64,000 nt of DNA from Lentzea tibetensis (lineage in GTDB: Bacteria; Actinomycetota; Actinomycetes; Mycobacteriales; Pseudonocardiaceae), in assembly GCF_007845675.1 (NCBI RefSeq), contig NZ_VOBR01000004.1:199719-263718 (forward strand). The letters are read 5' to 3'. This document shows positions 1 through 64,000 of the stretch, in pieces; position 1 is the first letter of the stretch; every line of letters begins with the position of its first letter. The notes below the pieces were generated by a model. That model was not told the DNA's origin. It ran no database searches and worked only from the letters and a program-made list of their open reading frames with translations. A program made the translations under genes and the position numbers.

Positions 1-45
1 GGTGGCGGCGATTCCTTTTGGGTTGCTGGGGCCCCCCGCTCCCCG

Positions 46-58
46 CCCCCCCCCCCCC
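46..58. repeat. homopolymer run of 13 C
   Basis: Thirteen consecutive C residues lie 8 bases beyond the stop codon of the first minus-strand gene. The first 65 bases otherwise hold no recognisable gene or signal. Such a tract is prone to slippage, either in the cell or in sequencing and assembly. Confidence 0.9.
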
Positions 59-65
59 ACACCGC

Positions 66-800
66 TCAGCGCTTGGAGAGCCGCAGCTTCTGCCAGGAGC
101 CGTCGGCGGTCCACCCACCGTCGACCGGCAGCGCCACGCCGTTGATGAACGTGCTCTTGGACGAAGCCAGGAACGCGACGGCGTTGGCGATGTCGTCCGG
201 CACGGCGAACCGCCCCGCGGGCACGTGGTCGGTGATGTCGGAGTCGACGTAGTACCCGCCGGCCTGCGACTCGACGTCCATCTCGGTCTTGACCCAGCCG
301 GGGCACACGGCGTTGACGCGCACCCCGCGCCCGCCCCACTCGACGGACAGCGTGCGGGTCATGCCGATCAGCCCGTGCTTGGTCGTGTTGTACGCGGCGC
401 GGTCCGCCACACCACGCAGCCCGGCGACCGACGCTATGTTGATGACCGAACCGGAGCCCTGCGCGAGCATGATCTTGCCGAGCGCCTGCGTGAGCAGGAA
501 CGGGCCGGTGAGGTTCACCTCGAGCATCCGGTGCCACTGCTCGAGCGTCGTCTCCTCGAACGGCACGATCCCCGCGATGCCCGCGTTGTTGACCAGCACG
601 TCGACCCGGCCGTACGTGTCGGCGACGTGCGCGGTCAGTCGTTCGACGTCGGCGGGCGACGCGACGTTGCCGACGATCCCGTCCTTGCTCTCCTGGAGGT
701 CGAAGCCGACGACGGTGAACCCGTCCTCGCGCAGCACGTCCGCGATCCGCAGGCCCATGCCCTGCGCCGCGCCGGTGACCACAGCAACTCGTTGCGTCAT
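66..800 (-). CDS. SDR family NAD(P)-dependent oxidoreductase
   Basis: A 244-residue classical short-chain dehydrogenase/reductase. It shows the N-terminal dinucleotide-binding motif TGAAQGMG, the NNAG motif (VNNAGIAGI), the catalytic Ser in INIASVAG and the Tyr/Lys pair in AAYNTTKHG; the C-terminus FINGVALPVDGGW is typical of the family. It probably acts as a cytoplasmic tetramer on an alcohol or ketone; the substrate cannot be told. The ATG at 800 is preferred because the upstream extension lacks family similarity and the Rossmann fold starts right after MTQR. It stands alone, separated from the PRTase gene by about 75 bp. Confidence 0.9.
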   Translation of the reverse strand: MTQRVAVVTGAAQGMGLRIADVLREDGFTVVGFDLQESKDGIVGNVASPADVERLTAHVADTYGRVDVLVNNAGIAGIVPFEETTLEQWHRMLEVNLTGPFLLTQALGKIMLAQGSGSVINIASVAGLRGVADRAAYNTTKHGLIGMTRTLSVEWGGRGVRVNAVCPGWVKTEMDVESQAGGYYVDSDITDHVPAGRFAVPDDIANAVAFLASSKSTFINGVALPVDGGWTADGSWQKLRLSKR

Positions 801-876
801 GAGCGCGAGGCTAGGTGCCTGAGCGGGCCGAGCGGCAGCACCCGTGCGTGATCCCACGTCTCAGGACCAGCGGTGC

Positions 877-1602
877 TTAGCCCACGAAACACGCACAGCA
901 GCTGTTCCAGTCGAAGGGGCGCGAGCGCACGAGGTCGAGGTACTGGGTCGTGTGCTCGTCGGTGGGATCCAAGTGGCGCCCGATGACCAGTCCGACAACT
1001 CGCTTAGCACCGGCACGCTTCAGAGCCACCGCGCAGGACTGGAGGCTTGCTCCGGACGTCCACGTGTCGTCGACCAGGAGAACGTTCTTGTCGGCCACGT
1101 CGCTGTGGACGGTGCAGGCATCCGGGCGGAGCTGCCGAGTGTTCTGCTCGGTCGTGCTCAGCACCTCGGCGAACCGACCTCGGGTGAATCCGAGTCGTCG
1201 CCCGAGCAGGTCGACCAGTGGGTGAGCATTGGTGCGCTCGCGCGTGCTCGGAACGACCGTGACCAGCTCGAACGGTCCGAGGCATTCGCCGTGGCGGCCG
1301 AGGAAGTTCGCGAGCACGGAGAGCAGCTCGTTGGTGAACCGAGTGCGCACAGCCTGAAAGCGGCTGTACTTGTACTTCGCCAGGACGTAGGCGAGCTGTT
1401 GATCCTTGACCGCGATGGAGATCGGCACGACGAGATCGGCCAGTTCGCTGTTGGCGGCCTCGTAGTGCTTGTTGCACTGCCAGCAGCGAGTCCACCCCTT
1501 CGAGTCACGGCGACAGACCTCGCACACCACGCCGGCGACAACGGGTGGCGGGGGCACGAGGATGTTGCTGTAGCGCTCGATGAGCTGGCTGAACGGGCTC
1601 AC
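877..1602 (-). CDS. ComF-like phosphoribosyltransferase (ShosT-like candidate)
   Basis: A 241-residue type I phosphoribosyltransferase of ComF type. Residues 27-43 hold two CxxC pairs (CEVC and CWQC), a likely zinc ribbon; the PRPP-binding signature VLLVDDTWTSGAS is at 174-186 with the acidic pair D178/D179. It begins 1 nt after the stop of the dprA-like gene, so the two are certainly co-transcribed. In ShosTA defence systems a PRTase-domain toxin (ShosT) is paired with a DprA-like antitoxin (ShosA); this pair has the same composition. The alternative is a ComF homologue in DNA uptake, but no other competence gene is nearby. Domain assignment is firm; the toxin role is inferred. Confidence 0.85.
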   Translation of the reverse strand: MSPFSQLIERYSNILVPPPPVVAGVVCEVCRRDSKGWTRCWQCNKHYEAANSELADLVVPISIAVKDQQLAYVLAKYKYSRFQAVRTRFTNELLSVLANFLGRHGECLGPFELVTVVPSTRERTNAHPLVDLLGRRLGFTRGRFAEVLSTTEQNTRQLRPDACTVHSDVADKNVLLVDDTWTSGASLQSCAVALKRAGAKRVVGLVIGRHLDPTDEHTTQYLDLVRSRPFDWNSCCACFVG

Positions 1603-1603
1603 G

Positions 1604-2497
1604 TCAGAAGTTGATCAAATCCGGAACGTCGGTGCCGAGATCGTCCAGTACCCGGAGCAGTTGGTCCGGGCTCTCCAGCACGGTTGTGTTCGGCCTCGCC
1701 GCCATGTCCTGTCCCCAGGTCGTGCCGGTGACGACTTCAGGCAGGAGGAAGACGTGGCGCCCGTGCTCCAGTGCCAGCCGGGCCTGGATGCGAGTGCCGC
1801 TGTGCTCGCCTGCCTCGACGACGACGGTCGCGACACTGCACCCGCTCATCACCGCATTGCGCATCGGGAAGTGATGCTTGGCCGGTCCGGCGTCCGGCCA
1901 GAACTGCGACAGCACAGCGCCCGTTCGCTGAATCTCCTCGTGCAGTTCGGCGTTGGCGCTCGGGTAGCAGGTGCGCAGGCCGGTGCCGACCACGGCGACG
2001 GTGCGGCCCCCTGCGTCCAGCACGGCTCGGTGCGCCGCACTGTCGACTCCCGCCGCGAGTCCGCTGAGGACAGTGATCCCGTTCTGGGTCAGCATCGTCG
2101 CGATCTCGCGGGTGATGTGCAGTCCGCGGCTGGACGCGTTCCTGCTGCCGACTACGGCAACGCCGTTCTGGTCGGCGGGATCGAGGAAGCCGCGGTAGGT
2201 CAGGAAGGGGGGCCGCTGGTGCACCATCATCAGCTGCACCGGGTAGTCCTCGTCCAACACGGTGACGAGCCGGATGCCTTCTTCCGCCCACGCCTTGATC
2301 TCGTGCACCACCGCGTCGAGCTGATCGGCGGGGTCGACGGTGACGTGGTCGAGCGTCGGCTGCTCCGGCGTCAGCAACGTGTCCAGAGAGGTCAACGCAG
2401 AGCCGGACTCCTCCACGACCCTGGTGACGTCGGCCCAACCGAGCTCGCTCTCCCGCAGAGCGAGCAGCAGCGCGGCCTGTTCGACCTGGTTCGTCAC
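1604..2497 (-). CDS. dprA: DprA/Smf-family DNA-processing protein (ShosA-like candidate)
   Basis: A 297-residue DprA-family protein. After about 110 N-terminal residues comes the SLOG-type Rossmann domain with VVGSRNASSRG, SGLAAGVDSAAHRA, VVGTGL, FPMRNAVMSG and VVEAGEHSGT, all hallmarks of DprA. It ends soon after this domain, without the C-terminal winged-helix domain of many full-length DprA proteins. The start is a GTG; an ATG 8 bases upstream is out of frame. Canonical actinobacterial dprA lies beside comM/yifB-like genes, which are absent here, so this looks like an accessory copy. With the PRTase gene 1 nt downstream it could be the antitoxin of a ShosTA-like system. Confidence 0.88.
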   Translation of the reverse strand: MTNQVEQAALLLALRESELGWADVTRVVEESGSALTSLDTLLTPEQPTLDHVTVDPADQLDAVVHEIKAWAEEGIRLVTVLDEDYPVQLMMVHQRPPFLTYRGFLDPADQNGVAVVGSRNASSRGLHITREIATMLTQNGITVLSGLAAGVDSAAHRAVLDAGGRTVAVVGTGLRTCYPSANAELHEEIQRTGAVLSQFWPDAGPAKHHFPMRNAVMSGCSVATVVVEAGEHSGTRIQARLALEHGRHVFLLPEVVTGTTWGQDMAARPNTTVLESPDQLLRVLDDLGTDVPDLINF

Positions 2498-2600
2498 GAC
2501 CTCATCCTATCGAACAGAGGTTCGACCTGCGAGTTCACTCGCGGGAAAGTGGGCGAGTCTACTCAGCTCAAGTGCGGACCGATGGCCGTGCAGCCGACGG

Positions 2601-3236
2601 CTACGCCAAGGCGTCCGGCAGGTCGACGATCGAGCCGAGAACCGACACCTGCGCCAACACCGCGGGGTCCGGCGGGAAGTGCTCGTTGGGCACCGCGAAC
2701 ACGGTCATCCCGGCGGCCAGAGCCGCACGGAGCCCGTTCGTGGAGTCCTCGACGGCGTAGCAACGCTCGGCGGCCACCCCGAGCTTCGCGGCTGCCAGCA
2801 GGTTCACGTCCGGTGCGGGCTTGCCCCGACCGGCGTCCTCGGACGACAGTGCGACCTGGATCAGCTCGTCGAGCCCGGTCGCGTGCAGGAACGACCTGAT
2901 CAGCACCGGCGGCGACGACGAGGCGATGGCCACGGGGTAGCGCGCGGCGACCGAGCGCACCGTCGAAACGGCACCGGGCAGCACGGGTGGACCGGACTCG
3001 TAGCGCTCCACCATCCCGGCGATCACGCCGTCGGAAGCCGCGGCGGGCGCCAGCTGAACACCGACGGACGACACGAGGTAGTCGGCCCACTCGGGGGTGC
3101 TCATGCCCTGCATGTCGGTCGTCGCGGTGGGCGTCCACGCACCGCCGTGGGCGAGCGCAAACGCTTGGCGCACCTCGTCCCACACCTGCTCGGAGTCCAC
3201 CAGCACGCCGTCGAGGTCGAACACCACAGCTTCCAC
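2601..3236 (-). CDS. HAD-superfamily hydrolase, beta-phosphoglucomutase-like
   Basis: A 211-residue HAD subfamily IA phosphatase or phosphomutase. Motif I FDLDGVLVDSE carries both catalytic aspartates, motif II is in IASSSPP, the motif III lysine lies in SSEDAGRGKPAPD, and motif IV is in YAVEDSTNG. The GKPAPD and VEDS signatures are typical of the sugar-phosphate branch (beta-phosphoglucomutase/CbbY-like). It starts at GTG 3236. It is divergent from the MFS gene, sharing a 65-bp intergenic region. Substrate unknown. Confidence 0.9.
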   Translation of the reverse strand: MEAVVFDLDGVLVDSEQVWDEVRQAFALAHGGAWTPTATTDMQGMSTPEWADYLVSSVGVQLAPAAASDGVIAGMVERYESGPPVLPGAVSTVRSVAARYPVAIASSSPPVLIRSFLHATGLDELIQVALSSEDAGRGKPAPDVNLLAAAKLGVAAERCYAVEDSTNGLRAALAAGMTVFAVPNEHFPPDPAVLAQVSVLGSIVDLPDALA

Positions 3237-3264
3237 GCGGCCAACCTACCCGTGACCGCAATTA

Positions 3265-3302
3265 CTTAGCTATGCGAAGCAATTAATGTTAGGGTAGCTA
3301 AG
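3265..3302. promoter_or_regulatory. inverted repeat over the MFS gene start (operator candidate)
   Basis: The arms CTTAGCTA (3265-3272) and TAGCTAAG (3295-3302) form a perfect 8-bp inverted repeat in an unusually AT-rich stretch directly at the GTG start of the transporter gene. Such positions are typical for MarR or TetR repressor sites controlling exporters. No regulator gene lies next door. Confidence 0.45.
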
Positions 3303-4468
3303 TGAATCTGAAAGGGCAGCCCAAGCAGGTGTGGATCACGGCGTTCGCCGCGGTCATCGCCTTCATGGGAATCGGTCTCGTAGACCCCATCCTGTTGTCC
3401 ATCGCGGAGGGACTGCACGCGACGCCCGCGCAGGTCACCCTCCTCTTCTCCAGCTACCTCGGCGTCCAGGTCCTCGCGATGCTGTTCACCGGCGCCGCGT
3501 CGGCCAGGTTCGGCGCGAAGCGCACGCTCACCGCCGGACTCGCCCTGATCGTCGCCGCCACGCTCGCCTGCGCCGCGGCAGGCAGCATCACCGAGCTCGT
3601 CGGGCTGCGCGCGGTCTGGGGCCTCGGCAACGCGTTCTTCATCGCGACCGCGCTCAGCGTCATCGTCGGCGCGGCCAGCGGCGGCCAGAAGGGCGCGATC
3701 CTGCTGTACGAGGCGGCGCTCGGCCTCGGCCTGAGCGTGGGACCGCTGCTCGGCGCGCTGCTCGGCAGCATCTCGTGGCGCGGCCCGTTCCTCGGCACCG
3801 CGATCCTCATGGCCGTCGCGCTCGTGCTCTGCTCGATCTTCCTGACCAAGGACGGGCACGAGGAACGCGCTCCCATCAAGATCCTGGACCCGCTCCGCGC
3901 GCTGAAGCACCCCGGACTGCTCAAGACGAGCATCGGCGCGTCGCTCTACACGGCCGCGTTCTTCGCAGTGCTGGCCTGGTCGCCGTTCGTGCTCGAGTAC
4001 GACGCGGTCGCCATCGGCCTGATCTTCTTCGGCTGGGGCCTGTGCGTCGCGGTGTCCAGCGTCGTGCTCGCGCCACGGCTGGCGCACCGCATGGGCGAGC
4101 AGCGCGCGACGGTGGCGGCGGTCATCGCGTTCGCGGCGCTCATGCTGGTCATGGCCGTGCCGAGCAAGCCGCTGCTGGTCGTCGCGGTGATCGTCAGCGG
4201 TGTCGTGAGCGGCCTGCTGAACACGCTGTTCACCGGTACCGCGATGAGCATCAGCGACGCCCCGCGCCCGGTCGCGAGCGCCGGCTACAACTTCCTGCGC
4301 TGGCTCGGCGGCGCGCTTGCGGCGACGTTCGTGAGCCACCTGCCCCACCCGTTCGTGATCGCCGCGATCATGTGCCTGGTCGCCTCCGGTCTGCTGACGA
4401 CCATCAGAGCGGATGTGCACGAGGTACCCGCCGAAGCGGTCCTCGTCGGCGGACAGATGGCGGGTTAA
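3302..4468 (+). CDS. MFS transporter (drug-exporter type)
   Basis: A 388-residue major facilitator superfamily protein with about 12 hydrophobic segments. The first helix FMGIGLVDPILLSI and the loop RFGAKRTLTAG between helices 2 and 3 match the MFS signature; the family exports small molecules by proton antiport. The GTG at 3302 keeps the conserved N-terminal QPKQVWITAF segment; an in-frame ATG at 3365 would cut into helix 1. There is no clear ribosome binding site, and the start overlaps an inverted repeat, so the transcript may be leaderless. Substrate unknown. Confidence 0.88.
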   Translation: MNLKGQPKQVWITAFAAVIAFMGIGLVDPILLSIAEGLHATPAQVTLLFSSYLGVQVLAMLFTGAASARFGAKRTLTAGLALIVAATLACAAAGSITELVGLRAVWGLGNAFFIATALSVIVGAASGGQKGAILLYEAALGLGLSVGPLLGALLGSISWRGPFLGTAILMAVALVLCSIFLTKDGHEERAPIKILDPLRALKHPGLLKTSIGASLYTAAFFAVLAWSPFVLEYDAVAIGLIFFGWGLCVAVSSVVLAPRLAHRMGEQRATVAAVIAFAALMLVMAVPSKPLLVVAVIVSGVVSGLLNTLFTGTAMSISDAPRPVASAGYNFLRWLGGALAATFVSHLPHPFVIAAIMCLVASGLLTTIRADVHEVPAEAVLVGGQMAG

Positions 4469-4480
4469 CAAGAAGTGAAC
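4459..4480 (-). promoter_or_regulatory. PHO-box-like direct repeat upstream of first phoX
   Basis: On the minus strand two consecutive 11-nt units read GTTCACTTCTT (4480-4470) and GTTAACCCGCC (4469-4459). PhoP sites of streptomycetes consist of 11-nt direct repeats with a GTTCACC-like core. The position, 50-70 bp before a phosphatase gene, fits; the site overlaps the end of the MFS gene. Confidence 0.5.
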
Positions 4481-4484
4481 AAGG

Positions 4485-4519
4485 TCCTACGGTCAGTTGG
4501 TTCCTGTCTGACCGTAGGA
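4485..4519 (+). promoter_or_regulatory. perfect 12-bp hairpin reaching the phoX ribosome binding site
   Basis: The arms TCCTACGGTCAG (4485-4496) and CTGACCGTAGGA (4508-4519) are exact reverse complements around an 11-nt loop. The right arm includes the GGA of the GGAGG ribosome binding site (4517-4521), 8 nt before the ATG. In RNA this could mask the ribosome binding site; in DNA it could be an operator or act as terminator of the MFS gene. Confidence 0.55.
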
Positions 4520-4529
4520 GGCCACGACC

Positions 4530-6545
4530 ATGATCCCCCTGCCACTGCTCGCCAACCACCGCCCTGGTAGAGCAGCGGTGACCTGCGAGTACCGCTGTGG
4601 CGACGCTTGCTTCCACGAAGTTCCGAACACGTCCGGCAACCCCTACTTCGGTGACCTGTTCACCCGCCGCGCCGCGCTGAAGGCGGGTGCGGTCGTCGCG
4701 GCCGCCGCGACCGTCGGACTCCCGGCCACCGCCGCGGCCCAGGAGGCGAGCGGGCACCGTCCGCCCAAGGGGCTGAACTTCAAGCCCGTGCAACCGAACA
4801 CCCAGGACGCGGTCGTGGTCCCCGAGGGCTACGAGCAGGGGATCGTCATCCGCTGGGGCGACCCGCTGTTCCCCGGCGTGCCGCAGTTCGACTTCGACAA
4901 CCAGACCGCCGCCAAGCAAGCCGAGCAGTTCGGCTTCAACTGCGACTTCGCCGCGATGCTGCCGTTGGACCACCTGGGCCTCACCAACCTCATGGTGACC
5001 AACCACGAGTACACGTCCGAGCCGTTCATGTTCAAGGGCTACAGCTCGGCCAACCCCACCAGGGAGCAGGTCGAGATCGCCTGGGCCGCGCACGGCCTGT
5101 CGGTGTTCATGGTCAAGCGCACGCCCCACTCCGGCCAGCTCAAGCCGGCCTTCAGCAAGTACAACCGCCGCATCACGTTGCACACCGAGTTCGAGGTGCG
5201 CGGCCCGGCCGCGGGCAGCGCACTGCTGAAGACGTCGGTCGACCCGACCGGCACGAAGGTCTTCGGCACCATGAACAACTGCTCGGGCGGTGTCACACCG
5301 TGGGGCACGATCCTGTCCGGCGAGGAGAACTTCAACCAGTACTTCGCCAACGCGGGGCCGTTGAACGACCCGCGCCTCGCCCGGTACGGCATCACGGGCA
5401 CCGCGACCGGCCGCAAGTGGGAGCGGTTCGACAAGCGGTTCGACCTCGCCCAGGAACCCAACGAGGCCAACAGGTTCGGCTGGGTCATCGAGCTCGACCC
5501 CAACGACCCCGACTCGACGCCGGTGAAGCACACGCACCTCGGCCGGTTCAAGCACGAGACCGCGAACGTGCGGATCGCTCGCGATGGCCGCGTCGTGGCG
5601 TACTCCGGTGACGACGAGCGGTTCGAGTACATCTACAAGTTCATCTCGAACGGCAAAGTGCGCAAGGGCGACAGCAGGTCAGCGCGCAGGCACAACATGA
5701 CCTTGCTCGACGACGGCACGCTCTACGTCGCGAAGTTCACCGGCGACAGCCCGCCCGCTGAGATCGACGGCACCGGCAAGCTGCCGTCCGACGGCCAGTT
5801 CGACGGTTCCGGCGAGTGGATCCCGCTGGCCAGCGGCAAGAAGTCCTTCGTGCCCGGTATGACCGCCGAGGAGGTCTACGTCTTCACGCGCATCGCCGCG
5901 GACAAGGTCGGCGCGACGAAGATGGACCGCCCGGAGGACATCGAGTGCCACCCGCACACCGGCCGGGTGTACTGCGCGCTCAGCAACAACGTCGAACGCG
6001 GGAACGCGGGCAAGGAAGGCGCGACCGAGCCGAACCCGCGCCTGCAGAACCGCCACGGTCAGGTGCTCGAGCTGGCCGAACGCCGCGACGACGCGCTCTC
6101 CCTGACGTTCCGCTGGGACCTGTTCCTGGTCTGCGGTGACCCGAAGTCGCCGGACACCTACTTCGGCGGCTACGACAAGTCGCAGGTCAGCCCGATTTCC
6201 AGCCCGGACAACGTGGCGTTCGACCCGCACGGCAACCTGTGGATCTCGACCGACTCGGCGGGCGCGCTGAACGGGCTGAACGACGGCCTCTACGGGGTGC
6301 CGCTGGAAGGACGCGAACGCGGACACCTGAAGCTGTTCCTCACCGTGCCGAAGGGGGCCGAGACGTGCGGCCCGATCATCGGCGAACGCGTCATCACGGT
6401 GTGCGTGCAGCACCCTGGAGAGGTGGACGGCGCCTCCGCCGACAACCCGGCGTCGCACTGGCCTGACGGAGGCAGCAGCCAGCCGCGTCCGTCGGTCGTC
6501 GCGGTCTGGAAGCGCGGGCATCGGCAGCTGGACGAAATCGGCTGA
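4530..6545 (+). CDS. phoX: PhoX family alkaline phosphatase (DUF839), first copy
   Basis: A 671-residue Tat-exported phosphatase. PhoX hydrolyses phosphomonoesters outside the cell using an Fe/Ca cofactor. The N-terminus has a CxxxCxxxC motif (Cys 19, 23, 27) ahead of the Tat twin-arginine motif TRRAALK (Arg 46-47) and a hydrophobic Ala-rich stretch ending near AAAQ. The hallmark NNCSGGVTPWGTILSGEEN holds Cys251, expected to bind iron, and the following glutamates; other conserved segments are KMDRPEDIE and GDPKSPDTYFGGY. The ATG at 4530 follows GGAGG at 8 nt. A paralogue follows 127 bp downstream. PHO-box-like repeats upstream suggest phosphate-starvation control. Confidence 0.92.
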   Translation: MIPLPLLANHRPGRAAVTCEYRCGDACFHEVPNTSGNPYFGDLFTRRAALKAGAVVAAAATVGLPATAAAQEASGHRPPKGLNFKPVQPNTQDAVVVPEGYEQGIVIRWGDPLFPGVPQFDFDNQTAAKQAEQFGFNCDFAAMLPLDHLGLTNLMVTNHEYTSEPFMFKGYSSANPTREQVEIAWAAHGLSVFMVKRTPHSGQLKPAFSKYNRRITLHTEFEVRGPAAGSALLKTSVDPTGTKVFGTMNNCSGGVTPWGTILSGEENFNQYFANAGPLNDPRLARYGITGTATGRKWERFDKRFDLAQEPNEANRFGWVIELDPNDPDSTPVKHTHLGRFKHETANVRIARDGRVVAYSGDDERFEYIYKFISNGKVRKGDSRSARRHNMTLLDDGTLYVAKFTGDSPPAEIDGTGKLPSDGQFDGSGEWIPLASGKKSFVPGMTAEEVYVFTRIAADKVGATKMDRPEDIECHPHTGRVYCALSNNVERGNAGKEGATEPNPRLQNRHGQVLELAERRDDALSLTFRWDLFLVCGDPKSPDTYFGGYDKSQVSPISSPDNVAFDPHGNLWISTDSAGALNGLNDGLYGVPLEGRERGHLKLFLTVPKGAETCGPIIGERVITVCVQHPGEVDGASADNPASHWPDGGSSQPRPSVVAVWKRGHRQLDEIG

Positions 6546-6581
6546 TCACACAGCGTGCCCCGATCGTTGGGTGCAGGACGA

Positions 6582-6603
6582 GTTCGTCTCCCGTTCACCT
6601 CGT
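6582..6603 (+). promoter_or_regulatory. PHO-box-like direct repeat upstream of second phoX
   Basis: Two consecutive 11-nt units, GTTCGTCTCCC (6582-6592) and GTTCACCTCGT (6593-6603), match the direct-repeat layout of PhoP boxes; the second has a perfect GTTCACC core. It lies 70 bp before the GTG start. Confidence 0.6.
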
Positions 6604-6672
6604 GGACGGCTGGACATCGACTTGCCGACCTAGGTTCAGCCGGTTCCCACTGAGCCGATCTCGGAGGCCTAC

Positions 6673-8766
6673 GTGTCTTCCCCCACCGATCGGGGCCGCC
6701 GCCTGCTGCCCCTGCTCCCGACGCACCCGCTCGGGCGCGCGGCGGTCACCTGCGAGTTCCGCTGCGGCAACGCGTGCTCGCACGAAGCCCCCAACTCCTC
6801 GGAAAACCAGTACTTCGGCGACGTCGTCCGCGAGGTCGTGAGCCGCCGCGGCATGCTCAAGGCGGGCGCGGTGATCGCCGCGGCCGGCGTCGGCGCGGTG
6901 TCGATGAGCGGCACGGCCCTCGCCGCGCCCGTCGAGGTCGACCTGGACGTCGACCTGGACCTCAAGTTCGGTCGCGACCGCGACGGCCTCAACTTCGAAC
7001 CGGTCGCGCCCAACACGCTCGACCAGATCGTCGTGCCGAAGGGCTACCAGCAGGACGTCGTGATCCGCTGGGGCGACGCCGTGCTGCCTGATGCGCCCAA
7101 GTTCGACTTCGACAACCAGACGCCCGAGGCGCAGGCGAAGCAGTTCGGCTTCAACAACGACTTCTGCGGCCTGGTCCCGCTGCCCGGCTGGGACCGCTGG
7201 CTCATGGTGAGCAACCACGAGTACACGACCGAGTCGTTCATGTTCAAGGACTGGGCGCCGGACAAGATCACCGAACGGCACGCCAAGATCGCGTGGGCCG
7301 CGCACGGCCTGTCGGTCGTCCAGGTCGAGCGCGACCACCGCACCGGCAAGCTGGTGCCGTCCAAGGACAAGCGCCGGTACAACCGCCGCATCACGCTCAC
7401 CACGCCGTTCGAGGTGCGCGGCCCGGCCGCCGGTTCGCAGTACCTCAAGACGTCGGCCGACCCGACCGGCAAGAAGGTGCTCGGCACGCAGAACAACTGC
7501 TCGGGCGGTGTCACGCCGTGGGGCACGATCCTGTCCGGCGAGGAGAACTTCAACCAGTACTTCGCCAACGCCGACCTGGTCACGGACCCGGACACCAAGG
7601 CGAAGCTGGGCCGCTACGGCTTCAGCGGCAAGGGCTCCCTGCGCAAGTGGGAGAACTACGACAAGCGCTTCGACCTGGCGCAGGAACCCAACGAGGCCAA
7701 CCGCTTCGGCTACATCGTGGAGATCGACCCGCTCGACCCGACCTCCACGCCGGTCAAGCACACGGCGCTCGGCCGGTTCAAGCACGAGGGCGCGAACGTG
7801 ATCATCGCCCGCGACGGCCGCGTCGTCGCGTACATGGGTGACGACGAGCGCTTCGACTACATGTACAAGTTCGTCTCCGACGACTGCTACCTCCCCGGTG
7901 ACAGCAAGCGCGCGCGTGAGCACAACAAACGCCTGCTCGACTCCGGCACGCTGTACGTCGCACGCTTCAAGGGCGACAGCCCGGTGGCCGAGATCGACGG
8001 CACCGGCAAGCTCCCGTCCGACGGCGAGTTCGACGGCACCGGCGAGTGGATTCCGCTGGCGCGCAACGACAAGTCGTTCGTGGACGGCTTCACGGCCGAG
8101 CAGGTCTACGTCTTCACCCGGCTCGCGGCGGACAAGGTCGGCGCCACCAAGATGGACCGTCCCGAGGACGTCGAGCCGTCCAAGAAGAACCGCCGCATCT
8201 ACGCCGCGCTGACCAACAACACCGACCGCGGTGTGAAGCCCGGCAAGGAAGGCGCGACCGAGATCGCGCCGCGGGTCAACAACAAGCACGGCCACGTGCT
8301 GGAGGTCGAGGAGCGCCGCAGCGACAACACCGCGCTGACGTTCTCCTGGAAGCTCCTGCTGGTGTGCGGTGACCCGAAGTCGCCGGACACGTACTTCGGC
8401 GGCTACGACAAGTCGCAGGTGAGCGCGATCTCCTGCCCGGACAACGTCGCGTTCGACTCGCGCGGCAACCTGTGGATCTCCACGGACGGCAACGCGCTCA
8501 AGTCCAACGACGGCCTGTTCGCGCTGCCGGTCGAGGGCAAGCGCCGCGGGTTCGTGAAGCAGTTCCTCACGGTGCCCAACGGAGCCGAGACGTGCGGCCC
8601 GGTCATCACCGACGACTTCGTGCTGGTGTCCGTGCAGCACCCCGGCGAGCTCGACGGCGCGAGCGCCAACAACCCGTTGTCGCACTGGCCGGACGGTGGC
8701 ACCAGCCAGCCGCGGCCCGCCGTCGCGGTGATCTGGCGCAAGGACCGCGGGCACGTCTGCGACTGA
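6673..8766 (+). CDS. phoX: PhoX family alkaline phosphatase (DUF839), second copy
   Basis: A 697-residue paralogue of the preceding gene, alike over the full length. It has the same N-terminal CxxxCxxxC motif, a Tat motif SRRGMLKAG, and the metal-binding NNCSGGVTPWGTILSGEEN with Cys276. It differs by an insert of alternating Val/Asp residues after the signal peptide. The GTG start at 6673 has GGAGG 5 nt upstream. An extracellular phosphomonoesterase role is inferred from the family. A separate PHO-box-like repeat and a downstream hairpin make it an independent transcription unit. Confidence 0.92.
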   Translation: MSSPTDRGRRLLPLLPTHPLGRAAVTCEFRCGNACSHEAPNSSENQYFGDVVREVVSRRGMLKAGAVIAAAGVGAVSMSGTALAAPVEVDLDVDLDLKFGRDRDGLNFEPVAPNTLDQIVVPKGYQQDVVIRWGDAVLPDAPKFDFDNQTPEAQAKQFGFNNDFCGLVPLPGWDRWLMVSNHEYTTESFMFKDWAPDKITERHAKIAWAAHGLSVVQVERDHRTGKLVPSKDKRRYNRRITLTTPFEVRGPAAGSQYLKTSADPTGKKVLGTQNNCSGGVTPWGTILSGEENFNQYFANADLVTDPDTKAKLGRYGFSGKGSLRKWENYDKRFDLAQEPNEANRFGYIVEIDPLDPTSTPVKHTALGRFKHEGANVIIARDGRVVAYMGDDERFDYMYKFVSDDCYLPGDSKRAREHNKRLLDSGTLYVARFKGDSPVAEIDGTGKLPSDGEFDGTGEWIPLARNDKSFVDGFTAEQVYVFTRLAADKVGATKMDRPEDVEPSKKNRRIYAALTNNTDRGVKPGKEGATEIAPRVNNKHGHVLEVEERRSDNTALTFSWKLLLVCGDPKSPDTYFGGYDKSQVSAISCPDNVAFDSRGNLWISTDGNALKSNDGLFALPVEGKRRGFVKQFLTVPNGAETCGPVITDDFVLVSVQHPGELDGASANNPLSHWPDGGTSQPRPAVAVIWRKDRGHVCD

Positions 8767-8801
8767 TCATGACGTAGCTCACTCAGTTGGAATGAACGGT
8801 C

Positions 8802-8832
8802 GCAGCCACCCGTCCGTGTGATGGGTGGCTGC
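8802..8832 (+). terminator. hairpin after second phoX
   Basis: GCAGCCACCC (8802-8811) and GGGTGGCTGC (8823-8832) form a perfect 10-bp stem with an 11-nt loop, 36 bp after the phoX stop. There is no T-run, as is common for high-GC terminators. Confidence 0.6.
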
Positions 8833-8889
8833 ACCGCGGACAGCCGCAGATCAGGTTCGATGTGGTTGTCCAAAAAGGAGTGAGTTGTC

Positions 8890-9435
8890 GTGAAGCGTGC
8901 TGCCCTTTTCCTTGGTGCCGTTGCCATCGCCGCTGTGACCACCGCCTGCGGTTCGGCGACCGCCACCACCCCCACCTCCACCCCGGCCTCGGACGCCGCT
9001 GACGCACCCGTCGCGGCCGCCGTGCAGGTCCCCGCGGGCAACGAGCTCGTCGGCAAGTACAAAGCGACCGGCGTGCAGGTCTACACCTGCACCGGCAACG
9101 CGTGGAAGGGTCTCGAGCCCGCCGCGACACTGGTCGACAAGGACGGCAAGCCGATCATCCTGCACTCCCGCGGCCCGGTCTGGGTGTCCACTGTGGATGG
9201 CAGTGCGGTCGAGGCCGCCCCGGTCGACGGCGCGAAGGTCGACCGTCCAGGCGCCGTGCCGGAGCTGCTGCTCAAGACCAAGGCCAACCGCGGCGACGGT
9301 CTGTTCGGCAAGGTGAACTACGTGCAGCGCCTGCAGACCGAGGGCGGCGTCGCCCCGAGCGGTGGCTGCACCCAGGGCGCCCAGACCTCCGTGCCCTACT
9401 CGGCGCTCTACACGTTCTTCGCGCCCGAGGCCTGA
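8890..9435 (+). CDS. DUF3455-like lipoprotein
   Basis: A 181-residue exported protein. The signal peptide MKRAALFLGAVAIAAVTTAC ends in a lipobox with Cys20, followed by a Thr/Ser/Ala-rich linker and a domain resembling DUF3455: GVQVYTCTG, a Trp-containing strand, DKDGKPIILHSRGPVW and a Cys near the C-terminus (GGCTQG). DUF3455 proteins are secreted and of unknown function. The GTG start follows AAGGAG. It stands between two hairpins as a single-gene unit. Confidence 0.75.
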   Translation: MKRAALFLGAVAIAAVTTACGSATATTPTSTPASDAADAPVAAAVQVPAGNELVGKYKATGVQVYTCTGNAWKGLEPAATLVDKDGKPIILHSRGPVWVSTVDGSAVEAAPVDGAKVDRPGAVPELLLKTKANRGDGLFGKVNYVQRLQTEGGVAPSGGCTQGAQTSVPYSALYTFFAPEA

Positions 9436-9452
9436 CCCTGGCGCGGTCATCG

Positions 9453-9491
9453 CCGCCCCGGCCACCTCACTTCCTCTGGTGGCCGGGGCGG
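9453..9491 (+). terminator. strong terminator hairpin after DUF3455 gene
   Basis: CCGCCCCGGCCAC (9453-9465) pairs exactly with GTGGCCGGGGCGG (9479-9491), a 13-bp stem with a 13-nt loop followed by TTT. Confidence 0.75.
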
Positions 9492-9568
9492 TTTCGCGCT
9501 GCCAACGATTCGTGCAGCCGACAAAAGGAGGGCATCCGGAACGCCTTCCGCAAGCTACGGTCTCCCCC

Positions 9569-10246
9569 ATGAGTGATCGACCCGTCGCCCTCATCACCGG
9601 GGCCACCCGCGGTATCGGTGCGGCGGTCGCCCGCAGCCTCGCGCCAACGCACGACCTCCTGCTGGGCGGACGTGACCGCGACCTGCTCGAGGACCTCGCC
9701 GAGGAGCTGCCGTCGGCGCGGGCCTGGCCGGTCGACCTCACGTCGGTGTCGTCGGACGACGTGGCGGCCATCTCGTCGCTGGACGTGCTGGTCCACAGTG
9801 CAGGCGTCGCGTTCTTGGGGCCGCTCGCCGAGGCTTCGGTCGACGTGTGGCGCCAGACGTTCGAGATCAACCTGATCGCGGTCGCGTCGCTGACGAGGCT
9901 GTTGCTGCCCGCGTTGCGCGCGGCGCAGGGGCACGTGGTGCTGATCAACTCGGGCGCGGGCCTGCAGGCGAACCCGAACTGGGGCGTGTACGCGGCGTCG
10001 AAGTTCGCGCTGCGGGCGTTCGGCGACTCGCTGCGCGCCGAGGAGCAGTCGCTGCGGGTCACGTCCGTCCACCCCGGCCGGGTCGACACGGACATGCAGC
10101 GCGACGTCCGGGCTCAGGAGGGCGGCGACTACCAGCCGCAGTACTACCTGGAGGCCGACTCGGTCGGCAAGGCGGTGGCGACCGCGGTGCTCGCCGGGGA
10201 CGACGCCCACTTCACCGAGATCGTCGTCCGCCCGCGAGCCCACTGA
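9569..10246 (+). CDS. SDR family oxidoreductase
   Basis: A 225-residue short-chain dehydrogenase. TGATRGIG binds the cofactor; VHSAGVAF replaces the usual NNAG; the Ser of INSGAG and the YAASK tetrad complete the catalytic site. It is short for the family, with a compact C-terminus resembling the ketoreductase-type SDRs of actinobacteria. The ATG at 9569 is chosen because the longer reading frame upstream runs through the preceding terminator. Convergent with the PPOX gene (6-bp gap). Substrate unknown. Confidence 0.88.
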   Translation: MSDRPVALITGATRGIGAAVARSLAPTHDLLLGGRDRDLLEDLAEELPSARAWPVDLTSVSSDDVAAISSLDVLVHSAGVAFLGPLAEASVDVWRQTFEINLIAVASLTRLLLPALRAAQGHVVLINSGAGLQANPNWGVYAASKFALRAFGDSLRAEEQSLRVTSVHPGRVDTDMQRDVRAQEGGDYQPQYYLEADSVGKAVATAVLAGDDAHFTEIVVRPRAH

Positions 10247-10252
10247 GTCCGC

Positions 10253-10696
10253 TCAGTCGGAGACGTTGACCTTCGCGACGATCTTGTCGATTTTCACCCT
10301 GATGGCCATCTCGCCGGGCACGGCGTTGCGCTCCGCGTATTCGTCAGCACGCTCCGCTCCCATGTAGCGAGCGGCCGTTCGACCTGCCCAATACGAAAGT
10401 TGTTGGGGGTCCTCATCGGTAGTAGCACGACCCGTAAGGGTCACGAAGCTGAACGGCGGGTGCTCGTCGTCGAAGCACAGAGACACCCTGCCGTCCCGCA
10501 GGATCGACTTGCCCTTGATGGTGTCCTTCGAGGTCAGGAACACGAGATCGCTGCCGTCGAGATCAACCCAGACGGGCGCGATGTGCGGAGATCCGTCCTT
10601 GCGCGTGACCGCGAGCTTGCCGGTTCGCGCCGGCGACGCCAGCACGAACTCCCGCCACCAGCCTTCTGGAGCTTCGGTGTAACCCATAAAGGCCAT
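10253..10696 (-). CDS. PPOX-class flavin/F420-dependent oxidoreductase
   Basis: A 147-residue split beta-barrel protein of the pyridoxamine-5'-phosphate-oxidase-like family. GKLAVTRKDGSPHIAPVW and the Rv1155-like strand pattern point to the F420 or FMN-binding branch common in actinobacteria; members reduce or bind small heteroaromatic substrates. A GGGG stretch lies upstream of ATG 10696. It is divergent from the ABC transporter operon. Confidence 0.8.
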   Translation of the reverse strand: MAFMGYTEAPEGWWREFVLASPARTGKLAVTRKDGSPHIAPVWVDLDGSDLVFLTSKDTIKGKSILRDGRVSLCFDDEHPPFSFVTLTGRATTDEDPQQLSYWAGRTAARYMGAERADEYAERNAVPGEMAIRVKIDKIVAKVNVSD

Positions 10697-10802
10697 CTTT
10701 CCCCAGACCTAAGTTGACGCATTTCGAAGACCCGGGAGTGATGTCCTCGCACGGGTGGTGGGGCGACTCTGATTCCCAACACAGGGACCCAGGGGAGACA
10801 CC

Positions 10803-11714
10803 ATGATCGAGGCGATCGGCCTCACCAAGAGATACGGCAAGACGGTAGCCGTCGACGATCTGTCGTTCTCCGTCGCGCCGGGCAAGGTGACGGGCTTTCT
10901 CGGTCCCAACGGGGCGGGCAAGTCCACGACCATGCGGATGATCCTCGGCCTCGACCGCCCGACGTCGGGCAAGGTGCTCATCGACGGCAAGCCGTACGCG
11001 GGCCTGCACCGTCCACTGCGGACGGTCGGCGCGCTGCTGGACGCCAAGTGGGTGCACCCGAACCGCTCGGCGCGGGCACACCTGCGGTGGTTGGCCAAGT
11101 CCAACGGCCTGCCCGCGCGCCGTGTCGACGAGGTGCTGGAGACCGTCGGTCTCACCGCCGTCGCGGGGAAGCGCGCGGGCGGGTACTCGCTCGGCATGTC
11201 GCAGCGACTGGGGATCGCCGCGGCACTGCTGGGCGACCCGCAGGTGCTGCTGTTCGACGAGCCGGTGAACGGCCTTGACCCGGAGGGCATCCTCTGGATC
11301 CGCAACTTCATGCAGGGCCTGGCCGCCGAGGGCCGCACCGTGCTCGTCTCGTCGCACCTGCTGTCCGAGATGGCGCTGACCGCGTCGGACCTCGTCGTGA
11401 TCGGCAAGGGGAAGCTGATCTCGCAGAGCACCACGCAGGAGTTCGTCGAGCGCTCGTCCGAAGCCTCGGTGAAGGTGCGAAGCCCCCAGCTGGGCGCACT
11501 TGGTCCCCTGCTGGTGGACAAGGGATTCACCGTTCGTGACAACGGCGACACGTCGCTGTCCGTATCGGGTGCGACGAGTGACCAGATCGGTGACATCGTC
11601 GCCGCGAACGGCTTCGTCCTGCACGAGCTGTCGCCGCAGCGCGGTTCGCTCGAAGAGGCGTTCATGCAGCTCACCGGCGATGCTGTCGAGTACCACGCCG
11701 AGATCGGGAAGTGA
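10803..11714 (+). CDS. ABC transporter ATP-binding protein (first of two paralogues)
   Basis: A 303-residue ABC ATPase of the drug/bacitracin-exporter class. Walker A is GPNGAGKST, the signature YSLGMSQR takes the place of LSGGQ, Walker B is VLLFDEP and the switch His is in SSHLLSE. The C-terminal ~90 residues are an extension typical of this exporter group. ATG 10803 has AGGGGAGA upstream. Its stop is 4 nt from the permease start, so both form an exporter unit energised by ATP. A near-duplicate ATPase follows the permease. Confidence 0.9.
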   Translation: MIEAIGLTKRYGKTVAVDDLSFSVAPGKVTGFLGPNGAGKSTTMRMILGLDRPTSGKVLIDGKPYAGLHRPLRTVGALLDAKWVHPNRSARAHLRWLAKSNGLPARRVDEVLETVGLTAVAGKRAGGYSLGMSQRLGIAAALLGDPQVLLFDEPVNGLDPEGILWIRNFMQGLAAEGRTVLVSSHLLSEMALTASDLVVIGKGKLISQSTTQEFVERSSEASVKVRSPQLGALGPLLVDKGFTVRDNGDTSLSVSGATSDQIGDIVAANGFVLHELSPQRGSLEEAFMQLTGDAVEYHAEIGK

Positions 11715-11718
11715 CACC

Positions 11719-12468
11719 ATGACCCTGTTGGCAGTCGAGAGAATCAAGCTCTTCTCCACGCGCTCGCCGTGGTGGTGCGCCGCACTGGCGCTGGTGATCA
11801 CGGTCGGCATCACCGCGCTGATCGCGGCGAACACCAGCACGGAGTTCCCGCTGACGGTCGGCGTGACGCAGGCGTTCTACACGTTCGGCATGTACGTGGT
11901 CCTGGTGATGGCGGCGCTCGCGATCACCACGGAGTACCGCTTCAGCACGATCCGCGCGACGTTCCTCGCGGTGCCGAACCGCATCTCGGCGCTGCTCGCG
12001 AAGACGGTCGTCGTGTCGCTGCTCGCGGGTGTCATCGGCGAGCTGGTCGCGTTCGGCTCGTGGGGCATCAGCAAGCTGATCAAGCCGGACGTCAACATCG
12101 CGATCAACACCGCGCAGGAGTGGCGCAACGTCGCCGGTGTCGGGGCGGTGTTCTTCGTCGGCGCGATCTTCGCCATCGCGATCGGCACGCTGCTGCGGCA
12201 CACGGCGGGCGCCGTCGCGCTCCTGCTGGTGTGGGCGCTCGTGGTCGAGTCGCTGGTCGGGATCATCCCGAAGATCGGTGACGACATCCAGCGCTGGATG
12301 CCCTTCGTGAACGGCAACCGCTTCCTCACCGCGGGCACCGAGCCGTTCCCAGGGGAGCCGGTCATCAACTACCCGTTCGGGGCGTGGGGATCGCTCGGCT
12401 ACTTCGCGGCCATCTCCGTCGGCCTGCTGATCGTGGCGTTCGTCGTCGCGAAGAGGCGGGACGCCTGA
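11719..12468 (+). CDS. ABC transporter permease
   Basis: A 249-residue ABC-2 type permease with about six hydrophobic segments: two N-terminal helices, a central block around VVVSLLAGVIGELVAFG, VAGVGAVFFVGAIFAIAIG and HTAGAVALLLVWALVVESL, and a last helix before AKRRDA. The segment TTEYRFSTIRATFLAVPNR is typical of this permease family. The ATG at 11719 follows the ATPase stop by 4 nt. It is the only permease for two ATPases and may dimerise. Confidence 0.88.
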   Translation: MTLLAVERIKLFSTRSPWWCAALALVITVGITALIAANTSTEFPLTVGVTQAFYTFGMYVVLVMAALAITTEYRFSTIRATFLAVPNRISALLAKTVVVSLLAGVIGELVAFGSWGISKLIKPDVNIAINTAQEWRNVAGVGAVFFVGAIFAIAIGTLLRHTAGAVALLLVWALVVESLVGIIPKIGDDIQRWMPFVNGNRFLTAGTEPFPGEPVINYPFGAWGSLGYFAAISVGLLIVAFVVAKRRDA

Positions 12469-12481
12469 CCATGGGGGAACA

Positions 12482-12518
12482 GGGGCGCGGGTCACCTTCG
12501 GGGGGTGATCCGCGCCCC
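12482..12518 (+). terminator. terminator/attenuator hairpin between permease and second ATPase
   Basis: The arms at 12482-12496 and 12504-12518 form a 15-bp stem (one G-U pair) with a 7-nt loop, followed by a T-rich TGTCTTTCT. It would end the first ABC transcript or lower readthrough into the second ATPase gene. Confidence 0.75.
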
Positions 12519-12552
12519 GCTGTCTTTCTGCACCGCTATCGGGAGGCTTGTG

Positions 12553-13458
12553 ATGATCGAAGCGAAGCGGCTCAGCAAGCACTACGGCCGGACCGTCGCG
12601 GTCGACGACCTGTCGTTCACCGTGAACCCCGGCCGGGTCACCGGCTTCCTGGGGCCCAACGGCGCCGGCAAGTCCACGACCATGCGGATGATCCTGGGCC
12701 TTGACCGCCCCAACGGCGGCGACGTCCTGATCGACGGCCAGCACTACGCCGGTCTGAAGCACCCGCTGCGCAAGGTCGGCGCACTGCTCGACGCGAAGTG
12801 GGTGCACCCCAACCGTTCCGCCCGCGCTCACCTGCGCTGGCTGGCGAAGTCCAACCGGCTGCCCGTGTCGCGTGTGGACGAAGTGCTGGAGATGGTCGGC
12901 CTGACCGCGGTGGCTGGCAAGCGCGCGGGCGGGTTCTCACTGGGCATGTCACAGCGCCTCGGTGTCGCAGGCGCGCTGCTGGGCGATCCCGAGATCCTCC
13001 TGTTCGACGAGCCGGTCAACGGCCTCGACCCCGAGGGCATCCTGTGGATCCGCCAGCTGATGCACCGCCTCGCCGACGACGGTCGCACCGTGTTCGTGTC
13101 GTCGCACCTGCTGTCCGAGATGGCGCAGACCGCACAGGACCTGATCGTGATCGGCCGCGGCAAGCTGATCGCAGCGACGACGACCGAGCAGTTCATCCAC
13201 GACGCCACCGAGGACCGCGTCCGGGTGCGTTCCCCGCAGGCCTCGCGGCTGCGCGAGCTGCTGGCCGGCCAGGCACTGGTCGCCGACGACGCGGTCGACG
13301 GGGCGCTCGTCGTGCACGGGCTGGCGGCGTCCGTCGTCGGTGAGGTGGCGGCGGAGAACGGCATCGTGCTGCACGAGCTGTCGCCGCAGCGCGGGTCGCT
13401 CGAGGAGGCCTTCATGCAGCTGACCAAGGAGTCCGTGGACTACCACGCCCACGACTGA
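12553..13458 (+). CDS. ABC transporter ATP-binding protein (second paralogue)
   Basis: A 301-residue ABC ATPase almost collinear with the one at 10803: the same GPNGAGKST Walker A, FSLGMSQR signature, ILLFDEP Walker B and a related C-terminal extension ending in SPQRGSLEEAFMQLT. The ATG at 12553 (GGGAGG 7 nt upstream) is chosen; the longer frame would run back into the terminator. No second permease follows, so it could form a mixed ATPase pair with the first copy, serve a permease elsewhere, or be a leftover of a duplication. Confidence 0.88.
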   Translation: MIEAKRLSKHYGRTVAVDDLSFTVNPGRVTGFLGPNGAGKSTTMRMILGLDRPNGGDVLIDGQHYAGLKHPLRKVGALLDAKWVHPNRSARAHLRWLAKSNRLPVSRVDEVLEMVGLTAVAGKRAGGFSLGMSQRLGVAGALLGDPEILLFDEPVNGLDPEGILWIRQLMHRLADDGRTVFVSSHLLSEMAQTAQDLIVIGRGKLIAATTTEQFIHDATEDRVRVRSPQASRLRELLAGQALVADDAVDGALVVHGLAASVVGEVAAENGIVLHELSPQRGSLEEAFMQLTKESVDYHAHD

Positions 13459-13498
13459 AGTAGCGTGCCGACCTTTCTCGGACGTGAGAGGTCGCGTG

Positions 13499-14119
13499 GT
13501 GGACGAACTACTGGAAGATCCGAAGCTCTTGGCGGGTCTCTGCGTGTGGACGGAGCCGGTCTGCGAGGACCTGCTGGCGGTCGAACGAGGCGAGCTCACC
13601 GAGGAGGGATTCCGCGACCGGTACCTCCACCGCAAGGCCATCCTGGTGCTGGACATCACCGGCTTCACCACGACTGCCCTCAAATCCAGCGAGGTTCATG
13701 CGTTTCTGCGGATCCTGAACGTGCAGAAGCTGTGCCAGCCGATCTTGCAGCGCCGAGGGGCGAGCCTGATCCGCGCGTTCGCCGACGACATCGTGGCGCT
13801 GTTCGACGACCCGAATGCGGCGTTGGACGCGGCGTTCGAGATCCATGAGGGCCTGGCCCGGCGGACTGGCATCTACCAGGCTGCCGGCTGCATCGGGATC
13901 GGGTACGGCGACGTGTTCGCCATCGGTCCGAACCTGGCGATGGGCAACGAGATGAACTGCGCGTCGAAGCTGGGCGAGGACACCGCCTGCGCCGGCGAGA
14001 CCCTGCTGACCGAGAACGCGTACGAGCAGCTGCGGGACCGCGGAGACGTTCGGTGCGAACTGCGGGCGGTCGACGAACTGCCGTTCAAGTTCTTCAGCGC
14101 CACGCCGAACAGCGCCTGA
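13499..14119 (+). CDS. small class III nucleotide cyclase-like protein
   Basis: A 206-residue protein with an adenylate/guanylate cyclase homology domain. The first metal-binding Asp lies in LVLDITGFTT, the second metal region in RAFADDIVALF, and the NxxxR position of the transition-state motif reads NCASK (Lys for Arg), so activity may be reduced or altered. There is no membrane segment or regulatory domain. The GTG at 13499 is preferred (GAGAGG about 7 nt upstream); GTGs at 13484 and 13496 are possible. Convergent with the mycosin-like gene. Confidence 0.75.
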   Translation: MDELLEDPKLLAGLCVWTEPVCEDLLAVERGELTEEGFRDRYLHRKAILVLDITGFTTTALKSSEVHAFLRILNVQKLCQPILQRRGASLIRAFADDIVALFDDPNAALDAAFEIHEGLARRTGIYQAAGCIGIGYGDVFAIGPNLAMGNEMNCASKLGEDTACAGETLLTENAYEQLRDRGDVRCELRAVDELPFKFFSATPNSA

Positions 14120-14125
14120 GCCGCC

Positions 14126-15445
14126 TCAGTTCGAGGCCTGCGGCCCTGACGGCTGAGACGACTGGTCTGCGGCCGACTCCGGCGAGGGCTCTTGTGCCGG
14201 AACCGGCTCCTGCTCAGCCGCAGGCTCCACAGCCGTGACCGCGGGCGGCGCGCTGTAGGTCATCGGGGCCGCGAGCGCGTCCTCACCGACCGCCGCGACC
14301 GGCCAAGGGGCGAACGAGTCCGGTGGCAGAGGTGGAGCACCGGCCACCGGCGCGTGCCTCCGCCGAGACCGCGAAGCCGGAACCACGACCAGCAACGTGC
14401 TGAACAGCCCGACGACGAGCACGGTTCCGAGCACGAACGGCACCCGCCCCTCCACCGGAGCGGCGGCCTGAACGGGCGGAGCGGGAACCGTGGTGGGCAC
14501 CGAACTGGACGCCCGAGGCGGTGGCAGGAGGGGATTGCGGGCCACCGACGGCACGTCGGCGGTCAACGCCTTCACCGGGTCGACCATCCCGAACCCGGTC
14601 GGCTTGTCCCGTCCCGGCTCGCCCATGTCGCGGGCGGTGGTGATCAACCGGTTGACGACGTCGGGTGCAGACATGGCCGGGTACTTGCCCCGCACCAGCG
14701 CGGCCACCCCGGACACGATCGCCGAGGCGGCACTCGTCCCGTCCATCTCGGCGTACCCGGTGGCGAACACGGACGTCGGCGACGCGGTCACGATGCCCTC
14801 GGCGGGCGCGGCGAGCACGGTGTCGGAACCGACGTTGGACTGCTTCCACGGCTCCGAAGCCTGGTTGGTGCCCGCCACCGCGATCACGCCGCCGATGTTG
14901 GCGGGAGCGGAAACGGCACCGCCCTCGTTGCCGGTCGCGGCGACGAGCACGACGTCCTTCTCGATCGCGTAGTTCACGGCGCGCACCAACGAAGGCGTCA
15001 GCGATGACGTGAAACCGAGCGACATGTTGATGACGCGGGCGCCGTGATCGGTCGCCCAGTGGATGCTGTCGGCGACGACGTCGAGCGCGAACTGCTCCTT
15101 CTCGGCCGACGCGACCGGGAGGATCTTGGCCCTGGGAGCGATCCCGCGGACGCCGCCCGCGGTGCCCTTGCCCGCGATGATCGCGGCCATGCCGGTGCCG
15201 TGCCCGTCGGTGTCCTTCGTGCCGTCGGAACCGGTGGAGGTGCCGAAGCCGGTGCCGGGCAGCACCTGGCCCGCGAGGTCGGGGTGGGAGGCGTCCACAC
15301 CGGAGTCGATCACCGCGACGACCACGCCGTCGCCCCTGCTGATCTCGTGCGCCGAGTACACGTCGAGCGCGTCGAGGTGCCACTCCTGCTCCTCGATCGT
15401 CTGACCGGCGAGCAGCAGCGGCAGCGCGAGAGCGAGCACGGGCAT
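14126..15445 (-). CDS. S8 serine protease, mycosin-like
   Basis: A 439-residue secreted subtilase. A short signal peptide (MPVLALALPLLLAG) is followed by the peptidase S8 domain with catalytic Asp47 (VVAVIDSGVD), His82 (DTDGHGTGMAA) and the Ser of DGTSAASA. After a Pro-rich linker comes a membrane helix (FVLGTVLVVGLFSTLLVVV) and a Pro/Ala/Glu-rich cytoplasmic tail. This is the layout of mycosins (MycP), which stabilise ESX/type VII secretion channels at the membrane. No Esx, EccB-E or WXG100 gene is in the window, so it is orphaned here. An ATG 11 codons upstream is possible but would spoil the signal peptide. Confidence 0.87.
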   Translation of the reverse strand: MPVLALALPLLLAGQTIEEQEWHLDALDVYSAHEISRGDGVVVAVIDSGVDASHPDLAGQVLPGTGFGTSTGSDGTKDTDGHGTGMAAIIAGKGTAGGVRGIAPRAKILPVASAEKEQFALDVVADSIHWATDHGARVINMSLGFTSSLTPSLVRAVNYAIEKDVVLVAATGNEGGAVSAPANIGGVIAVAGTNQASEPWKQSNVGSDTVLAAPAEGIVTASPTSVFATGYAEMDGTSAASAIVSGVAALVRGKYPAMSAPDVVNRLITTARDMGEPGRDKPTGFGMVDPVKALTADVPSVARNPLLPPPRASSSVPTTVPAPPVQAAAPVEGRVPFVLGTVLVVGLFSTLLVVVPASRSRRRHAPVAGAPPLPPDSFAPWPVAAVGEDALAAPMTYSAPPAVTAVEPAAEQEPVPAQEPSPESAADQSSQPSGPQASN

Positions 15446-15611
15446 CAGCGGCACGTCATGTCCATCGTCACAAAACACCAGAACGCAACGTGCTGGGCCT
15501 CACATCACACGTAAGGCTGTCGTTAATAGCGCGTGAAATCGGCCTCGGGACAATGACTTTTGTTCCAACTCGCGGTGACATGGGTACATCCCGTTTGCGG
15601 AGGTGACCGTC

Positions 15612-16121
15612 GTGCTGCGTGTTGAACCAATGGTTGGTCTCGAGTGGGCGGGTGCGATCGAATCGACGAACGGCGAACTGGCCGCCACACCGGCCGAGGC
15701 GCGGAGGTCGTGGATCGACCGCGCCGACGAACGACAGGTGCTCGCCTTGTTCGAGGCGGTTCGCAGGATGGAGACGAGCCCGCCGTCGCCGTGGTGGCTG
15801 CGCGCGGTCGCCCGCGGCAAGCTGCCGTCCCGCGCGGCCGGGTACGCGGTCGAGGACGAGGTGACCGAACTGCTCGGCGACCGTCCGGGCTGGGTGTACG
15901 TGCCGTGGGTGAACGCGGGTGAGGTCGGTTACTGGGAGTTCGTGCCGTCGGAGAGCGGCGTCTACGGCCCGGCAGAGCCGACAACGGTGCAGTTCACGGA
16001 CCGGCACCCCGGCTGGGTCGACCTGCTGCCCGCCCACCGAGGGCCCGGTCTGCGGCAGCCGATCGACTTCACGATCGCCGACCTGCGTGCGCAGATCGAG
16101 GACATCGAGCTCATCGCCTAG
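15612..16121 (+). CDS. hypothetical protein
   Basis: A soluble 169-residue protein I cannot place in a family. It is rich in Trp and Pro in its middle part (PSPWWLRAVARGK, GWVYVPWVNAGEVGYWEF) and acidic at its C-terminus, with no signal peptide or membrane helix. GTG 15612 is chosen because GCGGAGG lies 9 nt upstream, whereas the GTG at 15603 directly abuts it. Five bases separate it from trmB, so the two are probably co-transcribed. Confidence 0.7.
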   Translation: MLRVEPMVGLEWAGAIESTNGELAATPAEARRSWIDRADERQVLALFEAVRRMETSPPSPWWLRAVARGKLPSRAAGYAVEDEVTELLGDRPGWVYVPWVNAGEVGYWEFVPSESGVYGPAEPTTVQFTDRHPGWVDLLPAHRGPGLRQPIDFTIADLRAQIEDIELIA

Positions 16122-16126
16122 TCTGT

Positions 16127-16834
16127 ATGGCCGTGACCAGGCCTGAGCACCACCGATCGATCGTCAGCTTCGTCCAGCGCGGTGAGCGCATGACCGTTGG
16201 ACAGGAGCGCGCCTGGGACACCCACTGGGAGAAGCTCGGCGCCGAGGTGAAGACGCTGCCCGACGGGCACCTCGACTTCACGTCGTGGTTCGGCCGCGAA
16301 GCGCCCGTTCTGCTGGAGATCGGCTCCGGCATGGGTGAGACGACGGCGCAGCTCGTCGCGGCCGCGCCCGAGCTGAACTACGTGGCCGTCGAGGTCTACA
16401 AGCCCGGCCTGGCGCAGCTGCTGCTGCGCGCCGAACACCTCGGCGGGCTGGACAACCTGCGGGTGCTGCGCGGCGACGCCGTCGACCTGCTGACCGACCA
16501 CATCGCACCCGGTTCGTTGAGCGGTGCGCGCATCTTCTTCCCGGACCCGTGGCCGAAGAAGAAGCACCACAAGCGCAGGCTGGTGCAGCCGGAGTTCGTG
16601 AAGCTGCTGTCGTCGCGCCTTCAGGAGGGCGCCGTGCTGCACATGGCGACGGACTGGGAGCACTACGCGAACCAGATGCTCGCAGTGTGCTCCGCCGAGC
16701 CGACCTTGGACAACGTGTACGACGGCTGGGCGCCGCGTCCCGATTGGCGGCCGGTGACGAAGTTCGAGCAGCGGGCCGTTGAGGAGGCTCGAATCAGCCA
16801 CGATCTGATGTTCAAGCGGAACAACGTCACCTGA
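16127..16834 (+). CDS. trmB: tRNA (guanine(46)-N7)-methyltransferase
   Basis: A 235-residue TrmB enzyme, which methylates N7 of G46 in the tRNA variable loop using S-adenosylmethionine. Motifs: SAM site LEIGSGMGETT, YVAVEVYKPG, and the family signature FFPDPWPKKKHHKRRLVQ, which binds tRNA and SAM. The N-terminal TRPEHHRSIVSFVQRGERM is usual in actinobacterial TrmB. The start at 16127 lies 5 bp after the preceding gene; a second ATG at 16190 would lose that segment. Confidence 0.95.
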   Translation: MAVTRPEHHRSIVSFVQRGERMTVGQERAWDTHWEKLGAEVKTLPDGHLDFTSWFGREAPVLLEIGSGMGETTAQLVAAAPELNYVAVEVYKPGLAQLLLRAEHLGGLDNLRVLRGDAVDLLTDHIAPGSLSGARIFFPDPWPKKKHHKRRLVQPEFVKLLSSRLQEGAVLHMATDWEHYANQMLAVCSAEPTLDNVYDGWAPRPDWRPVTKFEQRAVEEARISHDLMFKRNNVT

Positions 16835-16841
16835 CCGTGTA

Positions 16842-16859
16842 CTCAAGATGACTCTTGAG
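16842..16859. terminator. short inverted repeat after trmB
   Basis: CTCAAGA (16842-16848) and TCTTGAG (16853-16859) form a perfect 7-bp repeat with a 4-nt spacer, 8 bp past the trmB stop. It could be a weak terminator or an operator for the NOS-like gene 120 bp downstream. Confidence 0.35.
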
Positions 16860-16978
16860 ACTGTCGAGACGAACACACTCCGTCGATATGTCACCCGATT
16901 GGCTGGGACGTGTTGATCACCCGATGTGCCCCGAGTGGCAGTGGCGAGTGAAGCCGTTCCGGCCATAGGTTTCGCGCC

Positions 16979-18088
16979 GTGACCGCAGTTGACCTCGATG
17001 TCGCGGAGGAATTCCTCCGCATGTTCCACGTGGCGCACTCCGAAGCCGGCTCTGTCAGCGCGCGCATCGCGCAGGTGCGCGCCGAGGTCGCCGACACGGG
17101 AACCTACCGCCACACCACCAACGAACTCGCGTACGGCGCGCGCATCGCGCTGCGAGATTCGGGCTGGTGCACGTCCGGCGTTCCCTGGCGCAGACTGAAG
17201 GTGCGCGACCTGCGCGGTTACCGCAACGCCGCGGCGGTCGCCGGCGAATGCGTCGAACACCTGCGGCTCGCGACGAACGAGGGTGAGATCCGGCCGCTCG
17301 TCACGGTCTTCGCACCGGACACGCCCGGCACGCCGGGACCGTGCATCTGGAATGAACAGCTGATCCGCTACGCGGGCTACTCCGACGGCATGGGCGATCC
17401 GCGCTACGCGCAGTTCACCGACACCATGCAGGGCATGGGCTGGGTGCCGCCGGACGACCGCTCGCGCTTCGACTACCTGCCGCTCGTCGTCGAGACCGCG
17501 CACGAGGGCGCCCGCCTGTTCACGATGCCGCGCGAGGTCGTGCACGAGGTGCCGCTGGAGCACCCGGACATCCCCGAGTTCGCCGAACTGGGGCTGCGCT
17601 GGCACTCCACGCCGGTGATCAGCAACATGCGCCTCACCATCGGCGGCATCAACTACCCGGCCGCGCCGTTCAACTCCTGGTTCGTCGGTGCCGAGATCGG
17701 CGCGCGCAGCCTCGCGGACGAAGGCGCCTACGGTGCCGCACGTGAAGTCGCCGAAGCGCTCGGCCTGGACACGTCGTCCGAACGCACGTTGTGGCGCGAT
17801 CTCGCGACGGTGCACCTGAACCGCGCGGTGCTGCACTCGTTCGACAAGGCGCAGGTGACGATCACCGACCACCACGCGGAGGCGCTGCACCGGTTGGCGT
17901 GGCTGCGTTCCCGGCAGAAGCCGTCACCAGCTCGTCCCGCGTTCCGGCTCGATCCCGTTGCGGCGCAACGCGCCCGCACCGGTGGTCCCGCTCGGTTCGC
18001 GCCCGGCGCTGTCGAGGAGACCCGTCCGCACGGCCGGCTCGCCGAGCTCATGCGGTTGCATTCACTTGCAGCAGAGGCCAGTGCTTGA
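16979..18088 (+). CDS. nitric oxide synthase oxygenase homologue, divergent
   Basis: A 369-residue protein matching bacterial NOS oxygenases over residues ~45-300: ELAYGARIALR, IRPLVTVFAPD, IWNEQLIRYAGY, LRWHSTPVISNMRL, YPAAPFNSWFVGAEIGAR (Glu239 at the arginine-binding position), LNRAVLHSF and ITDHH. NOS converts L-Arg to NO and citrulline with haem and a pterin. The proximal loop reads ALRDSGWCTSGVPW: haem ligand Cys64 is present, but the Trp six residues before it is Leu58 and the Arg before it is Trp63. The C-terminal WxWxxPP/HxFH pterin segment is replaced by an unrelated Pro/Arg-rich tail (~305-369). NO synthesis is therefore uncertain. No reductase is adjacent. The GTG start lacks a clear ribosome binding site. 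Confidence 0.82.
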   Translation: MTAVDLDVAEEFLRMFHVAHSEAGSVSARIAQVRAEVADTGTYRHTTNELAYGARIALRDSGWCTSGVPWRRLKVRDLRGYRNAAAVAGECVEHLRLATNEGEIRPLVTVFAPDTPGTPGPCIWNEQLIRYAGYSDGMGDPRYAQFTDTMQGMGWVPPDDRSRFDYLPLVVETAHEGARLFTMPREVVHEVPLEHPDIPEFAELGLRWHSTPVISNMRLTIGGINYPAAPFNSWFVGAEIGARSLADEGAYGAAREVAEALGLDTSSERTLWRDLATVHLNRAVLHSFDKAQVTITDHHAEALHRLAWLRSRQKPSPARPAFRLDPVAAQRARTGGPARFAPGAVEETRPHGRLAELMRLHSLAAEASA

Positions 18089-18115
18089 CTTCCCCATCAA
18101 CCACTGGCTCCCGCT

Positions 18116-18217
18116 TCAGCGCTGCTGCGAGTCGACGATCACGCCCGAAAGTGCCATCAGGGCAAGAACAACCAAACCGGCCACCGCAGCGACCCAGGTG
18201 AGCACAATCCCGAACAT
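18116..18217 (-). CDS. small single-helix membrane protein (33 aa)
   Basis: A short frame from ATG 18217 encodes a 33-residue peptide with one hydrophobic stretch (TWVAAVAGLVVLALMALSGV) and the tail IVDSQQR. GGAGG lies 5 nt upstream of the ATG. It is convergent with the NOS-like gene. The ribosome binding site and the clean helix support translation; function unknown. Confidence 0.5.
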   Translation of the reverse strand: MFGIVLTWVAAVAGLVVLALMALSGVIVDSQQR

Positions 18218-18384
18218 CGCATCCTCCGTTCCCCGAACTTCTGACTCCAGAGTGAGCTGCGCACACGTCATCCGGCATCCACCAGGAGGGTTGTTTCCGC
18301 AGGTCGCTGGATCAGCCTTCTGGCTGATGCGGTAACCGACCCAGGTACGACGCACGATCAGTCCTGAGCATTTACCGTGTTCGC

Positions 18385-19560
18385 GTGACGAGCCCCGATC
18401 TGAGCTGGCGCAGCCTCGCGAGACGGCAGTGGCCGCTGGCCCTGATCCTGCTGGCCTTCCTGTTAATCGAGGTCACGGGCTTCTCGTCCGCCGAACCGGA
18501 ACTGTGGTGGCAGGTACCGGGTTCGCTGGTGATGATCGCGCTGGCGGTGCTCGCGCCGCGTCGTCCGTTCGACGCCGCGCTCGCCGCGAGCGCCACACTG
18601 CTGGCGAGCTCGGTGTTGCTGAAGTGGTTGCAGGTCGCGCCGACGCCGCAGTTCTTCGTCAGCGGAGCCGTTCTGACCGAAACCGCGGCGGCGATGGCCA
18701 TCATCGCGTTCGTGGTTCGTCAAGCCACGCCACGGCGTGCGGTCATCGGAACAGTTGTCGTGGTGGAAGGAATGGCCGTCGCGGAGGTGCTTCGGTCCAA
18801 CTACGACCTGGTGCACTACGGCTATCGCGGTTCCTTCGACCAGTACTACTTCGGCGGCACCTTGATGCTCGTGCTGTCCGTCGGGACGGGACTGTACTTC
18901 CGCGCCCGTGACCGGGAACGCTCGAAGTCCGTCGAGCTGCAGGTCACCGAGGCGCAGCACGCGGAACGGATGGCGCTGGCGCGCGAGCTGCACGACGTCG
19001 TCGCGCACTACGTCACGGCCATCGTCGTGCATTCGCAGGCGGGACAGGTGAATCCCCAGGCCGCGATGCAGGTGCTGCCGGTGATCACCCACAGCGGCAA
19101 CGAGGCGCTCACCGCGATGCGCAGGCTGGTCGGCACGTTGCGCGGCAGCGAGCCCGCTGGTTCGTCAGGTGCCAACACCACCAGCGACCTGGCGGACGAC
19201 GTGCGCGGGCTGGCCGAGGAGTCCGGCCAGCCGGTGCGCCTGTCGTTCGACCTCGCCGAGCAGGTGCCACCCGAGCTCGGCAGGTCGGTGCTGCGGTTGG
19301 TGCAGGAGTCGCTGACCAACGCGCGCAAGCACGGCACCGACGTGTCCGCGGTGGACGTCAGTCTGTCCACAAGGGATGGAAACGTGCACGTGCTGGTGCA
19401 GGACAACGGAAACGGCCAGCAGCACGCACCGGTCGGCGGATCGGGCGGCTACGGACTGGTCGGCATGCGCGAGCGGGTCGAGCTGCTCGGCGGAACGTTC
19501 CACGCGGGCAGGCGGCAGCCGCGCGGCTGGGAAGTCAGGGCTTCGTTGCCGATCGCCTAG
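18385..19560 (+). CDS. NarL-type sensor histidine kinase, orphan
   Basis: A 391-residue membrane kinase. The N-terminal ~175 residues hold about five hydrophobic segments, then a HisKA_3 dimerisation domain with phospho-acceptor His203 in ARELHDVVAHYV, and a HATPase domain (LVQESLTNARKHG, VQDNGNG, GYGLVGMRERV). It should phosphorylate a NarL/LuxR-type regulator, but none is adjacent; the nearest one (23981) has its own kinase. The GTG start is supported by the directly following hydrophobic region. Signal unknown. Confidence 0.88.
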   Translation: MTSPDLSWRSLARRQWPLALILLAFLLIEVTGFSSAEPELWWQVPGSLVMIALAVLAPRRPFDAALAASATLLASSVLLKWLQVAPTPQFFVSGAVLTETAAAMAIIAFVVRQATPRRAVIGTVVVVEGMAVAEVLRSNYDLVHYGYRGSFDQYYFGGTLMLVLSVGTGLYFRARDRERSKSVELQVTEAQHAERMALARELHDVVAHYVTAIVVHSQAGQVNPQAAMQVLPVITHSGNEALTAMRRLVGTLRGSEPAGSSGANTTSDLADDVRGLAEESGQPVRLSFDLAEQVPPELGRSVLRLVQESLTNARKHGTDVSAVDVSLSTRDGNVHVLVQDNGNGQQHAPVGGSGGYGLVGMRERVELLGGTFHAGRRQPRGWEVRASLPIA

Positions 19561-19630
19561 GCGGCTTCGGCGTCGCGGGCTTCTGCGCGCGCCTGAAGTC
19601 ACCACGAGACGTGCAGGGCTTCTTCGACAT
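19535..19630 (-). CDS. small basic peptide (31 aa), candidate
   Basis: ATG 19630 is preceded by a near-perfect AGGAGG 7 nt upstream. It encodes 31 residues, strongly basic and proline-rich (MSKKPCTSRGDFRRAQ, then KPATPKPPRR) with a single Cys at position 6. Its end overlaps the 3' end of the kinase gene by 26 nt on the other strand. I do not recognise a family. The ribosome binding site is the main support. Confidence 0.42.
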   Translation of the reverse strand: MSKKPCTSRGDFRRAQKPATPKPPRRSATKP

Positions 19631-19696
19631 GTAGTGCACCTCCTGCTCAGTCTGTTCGATCTTGAAGACGCGTGTGTTACCCCGTGGTTGCACGAA

Positions 19697-19725
19697 GGGC
19701 CCGCCGCGTGCGTCGCGGCGGGCCC
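19697..19725 (+). terminator. perfect 12-bp hairpin downstream of the sensor kinase
   Basis: GGGCCCGCCGCG (19697-19708) pairs exactly with CGCGGCGGGCCC (19714-19725) around a 5-nt loop. No T-run follows. It probably ends the kinase transcript. Confidence 0.65.
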
Positions 19726-19773
19726 CTCGGTTGGGGTGAAGTGTGAGTGCCGGGGGCGGACCCTGGGGGTCGG

Positions 19774-19797
19774 CCCGTCCCCGACGAGACGGGTTTT
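19774..19797 (+). terminator. terminator-like hairpin with T-run
   Basis: CCCGTC (19774-19779) and GACGGG (19788-19793) form a 6-bp stem directly followed by TTTT. It lies 62 bp before the amidohydrolase start and may be a second terminator or a leader attenuator. Confidence 0.4.
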
Positions 19798-19858
19798 CCC
19801 GCGCCGCCGAGAACCCACACCTGAAAGTGAGCCAGCTCACAATGGCAGGATTAGGCGC

Positions 19859-21163
19859 ATGTCGTTTCGCCTGCACGCTCCGGTCGTCCTGCCCTGCGAC
19901 GCGTCCTGCACCGTGCTGCGCGACGCGGTCGTCGACGTGGTCGACGGACGGATCGCGTTCGTCGGTCCCGCCGCGGACGCGCCCGCGTTCGACGGCGAGG
20001 TCAGGCGGCTGAGCGGCATCCTGCTGCCCGGCCTGATCAACTCGCACGCGCACAGCCCGATGACCGTCCTGCGCGGACTGGGCAGCGACCTGCCGCTGCT
20101 GCGCTGGCTGCGCGAGGCGATGTGGCCCGCCGAGGCGCAGATGAACGGAGCCGACGTGCGCACCGGCATGCTGCTCGGCGCCGTCGAGATGCTGCGGCAC
20201 GGCGTCACGACCAGCGCGGAGATGTACTTCTACGGCGAGGAACTGGTCTCGGCAGTGCTCGAGGCGGGCTCGCGCGTCGTGTTCGGCAGCGCGATCCTCG
20301 ACCTGCCCGGCATGCCGTGGCGCCCGATGACCGAGGTGATCACCAAGTGGATCGACGCGGACGGTCTGCGGTTCGGGCCGGGCGAGCGGATCGAGGTCGG
20401 CTACGGCCCGCACTCGGCGTACATGCTGACGCCGGAGATGCTGAGCGAGATCGCCGACGAGGCCCGCGCCCGCGGTGCGTTGATGCAGATCCACGTGGCC
20501 GAGGCCCCGGACGAGGACATCGCGCAGCGCGAGGCGCACGGGTCGGTTCCGCGCCTGCTGGCTTCGGCAGGCGTGCTGGGCGGGCGCGTGCTGTCCGCGC
20601 ACTCGGTGCACCTGTCGCCCGAGGACATCAAGATCTACGCGTCGCACGGCGTCGGTGTCGCGCACTGCCCAGGCTCCAACGGGAAGCTCGCGTCCGGCAT
20701 CGCGCCCGTGTCCGCGATGCTCGAGGCCGGCGTGTCGGTCGGGCTCGGGACCGACGGGCCCGCGTCCAACGACGACCTCGACCTGTTCGAGGAGATGCGA
20801 CTCGCCGCCCTGTTCGCCCGCGTGTCCTCGATGGACGCGTCCGCTCTGGGCGCTGCCGGTGCGTTGTTGATGGCCACCCGTGGCGGTGCCGCTGCGCTCG
20901 GCCGGACCGACATCGGGTCGTTGACCAGCGGTTACTGGGCTGATCTCGTGCACATCGACGCCGACGACCCGGCCTTCGCCGTGGGGCTCGACGCGCCCGA
21001 TGCGCAGCTGCTCGCGAACCTCGTGTGGGGGTCCGGGTCGCGGCGGGTGACCGACGTGTGGGTTGCCGGTGAGCAGGTTGTCGCCGGTGGGGAGTCGACC
21101 AAGGTGGACCGCGTCGAGGCTCAGCGCAACGTCGGCGTGGTGGCGGCGCGGCTGCGCGCCTGA
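19859..21163 (+). CDS. amidohydrolase (SAH/guanine deaminase-like)
   Basis: A 434-residue metal-dependent deaminase of the TRZ/ATZ group. The metal motif HxH is in INSHAHSPM; further ligands lie in IHVAEAPDED and AHSVHLSPED, and the last Asp in LGTDGPASNDDLDLFEEM, a signature of S-adenosylhomocysteine/methylthioadenosine and guanine-type deaminases. It would deaminate a purine nucleoside or related heterocycle in the cytoplasm. ATG 19859 is chosen because the longer frame crosses the terminators and the kinase gene. Confidence 0.9.
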   Translation: MSFRLHAPVVLPCDASCTVLRDAVVDVVDGRIAFVGPAADAPAFDGEVRRLSGILLPGLINSHAHSPMTVLRGLGSDLPLLRWLREAMWPAEAQMNGADVRTGMLLGAVEMLRHGVTTSAEMYFYGEELVSAVLEAGSRVVFGSAILDLPGMPWRPMTEVITKWIDADGLRFGPGERIEVGYGPHSAYMLTPEMLSEIADEARARGALMQIHVAEAPDEDIAQREAHGSVPRLLASAGVLGGRVLSAHSVHLSPEDIKIYASHGVGVAHCPGSNGKLASGIAPVSAMLEAGVSVGLGTDGPASNDDLDLFEEMRLAALFARVSSMDASALGAAGALLMATRGGAAALGRTDIGSLTSGYWADLVHIDADDPAFAVGLDAPDAQLLANLVWGSGSRRVTDVWVAGEQVVAGGESTKVDRVEAQRNVGVVAARLRA

Positions 21164-21164
21164 G

Positions 21165-21215
21165 TTGTCCACAGGTGGCGAGTTATCCACAGGTTGGTCA
21201 ACAACCTGTGGTCAA
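21165..21215. promoter_or_regulatory. DnaA-box cluster with 9-bp inverted repeat
   Basis: TTGTCCACA (21165-21173) and TTATCCACA (21183-21191) match the DnaA box consensus, and TGTGGTCAA (21207-21215) is an opposite-strand near-match. CCACAGGTT (21187-21195) and AACCTGTGG (21203-21211) form a perfect inverted repeat that could also terminate the amidohydrolase transcript. No dnaA or dnaN is near, so this is not oriC. Confidence 0.55.
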
Positions 21216-21303
21216 CCTGTTACTGACGGTAGACTGGAGCAGGGACGCCCCCCAGGGAGGGCGGGGGGCTGCCCGGCCGGCGAAAGGCCTTGCGGCGTTG
21301 CCG

Positions 21304-22101
21304 TCAGGCGGGGAAGAAGCGAGACAGCACGGTAGCCAGCCCGTCCTCCAGCACGGTGTCGGTCACCGAGTCGGCAGCAGCCTGAACGGTCGCAGGTGCC
21401 TGCCCCATGGCAACCCCGTGCGCCGCCCACCGCAACATCTCGACGTCGTTGTGCCCGTCCCCAACGGCGAGCGTGTCACCGGCCGCCACCCCGAGGTGCA
21501 CCCGCAACTCCTCGAGAGCGGACCCCTTGGTCACCCCAGGCGGCACCGCGGTCAACCACGGCTCGGTGTGATCAACGGTCCAGGCCACAGAGGGCAACTC
21601 GAGGTCCCGCACCGCGAACGCCAGCTCCTCGGGCGTCCGGTCGTGCCACCGCACCACGAGCCGAGGCGTGGCGACCGCGGCCAGCTCTGAGAACGTCCCG
21701 AGAGTCACGACACCCCACAGGTCGCCCGTGCGGAACCGCCCCAGGGACATGTTCCCGACCCCGGTCTGCTCAACGGCGAAAACGGCCCCTGGCAACAGTT
21801 CCCGCAGAGCGGCGATGGTGGGCCCAGGCGAGAACGTGGTGCGCCGCAGCACGGCGCGAGACCCGCGGTCCCACCACACGGCTCCGTTGGAGCACAGCGA
21901 GATCCCCGGCAGGTCCAGTTGGTCGGCGATGGGGGTGGTGCCGATCAACGACCGCCCGGTGCACAACACGACGTGCGTGCCATGGGCGGCCGCGCGGGTG
22001 ATGGCCGAGTGCACGGCCGGGGCGATGTCGTTGGTGCCGCTGCGCGCGAGGGTGCCGTCGATGTCGAGAGCGACGAGCCGGGGTCTCCAGTTCACTGGCA
22101 C
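21304..22101 (-). CDS. HAD-IIB (Cof-type) phosphatase
   Basis: A 265-residue Cof/YbiV-like HAD phosphatase. Motif I is LVALDIDGTLARS, motif II VVLCTGRS, the motif III Lys lies in PPGVTKGSALEEL, and motif IV is AVGDGHNDVEML. The large C2 cap sits between motifs II and III. The family dephosphorylates sugar phosphates or flavin/vitamin precursors. The GTG start at 22101 has no good ribosome binding site, suggesting a leaderless mRNA; GTG 22095 is an alternative. It is divergent from the TetR operon and shares its operator region. Confidence 0.9.
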   Translation of the reverse strand: MPVNWRPRLVALDIDGTLARSGTNDIAPAVHSAITRAAAHGTHVVLCTGRSLIGTTPIADQLDLPGISLCSNGAVWWDRGSRAVLRRTTFSPGPTIAALRELLPGAVFAVEQTGVGNMSLGRFRTGDLWGVVTLGTFSELAAVATPRLVVRWHDRTPEELAFAVRDLELPSVAWTVDHTEPWLTAVPPGVTKGSALEELRVHLGVAAGDTLAVGDGHNDVEMLRWAAHGVAMGQAPATVQAAADSVTDTVLEDGLATVLSRFFPA

Positions 22102-22115
22102 AAGACTATGCGACG

Positions 22116-22139
22116 GTTAGTGAATTGTGGTTCACTAAC
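22116..22139. promoter_or_regulatory. perfect 9-bp inverted repeat, TetR operator candidate
   Basis: GTTAGTGAA (22116-22124) and TTCACTAAC (22131-22139) are exact reverse complements with a 6-nt spacer, centred 15 bp before the GTG start of the TetR gene and 26 bp from the start of the divergent HAD gene. This is the expected geometry for autoregulation. Confidence 0.7.
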
Positions 22140-22142
22140 GGC

Positions 22143-22670
22143 GTGGCACGACCGCGCAGCATCACCGATGAGCGCATCTTGGACGCGTTGGCCCTGGTCA
22201 TCGACCGGAAAGGGCCCGAGTTCACGATCGCGGACGTCGCGCGGGAGGCACAAGTGAGCGTGGGCGCGGTTGCGAAGCGGTTCGGGTCGAAGAGCGGGTT
22301 GCTGCAGGCGTTGACGAAGGCCGGCACGGAGACGGTCGTCCGGAGGATGCGCGAAGCCGGCAGTGTCCGGCTGGCGCTGCTCACCTGGTTCGACCGGCTC
22401 GCGGACCCCGAGGTCGCGACGAACAACCTCGCGCAGCTGGGGGTCGACCTCATCGATCCCGAGCTGAGGGCGTTGCTCGGCAAGCACTACGCCGCGCTCG
22501 AGGACGAGCTGGAAGTGCTGTGCCGCGAGGAAGAGCTCCCAGGCAACGCGGCGCGGGTGCTGGCCGCGCTCGTCTACGGGATCTCGATGGACTGGTCGGT
22601 ACGACCGAGAGGCGAGCTGGTGCGACGGATCGAGGAAGACATCGACAGCGTGTTGGAGGGGTGGCGCTGA
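22143..22670 (+). CDS. TetR family transcriptional regulator
   Basis: A 175-residue regulator. The N-terminal helix-turn-helix (ITDERILDALALVIDR, then FTIADVAREAQVSVGAVAKRFGSK) is of TetR type; the remainder is the helical ligand-binding domain. GTG 22143 is chosen, since an earlier TTG would run through the inverted repeat. Its stop overlaps the start of the PPOX gene (TGATG), so it heads a three-gene operon with PPOX and SDR genes that it probably represses. Confidence 0.88.
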   Translation: MARPRSITDERILDALALVIDRKGPEFTIADVAREAQVSVGAVAKRFGSKSGLLQALTKAGTETVVRRMREAGSVRLALLTWFDRLADPEVATNNLAQLGVDLIDPELRALLGKHYAALEDELEVLCREEELPGNAARVLAALVYGISMDWSVRPRGELVRRIEEDIDSVLEGWR

Positions 22671-23095
22671 TGGCGACGTGGCAGGAGTTCGAGCGGCAGG
22701 CGCCGGAACTCGCGAAGGCGGTGCGCCACCGGTTCGACCGGGACAAGCACAAGTTGCTGGCCACGGTCCGCAAGGACGGGGCGCCGCGGATCACCGGCAT
22801 CGAGACGGTGTTCGAGGACGGTCAGCTGAGGGTCGGCAGCATGGCCGACTCGTGGAAGTCCCGCGACCTGAAGCGGGATCCGCGGTTCGCACTGCACAGC
22901 ACCAGTTCCGACCAGACCATGACCGACGGCGACGCGCGCATCAGCGGCACCATGGCGCTGCACAGCTCGTCGGACGACGCGGACACGTTCACCGCGGACA
23001 TCACCGAAGCAGTGACGATCACCGTCGAGGGGAACGAACTGGTGATCGTCTCTTGGCACGAGGGAAAGGGAGTCAGCCGTGCCGTCAGGACCTGA
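22670..23095 (+). CDS. PPOX-family flavoprotein
   Basis: A 141-residue pyridoxamine-5'-phosphate-oxidase-like split-barrel protein. KHKLLATVRKDGAPRITGIE resembles the FMN-binding barrel of the family, and SWKSRDLKRDPRFALHS is a typical second strand pair. It starts within the TetR stop codon (TGATG) and overlaps the SDR gene by 17 bp, so translation is coupled. Probably a small oxidoreductase or flavin/haem-binding protein; substrate unknown. Confidence 0.82.
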   Translation: MATWQEFERQAPELAKAVRHRFDRDKHKLLATVRKDGAPRITGIETVFEDGQLRVGSMADSWKSRDLKRDPRFALHSTSSDQTMTDGDARISGTMALHSSSDDADTFTADITEAVTITVEGNELVIVSWHEGKGVSRAVRT

Positions 23096-23984
23096 CCTGT
23101 CCGGGAAAGTCGCCGCCGTCACCGGAGCGACCCGCGGGGCCGGACGAGCGATCGCCGTCGAACTGGGCGCCGCGGGCGCGACCGTGTTCGTCGGCGGACG
23201 CACGACCCGCGAGCAGAAGTCGCCCGTCAACCGGGACGAGACGATCGAGGAGACCGCCGAGCTCGTCACGAAGGCGGGCGGCAAGGGCATCGCGGTCCGA
23301 TGCGACTTCACCGATCCGTCCGATGTGGACAACTTCGCATCGAAGATCGACAAGCTGGACATCCTCATCGACAACGCGTGGGGCGGCGAGAGCCTCGTCG
23401 AGTGGGGCAAGTTCTGGGAGCACGACCTCGAGCGGCAGCTCAGGATGTGGCGCAACGGCATCGAGACGCACCTCGTCACGTTGCACAAGCTGGTCCCGCT
23501 CGTGCTGAAGAGCGACGCAGGACTGATCGTCGAGGTCACCGACGGCGACGACAACGAGCAGTACTACGTCAACCTCACCTACGACGCGGTCAAGCACAGC
23601 ATCCGCAGGTTCGGCTGGATCCTCGCCAAGGACCTGAAGGACACCAACGTCACGGCACTCGCGGCGACGCCCGGTTTCCTGCGCTCCGAGCACATGCTGG
23701 AACTGTTCGGCGTCACCGAGGAGAACTGGCGCGACGCGATCGCGAAGGTCCCGCACTACGCGCTGTCCGAGACGCCGCACTACGTCGGCCGCGGCCTCGC
23801 GCACCTCGCCGCCGACCCGGACAAGCACCGGTTCGCCGGGCAAGCGCTGTCCTCGTGGGCGCTCATGCGCGAGTACGGCTTCACCGACCTCGACGGCAGC
23901 AAGCCCGACTGGGGTCGCTGGTTCGAGGAAGTGGTCAAGCCGGGCAAAGATCTGTCCACTGTGGACGCTAGCGACTACCGCTAG
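23079..23984 (+). CDS. SDR family oxidoreductase
   Basis: A 301-residue short-chain dehydrogenase, longer than classical members. TGATRGAG is the cofactor motif, IDNAWGGE replaces NNAG, and the Tyr/Lys pair is in LTYDAVKHS. The extra C-terminal ~50 residues (GFTDLDGSKPDWGRWFEEV) occur in an SDR subfamily often found beside TetR regulators. Last gene of the TetR-PPOX-SDR operon; its end overlaps the convergent response regulator by 4 bp. Confidence 0.88.
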   Translation: MPSGPDLSGKVAAVTGATRGAGRAIAVELGAAGATVFVGGRTTREQKSPVNRDETIEETAELVTKAGGKGIAVRCDFTDPSDVDNFASKIDKLDILIDNAWGGESLVEWGKFWEHDLERQLRMWRNGIETHLVTLHKLVPLVLKSDAGLIVEVTDGDDNEQYYVNLTYDAVKHSIRRFGWILAKDLKDTNVTALAATPGFLRSEHMLELFGVTEENWRDAIAKVPHYALSETPHYVGRGLAHLAADPDKHRFAGQALSSWALMREYGFTDLDGSKPDWGRWFEEVVKPGKDLSTVDASDYR

Positions 23985-24643
23985 ACGTCGCCGGGCCGCA
24001 CCAGGCCGGTTTCGTACGACAGCACGACGGCCTGGACGCGGTCCCGCAGCTCCAGCTTCGCCAGGATCCGGCCGACGTGCGTCTTCACCGTCGCCTCGGA
24101 CAGGAACAGCTTGCGCGCGATCTCCGTGTTGGACAGGCCCTTCGCGATGAGCACGAGCACCTCGCGCTCCCGCTCGGTCAGCACGTCCAGCACGGTCGCG
24201 TCGCGCAGCTCACCGCCGCCGTCGCCGAGGAACCGGCCGAGCAGCCGCTTCGTCACCGACGGCGAGACGACCGCGTCGCCCGACGCCACGGCGCGCAGCG
24301 CGGACACGAGGTCGCCGGGCGGGGTGTCCTTCAGCAGGAACCCGCTGGCGCCGTTGCGCAACGCCGAGAGCGCGTACTCGTCCATGTCGAACGTCGTCAT
24401 CACGAGCACCTTCGCGGTGCCCGCCTCGGTGATCCGCTTCGTGGCCTCGACACCGTCGAGCACGGGCATGCGCACGTCCATCAGCACGACGTCCGGCCGC
24501 AGCTGGTCGGCCATCTGCACGGCGTCCAGCCCGTCCGCGGCCTCGCCGACCACGTCGACGTCCTCCTGTGCGCCGAGCACCATGCGGAAGCCCATGCGCA
24601 TGAGCTCCTGGTCGTCGACTAGCAATACTCGGATCACGCTCAC
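23981..24643 (-). CDS. NarL/LuxR-family response regulator
   Basis: A 220-residue regulator. The receiver domain has Asp10/Asp11, phospho-acceptor Asp56 (VVLMDVRMP) and the conserved Thr and Lys (MTTFD, LLKD). The C-terminal GerE helix-turn-helix reads LTEREREVLVLIAKGLSN, then TEIARKLFLSEATVKTHV. GTG start at 24643, 3 nt after the kinase stop; the two form a two-component system. Targets cannot be told. Confidence 0.93.
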   Translation of the reverse strand: MSVIRVLLVDDQELMRMGFRMVLGAQEDVDVVGEAADGLDAVQMADQLRPDVVLMDVRMPVLDGVEATKRITEAGTAKVLVMTTFDMDEYALSALRNGASGFLLKDTPPGDLVSALRAVASGDAVVSPSVTKRLLGRFLGDGGGELRDATVLDVLTEREREVLVLIAKGLSNTEIARKLFLSEATVKTHVGRILAKLELRDRVQAVVLSYETGLVRPGDV

Positions 24644-24646
24644 AAG

Positions 24647-25831
24647 CTATCCCGCCGTCACCGGGAACACCGCCCGGACCCGCCATCCGCCACCGGGGTT
24701 CGGCCCGGCGTCCAGCGAACCGCCGAGCACGTGCGCCCGCTCCCTCATGCCGATCAACCCGTTGCCGCCGGACACGGCGACCACGTCCTGCGGCGAGCCG
24801 AAGCCGTTGTCCACGACCTCGAGCCGCACCTCCTCGTCCGTGCGCGCCAGCCGCACCAGCGTCGACGTGCCCGGCCCCGCGTGCTTGAGGATGTTGGTCA
24901 GCGCCTCCTGCACGATCCGGTAGATGCCGAGCCCGACACCGACCGGCAGGTTGTCCACGTCACCGGTGATCTCCAGCCGCACCGGCACACCCGCGGTCCT
25001 GGACTGCTCGGCCAGCTCGACGACACCGCGCGCGTCCGGCTGCGGCGCCCACTGCGTCTCCTCGTCCTCGCTGCGCAGCACGCCCAGCAGCCTGCGCATC
25101 TCGGTCAGCGCCAACCGGCCGGTCTCCGCGATCGTGCCGACCGCGCGCTCGGCCTGCTCGGGGTTCGACCTGATGTTGTAGAGCGCACCGTCGGCGTGCA
25201 CGATCATGACGCTCACCGAGTGCGCCACCACGTCGTGCAGCTCGCGCGCGATGCGCGACCGCTCCTCGCCGACCGCCAGCTTCGACGCCTGGTCGCGTTC
25301 GGTCTCCAGCAGCTTGAGCCGCTGCTCCAGCTCGCTGTGGTACGCCCTGCGCGCGCCGACGAACTCGCCGAGCGCCCAGCTGAACGCGAAGATCACGAAG
25401 ACCACGAACAGCAAGGGCAGCGCCTCGAGCGTCCGCACCTGGAACACGGCCCACAGCACCGAGCCGACGACCAGCCACAACGCGTAGACCAGCGACTGCC
25501 GCCTGCCGACGTACGCGACCATCGTGTACAGCGCGACGGCCAGCGCGAAGTCCGATATCCGCACCGGCACGCCGCCGCCGTCGAACGACGTGGTGTGCGT
25601 GAAGAGCTGCAGGAACCCGCCGGTGAGGATGATGTAGCTCGAGCCGAGCGGGTGGTAGCGGCGGAACGGGATCGGCCCGATCAGCAGCAGGCCGACGACC
25701 AGGAACCACGACGTGGACACGGTCATCGCGCTGGCCGCGGTGCTGAACAGGTCGAACATGGCGAGCACCCCGGCGATCAGGGAGTCCCCGAACACCGGGT
25801 GAGCTCGCATCCACAGACTCAACCGCCGCAC
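24647..25831 (-). CDS. NarL-type sensor histidine kinase
   Basis: A 394-residue kinase with about five N-terminal hydrophobic segments (residues ~15-160), a HisKA_3 domain with His199 in ARELHDVVAHSV, and a HATPase domain (IVQEALTNILKHAG, VVDNGFG, GLIGMRERAHVLGG). It is the first gene of the pair with the NarL regulator. The GTG start at 25831 precedes the first hydrophobic segment by about 14 residues. Confidence 0.92.
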   Translation of the reverse strand: MRRLSLWMRAHPVFGDSLIAGVLAMFDLFSTAASAMTVSTSWFLVVGLLLIGPIPFRRYHPLGSSYIILTGGFLQLFTHTTSFDGGGVPVRISDFALAVALYTMVAYVGRRQSLVYALWLVVGSVLWAVFQVRTLEALPLLFVVFVIFAFSWALGEFVGARRAYHSELEQRLKLLETERDQASKLAVGEERSRIARELHDVVAHSVSVMIVHADGALYNIRSNPEQAERAVGTIAETGRLALTEMRRLLGVLRSEDEETQWAPQPDARGVVELAEQSRTAGVPVRLEITGDVDNLPVGVGLGIYRIVQEALTNILKHAGPGTSTLVRLARTDEEVRLEVVDNGFGSPQDVVAVSGGNGLIGMRERAHVLGGSLDAGPNPGGGWRVRAVFPVTAG

Positions 25832-25910
25832 TGCACAAGATTAGGTACGCGCGGGACTTTCGCGCGTCGCGCCACGGGCTGACTCAACGTACGACTTCGG
25901 TCGGACGTTA

Positions 25911-25932
25911 TTGTGTCAATGAGTCGATACAA
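25911..25932. promoter_or_regulatory. imperfect inverted repeat upstream of the YtrA-type operon
   Basis: TTGTGTC (25911-25917) and GATACAA (25926-25932) form a 7-bp inverted repeat with one mismatch, directly before the GTG of the membrane-protein gene. It could be the operator of the GntR regulator encoded as second gene. Confidence 0.35.
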
Positions 25933-25938
25933 ACGGGG

Positions 25939-26622
25939 GTGCGTGTCGTGACCGAGTTCTTGGTGACCTCGCTGGTCTACGGGGTGGTGGGCCTCGTGCT
26001 GCTCATGGCGTTGTGGCCGGTGCCGAGCACCGGGCGCCGCCTGCTGGAGAAGTGGAAGGTCGCCGAACCGTCACCCGAGCAGGTGGCCGAAGGCGTGCGC
26101 TACCTGAAGCGGCGCAGGCTGCTCTACCCGTGGCTCTACGTCGCGGCCGGCTTTATGACCGGGAAGTTCCAGGGTTCGCTCGACGGCATCGTGATCACCG
26201 TGCTCATCGGCACCCTGCTCGCCGAGCTCATCGCGCTGCGCCCTCCTCGTGACCCGCTGCGGCAGGCGACGCTCGTGCCGCGCAGCCTCTTCGTCATCGC
26301 CTCGCCGGTCGTGGCCGCCACCTACCTGGCCGGGGTGATCACCTCGGTCGTCCTGGTGCTGCTCTGGCGAGGCACCGTCGAACTGGTCGCGGTGCTGGTG
26401 TCGGCGCTCGTCGTCGCCGTGGTGACCTGGGCCGCGGTGGTGCGGCCCGCCAGCGGCGACCCGGACGTGGACAGCGCGCTGCGCACCCGCAGCATCCACG
26501 TGTCGATGGGGCTCGGCATCTCGGTCGCGCTCGGTCTGGCGGGCGGGTTCGCGGCGCTGGCCGGGATCCTGTTCTGGGTCGCGATGGCGAACACCCCGCC
26601 GCGCGAGCGGGAGATCGCGTGA
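25939..26622 (+). CDS. membrane protein, partner of GntR/YtrA regulator
   Basis: A 227-residue integral membrane protein with six or so hydrophobic segments: residues ~5-25, ~60-90, ~110-165 and ~190-220. A soluble loop (WKVAEPSPEQVAEGVRYLK) follows the first helix. I do not recognise a family. It overlaps the GntR gene by 4 bp (GTGA). YtrA-type regulators usually control linked ABC or membrane proteins, so this protein is the likely target. Confidence 0.72.
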   Translation: MRVVTEFLVTSLVYGVVGLVLLMALWPVPSTGRRLLEKWKVAEPSPEQVAEGVRYLKRRRLLYPWLYVAAGFMTGKFQGSLDGIVITVLIGTLLAELIALRPPRDPLRQATLVPRSLFVIASPVVAATYLAGVITSVVLVLLWRGTVELVAVLVSALVVAVVTWAAVVRPASGDPDVDSALRTRSIHVSMGLGISVALGLAGGFAALAGILFWVAMANTPPREREIA

Positions 26623-26984
26623 GCACCCGCATCGTCGTCGACGTCGAAAGCGGCGTCGCGCCGTGGCGGCAGGTCCGCGACCAGCTCGAACGGCTGATCA
26701 TCGGTGGTCAGCTGCCGGTCGGTTCGCGGCTGCCGACGATCAGGCAGCTCGCGACCGACCTCGGTCTGGCGGCGGGAACGGTCGCGCGCGCCTACCGCGA
26801 GCTGGAGACGGCGGGCGTGCTCAGAACGGGGCGAAGGCAGGGAACGGTGGTGGCCGCCCTGCCTTCGCATCATCCGGATCCGCTCGCCCTCGCCGCGGCG
26901 GAGTACGGCGCGGTCGCCATGTCCCTCGGTGCGAGCCTGGAACAGGCGGTCGACGCCGTCCGGGTGGTCTACGGGGTCGAATAG
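26619..26984 (+). CDS. GntR family regulator, YtrA type
   Basis: A 121-residue regulator. The winged helix (APWRQVRDQLERLIIGGQL, LPTIRQLATDLGL, GTVARAYRELETAGVLRTG) is GntR-like, with only a short C-terminal helical tail, as in the YtrA subfamily. Its GTG start lies inside the stop of the membrane-protein gene. The 3' end overlaps the convergent gene by 16 bp. Confidence 0.88.
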   Translation: MSTRIVVDVESGVAPWRQVRDQLERLIIGGQLPVGSRLPTIRQLATDLGLAAGTVARAYRELETAGVLRTGRRQGTVVAALPSHHPDPLALAAAEYGAVAMSLGASLEQAVDAVRVVYGVE

Positions 26985-27415
26985 GGTTCGCGCGGGGACT
27001 CGATGACGGTTCGCTGCACCCGAGGTTCGGTGATGTGCGAGTGACGCTCGTCGAATATGCGGTGGTCCTCGGCCATCTCGTCCGCCATCTGCCGCTGCAT
27101 CTGGCGCTCCCTGATGCGCGAGAGGATGGCCATCGTGCCCGCGTGCGTCAGCGCCAGAACCAGCAGCAGGATGCCCAGCTTCGCCACGACGTTCTTCGCC
27201 GTGTCAGCCGAGTCGAACTCGATCAGCGACACCAGGAGGACAAGACCGAGCACCACGAGGTGGAAGAGCACGGTCGCCAGCCGCATCATCGCGGTGGCCT
27301 CAGCGGGTTCGTACGCCTTGCGCATGTACCGCTTACCGCTGTGGTAGATCAGCTGGCCGTCGACCGCGACCAGGAGAACCCCCAGCACCAAGAACGTGAC
27401 GTAGCTGTCGCCCAT
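26969..27415 (-). CDS. membrane protein of unknown function
   Basis: A 148-residue protein with three predicted helices (VTFLVLGVLLVAVDGQLIY, ATVLFHLVVLGLVLLVSLI, VVAKLGILLLVLALTHAGT) and a charged, Gln/Met-rich cytoplasmic tail (RIRERQMQRQMADEMAED). I do not recognise the family. It is divergent from the dynamin operon with about 50 bp between starts. Confidence 0.7.
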   Translation of the reverse strand: MGDSYVTFLVLGVLLVAVDGQLIYHSGKRYMRKAYEPAEATAMMRLATVLFHLVVLGLVLLVSLIEFDSADTAKNVVAKLGILLLVLALTHAGTMAILSRIRERQMQRQMADEMAEDHRIFDERHSHITEPRVQRTVIESPREPYSTP

Positions 27416-27467
27416 GAGCTGTGGCTACCCGCCTACCGGCCGTCACAAACCGTGGCACGATCAGGCC

Positions 27468-28976
27468 GTGACCGCGCTCCAGGGGCAGCAGCTGGCCGGG
27501 CCGCTCTCCGCGGCCGTGGCCAACCTGTGCGTGGCGCTGCAGCCCCAGGTCTCGCCCGCCACCGCGGCCGGGTTCGCCGAGGTGCTGCGCCGGTTGCAGG
27601 CGCCGCTCCAGGTCGCCGTCGCCGGTCGCATCAAGTCCGGGAAGTCCACGCTCGTCAACGCGTTGATCGGCCGCCGGGTCGCGCCGACGGACGTAGGTGA
27701 GTGCACCCGGCTCGTCACCCGATTCCAGTACGGCAACGTCGACCGCGTCGAGGTCGTCTTCACCGACGGGCGCAGGCTGGTGCTGCCGTTCGACGCCGAC
27801 GGCATGATCCCCGCGTCGCTCGGCGTGGACGTCGCACAGGTGTCGCACGTCGAGGCGTACCTGACGAACGCGGTGCTGCGGGACTTCACGGTCATCGACA
27901 CACCGGGGCTCGGCTCGCTGGACGCGGCGTCCGTCGCGCGGACCGAGGAACTGCTGGATCCCGTGTCGCGCAACGCGGTCGCCGGCGCGGAGGCCGTGCT
28001 GTACGTCGTCACGCAGGGCGTGCGCGCGGACGACCACCAGGCCATCGCCGCCTTCACCGCCGCCACCGCGTCACGTGAAGCCGGTCCGGTCAACGCGTTC
28101 GCCGTGCTGAACAAGGTCGACGCCGTCGCGCCCGAGACCGTGGAGGGCGCGGACGGAGACGTGTGGCGCGCGGCCGTGATCCTCGCGCGGAAGCAGGCGC
28201 AGCTGCTCAAGCCGCGCGTCGCGGACGTGCTGCCGGTGATCAGCCTGCTCGCCGAGTCCGCCGAGACCGGCAGTTTCTCCGCGCCGGACGCGGAGTCGTT
28301 GCGGCAGCTCGCCCAGCTGGACGCGGAGACGCGCGAGATGATGCTGATGTCCGGCGACCTCTTCACCAGCTGGGAGTGCGACGTCCCGAGCGGCACGCGC
28401 GCACGGCTGCTGGAGAAGCTCGACCTGCACGGCATCGGCGAGGCGCTGAAGGCGGTCGACGCCGAGCCCGCGATCACCGCGGGCGCGTTGCGCCGCAAAC
28501 TGCTCGACTCGTCCGGCTTCGCGGAGGTGCGCGGCAGGCTGGACGCGGTGTTCCGGGCCCGCGCGGACGGGATCAAGGCCGCTGCCGCGCTCGCGTCCGT
28601 GACGTCGTTGTCGTCCGCCGATCCGGGCGAACGCCGCCGCGTGCACGACGCGATCGAGGTGCTGCTCGCCAAGCCCGAAGCGCACCAGCTCCGGCTGCTG
28701 GAGGCGTTGACGCTGGTCGTGTCCGGCGCCGTCGCCATGCCGGAGGACCTCGCCGAGGAGGTGCTGCGGGTCGGCAGCACCCCCGACATCCCCGGCCGGC
28801 TCGGTCTCGCCGGCCGCCCCGTTCAGGAACTCACCGCCTACGCGCTCGAACGCGCGGGCTGGTGGCGCTCGTTCGCGTCGTTCGGAGCCACGCCCGCGCA
28901 GGGCCGAGTGGCGCACGTCGTGCACAGGGCGTATTTCCTGATGTGGCAGCAACTGCGTGCTGGGGGGCAGCGATGA
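27468..28976 (+). CDS. dynamin-like GTPase, first gene of the operon
   Basis: A 502-residue dynamin-family GTPase. The G1 loop GRIKSGKS is at 53-60, G3 is in VIDTPGLGSLD, G4 is NKVD. The remainder is helical, as in the middle/effector domains of bacterial dynamin-like proteins. Such proteins occur as tandem pairs: DynA/DynB stabilise FtsZ rings in sporulating streptomycetes, IniA/IniC act in membrane maintenance in mycobacteria. Start GTG 27468 is chosen over an in-frame upstream start with no similarity. It overlaps the next gene by 4 bp. Confidence 0.88.
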   Translation: MTALQGQQLAGPLSAAVANLCVALQPQVSPATAAGFAEVLRRLQAPLQVAVAGRIKSGKSTLVNALIGRRVAPTDVGECTRLVTRFQYGNVDRVEVVFTDGRRLVLPFDADGMIPASLGVDVAQVSHVEAYLTNAVLRDFTVIDTPGLGSLDAASVARTEELLDPVSRNAVAGAEAVLYVVTQGVRADDHQAIAAFTAATASREAGPVNAFAVLNKVDAVAPETVEGADGDVWRAAVILARKQAQLLKPRVADVLPVISLLAESAETGSFSAPDAESLRQLAQLDAETREMMLMSGDLFTSWECDVPSGTRARLLEKLDLHGIGEALKAVDAEPAITAGALRRKLLDSSGFAEVRGRLDAVFRARADGIKAAAALASVTSLSSADPGERRRVHDAIEVLLAKPEAHQLRLLEALTLVVSGAVAMPEDLAEEVLRVGSTPDIPGRLGLAGRPVQELTAYALERAGWWRSFASFGATPAQGRVAHVVHRAYFLMWQQLRAGGQR

Positions 28977-29335
28977 GTGGAACCGATCCCATGATCCAAC
29001 CGTCGGAAACCGGTGTGGAGACCATCGCCGACGAGTTGCTCGACCAGGCACTGGCCGAGCGACGCGCGCTGGTGCAGCTGTGCGTGTACGCCATGGACCG
29101 GGCCCGCAGCTCGGGCGTGGTCGAGCGCATCGAGGAGGGCCTCGCGGGCATCGGCGTGACCGCCGTGCGACCGGACGGCCAGCGCTTCGACCCGTCGCGG
29201 CACGAGGCGGGCGGCACCGTGCAGACGGACGACCCGACGCTCGACGGGCTGGTCGCCGAGACCGAGGTCGTCGGCTTCTCCGACCGCGGGCGCACGCTGC
29301 GCGCCCCGATCGTCACGGTGTACACAGCCAGGTGA
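28973..29335 (+). CDS. GrpE-like protein between the two dynamins
   Basis: A 120-residue protein: an N-terminal helical half (ADELLDQALAERRALVQL) and a C-terminal beta-rich half that resembles the GrpE nucleotide-exchange head (GVTAVRPDGQRFDPSRHEA, DDPTLDGLVAETEVVGF, LRAPIVTVYTAR). GrpE opens the nucleotide site of Hsp70. It lacks the long N-terminal helix of housekeeping GrpE and there is no dnaK nearby, so it may have been adapted to the flanking GTPases. It is coupled on both sides (ATGA, GTGA overlaps). Confidence 0.7.
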   Translation: MSGTDPMIQPSETGVETIADELLDQALAERRALVQLCVYAMDRARSSGVVERIEEGLAGIGVTAVRPDGQRFDPSRHEAGGTVQTDDPTLDGLVAETEVVGFSDRGRTLRAPIVTVYTAR

Positions 29336-31146
29336 GCACCCTTCCGCAGACCGTCCGGCAGACCAGGGAACGACTCACCGCCCTGGTCCGCGAGCTCGAC
29401 CCCAAGGCGGCCGACTGGCTCGTGCCGCCGACCGCGACGCCCACGGTCGTGGTGGTCGGCGAGACGAACCGCGGCAAGAGCTCACTGGTCAACGCGCTGC
29501 TCGCGGTGCCGGGACTGTCGCCGGTCGACGCCGACGTCGCCACCGCGACCTACCTGGTGTTCCAGCACGGCGCGGACTGGGCGACTCGCGCGTGCTATCC
29601 GGGCCAGCTGGCGCCGGTGCCGTTCGACCGGTCCCAGATGATCAACTGGGTGTCGGCGGCGCACGAGCTGCCGCCCGGCCAGCTGCCGCCGCGCTACGTC
29701 GAGGTGGACGCGCCGATCCCGCTGCTGGAACGCATGTCCCTCGTGGACACTCCCGGAGTCGGCGGACTCGACTCCGTGCACGGTGAACTGGCCGCCGAGG
29801 CCGCCGCTTCGGCGACCGCGCTGCTGTTCGTGGTCGACGCGTCGTCGCCGTTCACCCGCGGCGAGCTGACGTTCCTCCAGACCGTCGGCGACCGCGTCGA
29901 GACCGTCGTCTTCGCGCTGACCAAGACCGACCAGTACCGCGGCTGGCGGCAGGTGCTGGACGCGAACAAGGCGCTGCTCGCCGAGCACGCGCCGCGGTTC
30001 GCCTCCGTGGTCTTCCACCCGGTGTCGTCGCGGCTGTTCGAGATGGCGGCGAAGGCACCGAACCCGGACGCCGGCGCGATGCTGCGCGAGCGGTCCGGCA
30101 TCGCCGAGCTGCAGACCGCGTTGCAGGAGCTCGTGGTCGGCAGGGCCGCGATGCTCGGCGAGGCGAACACGTTGCGCGCCTTGGCGACCGTGCTCGCCGA
30201 GCTGGACGTGCGGCTGGACTCCGAACGCCGTGCGCTCGCGACGGGTGAGTCGGAGGCCGAGGCGCTGCGGCTGCGCCGTGACGAGCTGATGACCGAGCGG
30301 CGTTCGTCCACGCGCGGCTGGCAGGTGCGGCTGCGCGGCGAGGTGCAGCGCGCCCGCGTCGAGAACAACCACGAGATCAGCAGGCAGATGCGCGATCTGC
30401 AGACGTGGTTCCGGCAGGCGGTCGACGTCGCGTCACGCGAGCAGCTCGCCGGCCTGCCCCAGCAGGTCGACACCGCGCTGCAGGTGGTGTCCGGCCGCAT
30501 CAGCGAGGGCCTCGCGTTCCGGCTGGCCCGCGTCGCGGACGCGTCGCTCGCCGAGCTGTTCTCCGCCGACGAGCTCGCGGTGATCCGCGGCCAGTTCGCC
30601 CGCGGCGCCCAACCGCCGATCATCTTGCGCCCCAAGGACAAGCGCCCGCCGACGGCCGAGGACAAGCTGCTCGTGTTCATGGGTGTCTCCGGCGGGCTCG
30701 GCGCGGGCAAGCTCGCCGTCATGCCGCTGGCCGGGCTCGGCGTCGCCGCGCTGAACCCGATCGTGCTGCCGGTGACCATCGTGCTCGGGCTCGGCGCCGG
30801 CTGGTGGATGGCCCGCACCCGCACGCACACCGCCGAGAAGCAGCACGTCAAGCAGTGGCTGTCGGACGCCATCGCGGACGCTCGGTCCACTTTGGACCAG
30901 CTCGCCGCCGAGCAGCTGATCGAGGCCGAGCAGGCGCTGTCGCTCGCGCTGGACGAGGCGCTCACCCGCCGCATCGAGGCCATCGAGGCCGAGCTGCGCG
31001 AGGTCGAGAAGGCGATGCGGATGGAGGCGGGCGAACGCGGCCGCGAGCTCCAGTCCGTCACGAAGAAGATCGCCGAGGTGCAGGCGGGCCGGGTGAAGAC
31101 GGACGAGCTGCTCGCGCGAATCCGATCGGTCCGCGATCGGTCCTGA
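29332..31146 (+). CDS. dynamin-like GTPase, second of the pair
   Basis: A 604-residue dynamin-family GTPase. G1 is GETNRGKS (43-50), G3 LVDTPGVGGLD, G4 TKTD. Residues ~235-430 are helical; a hydrophobic hairpin (LAVMPLAGLGVAALNPIVLP, then VTIVLGLGAGWWM) should insert in the membrane, followed by a long coiled-coil tail rich in Glu/Ala/Arg. This paddle-like membrane segment is the expected difference between the two members of bacterial dynamin pairs. GTG 29332 overlaps the preceding stop (GTGA). Confidence 0.88.
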   Translation: MSTLPQTVRQTRERLTALVRELDPKAADWLVPPTATPTVVVVGETNRGKSSLVNALLAVPGLSPVDADVATATYLVFQHGADWATRACYPGQLAPVPFDRSQMINWVSAAHELPPGQLPPRYVEVDAPIPLLERMSLVDTPGVGGLDSVHGELAAEAAASATALLFVVDASSPFTRGELTFLQTVGDRVETVVFALTKTDQYRGWRQVLDANKALLAEHAPRFASVVFHPVSSRLFEMAAKAPNPDAGAMLRERSGIAELQTALQELVVGRAAMLGEANTLRALATVLAELDVRLDSERRALATGESEAEALRLRRDELMTERRSSTRGWQVRLRGEVQRARVENNHEISRQMRDLQTWFRQAVDVASREQLAGLPQQVDTALQVVSGRISEGLAFRLARVADASLAELFSADELAVIRGQFARGAQPPIILRPKDKRPPTAEDKLLVFMGVSGGLGAGKLAVMPLAGLGVAALNPIVLPVTIVLGLGAGWWMARTRTHTAEKQHVKQWLSDAIADARSTLDQLAAEQLIEAEQALSLALDEALTRRIEAIEAELREVEKAMRMEAGERGRELQSVTKKIAEVQAGRVKTDELLARIRSVRDRS

Positions 31147-31373
31147 AAGAGCAACAACGAACGTGTCCGTCGCGGGATACGCATGAATTTCCAATTCGAT
31201 CGAACTTAATCGAGTGGTGCTCATTTTCGCTGGTCAGGACGCTGTTGTTCGTGCAACTTAATTGCGTGTGACCGAAGGTGCACCGGGTGTATTCGGCGGA
31301 AATGGGGTCTAGTTCACGGCCGCGTCACTGAATGGGCACGCCGGGTAATTCGCCACTGCTTCGCTCTTGAAGC
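31147..31373. other. AT-richer intergenic region before the copper module
   Basis: No gene was recognised. Two related motifs occur, CGAACTTAATCG (31201-31212) and GCAACTTAATTGC (31253-31265); both are weakly palindromic around CTTAA, about 50 bp apart. They may mark the promoter or operator of the downstream genes. Confidence 0.3.
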
Positions 31374-32033
31374 ATGAAGCTGCAGCGAGACCAGGTGGTC
31401 GCGGCGAGCCTGGTGGGCACCGTGGTCGTGGTGCTCGGGTTCGCCTCCGGCATCGGACGCGTCGCGCAAGGCGGGGTGGCCCAGGCGCAGACGCCGCCCA
31501 GCCAGACGCGGTCCGAGCAGCCGCACCCGGCGGACCACGCGCCGCAACCGGTGGCGCACAACCCCGCCCCGGTCGCGCACCAGCCTGGCCCTGGCCCGCA
31601 CGTGCCCGCGCCGACCCATCCGCACCCGACTGCGCCTCCCAGCACGCCGACCACCACGCCGACCCAGCCGACCAAGCCGGCCGCACCGTGCGACGCGGGC
31701 GCGATCGCCGCGTTGCTGAAGCAGCTCGGCGTGCTCGTCGGTGAGCTGCCGATCGTCGGTGAGCTGACCGGTGGAGCGCTGGCGGTCGACGGCTTGTCGT
31801 TGGTGGACAAGAGACTCGTGGGTGCGGTCGACCCCGCGCTGCTGACCGGGCTGCTCGGGTCACTCGGCGGCAGCCTGCCGCTGGGCAAACTGCCGGTGGG
31901 CACCCTTCCGCTGGGCGGCACCGACGCGGCCCCGGCCGACCTGTCGGCGCTGACCGGCCTGCTCGGTGGGACGTGCCGGCTCGTCGTGGACCAGAAGACC
32001 GGCCGCGTCACCGGACTGCTGGACCAGCCGTGA
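31374..32033 (+). CDS. Pro-rich envelope protein, unknown function
   Basis: A 219-residue exported protein. One hydrophobic segment near the N-terminus (VVAASLVGTVVVVLGFASG) acts as signal or anchor, followed by a long Pro/His/Thr linker (~38-100) and a small hydrophobic domain with Leu/Gly-rich repeats and two Cys. The His- and Pro-rich linker (HPHPTAPP) might bind metal. It overlaps the copD-like gene by 4 bp (GTGA), so it belongs to the copper module. Confidence 0.7.
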   Translation: MKLQRDQVVAASLVGTVVVVLGFASGIGRVAQGGVAQAQTPPSQTRSEQPHPADHAPQPVAHNPAPVAHQPGPGPHVPAPTHPHPTAPPSTPTTTPTQPTKPAAPCDAGAIAALLKQLGVLVGELPIVGELTGGALAVDGLSLVDKRLVGAVDPALLTGLLGSLGGSLPLGKLPVGTLPLGGTDAAPADLSALTGLLGGTCRLVVDQKTGRVTGLLDQP

Positions 32034-32914
32034 CCGAGGCGGCGAAGTCCTGGTACCTGCTGTCGAGGTCGTTCGACTACCTGGGCACCACGTTCTTCCT
32101 GGGCGGCATGGCGTTCGTGGCGATGCTGTGGCCGGACGGCGCGAGCACCGCGCGCGTGCGCAGGCTGCTCGGGTTCGGCTGGCTGTGCGGCTTCGCGGGC
32201 TCGGCCGCCGGGCTGTGCTTCCAGGCGGCGTGGGTCGCGGGCAGGCCACCGGGCGAGGCGTTCACGCTGGCGGTCGTCGGACCGGTGCTGGACAGCGAGT
32301 TCGGCAGGCTGTGGGTCGCGCGGGTGCTGCTGTGGGTGCTCGGGCTGGTCGTGCTGATCGACCTGGCCCGCCGCGGCGCGCCGGCCGCACGATCGCTCGC
32401 GTGGCGCGTCGGTGCGCTCGCGGTCGGGCTGGGTGTGTTGCGCACCAACGGGATGACCGGCCACGCGGTGGACCTGCCCGGCTGGGGACAGGTCGCGGTG
32501 TTCGTGCACCTGCTCGTCGTCAGCCTGTGGATCGGTGGGCTCGCGGTGCTGCTGCTCGCCGTCCTGCCCGGACGCGACCGCGCCGTGCTCGCCGCCGTCC
32601 TGCCGCGCTACTCGAAGCTCGCGATGGTCTCCGTCGCCACGCTCACCGCCGCGGGCGCGCTGCTCGCGTGGCGGCTCGTCGGCTCGGTCGACTCGCTGCT
32701 GCACACCGGCTACGGCCGGATTCTGCTGATCAAGCTCGCCGCGTTCGCGGTGATGCTGCTCGCCGGACTGGCGAGCAAGACCTGGGTCGACCGGCGCATG
32801 AAGGTCGCCGCCGACACCAGGACGCTCGCCATCTCGGTCACCGTCGAGACGGTCCTCGCCGTCGCCGTACTCGGGGTGGCCGCTTTCCTCGTCACGACCG
32901 GTCCCGGTCGCTGA
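32030..32914 (+). CDS. CopD-family copper resistance membrane protein
   Basis: A 294-residue membrane protein with about eight helices. The region GQVAVFVHLLVVSLWIGG has the conserved His and Trp of CopD domains, which act with periplasmic copper carriers in copper transport; IKLAAFAVMLLAGLASKTW is the second family signature. CopC is not encoded here; two cupredoxins follow instead and could play the extracellular copper-carrier role. Confidence 0.82.
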   Translation: MTEAAKSWYLLSRSFDYLGTTFFLGGMAFVAMLWPDGASTARVRRLLGFGWLCGFAGSAAGLCFQAAWVAGRPPGEAFTLAVVGPVLDSEFGRLWVARVLLWVLGLVVLIDLARRGAPAARSLAWRVGALAVGLGVLRTNGMTGHAVDLPGWGQVAVFVHLLVVSLWIGGLAVLLLAVLPGRDRAVLAAVLPRYSKLAMVSVATLTAAGALLAWRLVGSVDSLLHTGYGRILLIKLAAFAVMLLAGLASKTWVDRRMKVAADTRTLAISVTVETVLAVAVLGVAAFLVTTGPGR

Positions 32915-32934
32915 TGCACCAGAAAGGATCCACT

Positions 32935-33792
32935 GTGGACAAACCAACTCGGTTCGCCGTGCTGCTGGCGGCGCTCGGCATCGCGGGGACGGCGATGTGC
33001 CTCAACCTCGTGGGCGCGGGCCAGGCGGCACCGGTGGGCGTCGACCTCGCCGCGCAGCAGCAACAGGTGCAGGCCGCGGCGACGACCAAGGTCGAGATCA
33101 TGAACTACGCCTACTCGCCGTCGGCGCTGACCGTGGCGCCCGGCGACACGGTCGTCTGGACGAACCACGACTCGGCACCGCACAACGTGGTCGTGACCTC
33201 GGGCCCGGAGAAGTTCACCTCGCCCACCCTGCAGCAGGGGCAGACCTACACCTACACGTTCACCAAGGCGGGCACGTACCAGTACTACTGCTCGATCCAC
33301 CCGGACATGAAGGCGTCGGTCACCGTGTCCGGCGGCACGACGCCGCCGACCACGACTCCTCCGACCACCACGCCACCGGTCACCACGACCCCGCCGACCG
33401 GCCATCCGACGACCCACCCCAGCTCGCCGACCAGCACGCCGCCGACCAGCGGTGACTGCGTGTCGAAGGAAGCGCTCGCCCCGTTCGTCGCCCACCTCAA
33501 GGCGGCGCACCTGGAGACTTCGCCGCTCCAGCAGGTGAACGACGTGCTGGCGTTCGACAACTACATCAAGGCGCACACGGTGCTGCTGGAGCAGATGCTC
33601 GACCCGGCACTCGGCTCGTCGCTGCCCCAGGACGTGCTCGCGCCGTTCATCGCGCACGTGAAGGCGGCGCACCTGGAGACCTCGCCGGTGCAGCAGGTCA
33701 ACGACGCGCTGGCGTTCGACAACTACATCAAGGCGCACACCGTGCTCCTCGAGCAGATGCTCGACCCGGCGTTCAACCAGGCGATCTGCTGA
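32935..33792 (+). CDS. secreted cupredoxin with duplicated helical repeats
   Basis: A 285-residue exported protein. A signal peptide (VLLAALGIAGTAMCLNLVGA) is followed by a plastocyanin/amicyanin-like domain (NYAYSPSALTVAPGDTVVW) whose type 1 copper ligands are the His of DSAPHNV and Cys/His/Met of YYCSIHPDM. A Thr/Pro linker leads to two near-identical 45-residue repeats starting at LAPF and ending at LDPA. The start GTG 32935 follows AAAGG at 7 nt; ATG 32914 is an alternative. The stop overlaps the next gene (TGATG). Confidence 0.82.
   Translation: MDKPTRFAVLLAALGIAGTAMCLNLVGAGQAAPVGVDLAAQQQQVQAAATTKVEIMNYAYSPSALTVAPGDTVVWTNHDSAPHNVVVTSGPEKFTSPTLQQGQTYTYTFTKAGTYQYYCSIHPDMKASVTVSGGTTPPTTTPPTTTPPVTTTPPTGHPTTHPSSPTSTPPTSGDCVSKEALAPFVAHLKAAHLETSPLQQVNDVLAFDNYIKAHTVLLEQMLDPALGSSLPQDVLAPFIAHVKAAHLETSPVQQVNDALAFDNYIKAHTVLLEQMLDPAFNQAIC
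33475..33771 (+). repeat. tandem 135-bp repeat within the cupredoxin gene
   Basis: Two copies, 33475-33609 and 33637-33771, offset by 162 bp and nearly identical at DNA level. Each encodes a 45-residue helical unit containing KAAHLETSP, QQVND and FDNYIKAHTVLLEQMLDPA. Conservation at synonymous positions suggests a recent duplication. Confidence 0.85.
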
Positions 33793-34340
33793 TGAGGCGC
33801 GGCCTGGCCAGTGCCGTCCTGGCCGCGCTCGCCGTGCTGACCGCGTTCAGCACGGCGCCTGCGGGCGCGGCAACGCACCAGATCCCCATCGCCCAGTACT
33901 CCTACATGCCGCCCGCCATGACCGTGCGGGTCGGCGACGTCGTCACGTGGACCAACCAGGACCAGGCACCGCACGACGTCGCGGCGGGCACGTTCCGCTC
34001 GCCGATGCTCGAGACCGGCCAGTCGTGGAGCTACACGTTCACCCAGCCCGGCACGTTCGACTACGTCTGCTCCATCCACCCGGACATGCGGGCGCGGATC
34101 ACCGTGCTGGCAGCGGAAACCACTCAACCGTTGGCGCGGGAACCCGTCCAGACCACAACGGAGGCGGCAGCAGCACCGACCACCACCACAACCGCCGCCA
34201 CGACCACCGCGGTCGCCGCGGCTGTCGTGCCGGCGCAGAAACCGAACGCACTCGACCCGATGTTGCTGCTCGCCGGTCTGGTCGCGGCCGTCACCACGTT
34301 GTGCCTCCTGCTGATCGGCTCACGACCAGACCGCGCCTAG
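33792..34340 (+). CDS. membrane-anchored cupredoxin
   Basis: A 182-residue protein: signal peptide ending AGAAT, a cupredoxin domain with copper ligands in DQAPHDV and YVCSIHPDM, then a long Thr/Ala linker and a C-terminal membrane helix (DPMLLLAGLVAAVTTLCLLL) with a short basic tail. It should hold copper at the outer face of the membrane. Coupled to the preceding cupredoxin by TGATG. Together with the CopD-like protein it forms a copper handling module. Confidence 0.85.
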   Translation: MRRGLASAVLAALAVLTAFSTAPAGAATHQIPIAQYSYMPPAMTVRVGDVVTWTNQDQAPHDVAAGTFRSPMLETGQSWSYTFTQPGTFDYVCSIHPDMRARITVLAAETTQPLAREPVQTTTEAAAAPTTTTTAATTTAVAAAVVPAQKPNALDPMLLLAGLVAAVTTLCLLLIGSRPDRA

Positions 34341-34341
34341 C

Positions 34342-34896
34342 TCAGCAGTTCCTGCTGACCACGTTGCGGTGCTCGGGACCGCCGTAGGTCACGCCGTTGA
34401 ACACGGCCTTGACCCGCTCGGTGCCGGGCGCGCCCCACGACGCCCTGCCGTCGTTGTTGGCGTCGTACGCCTGCTCGAAGTGCAGGTGCGGGTGGTTGTT
34501 GGCACCCGGCCCGGTCTTGCCGACGCGGCCGATCAGCTGCCCGCGCTTCACCCGCGCACCCACCGCGACCGCACGCGACTGGAGGTGGATCTGCGTGGTG
34601 AACCAGCGGCCACCGTGGTTGATCTGGATCATGTTGCCGGCGTTCGAGTGGTAGAACGACTGGTTGACGACTCCGTCGGCGGACGCGAGCACCGGCGCGC
34701 CCTCGGTGCCGACCTGGTTGGGCTCCTTGACCATGTCGAGCGCGGGCGCGTGACCCCAGGTGTTCAGCCGCCAGCTCGTGTTGCACTGGAACGGCAGCTG
34801 GAACGCGGGCTTCGCGAGCGCCTGTCCGACGAACGGTCCGCCCAGCAGCATGGCCGTGGCGAGTGACGCGATCGTCAGCCGTTTCGTGGTGAACAT
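34342..34896 (-). CDS. M23 family peptidase (LytM-like)
   Basis: A 184-residue secreted protein. After the signal peptide (MLLGGPFVGQALA) comes a compact LytM-like domain: the putative zinc ligands lie in HAPALDM and PHLHFE, with GRVGKTGPGANNHPHLHFEQ the best-conserved stretch. M23 enzymes cut peptide bridges in peptidoglycan. The first motif has four residues between His and Asp rather than the usual three. ATG 34896 is chosen (GGGGGAA upstream). Stop is 1 bp from the convergent cupredoxin gene. Confidence 0.85.
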   Translation of the reverse strand: MFTTKRLTIASLATAMLLGGPFVGQALAKPAFQLPFQCNTSWRLNTWGHAPALDMVKEPNQVGTEGAPVLASADGVVNQSFYHSNAGNMIQINHGGRWFTTQIHLQSRAVAVGARVKRGQLIGRVGKTGPGANNHPHLHFEQAYDANNDGRASWGAPGTERVKAVFNGVTYGGPEHRNVVSRNC

Positions 34897-35055
34897 CGGT
34901 TCCCCCTTCTCGTGTTCGGACGTGATCCACCCTCCCGGACCGGTCTTGCAGACGTCTTGCACGGTGCGCCACGGGGTGGATGAGGTTGGCGACGGAACCG
35001 AACCGGCATAACGTGGGTCTTACCGGTACGCAGGAGCTGCAGGAGGTGTGTCCCG

Positions 35056-35742
35056 GTGTACATCGACGAGAACGGTGCGACCGACGGCGAGCTGAAGGTC
35101 ACCGTGGCCGATGAGGAGTACACCGCTGAGGCCACCTACGACCTCGACGACGACGGCGTGAACGACAGCGCGGTGGTCGAGACCGACGACGGTGGACACC
35201 TGGCGTTCACCGACACGAACGGCGACGGCGACGCCGATCTGATGAGCACGTTCGACAAGGACGGGAAACTCCTCAGCCAAGCGCGCTTCGAAGAGAATTC
35301 GGGCGAGTGGGTCGAGGTGGCCCCGAACGACCACACGCAACAAAAGACGAATTCCACGCAGGAACAAACGATTGTCGTCGACACCGACGAAGGCGATCGC
35401 AAGGTCGGTCCGGCCACCGAGGACACCGACGGCGACGGCAGGGCCGACACCGCCGTGGTGCAGGACGACCACGGCGACACGTGGCTGTTCACCGACCGCG
35501 ACGGGGACGGCAAGGCCGACCTGTCGACCGAGATCACCCGGTCGGGCGAGGTCACGATGGCGGAACACCGCGGTGACGACTGGGTAGAGGTCGAGCACGG
35601 GCACATCGACTCGGACGGCAAGTACGTCACGGACAGCAAGAGCGGCGTGCTCGACGACACCGACGTGTGGGTCGAGGAAGAGCGCTTCGACGGGGTCGTC
35701 CGAATCGATTCGACCACCGGGCAGTGGATCAGCCCCAACTGA
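35056..35742 (+). CDS. acidic repeat protein with Ca-binding-like loops
   Basis: A 228-residue, very acidic soluble protein. It has three or more DxDGDGxxD loops (DDDGVNDS, DTNGDGDAD, DTDGDGRAD, DRDGDGKAD), each followed by a beta-strand, resembling the calcium loops of thrombospondin type 3 or FG-GAP repeats. No signal peptide is visible, so it may act inside or be exported by a non-classical route. GTG 35056 follows AGGAGG at 9 nt. I cannot assign a function. Confidence 0.72.
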   Translation: MYIDENGATDGELKVTVADEEYTAEATYDLDDDGVNDSAVVETDDGGHLAFTDTNGDGDADLMSTFDKDGKLLSQARFEENSGEWVEVAPNDHTQQKTNSTQEQTIVVDTDEGDRKVGPATEDTDGDGRADTAVVQDDHGDTWLFTDRDGDGKADLSTEITRSGEVTMAEHRGDDWVEVEHGHIDSDGKYVTDSKSGVLDDTDVWVEEERFDGVVRIDSTTGQWISPN

Positions 35743-36045
35743 AGCCCAGGTCACAGCACCGAAGGGTGCCCCAAACCACACCCAACGCCTCTTGTGTTTT
35801 CCCCGTTTAAGGGAGACATAACGCCGTCCGTGTGCTGAATCGATTCCAGAATCGGTTTTGTGAGAGAAGCCTCAGGCCAGGGGTGCGTTACCTGCCATTC
35901 ACCGGGCTAACCTCGGTTCATCCCCTACCGCAACCGCCCGGCCCCCACCGGGCGGGCGCAGCTATTTCCGAGGACGACGAAGTCCATCCACACGGACGGT
36001 GACGTGCTCGGGAGGCCGAGGCGTTCAGTCAGGAGACGAGACGAG
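35743..36045. other. pckG upstream region with two inverted repeats
   Basis: A 303-bp intergenic stretch without a gene. CGATTC (35841-35846) and GAATCG (35849-35854) form a tight palindrome with a 2-nt spacer, a possible operator. CCGCCCGG (35934-35941) and CCGGGCGG (35948-35955) form an 8-bp hairpin in the probable leader. AGGAGA precedes the pckG ATG. Confidence 0.4.
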
Positions 36046-37857
36046 ATGACGGCAGTGACCATTCCCGGTCTCGATCAGGCACCTACCAACCACGCGCGCC
36101 TGCTCGCATGGGTGCAGGAAGTCGCTGAGCTGACCTGCCCCGACGAGGTTGTTTGGGCTGATGGTTCCCAGGACGAGTGGAACCGCCTGACGCAGAAGCT
36201 CGTCGACGCGGGCACGTTCGTGCCGCTGAAGAAGAAGCCGAACTCGTTCTGGGCCGCCTCGGACCCCACGGACGTCGCGCGTGTGGAAGAGAGCACGTTC
36301 ATCTGTTCGGTGCGCGAGGAAGACTCGGGCGCGACGAACAACTGGATGGAGCCTTCAGAGATGAAGGCCATCATGACCGAGCTGTACCGCGGCTGCATGC
36401 GTGGCCGCACGATGTACGTGATCCCGTTCTGCATGGGCCCGCTCGACGCGGAGAAGCCGATGCTGGGCGTCGAGATCACCGACTCCGAGTACGTCGTCGT
36501 CTCCATGCACATCATGACCCGCATGGGCTCCAAGGCGCTCGCGGTGTTCGGCGAGGACGCGGAGTTCGTGCCCGCGCTGCACTCGCTCGGCGCGCCGCTC
36601 GAGCACGGCCAGGCCGACGTCTCGTGGCCGTGCAACGACACGAAGTACATCGTCCACTTCCCCGAGGAGCGGATGATCTGGAGCTTCGGCTCCGGCTACG
36701 GCGGCAACGCCCTGCTCGGCAAGAAGTGCTACTCGCTGCGCATCGCCTCGGTGATGGCGCGCGACGAGGGCTGGCTGGCCGAGCACATGCTGATCCTCAA
36801 GCTCACCTCGCCCGAGGACAAGGTCTACTTCATCGCGGCCGCGTTCCCGTCGGCCTGCGGCAAGACCAACCTCGCGATGCTCGAGCCGAGCATCCCCGGC
36901 TGGAAGGTCGAGACGCTCGGCGACGACATCGCCTGGATGCGCTTCGGCAAGGACGGCCGCCTGTACGCGGTGAACCCGGAGAACGGCTTCTTCGGCGTCG
37001 CGCCCGGCACGGACTACCACACCAACCCGAACGCGATGCGCACCATCGCGAAGGGCAACTCGCTGTTCACGAACGTCGCGCTGACCGACGACGGCGACAT
37101 CTGGTGGGAGGGCATGGGCGAGCCCCCGGCCCACCTCACCTCGTGGAAGCACCAGGACTGGACGCCGGACTCCGAGGAGCTGTCGTCGCACCCGAACTCG
37201 CGTTACTGCACGCCGATCGAGCAGTGCGACATCAAGGCGCCCGAGTGGGACGACCCGAACGGCGTGCCGATCTCGGCGATCTTCTTCGGCGGCCGTCGCG
37301 CCACGACGATCCCGCTGGTCACCGAGTCCCGCGACTGGCAGCACGGCACCTACATGGGCGCCACGCTGTCGTCGGAGACCACGGCCGCCGCGGTCGGCAA
37401 GACCGGTGTCGTGCGCCGCGACCCGATGGCGATGCTGCCGTTCATCGGCTACAACGCCGGTGACTACTTCCAGCACTGGGTCGACCTCGGCAAGCGCGCG
37501 GACGCGGACAAGCTGCCGAAGATCTTCTACGTCAACTGGTTCCGCCGCGGCGACGACAAGCGCTTCCTGTGGCCCGGATTCGGCGAGAACTCGCGCGTGC
37601 TGAAGTGGGCCATCGAGCGCATCGAGGGCAAGGCCGCCGCGGTCGAGACCCCGATCGGGCACGTGCCGACCGCGGCTGACCTCGACCTCGAGGGCCTCGA
37701 CACGCCGATCGAGGACATCGAGGCCGCGCTCGAGGTGAACGTCGACGAGTGGCGTGCCGAGATCCCGCTGGTCGAGGAGTGGTTCGCCAAGATCGGCGAG
37801 AAGGTCCCGACGACGCTGCGCGACGAGCTCGCCGCGCTGAAGCAGCGCCTGGGCTGA
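36046..37857 (+). CDS. pckG: phosphoenolpyruvate carboxykinase (GTP)
   Basis: A 603-residue enzyme converting oxaloacetate + GTP to PEP + CO2 + GDP, the entry to gluconeogenesis. The kinase loop [15 protein letters not shown] holds the active-site Cys and P-loop Lys; [20 protein letters not shown] is the GTP-enzyme signature that binds the guanine. Length matches the GTP family. ATG 36046 is chosen because the upstream 14 codons are Arg-rich and lack similarity. A strong terminator follows, so it is monocistronic. Confidence 0.97.
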
Positions 37858-37873
37858 GTTTCCGGGTGTTTCC

Positions 37874-37913
37874 GTGACCCGGTGGACAACGACGTCCACC
37901 GGGTCACTCTTTT
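37874..37913 (+). terminator. Rho-independent terminator of pckG
   Basis: GTGACCCGGTGGAC (37874-37887) pairs exactly with GTCCACCGGGTCAC (37894-37907), a 14-bp stem with a 6-nt loop, followed by TCTTTT. Confidence 0.92.
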
Positions 37914-37930
37914 GAGGTACCAATAGTGGT

Positions 37931-38149
37931 GTGACGCAGGATGACGATCTCCCCGGCGGTCTCCACTTCGACGGCTCGGCACGTGATGTCCAGGTCGGGC
38001 CGATGACCGGGATCGTGCGCTACTACCCCGTCCCTGTGGATCAGCAACCGGCCTCGCGCACCCCGTGGTGGCGCCCCATGTTGTTGTTCATCGCCGGGCT
38101 CGTCCTAGGTGTGGTGCTCGGCGCCCTGCTGTCCACCGTCGTCCTCTGA
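37931..38149 (+). CDS. small C-terminally anchored membrane protein
   Basis: A 72-residue protein with a polar N-terminus (TQDDDLPGGLHFDGSA) and one C-terminal helix (MLLFIAGLVLGVVLGALLS). The GTG start lies 18 bp after the pckG terminator and no strong ribosome binding site is seen. Function unknown. Confidence 0.6.
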   Translation: MTQDDDLPGGLHFDGSARDVQVGPMTGIVRYYPVPVDQQPASRTPWWRPMLLFIAGLVLGVVLGALLSTVVL

Positions 38150-38150
38150 G

Positions 38151-38194
38151 TTGTCCACAGGTTGTGCATGGAGTTGTGCACAGCTTGTGGACGA
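38151..38194. promoter_or_regulatory. DnaA-box cluster / hairpin
   Basis: TTGTCCACA (38151-38159) is a consensus actinobacterial DnaA box, with near-matches TTGTGCACA (38174-38182) and, on the other strand, TCGTCCACA (38194-38186). The same bases can form a 16-bp stem with two G-U pairs, so it may instead end the transcript of the small membrane gene. Confidence 0.5.
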
Positions 38195-38286
38195 AAAATT
38201 GGGAGTGAACCTCACCCCCTCCGGGTACGTCCTATATGTGAGGACGGTCACTGAAGATCGTCACCTGGAGGAAAGGGAGGTGTGCC

Positions 38287-38454
38287 GTGGGGATCGTTGC
38301 GGGAGTTGCGATGCTGGTGCTGTCCCTTGCCGCGGTGCTGATGGTCGTGATCGCGGGACTAGTTCGGGAGCGGCTTGACGCCGAGTCCCCACAATCGTCC
38401 GCTGAAGGTACGGGACGCTTCCGCGTAGCAGATGGCGTTCGTCCATCCCTCTGA
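38287..38454 (+). CDS. small single-helix membrane protein (55 aa)
   Basis: GTG 38287 has GGGAGG 6 nt upstream. The 55-residue product starts with a hydrophobic helix (GIVAGVAMLVLSLAAVLMVV) followed by a polar tail (VRERLDAESPQSS). Its 3' half overlaps the lipoprotein gene on the other strand by 96 bp. The ribosome binding site and helix support it; function unknown. Confidence 0.5.
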   Translation: MGIVAGVAMLVLSLAAVLMVVIAGLVRERLDAESPQSSAEGTGRFRVADGVRPSL

Positions 38455-39201
38455 CCAGGCCTGAGCGCCGAACGGCCGCCACGCGGCGATGACGTCGGTG
38501 CGCTTGTCCGATCCGACGTAGTCCGCGACGGCCTTCGCGCACTTGTCCTTCGCGATCGCGGTGATCTGGTCCTGCGACGGCGCGGGATCGGTGAACTTCC
38601 CCAGGGACACGACGCCCGGCACGGCCTCGCCGACGTGCGGCGTGTCGCACCCGACGAGCGCGAGCTTCGTGTCCTTGGCGGGAGAACCGGACGAGCACAG
38701 CTGGTAGGTGCCGAACCCGGAAGCGGCGAGCACGCCCTTCAGGCTTCCCTTGCGGCTCACCTTCTTCTCGTCGTTCGGCGACATCTCGATCACCGAGCAC
38801 AACCGCCAGCGCTGGCCGTCCTCCCAGCCCTTCTTGTTGGGCCAGAACGCCCACACCTGCAGCCGCGTCGCGTCCGCGTCCGCACTGCCGAGGTACTCCG
38901 TGAGCGCGTCCCGGCACGGCGGCAACGCGGCGCGGCGCAGGTCCCGCTCACTCGGGTACTCCTTGGACAGCCCCGAGATCTCGCCGACCGCGGTGATCTC
39001 GGCCTCGTGCGGTTCACCGCACGCGAGCACCTTGAAGTCGGCGGAGTTCATGCACTGCCCGAGCTTCGGCAGGTCAGGAGCGGGTGCGGAGGCGGTGCTC
39101 GGCAGCGGTCCGGGGACCGCGTACCCCCCGACGTGGATCGCGCAGGCGGACACCGCCAGCATGGTCAGAAGGACGAGCACCGCCTGTCGCACACAGTTCA
39201 C
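38359..39201 (-). CDS. lipoprotein with septum-formation-like domains
   Basis: A 280-residue lipoprotein: signal peptide with lipobox VSAC (Cys20), then two halves each with a conserved Cys pair (KVLACGEPHEAEITAVGE and LALVGCDTPHVGEAVPGV), typical of the actinobacterial septum-formation domain family (Septum_form). The repeated C..PH.xE pattern suggests a tandem domain. It overlaps the preceding pyroglutamyl-peptidase-like gene by 4 bp (ATGA), so both are co-translated. Confidence 0.78.
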   Translation of the reverse strand: MNCVRQAVLVLLTMLAVSACAIHVGGYAVPGPLPSTASAPAPDLPKLGQCMNSADFKVLACGEPHEAEITAVGEISGLSKEYPSERDLRRAALPPCRDALTEYLGSADADATRLQVWAFWPNKKGWEDGQRWRLCSVIEMSPNDEKKVSRKGSLKGVLAASGFGTYQLCSSGSPAKDTKLALVGCDTPHVGEAVPGVVSLGKFTDPAPSQDQITAIAKDKCAKAVADYVGSDKRTDVIAAWRPFGAQAWSEGWTNAICYAEASRTFSGRLWGLGVKPLPN

Positions 39202-40454
39202 ACCGCAGAGACTAGGGCTACCACCTGGTTGGCGATGTTCCGACGTTCGAGTTCGAAGGCGGCGTCGGTCAGCGCGGCCGGGTCGGTCGGCTGCCCGAGC
39301 ACCGGCGTGTGCAGGTGTCCACCGACAACGTTGTTGGCCTGCATGCCGATCCGCACCCGGTTCGCCCGGTACATGCTCTCGTTGGACAGGTAGTCACCAC
39401 CGCCACCGACCGCGGCCACCGCACCCGGCGTCGGCTGGTCCGTCCGGCAGCTCCGCGGCCCGACACCGGGCGTCGTGCCGACCGGCCACTCGCAGAACGA
39501 CAGGTTGAACGCCACCGGGTACGGCGTCGTCTTCGCGTCGATCATCTTCTGGAACGGCAACGTCGTCTCGATGAACTCGGTGGCCGGCTGCGGCCAGCCC
39601 GCCGCGTTCGGCACCGTGCCGAAGCTGCGCAGGTCGTTGTTGTCCGGGAACCCACCGCGCCACCGAGCGGCCCACCGCTCGATGTCGAACCGCCCCGGCC
39701 TGCCCTGGCTGACCGTCACGAACCCCTGCGGCTTCGCCTTGACCGCGCTCCCGTAGAACTGCTCGACGATCCCCTCGTCGAACCCGCCCCACAGCACCGG
39801 CAGCACAGCGGCCTGCACGACGACCTTGCCCTCGGGCGTGTCGATCTCCCGCCCGTCGAGCTGCAACGCCGCCGCGCCGGCAGGGTTGCTGCGCCGCACC
39901 GTGGGCCCGTTGAGCTGGAACGGGTCGAACCCGGTGAGCACGATCCGCTTGGCCTTCTTGTTCGGGAAGTTGATGTCCCCGATCCCCCTGGACGCCCAGT
40001 CCAGGCCCTGGACGAGCTTCGCCCGTTCCTGCCCGTCCAACGCGAACCGCGGCTGCCACTGCCGCAGCGCCTTGGTCATCTGCAACCGCGCCCAGTACAG
40101 CGGCCGGTCGTCGAAGACGTCGTGGGTCTGCTCCTTGCCCTGCGCCCGCTTGACCGCCGTGCGCCACAGGTCCGCGCCGGCCTGCTCGGCCGTCTGCTGC
40201 GCCTGCCGCTTGACGAACGTGCGACACAGCTTCTGCGTGAACCGCTCCACGTCGTCGTCGAACCCGGCTCGCTTCGTCAGCTCAGGACCGACAGCCGGTC
40301 CGCCGGGTGCGAGCGTGTCGTCGAGGCGCTGCTCCTCGACCGTGAGCGGCGCGGCCGCGTCGTAACAGGAGGCCTTGTCCTGCGCGTTGGCGATGCCGGG
40401 TACCGCGACCAGGCTCAACGCGACCAGGGTCACCAGTCGGGCGATGTTGTTCAC
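39198..40454 (-). CDS. secreted pyroglutamyl-peptidase-like protein (C15), altered nucleophile
   Basis: A 418-residue exported protein: signal peptide ending IANAQ, a helical region (~30-150), then a C15-like domain starting at KRIVLTGFDPFQLNG. C15 enzymes remove N-terminal pyroglutamate using a Glu-Cys-His triad. The Glu (FDIERWAAR) and His (GGHLHTPV) positions can be matched, but the Cys of VCNH is Ser here (DYLSNESMYR). It may be a serine variant or non-catalytic. GTG 40454 is the start; the longer frame runs into pxpA on the same strand without similarity. Confidence 0.75.
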   Translation of the reverse strand: MNNIARLVTLVALSLVAVPGIANAQDKASCYDAAAPLTVEEQRLDDTLAPGGPAVGPELTKRAGFDDDVERFTQKLCRTFVKRQAQQTAEQAGADLWRTAVKRAQGKEQTHDVFDDRPLYWARLQMTKALRQWQPRFALDGQERAKLVQGLDWASRGIGDINFPNKKAKRIVLTGFDPFQLNGPTVRRSNPAGAAALQLDGREIDTPEGKVVVQAAVLPVLWGGFDEGIVEQFYGSAVKAKPQGFVTVSQGRPGRFDIERWAARWRGGFPDNNDLRSFGTVPNAAGWPQPATEFIETTLPFQKMIDAKTTPYPVAFNLSFCEWPVGTTPGVGPRSCRTDQPTPGAVAAVGGGGDYLSNESMYRANRVRIGMQANNVVGGHLHTPVLGQPTDPAALTDAAFELERRNIANQVVALVSAV

Positions 40455-40549
40455 GCCGCTGATCCTCTCGGGGTGCGTGGGCCGGCAGAACCCTTCATCC
40501 GGCCCATTCCGTTGACTCTGTCCGTGTCGACAGGAATCAAGAGGGACGG

Positions 40550-41311
40550 TCAGGCGATGGATCGGCTGGCGTCGACACGGGGCACAGCCCGAACGGACAC
40601 CCCGGCCGCCACCAGCGCATCGCGCACCGCCCGCGCGATCCCCACGGCCCCAGGCGTGTCGCCGTGAACGCAGATGGAGTCGGCCCGCACCCGGATGGCG
40701 CGCCCGTCGATGGACGTCAGCCACCCCTCGGTGGCGAGCTGGACGCACCGCTCGGCGATCTGGGCGGGCTGGTGCAGCACCGCACCGGGCAGCCCGCGCG
40801 GCACGAGCGTGCCGCTGGAGGTGTACGCCCGATCGGCGAACGCCTCGTAGCGCACGCTCAACCCGGCGACCTGGGCGCGCTTGAGCCAGACCGCACCGGG
40901 TAAGCCGAGCACGGCGAGCCGCGGGTCGAACAGTCGCACCGCGTCGACCACGGCATCGGCCTGAGCCTCGTGGCGCACCAGCGCGTTGTAGAGCGCGCCG
41001 TGCGGCTTCACGTAACTGATCCGGGCACCCGCCACCGCAGCGCAAGCCTGCAGAGCGCCGAGCTGGCACAGAATCTCGTTGGTCAGCGTGTCAGGCGCGA
41101 CGTCGATGAAGCGTCGGCCGAAGCCCGCCAGGTCGCGATAGCCGACGTGGGCGCCGATGGCGACGCCGCGGGCGGCGGCCAGCATGGTGTCCGGGTCGCC
41201 GGCGTGGGCGCCGCAGGCGATGTTCGCGCTGGTGACGACGTCGAGCAGGGCCTTGTCGTCGCCGAGGGTCCAATGGCCGAAACCCTCACCGAGGTCCGCG
41301 TTCAGATCCAT
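40550..41311 (-). CDS. pxpA: 5-oxoprolinase subunit PxpA (LamB/YcsF family)
   Basis: A 253-residue PxpA. With PxpB and PxpC it cleaves 5-oxoproline to glutamate using ATP. The N-terminus [12 protein letters not shown], the metal/active-site segments [11 protein letters not shown] and [23 protein letters not shown], and the C-terminal CVHGDTPGA are all family hallmarks. pxpB and pxpC are not in the window. It is divergent from a GntR regulator and upstream of the pyroglutamyl-peptidase-like gene on the same strand. Confidence 0.93.
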
Positions 41312-41340
41312 GGTTCACCGCCCTCGCCGGGAAGAGCAAG

Positions 41341-41353
41341 ATTGTTGAACAAT
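41341..41353. promoter_or_regulatory. ATTGTT-g-AACAAT palindrome, GntR operator candidate
   Basis: A perfect 6-bp inverted repeat with a 1-nt centre in the AT-rich gap between pxpA and the GntR gene. A related half-site, GGATTGTTC, recurs at 41403-41411. Likely binding sites of the FCD-type regulator. Confidence 0.5.
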
Positions 41354-41413
41354 TCTACAAGTGGACGATACTACAAGGGAGCAATTGAGCAATACTCCAG
41401 TAGGATTGTTCAC

Positions 41414-42100
41414 ATGGCGGACAATGTCGCGTCGACCCTGGCCAGGGGCAAAGCGGACCTCGAACGAGCCACCACAGCGCAGAAGGTCGCGGACGTCCTC
41501 CGCGCCCGAGTCCTCAACGGCGAGCTCGCCCCTGGCGTCAAGCTGAGCGAAGAGGCCATCGGCGGAGCACTGGGAGTCTCCCGCAACACCCTCCGCGAAG
41601 CGTTCCGCCTCCTCACCCACGACCGGCTGCTGGTCCACGAGCACAGCCGAGGCGTCTTCGTCCGAGTCCCGACGAAAGACGACGTCCACGACATCTACGC
41701 GGCCCGCCGCATCATCGAGTGCGGCGCACTGAGCCGGTGGGACGAAGCGTCGGACGAAGCGAAACAAGCAGTAAAGGAAGCCGTCGAGTTCGGCCAGCAG
41801 GGCGCCAGGACGGACAACTGGGCCGACGTCGGCACCGGCAACATCAGGTTCCACCAGGCGATCACCAGGCTGGCCGGCAGCGAACGCCTCAACGAGGACG
41901 CCGACCGCCTCTACGCCGAGGTCCGCCTCGCCTTCCAGATGACCAGGGAGACGCGCCAGTTCTACGAGCGCTACCTGCAGTGGAACGTCAAGATCGTCGA
42001 GCTGCTCAACAAGAACAAGACGCAGGAAGCGGTCAGCACCCTCGACGAGTACTTCCGCATCGCCGAGCAGGACGTGGTCACACACCTGTCGGCTAGTTAG
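41414..42100 (+). CDS. GntR family regulator with FCD domain
   Basis: A 228-residue FadR-subfamily regulator: winged helix (ALGVSRNTLREAFRLLTHD) and an FCD ligand-binding domain with the metal-binding residues in RRIIECGALS, FHQAITRLAGSERL and the C-terminal helices. ATG 41414 is chosen. It is divergent from pxpA and upstream of a carboxylate symporter, so it may sense an organic acid or 5-oxoproline. Confidence 0.9.
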   Translation: MADNVASTLARGKADLERATTAQKVADVLRARVLNGELAPGVKLSEEAIGGALGVSRNTLREAFRLLTHDRLLVHEHSRGVFVRVPTKDDVHDIYAARRIIECGALSRWDEASDEAKQAVKEAVEFGQQGARTDNWADVGTGNIRFHQAITRLAGSERLNEDADRLYAEVRLAFQMTRETRQFYERYLQWNVKIVELLNKNKTQEAVSTLDEYFRIAEQDVVTHLSAS

Positions 42101-42188
42101 TCAGCTGGTCACGATTGCGAGCACATCTGCTGCCCTGGCAGGTGAACGGGCCTAACATCCGCGCAACACCGCGTACACGGAGGGCCAC

Positions 42189-42449
42189 ATGGACCGCACC
42201 CGGAGCCTGCGCTGGAGCAACTGGAACGTGCTCCTGCTGGTCCCGTTGCTGATGCTGATCACGCCGTGGTTCAACTTCGACCAGCCGCGACTGTTCGGCC
42301 TCCCCTTCTTCTACTGGTACCAGTTCGTCTTCGTGCCGGTCGGCGTGCTCTGCGTCGGACTGGTCTACGTCAAGACGAAGGACGAACCGGCGGTCAAGGG
42401 GAAACCGGACAAGCTCGGCGTTGACGACCTGGACGAAGGAGCCAAGTGA
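42189..42449 (+). CDS. DUF3311 small membrane protein
   Basis: An 86-residue protein with two helices (VLLLVPLLMLITPWF and FYWYQFVFVPVGVLCVGLV) separated by a short loop, as in DUF3311. This family is encoded directly before sodium:solute symporters and is thought to be an accessory subunit. ACGGAGGG lies upstream of the ATG; the stop overlaps the symporter start. Confidence 0.85.
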   Translation: MDRTRSLRWSNWNVLLLVPLLMLITPWFNFDQPRLFGLPFFYWYQFVFVPVGVLCVGLVYVKTKDEPAVKGKPDKLGVDDLDEGAK

Positions 42450-44086
42450 TGCAGTGGACCGAGCTGGTGGTGTTCAGCTTCCTCTTCCTGCTGGTCACCG
42501 TCATGGGCTTCTTCGCGGCGCGCTGGCAGCGGGGCGACACGCTCGACCATCTCGACGAGTGGGGGCTCGGCGGCCGCAAGTTCGGCAGCTGGATCACGTG
42601 GTTCCTGGTCGGCGGTGACCTCTACACGGCGTACACGTTCGTCGCCGTCCCGGCGCTGGTGTTCGGCGCGGGCGCGACGGGCTTCTTCGCCCTGCCGTAC
42701 ACGGTGATCCTGTACCCGATCGTCTTCCTGCCGCTCGTTCGCATGTGGAGCGTCAGCCGGGTGCACGGCTACGTCACGCCCGCGGACTTCGTGAAGGGCC
42801 GCTACGGCTCGCACTGGCTGGCGCTGATCATCGCGATCACCGGCATCGTCGCGACCATGCCGTACATCGCGCTGCAGCTCGTCGGCCTCGAAGCGGTGCT
42901 GCGCAGCATGGGCCTCAACGGCAGCGGCATCCTCGGCCACGCGCCGCTGTTCGTCGCGTTCGTGATCCTCGCGCTCTACACGTACCAGTCCGGCCTCCGC
43001 GCGCCCGCGCTGATCGCGTTCGTCAAGGACATCCTGATCTACGCGGTCATCCTGGTCGCCGTCATCTACCTGCCGTCGAAGTTCGGCGGCTGGGGCGAGA
43101 TCTTCAACGACGCGCAGGCCAAGTTCGACGCCACGCCGTCGAAGACCGACGGCATCCTGCTCACCGCGAACAACCAGCTGCAGTACGCCACCCTGGCGCT
43201 CGGCAGCGCGCTGGCGCTGTTCCTGTACCCGCACTCGCTGACCGGCATCCTGGCCAGCCGCGGCCGCAACGTCATCAAGCGCAACATGGTCGCGCTCCCG
43301 GCGTACTCGCTGCTGCTCGGCCTGTTGGCGCTGCTCGGCTACGTCGCGATCAGCGCGGGCACCAAGCCGATCGTCAACCAGGCCACCGGACGCCCGGACA
43401 CGAACACGATCGTCCCCGAGCTCTTCGGCGCGAACTTCCCGTCGTGGTTCGCGGGCATCGCGTTCGCGGCGATCGGCATCGGCGCGCTCGTGCCTGCGGC
43501 GATCATGTCGATCGCGGCCGCGAACCTGTGGACGCGCAACGTCTACAAGGAGTACATCCGCAAGCACGCCACCCCGGCGCAGGAGGCCAAGCAGGCCAAG
43601 CTCGCCAGCCTGGTGGTCAAGTTCGGCGCGGTCGCGTTCATCGTGTTCATCGACCCGCAGTTCTCGATCGACCTCCAGCTCATCGGCGGCGTGATGATCC
43701 TGCAGACGCTGCCGTCCGTGGCGATCGCGCTGTACACGCGCTGGTTCCACATCTGGGGCCTGGTCGCCGGCTGGTTCGCGGGCATGGGCTACGGCATGTA
43801 CCTGCTGTACAACATCCCCAGCGCGGACGGGAAGCGCCCGCACTTCGCCGGTTCGGCGCTCGCGCTGGACAAGCTGTCGCTCTTCGGCTGGCACCCGTTC
43901 TCGGGGTCGGCCACGCAGATCTACGTCGGTGCGGTCGCGGTGGTCCTCAACCTGCTCGTCGCGGTGGTCGTCACGCTGATCGCCAAGCGCACGCACGTGT
44001 TCAACGGCACCGACCAGACCGACCCGTCGGACTACCACGTCGACGAGGACAGCGACCGGGTCAAGCCGGTCGCGGCACCCCACTGA
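42449..44086 (+). CDS. mctP: sodium:solute symporter, MctP-type monocarboxylate uptake permease
   Basis: A 545-residue SSS-family permease with about 13 helices. WGLGGRKFGSWITWFLVGGD is the family's first-helix signature, and ASRGRNVIKRNMVALPAYS and VPAAIMSIAAANLWTRN are typical. MctP takes up lactate, pyruvate and other short monocarboxylates. Start ATG 42449 sits in the DUF3311 stop (TGATG), with GGAG 7 nt upstream; GTG 42446 is possible. Uptake of such acids would feed gluconeogenesis through pckG. Confidence 0.9.
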   Translation: MQWTELVVFSFLFLLVTVMGFFAARWQRGDTLDHLDEWGLGGRKFGSWITWFLVGGDLYTAYTFVAVPALVFGAGATGFFALPYTVILYPIVFLPLVRMWSVSRVHGYVTPADFVKGRYGSHWLALIIAITGIVATMPYIALQLVGLEAVLRSMGLNGSGILGHAPLFVAFVILALYTYQSGLRAPALIAFVKDILIYAVILVAVIYLPSKFGGWGEIFNDAQAKFDATPSKTDGILLTANNQLQYATLALGSALALFLYPHSLTGILASRGRNVIKRNMVALPAYSLLLGLLALLGYVAISAGTKPIVNQATGRPDTNTIVPELFGANFPSWFAGIAFAAIGIGALVPAAIMSIAAANLWTRNVYKEYIRKHATPAQEAKQAKLASLVVKFGAVAFIVFIDPQFSIDLQLIGGVMILQTLPSVAIALYTRWFHIWGLVAGWFAGMGYGMYLLYNIPSADGKRPHFAGSALALDKLSLFGWHPFSGSATQIYVGAVAVVLNLLVAVVVTLIAKRTHVFNGTDQTDPSDYHVDEDSDRVKPVAAPH

Positions 44087-44960
44087 CGAGAGCAGCGGCA
44101 CCCACGAGCCCCGCCGCGCCACCGAGCACGGCGGGGCGAACCTCCAAAGTGGACAGGTAGGAGAGACCCGCGTGCGTCGCCAGAGCGCGGCGCACCGGGT
44201 CGAACAACAGCCCGCCCGCCCGCGCCACACCACCGCCGATCACCGCGAGGTCGAGGTCGCACACCGCGGCCGTCGCGGCGATCGCCAGCCCGACCGCGTG
44301 ACCGGCGCGCTCGAACGCGGCCTGAGCGATGGCATCACCGGCGCGAGCTGATGCCTCCAATGCCACCGCGTCGTCGCCGCGCCAGCCGCGGGCGACGGCC
44401 CAGCTGACCATGCGTGGTCCACCGGCCACGGTCTCCACGCACCCGCGTCCCCCGCACGTGCAGGGTTCGCCGGACGGCTCGACCACCACGTGCCCGATGT
44501 GCCCGGCGTTGCCGGTCCGGCCGCCGAACGGCCGTCCGTCCAGCACCAGCCCGCCGCCGACACCGGTCGACACCACGAGCCCGACCATGAACCGGCTGCT
44601 CCGCCCCGCCCCGCGCCACTGCTCGCCGAGCGCCATGCACACGCCGTCGCCCGCCAGCTCGACCGGCACACCGGGCAGCAGCTCCGAGACGCGCGACCGC
44701 AGCGGGAAGTCCTGCCAGGACGGCACGTTGATCGGGCTGACCGTCCCGCGCCCGGTGTCCACCGGACCCGCGGAGGCGATGCCGACGCCTGCGACCTGCT
44801 CGCCGTCCAGCACCTGCGTCACGACGGACACGACGGCGTCCCACGGGTCGGTCCGCGGGGTCGGCACCTGCGCGGACCGGCGCACCTCGCCGAGCCGGTC
44901 CACCAGACCAGCGGCGATCTTGGTGCCGCCGAAGTCCAGTGCCAGCACCAGATCAGTCAC
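44061..44960 (-). CDS. ROK family sugar kinase
   Basis: A 299-residue ROK kinase (glucokinase/N-acetylmannosamine-kinase type). The phosphate loop LALDFGGTKIAAG, the catalytic region VELAGDGVCMALGE (canonical Asn-Asp replaced by Gly-Asp), STGVGGGLVL, and the zinc/ROK signature CTCGGRGCVETVAGG are present. It phosphorylates a hexose using ATP. GTG 44960 is chosen (GAGAGG 6 nt upstream). No DNA-binding N-terminus, so it is an enzyme, not a repressor. Its end overlaps the mctP 3' end by 26 bp. Confidence 0.9.
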   Translation of the reverse strand: MTDLVLALDFGGTKIAAGLVDRLGEVRRSAQVPTPRTDPWDAVVSVVTQVLDGEQVAGVGIASAGPVDTGRGTVSPINVPSWQDFPLRSRVSELLPGVPVELAGDGVCMALGEQWRGAGRSSRFMVGLVVSTGVGGGLVLDGRPFGGRTGNAGHIGHVVVEPSGEPCTCGGRGCVETVAGGPRMVSWAVARGWRGDDAVALEASARAGDAIAQAAFERAGHAVGLAIAATAAVCDLDLAVIGGGVARAGGLLFDPVRRALATHAGLSYLSTLEVRPAVLGGAAGLVGAAALVSGVPRPA

Positions 44961-45044
44961 CACGTGCCTCTCTCTTGATCCCTTAGGAGGCACATTGTCC
45001 CTGCGTCTGGCCCCGACCCCGGCACCACTGCAACCATATGCGCC

Positions 45045-45992
45045 ATGTCCGGCCTGAGGGACGAGCTCAAACGGCTGCGCAAGGGCAGGGGAGTCCTCGC
45101 GCCGGACATCGACACGCTCGCAGGCAACGCCTTGCGTGCATTGTGTGGGATTTCCGCACCCGACACCAAACCGGTGATCAGGCAGAAGGTGACCGAGGAG
45201 CTGCGCAAGCTCGCCGAGACGCTGCAGCCCGACCTGCGGCTGGCGGCGCTGGCCGCGCTCGCCATCCACCCGCAGGCGAAGCACCCGTTGCTGACCGACC
45301 GAGTCGCGTGGCTCGCCGAGCAACTGGGCAAGCAGGTCCGCACCGCGCGGCGCCGCGCGGACGACGCGCTGGAGCTGCTGGCGCAGGCCGCCGAGAACCG
45401 GCCGCGTGACGAGGGCTGGTACGTCGAGGCGTTCGACGCCCAGGTGCGGCTCGACACGCGCACGCCGGAAGTCGTCGAGCGGCGCACGATCGTCGCGACC
45501 AGGGACGGCGTCGACGCGATCGTGCCCGCACTGAGCCTGCCGAGGCACCGCGCGGACCAGCGGCCGCTGCACGACGTCAACGCGTCGCTCCTCTACGGCG
45601 GCGAACTCATCCAGCAGGAACAGCCGTCGGAGAGCTACTTCCGGTTCACGATCGCGCTGCCGCAGCCGTTGAAGACCGGGCAGACGCACGAGTACGCGAT
45701 GCAGCTGCGCGTCCCGCAGGGGCAGCCGATGCGGCCGCACTACGTGTTCTCACCGCACCGCCGGTGTGACAGGTTCTCGGTGCGAATCCACTTCGACGTG
45801 CGCAATCCACCTCGCGCGGTCTGGCTGGTATCCCACCTGCCGATTCGCATGGTGGACGACGCGACGCCGTGCGGCGAATTGCTCAGCGTGGACGCGAATG
45901 GCGAGATCCGCGCCGAGTTCCACGAGTTGGTGCAAGGCTTCGGATACGGAGTCCAATGGCGCTGGGCCGGTGGGTCAGCTCCCGCAAGCTGA
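45045..45992 (+). CDS. hypothetical protein
   Basis: A 315-residue soluble protein I cannot assign. The N-terminal ~100 residues are helical and basic (LRDELKRLRKGRGVLAPD); the C-terminal half (~160-300) is beta-rich with FRFTIALPQPLKTGQTHEYA, CDRFSVRIHFDVRNPPRAVW and a final GFGYGVQWRW. ATG 45045 has no clear ribosome binding site. The stop codon lies within a terminator hairpin. A soluble signalling or structural protein is possible. Confidence 0.72.
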   Translation: MSGLRDELKRLRKGRGVLAPDIDTLAGNALRALCGISAPDTKPVIRQKVTEELRKLAETLQPDLRLAALAALAIHPQAKHPLLTDRVAWLAEQLGKQVRTARRRADDALELLAQAAENRPRDEGWYVEAFDAQVRLDTRTPEVVERRTIVATRDGVDAIVPALSLPRHRADQRPLHDVNASLLYGGELIQQEQPSESYFRFTIALPQPLKTGQTHEYAMQLRVPQGQPMRPHYVFSPHRRCDRFSVRIHFDVRNPPRAVWLVSHLPIRMVDDATPCGELLSVDANGEIRAEFHELVQGFGYGVQWRWAGGSAPAS

Positions 45993-45997
45993 CCCAC
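45970..45997 (+). terminator. hairpin spanning the stop codon of the 45045 gene
   Basis: GTGGGTCAGCT (45970-45980) pairs exactly with AGCTGACCCAC (45987-45997) around a 6-nt loop; the TGA stop is within the right arm. Confidence 0.7.
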
Positions 45998-46194
45998 CTC
46001 CTCCCCGCTGGCCACTCAGCCCATCAGCACGAAGACCACGATCCTGTGCGGCTCCATCTCGCTCACCCCTCTTCTCCTGCGCTGGCCCCGGAAGGGTGGC
46101 AGTGAAGAGGGCACTCGTTCTGTGCCAAGTGACACACAACGAGGAACTGGATGCGGGTGACATTACACACAACAATTGGGGTGGGCCAGCAGTC

Positions 46195-46225
46195 GGAGAA
46201 ATGGCCAATTACTGGCCATTTCTCC
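46195..46225. promoter_or_regulatory. perfect 13-bp inverted repeat before the Crp/Fnr gene
   Basis: GGAGAAATGGCCA (46195-46207) and TGGCCATTTCTCC (46213-46225) are exact reverse complements with a 5-nt spacer. The repeat ends 13 bp before the GTG start, with GGGGGGAGG between. This is the strongest palindrome in the window and a likely autoregulatory operator; as RNA it could also mask the ribosome binding site. Confidence 0.75.
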
Positions 46226-46238
46226 GGGGGGAGGACAT

Positions 46239-46892
46239 GTGAACTTCTGGAGCATGCTCGACGAATCGACACGACAAGCATTCCGGTCCGTTGCGGACGT
46301 CCGCAACTTCCGGTCGGGAGCCGTGGTCATCAACGAGGGGGACAGGTCCGGCTGGGTGCTGGTGCTGACCGCGGGCCGGGTCAAGGTCGTGTCGTCGACC
46401 GGGGGAGGCCACGACGCGGTGCTCGGCGTCCGGGAGCCGGGCGACATCATCGGCGAGATGTCCGCGGTCGACGGCAACCCCCGGTCGGCGTCGGTGATCG
46501 CGGTCGAGGACGTGACCGCGCTCTTCCTGCCCGCGGGCAGGTTCACCGAGCTGATGCGGGAGCCCGCCGTGTCGGCTGCCCTGCTGAAGATCATCAGCGG
46601 TCGGCTCCGCATCGCCAGCCTGCGACGTGCCGAGTACGCCGACCGCACCACGTTGGTGCGGGTCGTCGCGCTGCTGATCGAGCTGGTCAACCGGTACGGC
46701 GTGCAGACGGCCGACGGCTGGCTGATCACGTTGCGGATCAGCCAGCAGGAGATCGCCGGGCTGGTGTCGGCCTCACGCGAAGCGGTCAGCCGGGCGTTGC
46801 GCGTGCTGCGCGACGACGGCGTGCTCAGCACCGGACGGCAGAAGCTGGTCGTGCACCGGCCAGAAGAGCTGCACCGGCTGCTCAGCGCTTGA
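46239..46892 (+). CDS. Crp/Fnr family transcriptional regulator
   Basis: A 217-residue regulator: cyclic-nucleotide-binding beta-barrel (FRSGAVVINEGDRSGWVLVL, EPGDIIGEMSAVDGNPRSAS) and a C-terminal Crp winged helix (ISQQEIAGLVSASREAVSRA). The phosphate-binding cassette reads GEMSAVDGNPRSAS, close to the GE(L)..RSA pattern of cNMP binders, so it could bind a cyclic nucleotide. No Cys cluster for Fe-S. GTG 46239 is chosen; the upstream in-frame start would translate the palindrome. Its end overlaps the convergent beta-solenoid gene by 11 bp. Confidence 0.9.
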   Translation: MNFWSMLDESTRQAFRSVADVRNFRSGAVVINEGDRSGWVLVLTAGRVKVVSSTGGGHDAVLGVREPGDIIGEMSAVDGNPRSASVIAVEDVTALFLPAGRFTELMREPAVSAALLKIISGRLRIASLRRAEYADRTTLVRVVALLIELVNRYGVQTADGWLITLRISQQEIAGLVSASREAVSRALRVLRDDGVLSTGRQKLVVHRPEELHRLLSA

Positions 46893-48987
46893 GCATGCGG
46901 GTGAGACCGGCGGCGACGGTCGTCGCGAGCATCCAGCCCGTGACGATGAGCCCGGACGCGATCCACTGCGACGCGCCGGGCGTCTGCCAGCGGTTCTTGT
47001 TCCCGAAGTCGACGATCGGCACGACCAGGTCGATCGTGTACAGCCAGGCGTTCCACGGCAGGTGGTCGTCGGCGTTGATCGGCACGAGGTCCGGCTTGAA
47101 CTCGAACCACAGGCTGCCGAGCAGCCACGACGCGATCAGCCACCCCAGCGCCCGCGCCGGTCGGTACCCGTAGCCGACCATCGACCGCTGCAGCCAGCTC
47201 CACAGCAGCACCAGCGGACCGTAGAAGCGCATGCCCTCCGCGAGCGCCTTGTACCGCAGCCGCTGCTTCTCGATCATCACCGTCGACGCGTGCTCGTCGT
47301 TGCCGCTCGCCTGCAGCATCTCCGCGAACTGGTCGTACGGCCGCGGCCGGTACGCGCGCCTGGTCGCCTGCCGCAACCAGTGCAGCCGCAGCTCGACCTG
47401 GGCGTCGTCGCGCAGGTCGATCGGGCTGGCGAGCGAGTCGTAGCGGAAGTCGTCGAGGTCGATGTACCCGGTGGCCTGCCAGAAGATCGCGTTGTCGTCC
47501 AACGAGGTGCAGCGGCCCTGCCGCAGCGTCACGTCGCCCTTCGGCGGCGTCACGACGTTGAGCATCAGCTCCTGCACCTGCATGCCCATGCCGTTCAGCG
47601 CGTGACTGTCCAGTTTGTACCCGAGCACCGCGCCGTTGAAGTTCGCCATCCGGCCGATCGTGGCGCGACGGCACCGCACACCGCCGTGCGCGACGAACTC
47701 CTTGTCGCCCTGCGCACACACGAGGTCGCGGCCGATGATCGCGCCGCCGATGTCCAGTGACGGCTTCTCCTTCGGCTGGTGCCGGTAGCGGCCGGGCGCG
47801 ATGAGCCTGCTGCCGCGCAGGTCGAGGTTCGCGCCGACGTTGACGCCGCGCAGCTCCAGCCCGCCCTCGACCTCGGCGTCGCGGACCGCGAAGTTGCTGC
47901 CGACGACGCACCGGTTGGCCAGCACGCAGTCCGCCTGCGGGTTCTCCAGCCGCGAGCCGTCGAGGATCAGGCTGCCGCGCACGTGCAGGTCGACCATCCG
48001 CAGCTGGCCCTTGATCCGCATGTTCCTGCCGACGACGTCACCGCCGATCTGCGCGCCGTCCATGTGCAGCGCGCGGCCGCGGCCGATCGGCTCGTTGCCC
48101 GTCTGCGGCGGGCTGATCGCGTCGACCGACGCGCCGACGAGCGACAGCGAGCCGCCGATGTTCGCGTTGACCAGCCGCAACGTGCCCGCGCTGACGAAAC
48201 CGCGGTCCAGCCCCACATCACCGCTGACGTCGGTGCGGTCGAGCACGAGCGTCGCGTTCGGATCGGCGTGCGGGTCGGTCGTGTCGACGGTCGCCGGCCC
48301 GCGCGAGAGGTTCGCGCCGCGCAACGACAACGCCGAGCTGATCTTGGCGTTGGTCAGGAACACCGTGCCGCGCGCGGTGAACGAGCACAGCATGTTGCCG
48401 CCGACCTGGACGCCGTTGGCGTTGAGCGCCATGCCGTCCTCGTTGTCGAGCACGGCGCCGTTGAGGTTGCAGTTGCCGCCGATGCGCGCGCCCGCGAGCC
48501 GCAGCTCACCGCTCGTGCGCAGGTCGAAACCGAGCAGCGCGCCCGCGAGCGTCACCCGGTCCGCTTGCACGGCGGGCCTGCCGCGCGAGTGGAAGGTGCT
48601 GTCCCGCAACACGAGCGTGCCCGCGATGTCCGCGTCGACGAGGTCCAGCTGGCCGGTGACCGTGCAGCTGATGAACGCCACGTCGTTGTCGCTGCTCAGG
48701 TTCCGGCCCGCGAAGCCGGGCAGCGAGCACTCGTTGAACTCGATGCCCGCGATGCGGCTCTGCCGCAGGTCCGGCGTCTCCTCGAACGTGCAGCGCACGA
48801 ACTCGAGCAGGTACGGCACCTCGACCGCACGCAGGTCGAGCGCACCGGTGATCGTCCGGTCGACGACCCTGATCACCGGTGACACGCTCGCCTTGCGCCT
48901 CGGCAGGCGCCAGGTGCCGCTGCTGTTGTTCTCGGACTCCCCCAAGCCCCGCAGCACGTCGGCGGCGGGGAGTTTGCTCAGCGCCAT
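46882..48987 (-). CDS. beta-solenoid membrane protein
   Basis: A 701-residue protein. Residues ~40-480 are a long series of short beta-strand repeats (GTLVLRDSTF, GALLGFDLRTSGELRLAGARIGG-like units, GGNCNLNGAVLD), typical of right-handed beta-helix/pentapeptide-like solenoids. The C-terminal ~130 residues hold about four helices (YGPLVLLWSWLQRS, LGWLIASWLLGSLWFEF, WLYTIDLVVPIVDFG, IASGLIVTGWMLATTVAAGL). Similar actinobacterial proteins are annotated as membrane-associated oxidoreductases, but no redox motif is visible. It follows the cyclase-like gene directly (TAG-ATG), so the two are co-translated. Confidence 0.75.
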   Translation of the reverse strand: MALSKLPAADVLRGLGESENNSSGTWRLPRRKASVSPVIRVVDRTITGALDLRAVEVPYLLEFVRCTFEETPDLRQSRIAGIEFNECSLPGFAGRNLSSDNDVAFISCTVTGQLDLVDADIAGTLVLRDSTFHSRGRPAVQADRVTLAGALLGFDLRTSGELRLAGARIGGNCNLNGAVLDNEDGMALNANGVQVGGNMLCSFTARGTVFLTNAKISSALSLRGANLSRGPATVDTTDPHADPNATLVLDRTDVSGDVGLDRGFVSAGTLRLVNANIGGSLSLVGASVDAISPPQTGNEPIGRGRALHMDGAQIGGDVVGRNMRIKGQLRMVDLHVRGSLILDGSRLENPQADCVLANRCVVGSNFAVRDAEVEGGLELRGVNVGANLDLRGSRLIAPGRYRHQPKEKPSLDIGGAIIGRDLVCAQGDKEFVAHGGVRCRRATIGRMANFNGAVLGYKLDSHALNGMGMQVQELMLNVVTPPKGDVTLRQGRCTSLDDNAIFWQATGYIDLDDFRYDSLASPIDLRDDAQVELRLHWLRQATRRAYRPRPYDQFAEMLQASGNDEHASTVMIEKQRLRYKALAEGMRFYGPLVLLWSWLQRSMVGYGYRPARALGWLIASWLLGSLWFEFKPDLVPINADDHLPWNAWLYTIDLVVPIVDFGNKNRWQTPGASQWIASGLIVTGWMLATTVAAGLTRMLKR

Positions 48988-50244
48988 CTATGTCGTGCGC
49001 TCCCAGGTGAGGTAGTTGACGTCGTAGCTGCGACCGGACGGCCCCTCCACCGACCTTATGACTTTGACCGCGCTGATGCGGCCGTCTGTGGTTTTCAGGC
49101 AGACGACGACGGGCACCGAGGTCAGCACGATCTTCTCCTGCGGCGAGCGGGCGGCGGTGCAGCGGTCGATGTCCTGACCGGTCCCGCCGACCGGCCAGAT
49201 CTCGCTGTCCGCCATGGGCTGGAAGAAGAACTCGAGCGTGTTCGCGTCCTGCCCGTAGTAGAGGTCGCCGCCGTAGGTGGGGTTGTACGCCCCCGAGTCG
49301 ACGTCGATCGCGGAGTACCTGTCCAGTGTGACGTCGCGCTGCACGTGCACGGTCGCGGTTTCCGCTCCGACCGTGGTCGTGGGTGGTGGCGGCGGTGGTG
49401 CGGAACCGGTCGGCCTGCCAGTCGGATCCAGCGGCCGGGACGGCGCGGTGGCAGTCGGGGCGGGCGCCGTGGTCGTCGACGTCGTCGCGGGAACGGACGT
49501 CTGCTCGCTCGTGGAGACCGACGTGGGTGCAGGAGTGGGAGCGGACGAACCCGGCTGGCCGGTGGCCGAGTCCGGGCTGAGCAGCTTGACGGCGGCGAAC
49601 GAGATCACGCAGACGGCGGCGATCGCGGCCCCCACGATGACGAGTCTCCGGTCGCGCGGGCGGTAAACGTGGTCGGGCAGCCGGATCCAGCCGGTCGTCC
49701 TGGTCTCCTTGGTGGACACGCGCACCGCGCGGTACGTGTCCGGACCGCTGGCGGGGCTGTGCCGGACGACGTCGTCGAAGAACCAGGACGACGCGATGAT
49801 CGCCAGCACACCGGGCGATCCGGTCAGCGCCGCTTTCAGCTGACGGGCCTCCAGCAGCCGGAACGTGTGGTTGACCGCGGCGCCGACGACACCGTGCCCG
49901 TCGAACCTGAGCTCACCGGCGTGCACGGCCATGCGCAGGCGGATGCGTTGCTCGTCGGGATGGGTGCTGTTGTGCTCTGCCAGCAAGGTGACCAGCGCGG
50001 GTGGCAGCGCCTCGGTGAACAGCGCCTTCGGGAACTCGGCGGGAGCGACGACCAGCACGCCGTCGCCGCGGTCCTCGTGGTGGCAGTCGTCCCAACCGAT
50101 CCCCGACTCGTCGAAGGCCTGCCGCAGGATCCGGTACAGGGCGTCGCGCACCGCGCTCTGGTGCGGGTTGGTGCGGCGGAGGTCGCCGAACGCCTCGACG
50201 TCCACGACGAGCACGGTCCGGTGGACGGTCTCTTGCGGCTGCAT
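48988..50244 (-). CDS. membrane-anchored class III cyclase-like protein
   Basis: A 418-residue protein: a cytoplasmic cyclase-homology domain (~1-195), one membrane helix (RLVIVGAAIAAVCVISFAAV), a Ser/Thr/Pro linker (~225-290) and an extracytoplasmic C-terminal domain with two Cys. Cyclase motifs can be matched: VVDVEAFGD (first metal Asp), DRGDGVLVV (second metal site) and VNHTFRL (NxxxR transition-state pair). It may make a nucleotide messenger in response to an outside signal. Directly followed by the beta-solenoid membrane protein. ATG 50244 follows GGGGATC. Confidence 0.72.
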   Translation of the reverse strand: MQPQETVHRTVLVVDVEAFGDLRRTNPHQSAVRDALYRILRQAFDESGIGWDDCHHEDRGDGVLVVAPAEFPKALFTEALPPALVTLLAEHNSTHPDEQRIRLRMAVHAGELRFDGHGVVGAAVNHTFRLLEARQLKAALTGSPGVLAIIASSWFFDDVVRHSPASGPDTYRAVRVSTKETRTTGWIRLPDHVYRPRDRRLVIVGAAIAAVCVISFAAVKLLSPDSATGQPGSSAPTPAPTSVSTSEQTSVPATTSTTTAPAPTATAPSRPLDPTGRPTGSAPPPPPPTTTVGAETATVHVQRDVTLDRYSAIDVDSGAYNPTYGGDLYYGQDANTLEFFFQPMADSEIWPVGGTGQDIDRCTAARSPQEKIVLTSVPVVVCLKTTDGRISAVKVIRSVEGPSGRSYDVNYLTWERTT

Positions 50245-50245
50245 G

Positions 50246-50306
50246 CGATCCCCGCTCGAGCTCTGGCTGGTACGGAGCCAAAGTACTGCCGCTCGAACGG
50301 GGATCG
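50246..50306 (-). terminator. large inverted repeat between the ABC operon and the cyclase gene
   Basis: Arms at 50246-50260 and 50292-50306 match over 14 of 15 positions with a 31-nt loop. Reading on the minus strand it lies 40 bp after the ATPase stop and ends 2 bp before the cyclase start codon, so it may end the ABC transcript or control the cyclase gene. Confidence 0.5.
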
Positions 50307-50345
50307 TGGGATCACGCGATCAGCATTCCCGATGGGGATCGATCA

Positions 50346-51113
50346 CTACTCAGGATCGCTCGGACCGTGGTGGATCGGGTCCAGAACGCGCGCGAGGAAC
50401 GACTTGGTGCGGTCCTCCTGCGGGTTCCCGATGACGTCGGCGGCAGGTCCTTCCTCGACGACGTACCCGCCGTCCATGAAGATCACCTTGTCCGCGACCT
50501 CGCGGGCGAACTGCATCTCGTGCGTCACGATCAGCATCGTCATGCCCTCGTCGGCGAGCTGGCGCATGACGCCGAGCACGTCACCGACGAGCTCGGGGTC
50601 GAGCGCGGACGTCGGCTCGTCGAACAGCATGACCTCGGGGTCCATCGACAGCGCCCGCGCGATCGCGACGCGCTGCTGCTGGCCACCGGAGAGCTGCGCG
50701 GGCATCGCGTTGACCTTGTCGCTCAGCCCGACCCGCTCGAGGTTGTGCAGCGCCTTCTCCTGCGCCTCTTTCTCGCCGCGCTTGAGCACCTTGCGCTGCG
50801 CCACCGTCAGGTTGTTGATGACGCTCAGGTGGCTGAACAGGTTGAACGACTGGAAGACCATGCCGATCTTCGTGCGCGCGGAGTCGATGTCGACGTCCGG
50901 GTCGGTCAGCTCGGTGCCGTTCACGACGACCTTGCCCGCGGTCGGCTCCTCGAGGATGTTGACGCAGCGCAGCATCGTGGACTTGCCGGAGCCGGACGGT
51001 CCGATGATGCAGACGACCTCGCCCGGCAGGACGGTCAGGTCGATGCCCTTGAGCACTTCCAGCGGGCCGAACGACTTGCACAGCCCGGTGATCTCGACAG
51101 CGGCACCACTCAC
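50346..51113 (-). CDS. amino-acid ABC transporter ATP-binding protein (GluA/GlnQ-like)
   Basis: A 255-residue polar-amino-acid uptake ATPase. Walker [10 protein letters not shown], the Q-loop VFQSFNLF, signature LSGGQQQR, Walker B VMLFDEP and switch VTHEM are all present. It powers import of glutamate/glutamine-type amino acids with the permease and binding protein upstream. The GTG start overlaps the permease stop (GTGA). Confidence 0.93.
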
Positions 51114-51907
51114 AGGACCGACACCTTCTTCCCGCCCGTACGACGCTCCAGGTACCGCGACAGGTAGCCGAGCGGCAACGTGATGATCAAGTAGCAGAGG
51201 CCGGCGATGAGGATCGGCGTCAGCGACGGGCTGCGGCTCAGCGTCTCGCGGCCGAACTTCGTCAGCTCGTACTGCTCGCGGAACAGGCCGAGGATGTAGA
51301 TCAGCGACGAGTCCTTGGTGAGCAGGATCAGCTCGTTCGTCAGCGGCGGCAGGATGATCCGGAACGCCTGCGGGATCACGATCGTGATCGTCGCGCGGCT
51401 CGCGGACATGCCGAGCGAGCGCGCGGCCTCGACCTGCCCCTTGGGCACCGCCTGGATGCCCGCGCGGATCGTCTCGGCCATGTAGGCCGCACCGACGCTG
51501 CCGAGCGCGAGCATCACGGTGGTGAGCGCGGGGAACTGCACCTGGAAGGCGATCGGCACGCCGTAGTAGATGCCGATGAACACGAGCAGCGCGGGCACGC
51601 CGCGGAAGAACTCGATGTAGACGGTCGCGATCCACCGGTACGGCGCGACCGTGGACAGCTTCATGAGCGCGAGCACGAGACCCAGCGCGAGACCGAAACC
51701 GAAGCCGAGCGCCGTGTAGAGGATGGTGTTCTTCAACGCCACGGTGATGATGTTGGGGAACATCGACGCCGCGATGTCGGTGTTGAAGAACGCCCGGCGG
51801 ATCTGACCCCAGTCGGCGAGCACGGCGACCAGCCCGGCGACGACGACCAGCAGGCCGTACTGCCCGTACCGGATGTACTGCGCCCGCTTGCGCTTCGACA
51901 TTGCCAT
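51110..51907 (-). CDS. amino-acid ABC transporter permease (GluC/GlnP-like)
   Basis: A 265-residue HisM-type permease with about five helices and the EAA loop [20 protein letters not shown] that docks to the ATPase. Only one permease gene is present, whereas the corynebacterial gluABCD system has two, so this one probably forms a homodimer. It is separated from the binding-protein gene by a hairpin. Confidence 0.92.
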
Positions 51908-51942
51908 CGAGGGCTCCTAGCGGTTTGGTTCGGACATGCGGC

Positions 51943-51972
51943 GGGGCCGGCGCGTTGTGCTGCACCGGCCCC
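51943..51972 (-). terminator. intercistronic hairpin after the binding-protein gene
   Basis: GGGGCCGG (51943-51950) and CCGGCCCC (51965-51972) form a perfect 8-bp stem with a 14-nt loop. Such hairpins stabilise the upstream binding-protein mRNA and cut readthrough to the permease, giving excess binding protein. Confidence 0.6.
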
Positions 51973-51983
51973 GTGAGAAGCCG

Positions 51984-52796
51984 TTACTTCTTCTCGGGCT
52001 TCTTGCCGAACCACTTCTCGTAGATCTTGTCGTACTCGCCGCTGTCCTTGGCCTTCTTCAACACGTCGTTGATCTTGGCCTGCAGCTTGGTGTTGCCCTT
52101 CTTGACGCCGATGCCGTACTGCTCACCGGTGTCGAACTCCTTGGTGACCTCGGTGTCCGGGAACTCCTTGGCGTAGTCGTAGAGCACGCCGTTGTCGTTG
52201 ATCGCCGCGTCGACCGCGCCGGTGCGGACGGCGGTCTCCATCAGCGGGAGGTCCTCGAACTGGACGACGGTGTAGCCGTTGGCGGCCGCGTTGTCGTTCG
52301 CGTACTTCTCACCGGTGGTGTCCTGCTGGACACCGAGCTTCTTGCCCTTCAGCGCGGCGAGGTCCTTCAGACCCGAGTCCTTCTTCACGAGCAGCGCCTG
52401 GGAGGCGTCGAAGTACGGCTCGGAGAAGTCGATCGCGCCCTTGCGCTCTTCGGTGATCGTCATGCCGGCCGCGGCCAGGTCGCACTGGTTCGCGTTGAAG
52501 CTCGTGCCGGACGTGATCGTCTCGAACGGGGTGTCGAAGATCTCCTGCTTGACGCCGAGGTCCTTCGCCACCAGGTCGACGAGGTCGACGTCGAAGCCGA
52601 CGGTCTTGTCGCCCTCGCTGTACTGGAACGGCTTGTAGGACAGGTGCGTGCAGGTGACCAGCTTGCCGCTCTGGATGAGGGGGACGTCGCCGGTTCCCGA
52701 CCCCTGGTTCACCGGCGTTGCGCAGCCCGCTGCTGCCATCACGGCCAACCCCACCGCCGGGATCAGGGCCAGCACCTGCCTGGTTCGACGAGCCAC
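51984..52796 (-). CDS. amino-acid ABC transporter substrate-binding lipoprotein
   Basis: A 270-residue family 3 solute-binding lipoprotein: signal peptide with lipobox AAGC, then the bilobal domain starting at LVTCTHLSYKPFQYSEGDKT; FDVDLVDLVAKDLGVK and AAGMTITEERKGAIDFSEPY are family signatures. It binds a polar amino acid, probably glutamate or glutamine. GTG 52796 is chosen because GAGGAG lies 7 nt upstream; the longer frame would add about 32 residues before the signal peptide. Confidence 0.92.
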   Translation of the reverse strand: MARRTRQVLALIPAVGLAVMAAAGCATPVNQGSGTGDVPLIQSGKLVTCTHLSYKPFQYSEGDKTVGFDVDLVDLVAKDLGVKQEIFDTPFETITSGTSFNANQCDLAAAGMTITEERKGAIDFSEPYFDASQALLVKKDSGLKDLAALKGKKLGVQQDTTGEKYANDNAAANGYTVVQFEDLPLMETAVRTGAVDAAINDNGVLYDYAKEFPDTEVTKEFDTGEQYGIGVKKGNTKLQAKINDVLKKAKDSGEYDKIYEKWFGKKPEKK

Positions 52797-53033
52797 TGCG
52801 TCACTCCTCGTAACTGTCGCGGACGAGTGACCGGGATACTGCCACTTGGGTGACGTGGTGCACAGCACGTGCGTGTTACAGACCGCGTTCACGCATGACT
52901 TTTGCGTCGAATCGCCCGTCCGGCCGCAGTTTGTTGCGCGAATTGGGCTAGATCACACAACAGATGCACGTAATGCGGCCGTATGACGACTCTCTGCAGT
53001 GTCATCTGATCAACAGGGCCGTGACCTGCGGCG

Positions 53034-55697
53034 TCAATGCCCGCCGGACGGTGCTCCGCGATCTTTGAGCAGGCTCGCGACCAGCGCGGTCCACCCCGTC
53101 TGGTGCGTGGCGCCGAGTCCTTCGCCGGTGTCCCCGTCGAAGTACTCGGAGAACGTCACGTGCTCGCGCCAGAGCGGGTGGTCGCTCGCCTCGACGCGCT
53201 TGCCGTCACTCGGCCGCCGCCCGTCGGCGTCCGGCAGGAAGAGCGACACCAGCCTGCGCGCCAGCTCGTCCGCCGCCTCGGCGGCTGTGACGAACTGCCG
53301 CGACCCGGTGGGCAGCTCGACGGAGAACCCGCCGTCGAAGTAGGCGTCCGCCGTGCGCAGCGCCTCGACGAGCAGCGCGTTCGTCGGGAACCAGATCGGG
53401 CCGCGCCAGTTCGAGTTGCCGCCGAACATCGGCGTGTGCGACTCGCCTGGCTCGTAGCCCATCCGGTGCTCCTTGCCCGCGACGATCACCTCGAGCCCCT
53501 CGCGGTGCGCCGCGCTCAGCGAGCGGATGCCGTGCGGCGACAGGAACTCCTGCTCGTCGAACATCCGGTTGAGCAGGCGTCGCACCTTGGGCTCGTTGAG
53601 CAGGCTGACGAACGCGCCCTTGTCGCTGAAGGAGATGAACTGGCGCAGCTCGGGACGCCGCTTCAGCAGGTGGTCGAGCCTGCTGGTGAATCCGGGCAGG
53701 TCGCTGAGCACCCACGGTTCGAGCACCGCGTTGGCCAGCAACGGGATGAGGCCGACCATCGAGCGGACGCGCACCGGCTCGGACTCGACCCTGCCGTCCG
53801 GGTGCCTGCGGCTCACCAGGTCGTAGCAGAAGCCGTCCTCCTCGTTCCAGATGCTCGTGCCCGCGCTGCCGAAGTGCGTGAACGCCTCCGCGATGCTCAG
53901 GAAGTGCTCGACGAACTTCGTCGCGACGTCCTCGTAGGACTCGTCCTCGCGCGCCAGCTCCAGTGCGATCTGCATGAGGTGCAACGAGTACGCGGCCATC
54001 CAGCTCGTCGCGTCGGACTGCTCCAGCCGCCACTCGCCGAGCATCGGCTCGGACCGGTTGACCGGGCCGATGTTGTCCATGCCGAGGAAGCCGCCCTCGA
54101 ACAGGTAGCTGCCGTCGGCGTCCTTGCGGTTGACCCACCAGGAGAAGTTGAGCAGCAGCTTGTGGAAGACCTTCGCCAGGAACTTGCGGTCCCAGCTGCC
54201 GTCCATCCGGTACACCTGCAGCGCGGCCCACGCGTGCACCGGCGGGTTGACGTCGCCGAACTCCCACTCGTACGCGGGCAGCTGGCCGTTCGGGTGCATC
54301 AGCCACTCGCGGCACAGCAGGAGCAGTTGCTCCTTCGCGAACGCCGGGTCGACGAGCGTGAACGGGATCGTGTGGAACGCCAGGTCCCACGCGGCGAACC
54401 AGGGGTACTCCCACTCGTCCGGCATGGAGATCACGTCGGCGACGTCGAGGTGCCGCCAGTGCGTGTTGCGCGCGGTCGGCGTCCGGCGCGACTGCGGCGC
54501 CTCGGGCTTGGTCGGGTCGCCGTCGAGCCAGTCGCGGGCGCGGAACCGGTAGTGCTGCTTGGTCCACATCAGGCCGGCGAGCGACTTGCGCAGCACCTGC
54601 TGTTCCTCAGGCGTGCCGCCGGGCAGGAGGTCGGCGAAGAAGTCGTCCGCGTCTCGTCTTCGCTCATCCACAGTGGACTGGAAGCTCGGTCCGAACGGGT
54701 CGTCGTGCTCCAGCGCGGTGAGGCGCAGCCGGACGGTCACGGTTTCGCCGGACTCGACCGGGTCGAACGAGTACCAGGCGGCGGCCTTCGTGCCCGGCTC
54801 GCTGGTGTCGTCCGGTCCGACGACCTGGCAGCTGGTCGTCGACCCCTTCACCACGTACTCGTCGATGCCGTCCTTGGTGAACCGCGTCGGGTTGCTGTGC
54901 GCGCCGAAGAGCTGCTGCTCGTTCGTCTCGTTGTCGGTGACGAGCAGCGTCGGCGTGCCCTCGGTGTGCAGGTGGTAGCGCCCGAGCTGCCCGTGCTCGG
55001 CGGTGAAGCTCCGGCCGTTCCTCGTGCTGCCGACGATCGAGCACGGCCGTTCGTCGCGGCCCCACGCCCAGGTGTTGCGGAACCACAGCTGGGGGAGCAG
55101 GTGCAACGGCGCCGGTGCGGGCCCGTGGTTGGTGGCGCTGATCTCGACGCAGATGTCGTCGGTGCCCGCCTTGGCGTAGGTCACCCGCACGTCGAAGAAC
55201 CGGTTCTGGTCGAGCACGCCGGTGTCGCTCAGCTCAGGCTCGCGCTCCTCGCGTCCGGCCTCGCGCGCGAGCCTGCGGAGCTCGTCGTACGGGAACTCCT
55301 GCTGCGGGTAGCGGTAGAGCACCTGCATCCAGGAGTGGGTGGGCGTCCCGTCGGTCACCCACCAGTGCTCCTTGACGTCCTCACCGTGGTTGCCCTCGTC
55401 GTTGGTGAGGCCGAAGTACCGCTCCTTGAGGATCGGGTCCTTGCCGTTCCACAGCGCGAGCCCGAAGTTGAGGAACCCGTGGACGTCGCAGATGCCCGCG
55501 ATGCCGTCCTCGCCCCAGCGGTAGGCGCGGGCGCGAGCGTGGTCGAACGGGAACGACGTCCACGCGTCGCCGCCCGCCGAGTAGTCCTCGCGCACGGTGC
55601 CCCACTGGCGCCCGGCGAGGTACGGGCCCCACAGACGCCACGGCGACGTCGGAGTACCCGACGTCGCCAGACGTTCCCGTTCCGTTCGCTCGCTCAT
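53034..55697 (-). CDS. GH63-like glucosidase
   Basis: An 887-residue protein of the glucosidase/GH63-like group. It contains an N-terminal beta-rich domain (RLWGPYLAGRQWGTVREDYS; EDGIAGICDVHGFLNFGLAL) and a C-terminal (alpha/alpha)6 toroid with WEYPWFAAWDLAFHTIPFTL, FLGMDNIGPVNRSE, and NWRGPIWFPTNALL, motifs seen in GH63 and related mannosylglycerate/glucosylglycerate hydrolases. No signal peptide, so it acts in the cytoplasm. Substrate may be a glucoside or compatible solute. Confidence 0.87.
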   Translation of the reverse strand: MSERTERERLATSGTPTSPWRLWGPYLAGRQWGTVREDYSAGGDAWTSFPFDHARARAYRWGEDGIAGICDVHGFLNFGLALWNGKDPILKERYFGLTNDEGNHGEDVKEHWWVTDGTPTHSWMQVLYRYPQQEFPYDELRRLAREAGREEREPELSDTGVLDQNRFFDVRVTYAKAGTDDICVEISATNHGPAPAPLHLLPQLWFRNTWAWGRDERPCSIVGSTRNGRSFTAEHGQLGRYHLHTEGTPTLLVTDNETNEQQLFGAHSNPTRFTKDGIDEYVVKGSTTSCQVVGPDDTSEPGTKAAAWYSFDPVESGETVTVRLRLTALEHDDPFGPSFQSTVDERRRDADDFFADLLPGGTPEEQQVLRKSLAGLMWTKQHYRFRARDWLDGDPTKPEAPQSRRTPTARNTHWRHLDVADVISMPDEWEYPWFAAWDLAFHTIPFTLVDPAFAKEQLLLLCREWLMHPNGQLPAYEWEFGDVNPPVHAWAALQVYRMDGSWDRKFLAKVFHKLLLNFSWWVNRKDADGSYLFEGGFLGMDNIGPVNRSEPMLGEWRLEQSDATSWMAAYSLHLMQIALELAREDESYEDVATKFVEHFLSIAEAFTHFGSAGTSIWNEEDGFCYDLVSRRHPDGRVESEPVRVRSMVGLIPLLANAVLEPWVLSDLPGFTSRLDHLLKRRPELRQFISFSDKGAFVSLLNEPKVRRLLNRMFDEQEFLSPHGIRSLSAAHREGLEVIVAGKEHRMGYEPGESHTPMFGGNSNWRGPIWFPTNALLVEALRTADAYFDGGFSVELPTGSRQFVTAAEAADELARRLVSLFLPDADGRRPSDGKRVEASDHPLWREHVTFSEYFDGDTGEGLGATHQTGWTALVASLLKDRGAPSGGH

Positions 55698-55765
55698 GGC
55701 GCCCAGTGTGGGGCACCGGTTCCGGCCGCTGGTTAATCCAGGGTCAGGTCTGAGTCATTTACCAC

Positions 55766-57181
55766 TCACGAGCGCTTCGAGTGCGCGTCCAGCACCAACG
55801 CGACCGCCTCGGTGACCCGCGCGGCCTGGGCCAGGTGCAGCCACTCGTCCGGCACGTGGCAGTTGGAGTCCGGCCCTACGGCGCCGGTCACGACGAACTG
55901 CGCGTCCGGGTAAGCCTCGTGCAACAACCCCATGAACGGGATCGAGCCGCCGAGCGCCACGGTTCGCCACGGCGCGCCGAAGACCTCCTTGCCCGCGTCG
56001 TCCAGCGCGGCCCGCAGCCACGGCGCCAGCTCGGGCGCGTTCCAGCCGTTGCCCGCCTCGATGCGGCTGAGCTCGACGGTCGCGCCGTACGGGACGTCCG
56101 TGGTCAGCAGCTCGGTGACGGCCGCCAGCGCGGCGTTGGCGTCCGCGGTCGGCGGCAGGCGGAACGACAGCATGATCGACGTGAACGGGCGCAGCACGTT
56201 GCCCGCGTCGTCCGGCGCGGGCAGGCCGTCGGCGCCGGTGATGGACAGCGTCGGCCGCCAACCGGAGTTGAGCGCCAGCTCGGTCTCGTCGTCGGACATG
56301 GCCCGCAGGTCACCGACGCGCGGGACGGCGCCGAGCAGCGCGCCGGGCGCGGTCTCGACGGCCTCGCGGGTCTCGGTGATGCGGTGCGGCGGGATCTCGA
56401 CGTGCATCTCCGGCACCTTCACGACGCCCGTCTCGGCGTCCTCGAGCCGGTCGAGCAGCAGCCGCGCGATGCGGAACGAGCTGGGCACGATGCCGGACGC
56501 CATGCCCGAGTGCAGGCCGGACTCGAGGATGCGCACGGTGACCGTGACCTGCAGCAGGCCGCGCAGCGACGTGGTCAGCCACATCCGGTCGTAGTCGCTG
56601 CCGCCGGAGTCGAGGCAGACGACGAGCGACACGTCACCGAGCCGGTCGCTCAGGTGCTCCAGGTACGCCGGGAGGTCCGGGCTGCCGGACTCCTCGCCGG
56701 TTTCCAACAGGATCACGGCACGCGAATGGGTGCCGCCCGCGGCGCGCACGGCCTCCAACGCGGCCACCGCCGCGTAGCCGGAGTAGCCGTCATCGGCCGC
56801 GCCGCGGCCGTAGAGGCGGCCGTCCTTGAGCACCGGAGTCCACGGACCGAGACCGTCGGACCAGTTCGCGACCGGCGGCTGCTTGTCGAGGTGGCCGTAG
56901 AGCAGCACCGTGTCAGAAGAAGAGTCGGTGGCCGGCACGTCGACCAGCAGCAACGGGGACCTGCCATCGAGCTGAACGACGTCGATGGTCGCGCCGGGCA
57001 GCGAGCGCTGGGCGAGCCAGGCGCGGACGTGCTCGATGGCGGCGGCGAGCTGGCCGTTCTCCGCCCACCTGGGGTCGAAGACCGGTGAGATGGCCGGGAC
57101 GGCGACGAGCTCGGAGAGGCTGGGGACGATCTCTTCGTCCCAGAGCCTGCGAACGGTGCTGGTTACAACGGAGCGCTCCAC
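55766..57181 (-). CDS. M20 family metallopeptidase (dipeptidase-like)
   Basis: A 471-residue M20 peptidase. Two-metal ligands: His in LLYGHLDKQP, Asp in LYGRGAADDGY, the Glu pair in ETGEESGS, Asp in VVCLDSGGSD, and the C-terminal His in DSNCHVPDEW. The lid/dimerisation domain is inserted at about 200-360. It probably hydrolyses dipeptides in the cytoplasm. Divergent from the bkd operon across 324 bp. Confidence 0.92.
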   Translation of the reverse strand: MERSVVTSTVRRLWDEEIVPSLSELVAVPAISPVFDPRWAENGQLAAAIEHVRAWLAQRSLPGATIDVVQLDGRSPLLLVDVPATDSSSDTVLLYGHLDKQPPVANWSDGLGPWTPVLKDGRLYGRGAADDGYSGYAAVAALEAVRAAGGTHSRAVILLETGEESGSPDLPAYLEHLSDRLGDVSLVVCLDSGGSDYDRMWLTTSLRGLLQVTVTVRILESGLHSGMASGIVPSSFRIARLLLDRLEDAETGVVKVPEMHVEIPPHRITETREAVETAPGALLGAVPRVGDLRAMSDDETELALNSGWRPTLSITGADGLPAPDDAGNVLRPFTSIMLSFRLPPTADANAALAAVTELLTTDVPYGATVELSRIEAGNGWNAPELAPWLRAALDDAGKEVFGAPWRTVALGGSIPFMGLLHEAYPDAQFVVTGAVGPDSNCHVPDEWLHLAQAARVTEAVALVLDAHSKRS

Positions 57182-57505
57182 GCAGCCGATCCTGTCATGA
57201 CACCAAGCCGCTGCTAGGTTAACGATCGGTAACCGGGACAGTGCTGTCCGGTCACCGAACGGCCTAGTCGGATTGCCAAAGGTTGACCTTCCTACTGTTT
57301 GCGCTGTTCAGAACGTTGCCGATTGTGTTACTAGGTGGGATGCCACTCACCAACACGGGTGAGGCCGTGTCAGGATGTGGATGAGAACACCGTCAGCGCC
57401 GACGGAACGCACGACGCCCCCACAGGGGCGGCGGCGACCGGCGGCGCCGCCGCACGAGGTCGTCACGAGCGACCGGGGCGGACTCGTAGACGAGGAGAAG
57501 GCGCA
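57182..57505. promoter_or_regulatory. intergenic region upstream of the bkd operon
   Basis: A 324-bp region between divergent genes. GGTTA and TAACC arms around CGATCG (57217-57234) form an 18-bp palindrome with one mismatched pair, an operator candidate. A GC hairpin (57428-57436 with 57445-57453) lies in the leader, and GAGGAG precedes the bkdA ATG. No gene was seen. Confidence 0.45.
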
Positions 57506-58702
57506 ATGTCGTCCCCTGAGCAATGGACGCACCCGGAGCCGGATGCAGCGCCGGCCGCCACTGCCGCAAAACCGACAGCGGAACAGGTGATCGCAGGCTT
57601 GCGAGCTACAGACGAGGGCGGCGCCGACCTGGTGCAGCTCCTCACTCCTGAGGGCGAGCGTGTTCAGCATCCCGACTTCGACATCGACATCACGGCGGAG
57701 GAGCTGCGCGGCCTGTACCGCGACATGGTCCTGATCCGCCGGGTCGACCGCGAGGCCAACGCCCTGCAGCGCAAGGGCCAGCTCGGCATCTGGGTGCCGT
57801 TGCTCGGTCAGGAAGCCGCGCAGATCGGCGCCGGCCGCGCGATGCGTCCGGACGACATGGCGTTCCCGAGCTACCGCGAGCACGGCATCGCGTGGACCAA
57901 GGGCGTCCACCCGACCGAGCTCCTCGGCATCTTCCGCGGCACCGACCAGGGCACCTGGGACCCGGTGGAGCGGAAGTTCCACCCGTACACGATCGTCATC
58001 GGCAACCAGGTCCTCAACGCGGCCGGTTACGCGATGGGCCAGAAGTTCGACGGCAAGGTCGGCGACGACGACGGCGAAGCCACGATGTGCTTCTTCGGCG
58101 ACGGCGCGACCAGCCAGGGCGACGTGCACGAGGGCTTCGTGTGGGCCGCGGTGTACGACGCGCCGCTCGTGTTCTTCTGCCAGAACAACCAGTGGGCCAT
58201 CTCCGAGCCCACCGAGCGCCAGTCGCGCCTCCCGCTCTACCAGCGCGCCCGCGGCTACGGCTTCCCCGGCATCCGCGTCGACGGCAACGACGTGCTGGCC
58301 ACGCTGGCCGTCACGCGCTGGGCGCTGGAGGAGTGCCGCCACGGCAACGGCCCGATCCTCATCGAGGCCTTCACCTACCGCATGGACGCGCACACCACGT
58401 CCGACGACCCCACCCGCTACCGGCTCTCCGACGAGCTGGAGCTGTGGAAGCTCAAGGACCCGATCGAGCGCGTCAAGGTCTACCTCGTCAAGCAGCAGTG
58501 GGCCGACCAGGCGTTCTTCGCCGAGATCGAGGCCGAGGCCGACACGCTGGCCGAGGAGCTGCGCGAGTTCTGCGTGAACATGCCGGACCCGCCGGCGGAA
58601 CGGATCTTCAGCAACGTGTACGCGGAGGGCAACCCCAACCTGGAGGCCCAGCGCGACGAGTTCCTCAGCTACGTATCGGGTTTCGCTGGAGGTGAGCACT
58701 GA
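57506..58702 (+). CDS. bkdA: 2-oxo-acid dehydrogenase E1 alpha (branched-chain or pyruvate)
   Basis: A 398-residue E1 alpha. The TPP-binding motif is GDGATSQGDVHEGFVWA with QNNQWAIS; the phosphorylation-loop region YRMDAHTTSDDPTRYR is conserved. With E1 beta it decarboxylates a 2-oxo acid and acylates the lipoyl group of E2. The branched-chain enzyme supplies starters for branched fatty acids and polyketides. ATG 57506 is chosen (GAGGAG upstream). Its stop overlaps the E1 beta start (TGATG). Confidence 0.93.
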   Translation: MSSPEQWTHPEPDAAPAATAAKPTAEQVIAGLRATDEGGADLVQLLTPEGERVQHPDFDIDITAEELRGLYRDMVLIRRVDREANALQRKGQLGIWVPLLGQEAAQIGAGRAMRPDDMAFPSYREHGIAWTKGVHPTELLGIFRGTDQGTWDPVERKFHPYTIVIGNQVLNAAGYAMGQKFDGKVGDDDGEATMCFFGDGATSQGDVHEGFVWAAVYDAPLVFFCQNNQWAISEPTERQSRLPLYQRARGYGFPGIRVDGNDVLATLAVTRWALEECRHGNGPILIEAFTYRMDAHTTSDDPTRYRLSDELELWKLKDPIERVKVYLVKQQWADQAFFAEIEAEADTLAEELREFCVNMPDPPAERIFSNVYAEGNPNLEAQRDEFLSYVSGFAGGEH

Positions 58703-59724
58703 TGGCTGCTCCGACCATGGATCGCGCGTCGTCCTCGGCTGCGTCCCCCGTGCAGACCCTGACGATCTCCAAGGCTTTGAACATGGGCCTGCGGGCCGCC
58801 ATGGAGGCGAACCCGAAGGTCCTCATGATGGGCGAGGACATCGGCAAGCTCGGTGGCGTCTTCCGCATCACCGACGGCCTGCAGAAGGACTTCGGTGAGC
58901 AGCGCGTGCTCGACACGCCGCTCGCGGAGTCCGGCATCATCGGCACCGCCGTCGGCCTCGCGATCCGCGGTTACCGCCCGGTGTGCGAGATCCAGTTCGA
59001 CGGCTTCATCTTCCCCGGCTTCGACCAGATCGTGTCGCAGGTGGCGAAGCTGCACTACCGCACCCAGGGCAAGATCAAGCTGCCCATGGTGATCCGGGTT
59101 CCGTTCGGCGGCGGCATCGGCGCGGTCGAGCACCACTCCGAGTCGCCCGAGTCGTACTTCGCGCACACTGCCGGCCTGAAGGTCGTCTCGTGCTCGAACC
59201 CGACCGACGCGTACTGGATGATCCAGCAGGCGATCGACTGCGACGACCCGGTGCTGTTCTTCGAGCCGAAGCGCCGCTACTACGAGAAGGCCGAGGTCGA
59301 CACGACCGTCGCACCCGGTCCGCTCTTCGCCTCGCGCACGCTGCGCACCGGAACGGACGCGACGCTCGTCGCGTACGGCCCGATGGTCCGCACCTCGCTG
59401 GACGCGGCGGCCGCCGCGGCAGAGGACGGCACCTCGCTCGAGGTCATCGACCTGCGCACGCTGTCTCCGCTCGACCTGGAGCCGGTGTTCGAGTCGGTGC
59501 GTCGCACGGGCCGCCTCGTCGTCGTCTCCGAGGCGCCGTCCGAGGCGTCGATCGCATCCGAGATCGCGGCTCGCGTGCAGCAGGAGTGCTTCTACTCCCT
59601 GCAGGCACCGGTGCTGCGGGTGACCGGTTTCGACACCCCGTACCCGCCGTCGAAGCTCGAGGAGGAGTTCCTCCCCGACCTCGACCGGGTGCTGCACGCC
59701 GTCGACCGCTCGCTCGCCTGGTAA
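58702..59724 (+). CDS. bkdB: 2-oxo-acid dehydrogenase E1 beta
   Basis: A 340-residue E1 beta, with LMMGEDIGKLGGVFRIT, the active-site region PLAESGIIGTAVGLAIRGYR and the C-terminal transketolase domain (VVSEAPSEASIASEIAARVQ). It forms the alpha2beta2 E1 with the preceding gene, with which it is translationally coupled. E2 follows 12 bp downstream. Confidence 0.95.
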   Translation: MAAPTMDRASSSAASPVQTLTISKALNMGLRAAMEANPKVLMMGEDIGKLGGVFRITDGLQKDFGEQRVLDTPLAESGIIGTAVGLAIRGYRPVCEIQFDGFIFPGFDQIVSQVAKLHYRTQGKIKLPMVIRVPFGGGIGAVEHHSESPESYFAHTAGLKVVSCSNPTDAYWMIQQAIDCDDPVLFFEPKRRYYEKAEVDTTVAPGPLFASRTLRTGTDATLVAYGPMVRTSLDAAAAAAEDGTSLEVIDLRTLSPLDLEPVFESVRRTGRLVVVSEAPSEASIASEIAARVQQECFYSLQAPVLRVTGFDTPYPPSKLEEEFLPDLDRVLHAVDRSLAW

Positions 59725-59736
59725 GGGGAATCTTCG

Positions 59737-61110
59737 ATGCCGCAGTACAAGCAGTTCCCCCTGCCGGACACGGCCGAGGGGCTGACCGAGGCCGAGATCC
59801 TCACCTGGCACGTCAAGCCGGGCGACGCGGTCACGGTCAACCAGATCATCGTGGAGATCGAGACGGCCAAGGCCGCCGTCGAGCTGCCCTGCCCGTGGGC
59901 GGGCGTGGTGACCGAGTTGCACGCGTCGCCCGGTCAGACCGTCGAGGTCGGCGTCCCGATCATCACGATCGACACCGACCCCGGTGGTGCGGCGGCTCCC
60001 GAGCCGGCGCCCGCGGCCTCGGTGTCGGGTGATCTCAACGGCACGCCGTCCAGCGGCAAGATCGGCGAGGAGATGCCGGGCGGCCGGATCGCCACGCTGG
60101 TCGGCTACGGGCCCAAGTCCGGTGCGGCCAAGCGCCGTGCCCGCAAGGACTCGGCGCCCGTCGCTCCCGCCGCCGCCGTCGCTGCTCCCGCCGCACCGGT
60201 GGTCGCCGCTCCGGTCGCTCCGGAACCCGTTGCGGCTCCTGGTGGTTACGTGCCGCTGGCCAAGCCGCCGGTGCGCAAGCTGGCCAAGGACCTCGGTGTC
60301 GACCTGCGCGCGCTGACGGGCTCCGGCCCGGACGGCGTCATCACGCGTCAGGACGTCGAACAGGCCGTCGCCGCTCCCGCCGCCGCTGCTCCATCCTTTG
60401 TGGACAACGGCACGCGCGAGCGCAGGGTGCCGATCAAGGGCGTCCGCAAGGCGACCGCGCAGGCGATGGTGGACAGCGCGTTCACCGCGCCGCACGTCAC
60501 GGAGTTCCTGACCGTCGACGTCACGCCGATGATGGAACTGCGCGCGCGCCTGAAGAACGCGCCGGAGTTCCGCGGCGTGAAGCTGACGCCGCTCGCGTTC
60601 TGCGCGAAGGCCGTCGTCCTGGCGGCCAAGCGCACCCCGGACGTGAACGCGACCTGGGACGCCGCGGCGGGCGAGATCGTCTACAAGGACTACGTGCACC
60701 TGGGCATCGCGGCAGCCACGCCGCGCGGCCTCGTGGTGCCCAAGGTCCGCGACGCCGACCGGATGTCGTTGAAGGAGCTGGCCGGCGCGCTCGACGAGCT
60801 CGCTTCCGTTGCCCGCGAAGGCAAGACGTCACCGGCCGACATGATGAACGGCACCATCACGATCACCAACGTGGGTGTGTTCGGCGTCGACACCGGCACG
60901 CCGATCCTCAACCCCGGTGAGTCCGCGATCCTCGCGCTCGGCGCGATCCGCGACATGCCGTGGGTGGTGGACGGCCAGATCGTCGTTCGGAAGATCTGCC
61001 AGCTCGCGCTGTCGTTCGACCATCGCGTGGTCGACGGCCAGCAGGGCTCGCAGTTCCTCGCCGACGTCGGTGCGCTGCTGGCCGATCCCGGCCTGGCGAT
61101 CACCTACTGA
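59737..61110 (+). CDS. bkdC: dihydrolipoamide acyltransferase (E2)
   Basis: A 457-residue E2. A lipoyl domain with the lipoylated Lys in VEIETAKAAVELP, an Ala/Pro linker, the E1/E3-binding domain (VRKLAKDLGVDLRALTGSGP), a second linker, and the acetyltransferase domain with the catalytic His in SFDHRVVDG. It transfers the acyl group to CoA. E3 is not encoded nearby. AAGGGGA lies upstream of the ATG. Confidence 0.95.
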   Translation: MPQYKQFPLPDTAEGLTEAEILTWHVKPGDAVTVNQIIVEIETAKAAVELPCPWAGVVTELHASPGQTVEVGVPIITIDTDPGGAAAPEPAPAASVSGDLNGTPSSGKIGEEMPGGRIATLVGYGPKSGAAKRRARKDSAPVAPAAAVAAPAAPVVAAPVAPEPVAAPGGYVPLAKPPVRKLAKDLGVDLRALTGSGPDGVITRQDVEQAVAAPAAAAPSFVDNGTRERRVPIKGVRKATAQAMVDSAFTAPHVTEFLTVDVTPMMELRARLKNAPEFRGVKLTPLAFCAKAVVLAAKRTPDVNATWDAAAGEIVYKDYVHLGIAAATPRGLVVPKVRDADRMSLKELAGALDELASVAREGKTSPADMMNGTITITNVGVFGVDTGTPILNPGESAILALGAIRDMPWVVDGQIVVRKICQLALSFDHRVVDGQQGSQFLADVGALLADPGLAITY

Positions 61111-61115
61111 GCACG

Positions 61116-61153
61116 GCGGAAGCCCCCGGTCGAAGGAGACCGGGGGCTTCCGC
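61116..61153. terminator. bidirectional terminator between bkdC and a convergent gene
   Basis: The arms 61116-61131 and 61138-61153 form a perfect 16-bp stem with a 6-nt loop, 5 bp after the bkdC stop and 3 bp before that of the convergent gene. Confidence 0.9.
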
Positions 61154-61156
61154 ACG

Positions 61157-61645
61157 TCACGACAGGTTGGCCGTGACCACGCCGAGCGCCTTGTAGGCGC
61201 CTGCGACGATCTGCACCGTGTAGCCGCCTTCGGCGCACTGGCTCGACTGCCACCCCGCATCCGTGGAGTACCCCCGCGCGCACGTCCTGTGCGCGGAGTT
61301 GCCGATGCCGATGGACCCGAGCTTCTTGTAGGCGCCGAGCGTGCCGACCTGCCCGTCGGCGGTGCAGACGGCGGGCAGCTGACCTTCGCCCTCCACGCGC
61401 CCCGTCACGCACGTCGAGCCACCGGTGCCGGTCGCCTTGAACTGGACCGCGTCCAGCTCTGCTCCCTCGGCACCCGCGGACGCCCAGCTGGTGCCTGCCT
61501 CGCACGTCCAGGCCTGCCAGGCGCCGTCGGCGACGTGTCCGCGCAGGCACAGCGTCGGGTCGGCCTGCGCTGCCGTCGCCGGCAGCACCGTGACCAGCGA
61601 GAGCAGTGCGCCCGCGAGCAGGCTTCGGCCAATTCGAGTCATCAT
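61157..61645 (-). CDS. secreted protein with ChW-type repeats
   Basis: A 162-residue exported protein: signal peptide (SLLAGALLSLVTVLPATAAQA) and then three units of about 40 residues with a conserved Cys pair and Trp (CLRGHVADGAWQAWTCEAG; CARGYSTDAGWQSSQCAEG), the pattern of clostridial-hydrophobic-W (ChW) repeats. Cell surface or extracellular; function unknown. The neighbouring gene encodes a related protein. ATG 61645 or 61642 is possible. Confidence 0.7.
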   Translation of the reverse strand: MMTRIGRSLLAGALLSLVTVLPATAAQADPTLCLRGHVADGAWQAWTCEAGTSWASAGAEGAELDAVQFKATGTGGSTCVTGRVEGEGQLPAVCTADGQVGTLGAYKKLGSIGIGNSAHRTCARGYSTDAGWQSSQCAEGGYTVQIVAGAYKALGVVTANLS

Positions 61646-61750
61646 CGATCCCCCAGATCGGTCACCCAGCGGTGTCATCCGTTGTACCGCCGGTTACTCC
61701 TTTCTACCGCAATCGGCAATCGAGTTCGGGTGGAATTGATGACGCGCCGA

Positions 61751-61775
61751 GGGGAGCCCCCGCCGAGGGCTCCCC
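61751..61775 (-). terminator. terminator hairpin of the second ChW-type gene
   Basis: GGGGAGCCC (61751-61759) and GGGCTCCCC (61767-61775) form a perfect 9-bp stem with a 7-nt loop, 9 bp past the stop of the minus-strand gene. Confidence 0.7.
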
Positions 61776-61784
61776 GTGCCGCGG

Positions 61785-62363
61785 CTACGGCAACCAGGCC
61801 CGCAGCGCCTCCATGCGACGCGACTGCCCGGTCGTGCCGACGAACGCGACCACGCCCGGACCGGCGCAGCGCGCGCCCTGCCAGCCGATGTCCTGCAGAT
61901 GCGCCTCGGCGCAGGTGGTGGAGCCCGGTGAGCCGAGCCCCAGTGCCTCCATGCGGCGGGACTGGCCGGTCGTGCCGACGGCCGCGACGGCTCCGTCGGC
62001 GACGCAGACCTGGCTCAGCCAGCCGAGGTCCTGCACGTGCGCCTGCGCGCAGACGCCGCCCGCGCCGAAGGTCGTGACGGCGAGCGCTTCCATCCGGCGG
62101 GACTGACCGGTCGTGCCGACCGTGGCCACACCGCCGTTCTGCCCGCACACCCAGCCCTGCCAGCCGATGTCCTGCAGGTGGGCGTTGAGGCAGATCGTCG
62201 CTGCCGCGATCAGTGGTCTGCTCGGCGGTGCCGGGACCTCGAGGGTCGTTCTCTGCTTGTTCGGGCTGCCCGCGGTGGTGGTCGCGGGTCCGGTGTCGGC
62301 GTGGGCGGGGACGGCCAGGGCGAGCGCCGCGAAGATCGCGGCGACGCCAGCGATGAGTCGCAC
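61785..62363 (-). CDS. secreted ChW-repeat protein
   Basis: A 192-residue exported protein: signal peptide (GVAAIFAALALAVPAHA), a short linker, then three clear repeats of about 47 residues with the core AHLQDIGWQGWVCG and the ending TVGTTGQSRRMEAL, the ChW consensus (GTTGQ..R.EAL). Each repeat has two Cys, probably one disulfide. Likely an extracellular binding protein. GTG 62363 (GGAGG upstream) is chosen because the longer frame lacks a signal peptide at its start. Confidence 0.82.
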   Translation of the reverse strand: MRLIAGVAAIFAALALAVPAHADTGPATTTAGSPNKQRTTLEVPAPPSRPLIAAATICLNAHLQDIGWQGWVCGQNGGVATVGTTGQSRRMEALAVTTFGAGGVCAQAHVQDLGWLSQVCVADGAVAAVGTTGQSRRMEALGLGSPGSTTCAEAHLQDIGWQGARCAGPGVVAFVGTTGQSRRMEALRAWLP

Positions 62364-62516
62364 GTTTCCTCCTGCTCGGTGGACAACGTGACCAACGCTC
62401 GCATGAATCCGACCGTGCTCAATCCGTCGCGTGGAGTGAGTGTGCCTGAGCTGATTGACCTTCCAGGAGTGGGCTGACCAGGCCGTAAAAGGCGGAACCA
62501 GAACGAGGGATTCGAG

Positions 62517-62547
62517 TTGACTCTCCACCTACTGGAGGGTTCAGAGT
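62517..62547 (+). promoter_or_regulatory. MerR-type promoter with 19-nt spacer
   Basis: TTGACT (62517-62522) and CAGAGT (62542-62547) could be -35 and -10 with a 19-nt spacer. A dyad in the spacer, CTCCA (62523-62527) and TGGAG (62533-62537), matches MerR-family operators. The overlong spacer is the hallmark of MerR-controlled promoters. Confidence 0.6.
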
Positions 62548-62554
62548 GGTTCCC

Positions 62555-63475
62555 GTGACGCGCTACAAGATCGGTGAGCTGGCCAGGATGACCGGGCTGA
62601 CCGTCAGGACCATCCGGTTCTACTCGGACCAGGGGATCATCCCGCCGTCGGCGAGGACGCACTCCGGCTACCGGACGTACGACGTGGAGGCGCTGGCGAA
62701 GCTGAAGCTCGTCCGCACCCTGCGCGAGCTCGGTGTCGACCTGCCCACCGCGCAACGGGTGCTGACCCGCGAGGTGACGGTGACCGAGGTGGCGCGCGTG
62801 CACGCGGACGCGATCGACGCGCAGATGAGGACGTTGCGACTCCGTCGCGCCGTGCTGCGCGCGGTCGCCAAGGGAGGGGAGATGGAACTGATGAACGAGT
62901 TGGCGCGCATGACAGACGAGGAGCGCCAGCGCATCCTCGACGACTTCTTCGAGGACGTGTTCGGACCGTACGAACTGGACCCCGGCTTCGAGTCGCACAT
63001 GCGGTCCGTGCGCATCGAGCTGCCTGACGACCCGTCCACCGAGCAGCTCGAGGCGTGGGTCGAGCTGGCGAAGCTGGTGCAGGACAACGACTTCCGCGCG
63101 AGCATCAAGCGGATGTCCGCCAGGCACGAGCAGATGCGCGCGGACGGCGAGAACATGGGCGCCCCGAGCCAGGGGCAGATGGACGCGTTCACGAACTCCG
63201 TCCAGGAGGCCCGCGCGGCACTGGACGCGGGCATCGCCCCGGACTCGCCGCAGGCGCGCGAGATCGTCGACCGCGTCAACGCGAAGTGGGCCGAGGCCTT
63301 CGGCGTGCCGAACGACGAGCACCTGCGCGAGAAGTTGTTCCTGCACCAGGACTTCGCCGACCCGCGGGCCGAGCGGTACTGGGTGTTGATCGCGAAGATC
63401 AACGGCTGGCCGCCGGTACCGGACACGTCCGCGGAACGCGCGTGGCTGCGCGCCGCCGGTCAGCCGTTGGCGTGA
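62555..63475 (+). CDS. MerR family transcriptional regulator
   Basis: A 306-residue regulator. The N-terminal winged helix (YKIGELARMTGLTVRTIRFY) and the following coiled-coil helix are typical of MerR; the C-terminal ~180 residues are helical and Met/Glu-rich, likely a drug or ligand-binding domain. The GTG at 62555 fits a leaderless transcript from the adjacent MerR-type promoter; an upstream GTG at 62546 would lie within its -10. Autoregulation is likely. Confidence 0.88.
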   Translation: MTRYKIGELARMTGLTVRTIRFYSDQGIIPPSARTHSGYRTYDVEALAKLKLVRTLRELGVDLPTAQRVLTREVTVTEVARVHADAIDAQMRTLRLRRAVLRAVAKGGEMELMNELARMTDEERQRILDDFFEDVFGPYELDPGFESHMRSVRIELPDDPSTEQLEAWVELAKLVQDNDFRASIKRMSARHEQMRADGENMGAPSQGQMDAFTNSVQEARAALDAGIAPDSPQAREIVDRVNAKWAEAFGVPNDEHLREKLFLHQDFADPRAERYWVLIAKINGWPPVPDTSAERAWLRAAGQPLA

Positions 63476-63494
63476 CTCAGCCGGGCCGGTAGGC

Positions 63495-63521
63495 GGCACA
63501 GCCGATCGCGACGGCTGTGCC
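63495..63521 (+). terminator. terminator hairpin after the MerR gene
   Basis: GGCACAGCCG (63495-63504) and CGGCTGTGCC (63512-63521) form a perfect 10-bp stem with a 7-nt loop. Confidence 0.7.
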
Positions 63522-63573
63522 GGGAACGCCCGATCAGGCCCGTTCGTTCCACGTTCGACGAGGGGGAGCGCGG

Positions 63574-63921
63574 ATGGCCGGTTTCGTGGAGGTGCTCGGC
63601 GGAATGCTCGCCGAGCTGTTCAGCTGGCGCACCGGCTACCGGTCCGACGACCGCAACGCGCGTGCGGCGGTGCTGGTCGACGGGCACTGGGAAGAAGGCA
63701 CGCTGTACCTGGGCGACACCGAGCTGGTGTGGAACAACCGCATGGTGTTCAGCAGCGAGGAAGGCCTGGTCATCGAGGCGGTCGACGAGGACGAGGCGTG
63801 GATGATCGCGCCGAACATGGTGGTGCTGCACTACGTGACGGCGGACGGCATGACCCAGCTGGCCGTGCACCAGGCCGACCTGGAGAAGATCGACCGAGTG
63901 CTGCCGCTGCCGTCATTCTGA
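63574..63921 (+). CDS. hypothetical protein
   Basis: A 115-residue soluble protein. It looks like a small beta-rich domain (VLVDGHWEEGTLYLGDTELVW, WMIAPNMVVLHYVTADGM) of PH-like or DUF type; I do not recognise the family. ATG 63574 is chosen with GGGGGAG upstream. It follows the MerR terminator, so it is a separate unit. Confidence 0.7.
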   Translation: MAGFVEVLGGMLAELFSWRTGYRSDDRNARAAVLVDGHWEEGTLYLGDTELVWNNRMVFSSEEGLVIEAVDEDEAWMIAPNMVVLHYVTADGMTQLAVHQADLEKIDRVLPLPSF

Positions 63922-64000
63922 CCGGGCGGGCTCTCCGGTCAGCCGGATGAGCACCGCACCACCGGAGTGCAGCCCGAGCCCGATGCACGCCATCAACCGC
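63913..64000 (-). CDS. partial C-terminus of a gene running off the window
   Basis: A minus-strand frame enters at base 64000 and ends with a stop at 63913, encoding RLMACIGLGLHSGGAVLIRL and then TGEPARSE. It overlaps the preceding gene by 9 bp, a common convergent layout. Too short to identify. Confidence 0.25.
   Translation of the reverse strand, partial: RLMACIGLGLHSGGAVLIRLTGEPARSE

Follow-up and report, generated by a model that had tools for sequence, protein, structure and literature searches.

A DprA-like and ComF-type phosphoribosyltransferase gene pair behind a predicted LexA box in Lentzea tibetensis: a candidate ShosTA-like defence module

The gene pair and its surroundings

The DNA analysed here, called the window below, is a stretch of 64,000 nucleotides from the draft genome of Lentzea tibetensis (9.36 Mb in 105 contigs; window at C44:199719-263718). 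It contains a dprA-like gene followed by a gene for a phosphoribosyltransferase (PRTase), with the features listed in Table 1. The gap between the two genes is a single nucleotide (TGA-C-GTG). A first-pass annotation, made from the sequence alone, had described a DprA-family gene with a PRTase gene 1 nt further on, and both open reading frames are confirmed, by their position on the minus strand and by Pfam: DNA_processg_A (PF02481) matches the first protein at 205 bits (cut-off 29.6), and Pribosyltran (PF00156) matches the second at 27.6 bits (cut-off 26.3). The LexA box in front of the pair was missed in that account of the locus.

Table 1. Features of the gene pair and its upstream region (positions are those of the window)
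Feature	Position	Strand	Remarks
dprA-like gene	2497-1604	minus	297 aa, GTG start; putative antitoxin/sensor
Zinc-ribbon, ComF-type PRTase gene	1602-877	minus	241 aa, GTG start; putative toxin/effector
Zinc ribbon of PRTase, C27-x2-C30 ... C40-x2-C43	1474..1524	minus	four Cys invariant in 23/23 and 26/26 rows (overlapping sets)
PRPP loop of PRTase, VLLVDDTWTSGA, with family-specific W181	1048..1083	minus	D179, W181 and G184 invariant in both alignments
Predicted LexA/SOS box, TCGAACCTCTGTTCGA, perfect palindromic arms	2510..2525	read on minus	only match in window, 0 mismatches
-10-like TAGGAT directly after LexA box	2504..2509	minus	-12 to -7 of GTG start; from sequence

The scanned neighbours of the pair include SDR, HAD hydrolase, MFS and PhoX genes and form no evident defence island; none was seen either when the list of open reading frames to the left of the pair was inspected by eye.

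Separation from the housekeeping genes

Scanning the draft genome with PF02481 finds two genes, the one in the window and one other (L001). The latter encodes a protein of 408 aa with a match to the DprA winged helix, and a ComM-type Mg-chelatase gene lies just upstream of it. The window DprA has no DprA_WH match and no adjoining ComM-type gene. The first-pass annotation had noted that canonical dprA neighbours such as comM are absent at the pair, and had named a second dprA as something to look for; comM indeed sits at L001 instead, and L001 is that second gene. There is also a second ComF in the genome (at C65), between what we take to be an lpqB-like and an hpf-like open reading frame. A housekeeping ComF is present in 97 of the 100 genomes searched for it and the window PRTase in 25 of 120 (the Lentzea tibetensis genome is in both counts), and all 25 genomes of the genus have matches to ComF and to a further DprA. 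The housekeeping DprA and ComF sit at other places in the genome, and neither gene of the window pair is the housekeeping copy.

The relationships of the DprA proteins can be seen in a tree of 65 rows, trimmed to the HMM envelope, in which 15 of 30 class housekeeping rows were used and the Mycolicibacterium plasmid pair (L053) and SopEPhi (L172) were left out. A branch with support 100/99 splits 40 rows from 25. On the larger side are 31 actinobacterial accessory DprA proteins, including an orphan from the genome G014, together with nine ShosA-type proteins that score 237-343 bits as ShosA in PADLOC; eight of the PRTase partners of these nine score 141-170 bits as ShosT, and the phiOH2 PRTase scores 29. 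The smaller side holds 22 housekeeping and three P2-type ShosA proteins. Grouping the window DprA with housekeeping DprA is rejected (p-AU 0.003), and a topology with accessory and housekeeping DprA on one side, without the 12 ShosA rows, is rejected at the borderline only (p-AU 0.049). The first tree, of 52 rows, has long branches; in it L053 branches basally to the accessory-plus-ShosA set, and L172 belongs neither to this set nor to the housekeeping one.

Four diagnostic residues follow the same division: Q198, M217, Q238 and W261 are found in 29-30 of the 30 accessory rows, in 8-9 of nine ShosA-type rows and in none of 22 housekeeping rows. On this phylogenetic evidence the window DprA groups with the proteins that PADLOC calls ShosA, outside housekeeping DprA and with the three P2-type ShosA across the split. 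The PADLOC ShosA score itself separates poorly, because the housekeeping DprA reaches 174 bits and the window DprA 199 (phage Vasanti scores 213 and plasmid pNSL1 191). Among solved structures, the window DprA matches 3uqz first and 3maj second, followed by 8zva and ShosA 9vzo; the solved ShosA 9vzo (8zva alike) matches the P2-type protein, which lies on the opposite side of the tree from the window DprA. A further argument, that the accessory DprA evolves fast, was considered and dropped: by BLAST, the housekeeping DprA proteins of the genus are 72-77% identical to the genome's own copy and the accessory ones 76-83%.

The phosphoribosyltransferase

In an alignment of 23 members of the PRTase family (window included), C27, C30, C40, C43, Y77, K78, H104, C107, D179, W181, G184, Q188 and R209 are invariant and C235 nearly so. 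The description of this protein in the first-pass annotation, as a ComF-like PRTase with a zinc ribbon and an intact PRPP loop, is borne out by these residues. One guess is that a second metal site is made up of H104, C107 and C235. The loop of the family reads DDxWTxG with a downstream Q, where ComF rows mostly have DDVVTTG or DDVITTG and short ShosT rows mostly DDVLTTG or DDVLTAG. All eight short ShosT rows aligned lack the zinc ribbon.

Profile comparisons with hhalign give a match of the PRTase family to ComF at 95.9% over 171 columns that include the zinc ribbon, to the PRTase domain of RqlH at 85.6% over 47 columns and to short ShosT at 68.5% over 47 columns. With a slightly altered set of rows the values are 95.6% over 172 columns for ComF and 72.3% over 46 for ShosT. 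Judged by these profiles, the family is nearer to ComF than to ShosT, and ComF is the nearest of the three compared. The window PRTase has what defines a ComF-family protein, an N-terminal zinc ribbon and a PRTase domain with a profile match along its length; its homology to ShosT covers the 47 columns and not the whole length. The line is not sharp, as the ComF and ShosT profiles match each other at 96.2% over 111 columns, so that ShosT itself appears to be a ComF relative.

The PADLOC ShosT model gives 36 bits for the window PRTase, 31 for G015, 23 for Vasanti and 15 for pNSL1, with 28 for the genome's own ComF and 141-180 for ten ShosT controls. PADLOC scores were therefore rejected as proof of ShosTA, the controls being too close (174 ShosA bits for housekeeping DprA, 28 ShosT bits for housekeeping ComF). 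With TIGR00201 the window PRTase scores 39.5 bits and the genome's own ComF 47.2, both far under the cut-off of 233.55. When searched alone against solved structures, the window PRTase finds no close relative (best E 0.021). The family profile finds only weak matches in the loop, the best of them to the phosphoribosyltransferase 2p1z (E 0.0003), with ShosT at E 0.004, and a short ShosT (Mana) has no match up to E 1.

These comparisons bear on whether the pair is a true ShosTA whose actinobacterial ShosT has diverged and hence scores poorly in PADLOC. Such divergence would agree with the match between the ComF and ShosT profiles, with the gene order and DprA group that the window shares with pairs scoring as both ShosA and ShosT, and with the available account of DefenseFinder results, in which ShosTA is reported in Actinobacteria and tends to be plasmid-encoded (PMC10482375). 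It is quite unlikely, in our view, given that the profile of the PRTase aligns over so few columns to ShosT (68%) compared with ComF (96%), that all aligned PRTase rows have a zinc ribbon, which the eight short ShosT rows lack, and that a perfect core LexA box is found in none of ten ShosTA-type references.

Linkage, mobile carriers and decay

Scanning named genomes gives 33 loci, 8 in Lentzea and 25 outside it. In a separate set, 25 loci of relatives (own genome included), DprA adjoins the PRTase in 23; of the two exceptions, L039 lies at a contig edge and L043 is broken. A search of 394 class genomes gives some PRTase match at E 1e-6 in 58. The best match is at least 100 bits in 19, and in all 19 a DprA gene adjoins it, on the upstream side in 18 cases and on the downstream side in L252; this count takes the best match per genome, so that second matches above 100 bits in G458 and G129 are outside it. 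The next match (L255 in G207) scores 87 bits, lacks the W of the loop and shows no DprA within its stretch. Some of the weaker matches belong to other DprA-PRTase pairs and some have no adjoining DprA. The adjacency of the two genes in 23 of 25 and 19 of 19 cases is not due to chance.

The pair is also carried by mobile elements, actinobacterial plasmids among them. In the Gordonia phages Vasanti and Bosnia it lies near integrase and immunity genes, on the strand of the repressor. A search of plasmids gives 10 records, and in all seven examined (those other than H4, H7 and H10) DprA is followed by PRTase. One IMG/VR viral contig has the pair as well.

In Lentzea, and in G045 from another genus, the pair is flanked by an SDR gene on one side and a HAD hydrolase gene on the other; the HAD hydrolase gene is often followed by a gene for a hypothetical protein of 193 aa. 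Of 25 genomes of the genus, own included, 10 have an intact pair at this fixed site. One has DprA only (G014), two have scraps (G016 and G006), 11 have no trace at E 0.01 and one is rearranged (G004). A different pair is found elsewhere in G013, one of the genomes with no trace at the site. Recent mobility of the pair within Lentzea lacks support, the site being one and conserved. G014 has lost the PRTase together with the promoter region, and its DprA begins immediately after the HAD gene; the branch of this DprA is 0.41 long, compared with 0.02-0.13 for other Lentzea rows at the fixed site, as if constraint had been lost.

The count of gene loss covers 45 genomes, made up of the 25 relatives, another 16 from the class, and G014, G016, G006 and G078. 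Both genes are intact in 34, both are decayed in three (G025, G016 and G006) and one locus is at a contig edge. The PRTase is broken or lost with DprA intact in seven (G079, G085, G052, G296, G284, G078 and G014), and an intact PRTase without an intact DprA is found in none. The count takes in G078 (38 bits), where only the N-terminal part of the PRTase remains behind a DprA of 350 bits, and leaves out G207; it becomes 7 versus 1 of 46 with G207 in, and 6 versus 0 of 44 with both out. L038 and L249 fall short of the C-terminal end of the model and are treated here as intact. Searching by the PRTase favours finds of a lone PRTase, a bias that runs against the one-sided result. Some of the seven broken PRTases are in draft genomes, where a frameshift may be a sequencing error; G085 and G284 are single-contig genomes.

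One-sided decay together with plasmid and phage carriage is also what would be seen with a selfish addiction module, serving plasmid or phage maintenance and then domesticated on the chromosome, with any defence incidental. We regard this as highly improbable: one chromosomal site has been kept across Lentzea and in another genus (G045), and both the active-site residues and the LexA box are conserved.

The LexA box

The actinobacterial LexA box is TCGAAC-N4-GTTCGA, and the sequence upstream of the dprA-like gene matches it perfectly, ending 12 nt before the start codon. Searching the window for the box gives this one match, with 0.24 expected at up to one mismatch. In the whole genome there are 11 perfect sites, and a reversed control pattern has none. 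Two of the other perfect sites precede lexA (LexA_DNA_bind 92.7 bits, Peptidase_S24) and the gene for a DinB-type polymerase (IMS 158 bits). Another is flanked by a possible radical-SAM open reading frame (26.7 bits, below its cut-off, 29.5) and a PnuC-type one, and none of the remaining seven of the 11 was linked to a known SOS gene. The LexA motif of S. venezuelae, tCGAAC-N4-GNNCGa in the available text of PMC9380542, fits the window box; the terms 'dpra', 'phosphoribosyl' and 'toxin' are absent from that text.

Thirteen upstream regions of the clade could be aligned. The core is perfect in all 13 and the full 16-mer in 12, the exception being G050 with two outer mismatches; around the box, much of the sequence drifts. 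TAGGAT or a close variant is present in these regions too, and its position suggests LexA-repressed, possibly leaderless transcription from a putative promoter.

For a wider survey, the perfect core GAAC-N4-GTTC was sought in stretches of 220 nt around the dprA start. It is found in 25 of 48 actinobacterial pairs and in none of seven housekeeping dprA genes or of the ShosTA-type references mentioned above. The 25 comprise all 10 Lentzea pairs at the fixed site and 15 of 38 others; phage Vasanti is one of these 15. The 23 members without a perfect core include phage Bosnia and six of seven plasmid copies; a core with one mismatch is present in four of them (G064, G079, G031 and G394), counted over all 23. 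The scraps in G016 and G006 retain the LexA box, and the stretches from G014 and from the empty sites have no match to the core. Taken together, the box suggests that DNA damage would turn the pair on.

A DNA-repair role would fit SOS control too. One could propose an SOS-induced auxiliary of repair and recombination, with no toxin, in which the second DprA loads RecA on single-stranded DNA and the ComF-like partner handles single-stranded DNA. DprA and ComFC are described as handling single-stranded DNA in the available text of PMC9005727 and PMC9122126, the box is common to lexA and the DinB-type polymerase gene, and the chromosomal site of the pair in Lentzea is stable. Yet 15 of the 25 genomes of the genus lack an intact pair at the site, while all 25 have other DprA and ComF matches; temperate phages and plasmids carry the pair; the PRTase is the gene that goes first in decay; and the window DprA is nearest to ShosA-type rather than housekeeping proteins. 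We consider a repair auxiliary unlikely.

Interpretation

The explanation that we favour, and hold to be probable, is an SOS-controlled, ShosTA-like two-gene module of the toxin-antitoxin type, acting in abortive defence and having a ComF-type PRTase as the putative toxin. It is supported by the presence of a second dprA and comF in the genome, a DprA that falls outside housekeeping DprA and has diagnostic residues in common with ShosA-type proteins, the coupling of the two genes, their mobile carriers, the one-sided decay, the patchy distribution, the LexA box and the precedent of ShosTA. Several observations sit less easily with it: there is no evident defence island at the window, the PRTase is not a typical ShosT, P2-type ShosA groups apart, 23 of 48 members lack a perfect core box, and the weak PRTase relative in G207 has no DprA nearby.

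Under this favoured explanation we infer toxicity, neutralisation, LexA binding, a phage trigger and the chemistry of the pair as follows. The PRTase, built on the ComF plan of a zinc ribbon and a PRPP-binding domain, would be the toxin; when free, it would use PRPP and, as ShosT is reported to do, probably disturb nucleotide pools or the integrity of DNA. Antitoxin and sensor in one, the DprA-like protein would bind single-stranded DNA or its complexes and would restrain the PRTase until infection or replication trouble alters its DNA-bound state. It is by analogy with ShosTA and RqlHI that the Lentzea DprA is given these roles, as a restraint on a toxin that uses PRPP and as a sensor of trouble linked to single-stranded DNA. 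LexA would sit over the promoter, and DNA damage, whether caused by a replicating phage or by the toxin, would derepress the operon. SOS would then be a second layer, in which a rise of both proteins either arms the cell against a replicating phage or restocks a DNA-protecting antitoxin.

A broader proposal, which we offer tentatively as a real possibility, is that actinobacteria have a distinct class of LexA-gated toxin-antitoxin defence. Its toxin would have arisen from a ComF-type zinc-ribbon PRTase by duplication, with a short DprA as the leash; SOS would arm abortive infection, and temperate phages would carry the class as superinfection immunity.

Neither the ComF-type identity of the toxin candidate nor the predicted LexA control of such a DprA/PRTase pair was found in the open-access literature searched, and both appear to be new; LexA control may still have been published. 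The chemistry of ComF proteins is, to our knowledge, poorly understood. If the PRTase is a toxic, DprA-leashed relative of ComF, a PRPP-dependent ComF reaction would become assayable, and a LexA box over an operon of the phage-defence type would link SOS to abortive infection in actinobacteria. Caution is needed in annotation, as the PADLOC ShosA and ShosT scores of such pairs are close to those of housekeeping DprA and ComF.

Comparison with known systems

Like the housekeeping DprA and ComF(C), the pair has a PF02481 domain and a PRTase with a ComF-type zinc ribbon. It differs from them in that they are present as separate copies in the genome, and in a DprA that has no winged-helix match and clusters apart.

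DprA homologues are antitoxins in shosTA, syrTA and rqlHI according to the available text of PMC9122126. In RqlHI the PRTase domain is toxic, and mutation of the putative PRPP pocket removes most of that toxicity (PMC4670107, available text). The pair resembles PsyrTA and RqlHI in having a DprA-like protein as the presumed antitoxin and a PRTase as the candidate toxic domain (PMC4670107, likewise). In contrast to these systems, the window PRTase (241 aa) has no RecQ-like helicase, and PsyrT is matched only at its PRTase end, residues 551-683. PsyrT was therefore rejected as the closest relative, the helicase being missing and the match limited to 47 columns. A separate full-length RqlH-like gene is present in the genome at C29.

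Of the analogues, ShosTA is understood best. In E. coli, a DprA and PRTase pair originating from a P2-like phage gives protection from T7 and lambda (PMC9122126, available text). In the available text of a review (PMC12593503), ShosT acts both as PRTase and as pyrophosphatase and upsets purine pools, leading to DNA duplications and cell death, and ShosA is DNA-binding and likely promotes recombination. The chemistry of ShosT cannot be carried over to the window PRTase, since the latter is not a typical ShosT. With ShosTA already reported in Actinobacteria, DprA/PRTase pairs of the phylum have probably been counted there.

The naming as ShosTA in the first-pass annotation holds in part. The DprA falls in the tree group of the nine proteins scoring as ShosA in PADLOC, and the two-gene operon, with DprA first and PRTase second, recurs on temperate phages and plasmids, and the PRPP loop is intact; the PRTase as a whole is different. 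It is of the zinc-ribbon ComF type, a LexA box lies upstream of the pair, and P2-type ShosA (PDB 9vzo, 8zva) is elsewhere in the tree from the window DprA. Thus 'ShosTA-like' seems a fair name, and plain 'ShosTA' would be stronger than the evidence carries. With the actinobacterial LexA/SOS regulon, finally, the operon shares a perfect predicted LexA box in its promoter.

Neighborhood of the pair in Lentzea

The two PhoX-like genes of the window are arranged in tandem, and tandems of genes from the cluster of the first one are found at the same position in several other Lentzea. The site between the HAD hydrolase gene and dprA is often occupied in Lentzea by a gene for a 193-residue protein, which has no Pfam match in the copy from the Lentzea locus L058. 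This gene was not found at the HAD-dprA site in the window genome or in genomes G024, G005, G002, G014 and G003, and in G011 the site contains only a short match to it.

Features near the DprA-PRTase pair in Lentzea
Feature	Location	Strand	Remarks
PhoX-like gene 1	window 4530-6545		Pfam-confirmed
PhoX-like gene 2	window 6673-8766		judged by eye; sequence similar to gene 1
193-aa gene	L058 7014-7592	-	same place in other Lentzea

Elsewhere in the window's own genome, a perfect LexA box (L293, G000:C66:163437) lies between a possible radical-SAM ORF, which has intein/Hint matches, and an ORF for a PnuC-type NMN transporter.

Other arrangements and neighbors

Two PRTases of the window family can lie close together on opposite strands, as at L245 in genome G289 (618-1484 and 1504-2397, with one DprA seen within the stretch holding both) and at G458:C191:24062-28073. 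At L252 (G134) the gene order is reversed, PRTase then DprA.

On rhizobial plasmids (L166, L167, L169), two unlike DprA/PRTase modules adjoin in convergent orientation: one is a short ShosT-type pair, and the other includes a 414-residue PRTase that also matches the PADLOC ShosT model (scanned in L167). These adjoining modules may be co-inherited defense pairs. Directly upstream of a distant pair member on a Mycolicibacterium vanbaalenii plasmid (L053) is a gene annotated as SIR2-family, possibly a neighboring defense gene.

RqlH-like helicase-PRTases

The window's own genome also encodes a full-length RqlH-like helicase-PRTase (L277, G000:C29:16730-18790). By our own count of the profile matches, 53 of 61 genomes have a match across nearly the whole PsyrT model, consistent with the literature, in which Gram-positive rqlH is reported to be frequently found with no rqlI.
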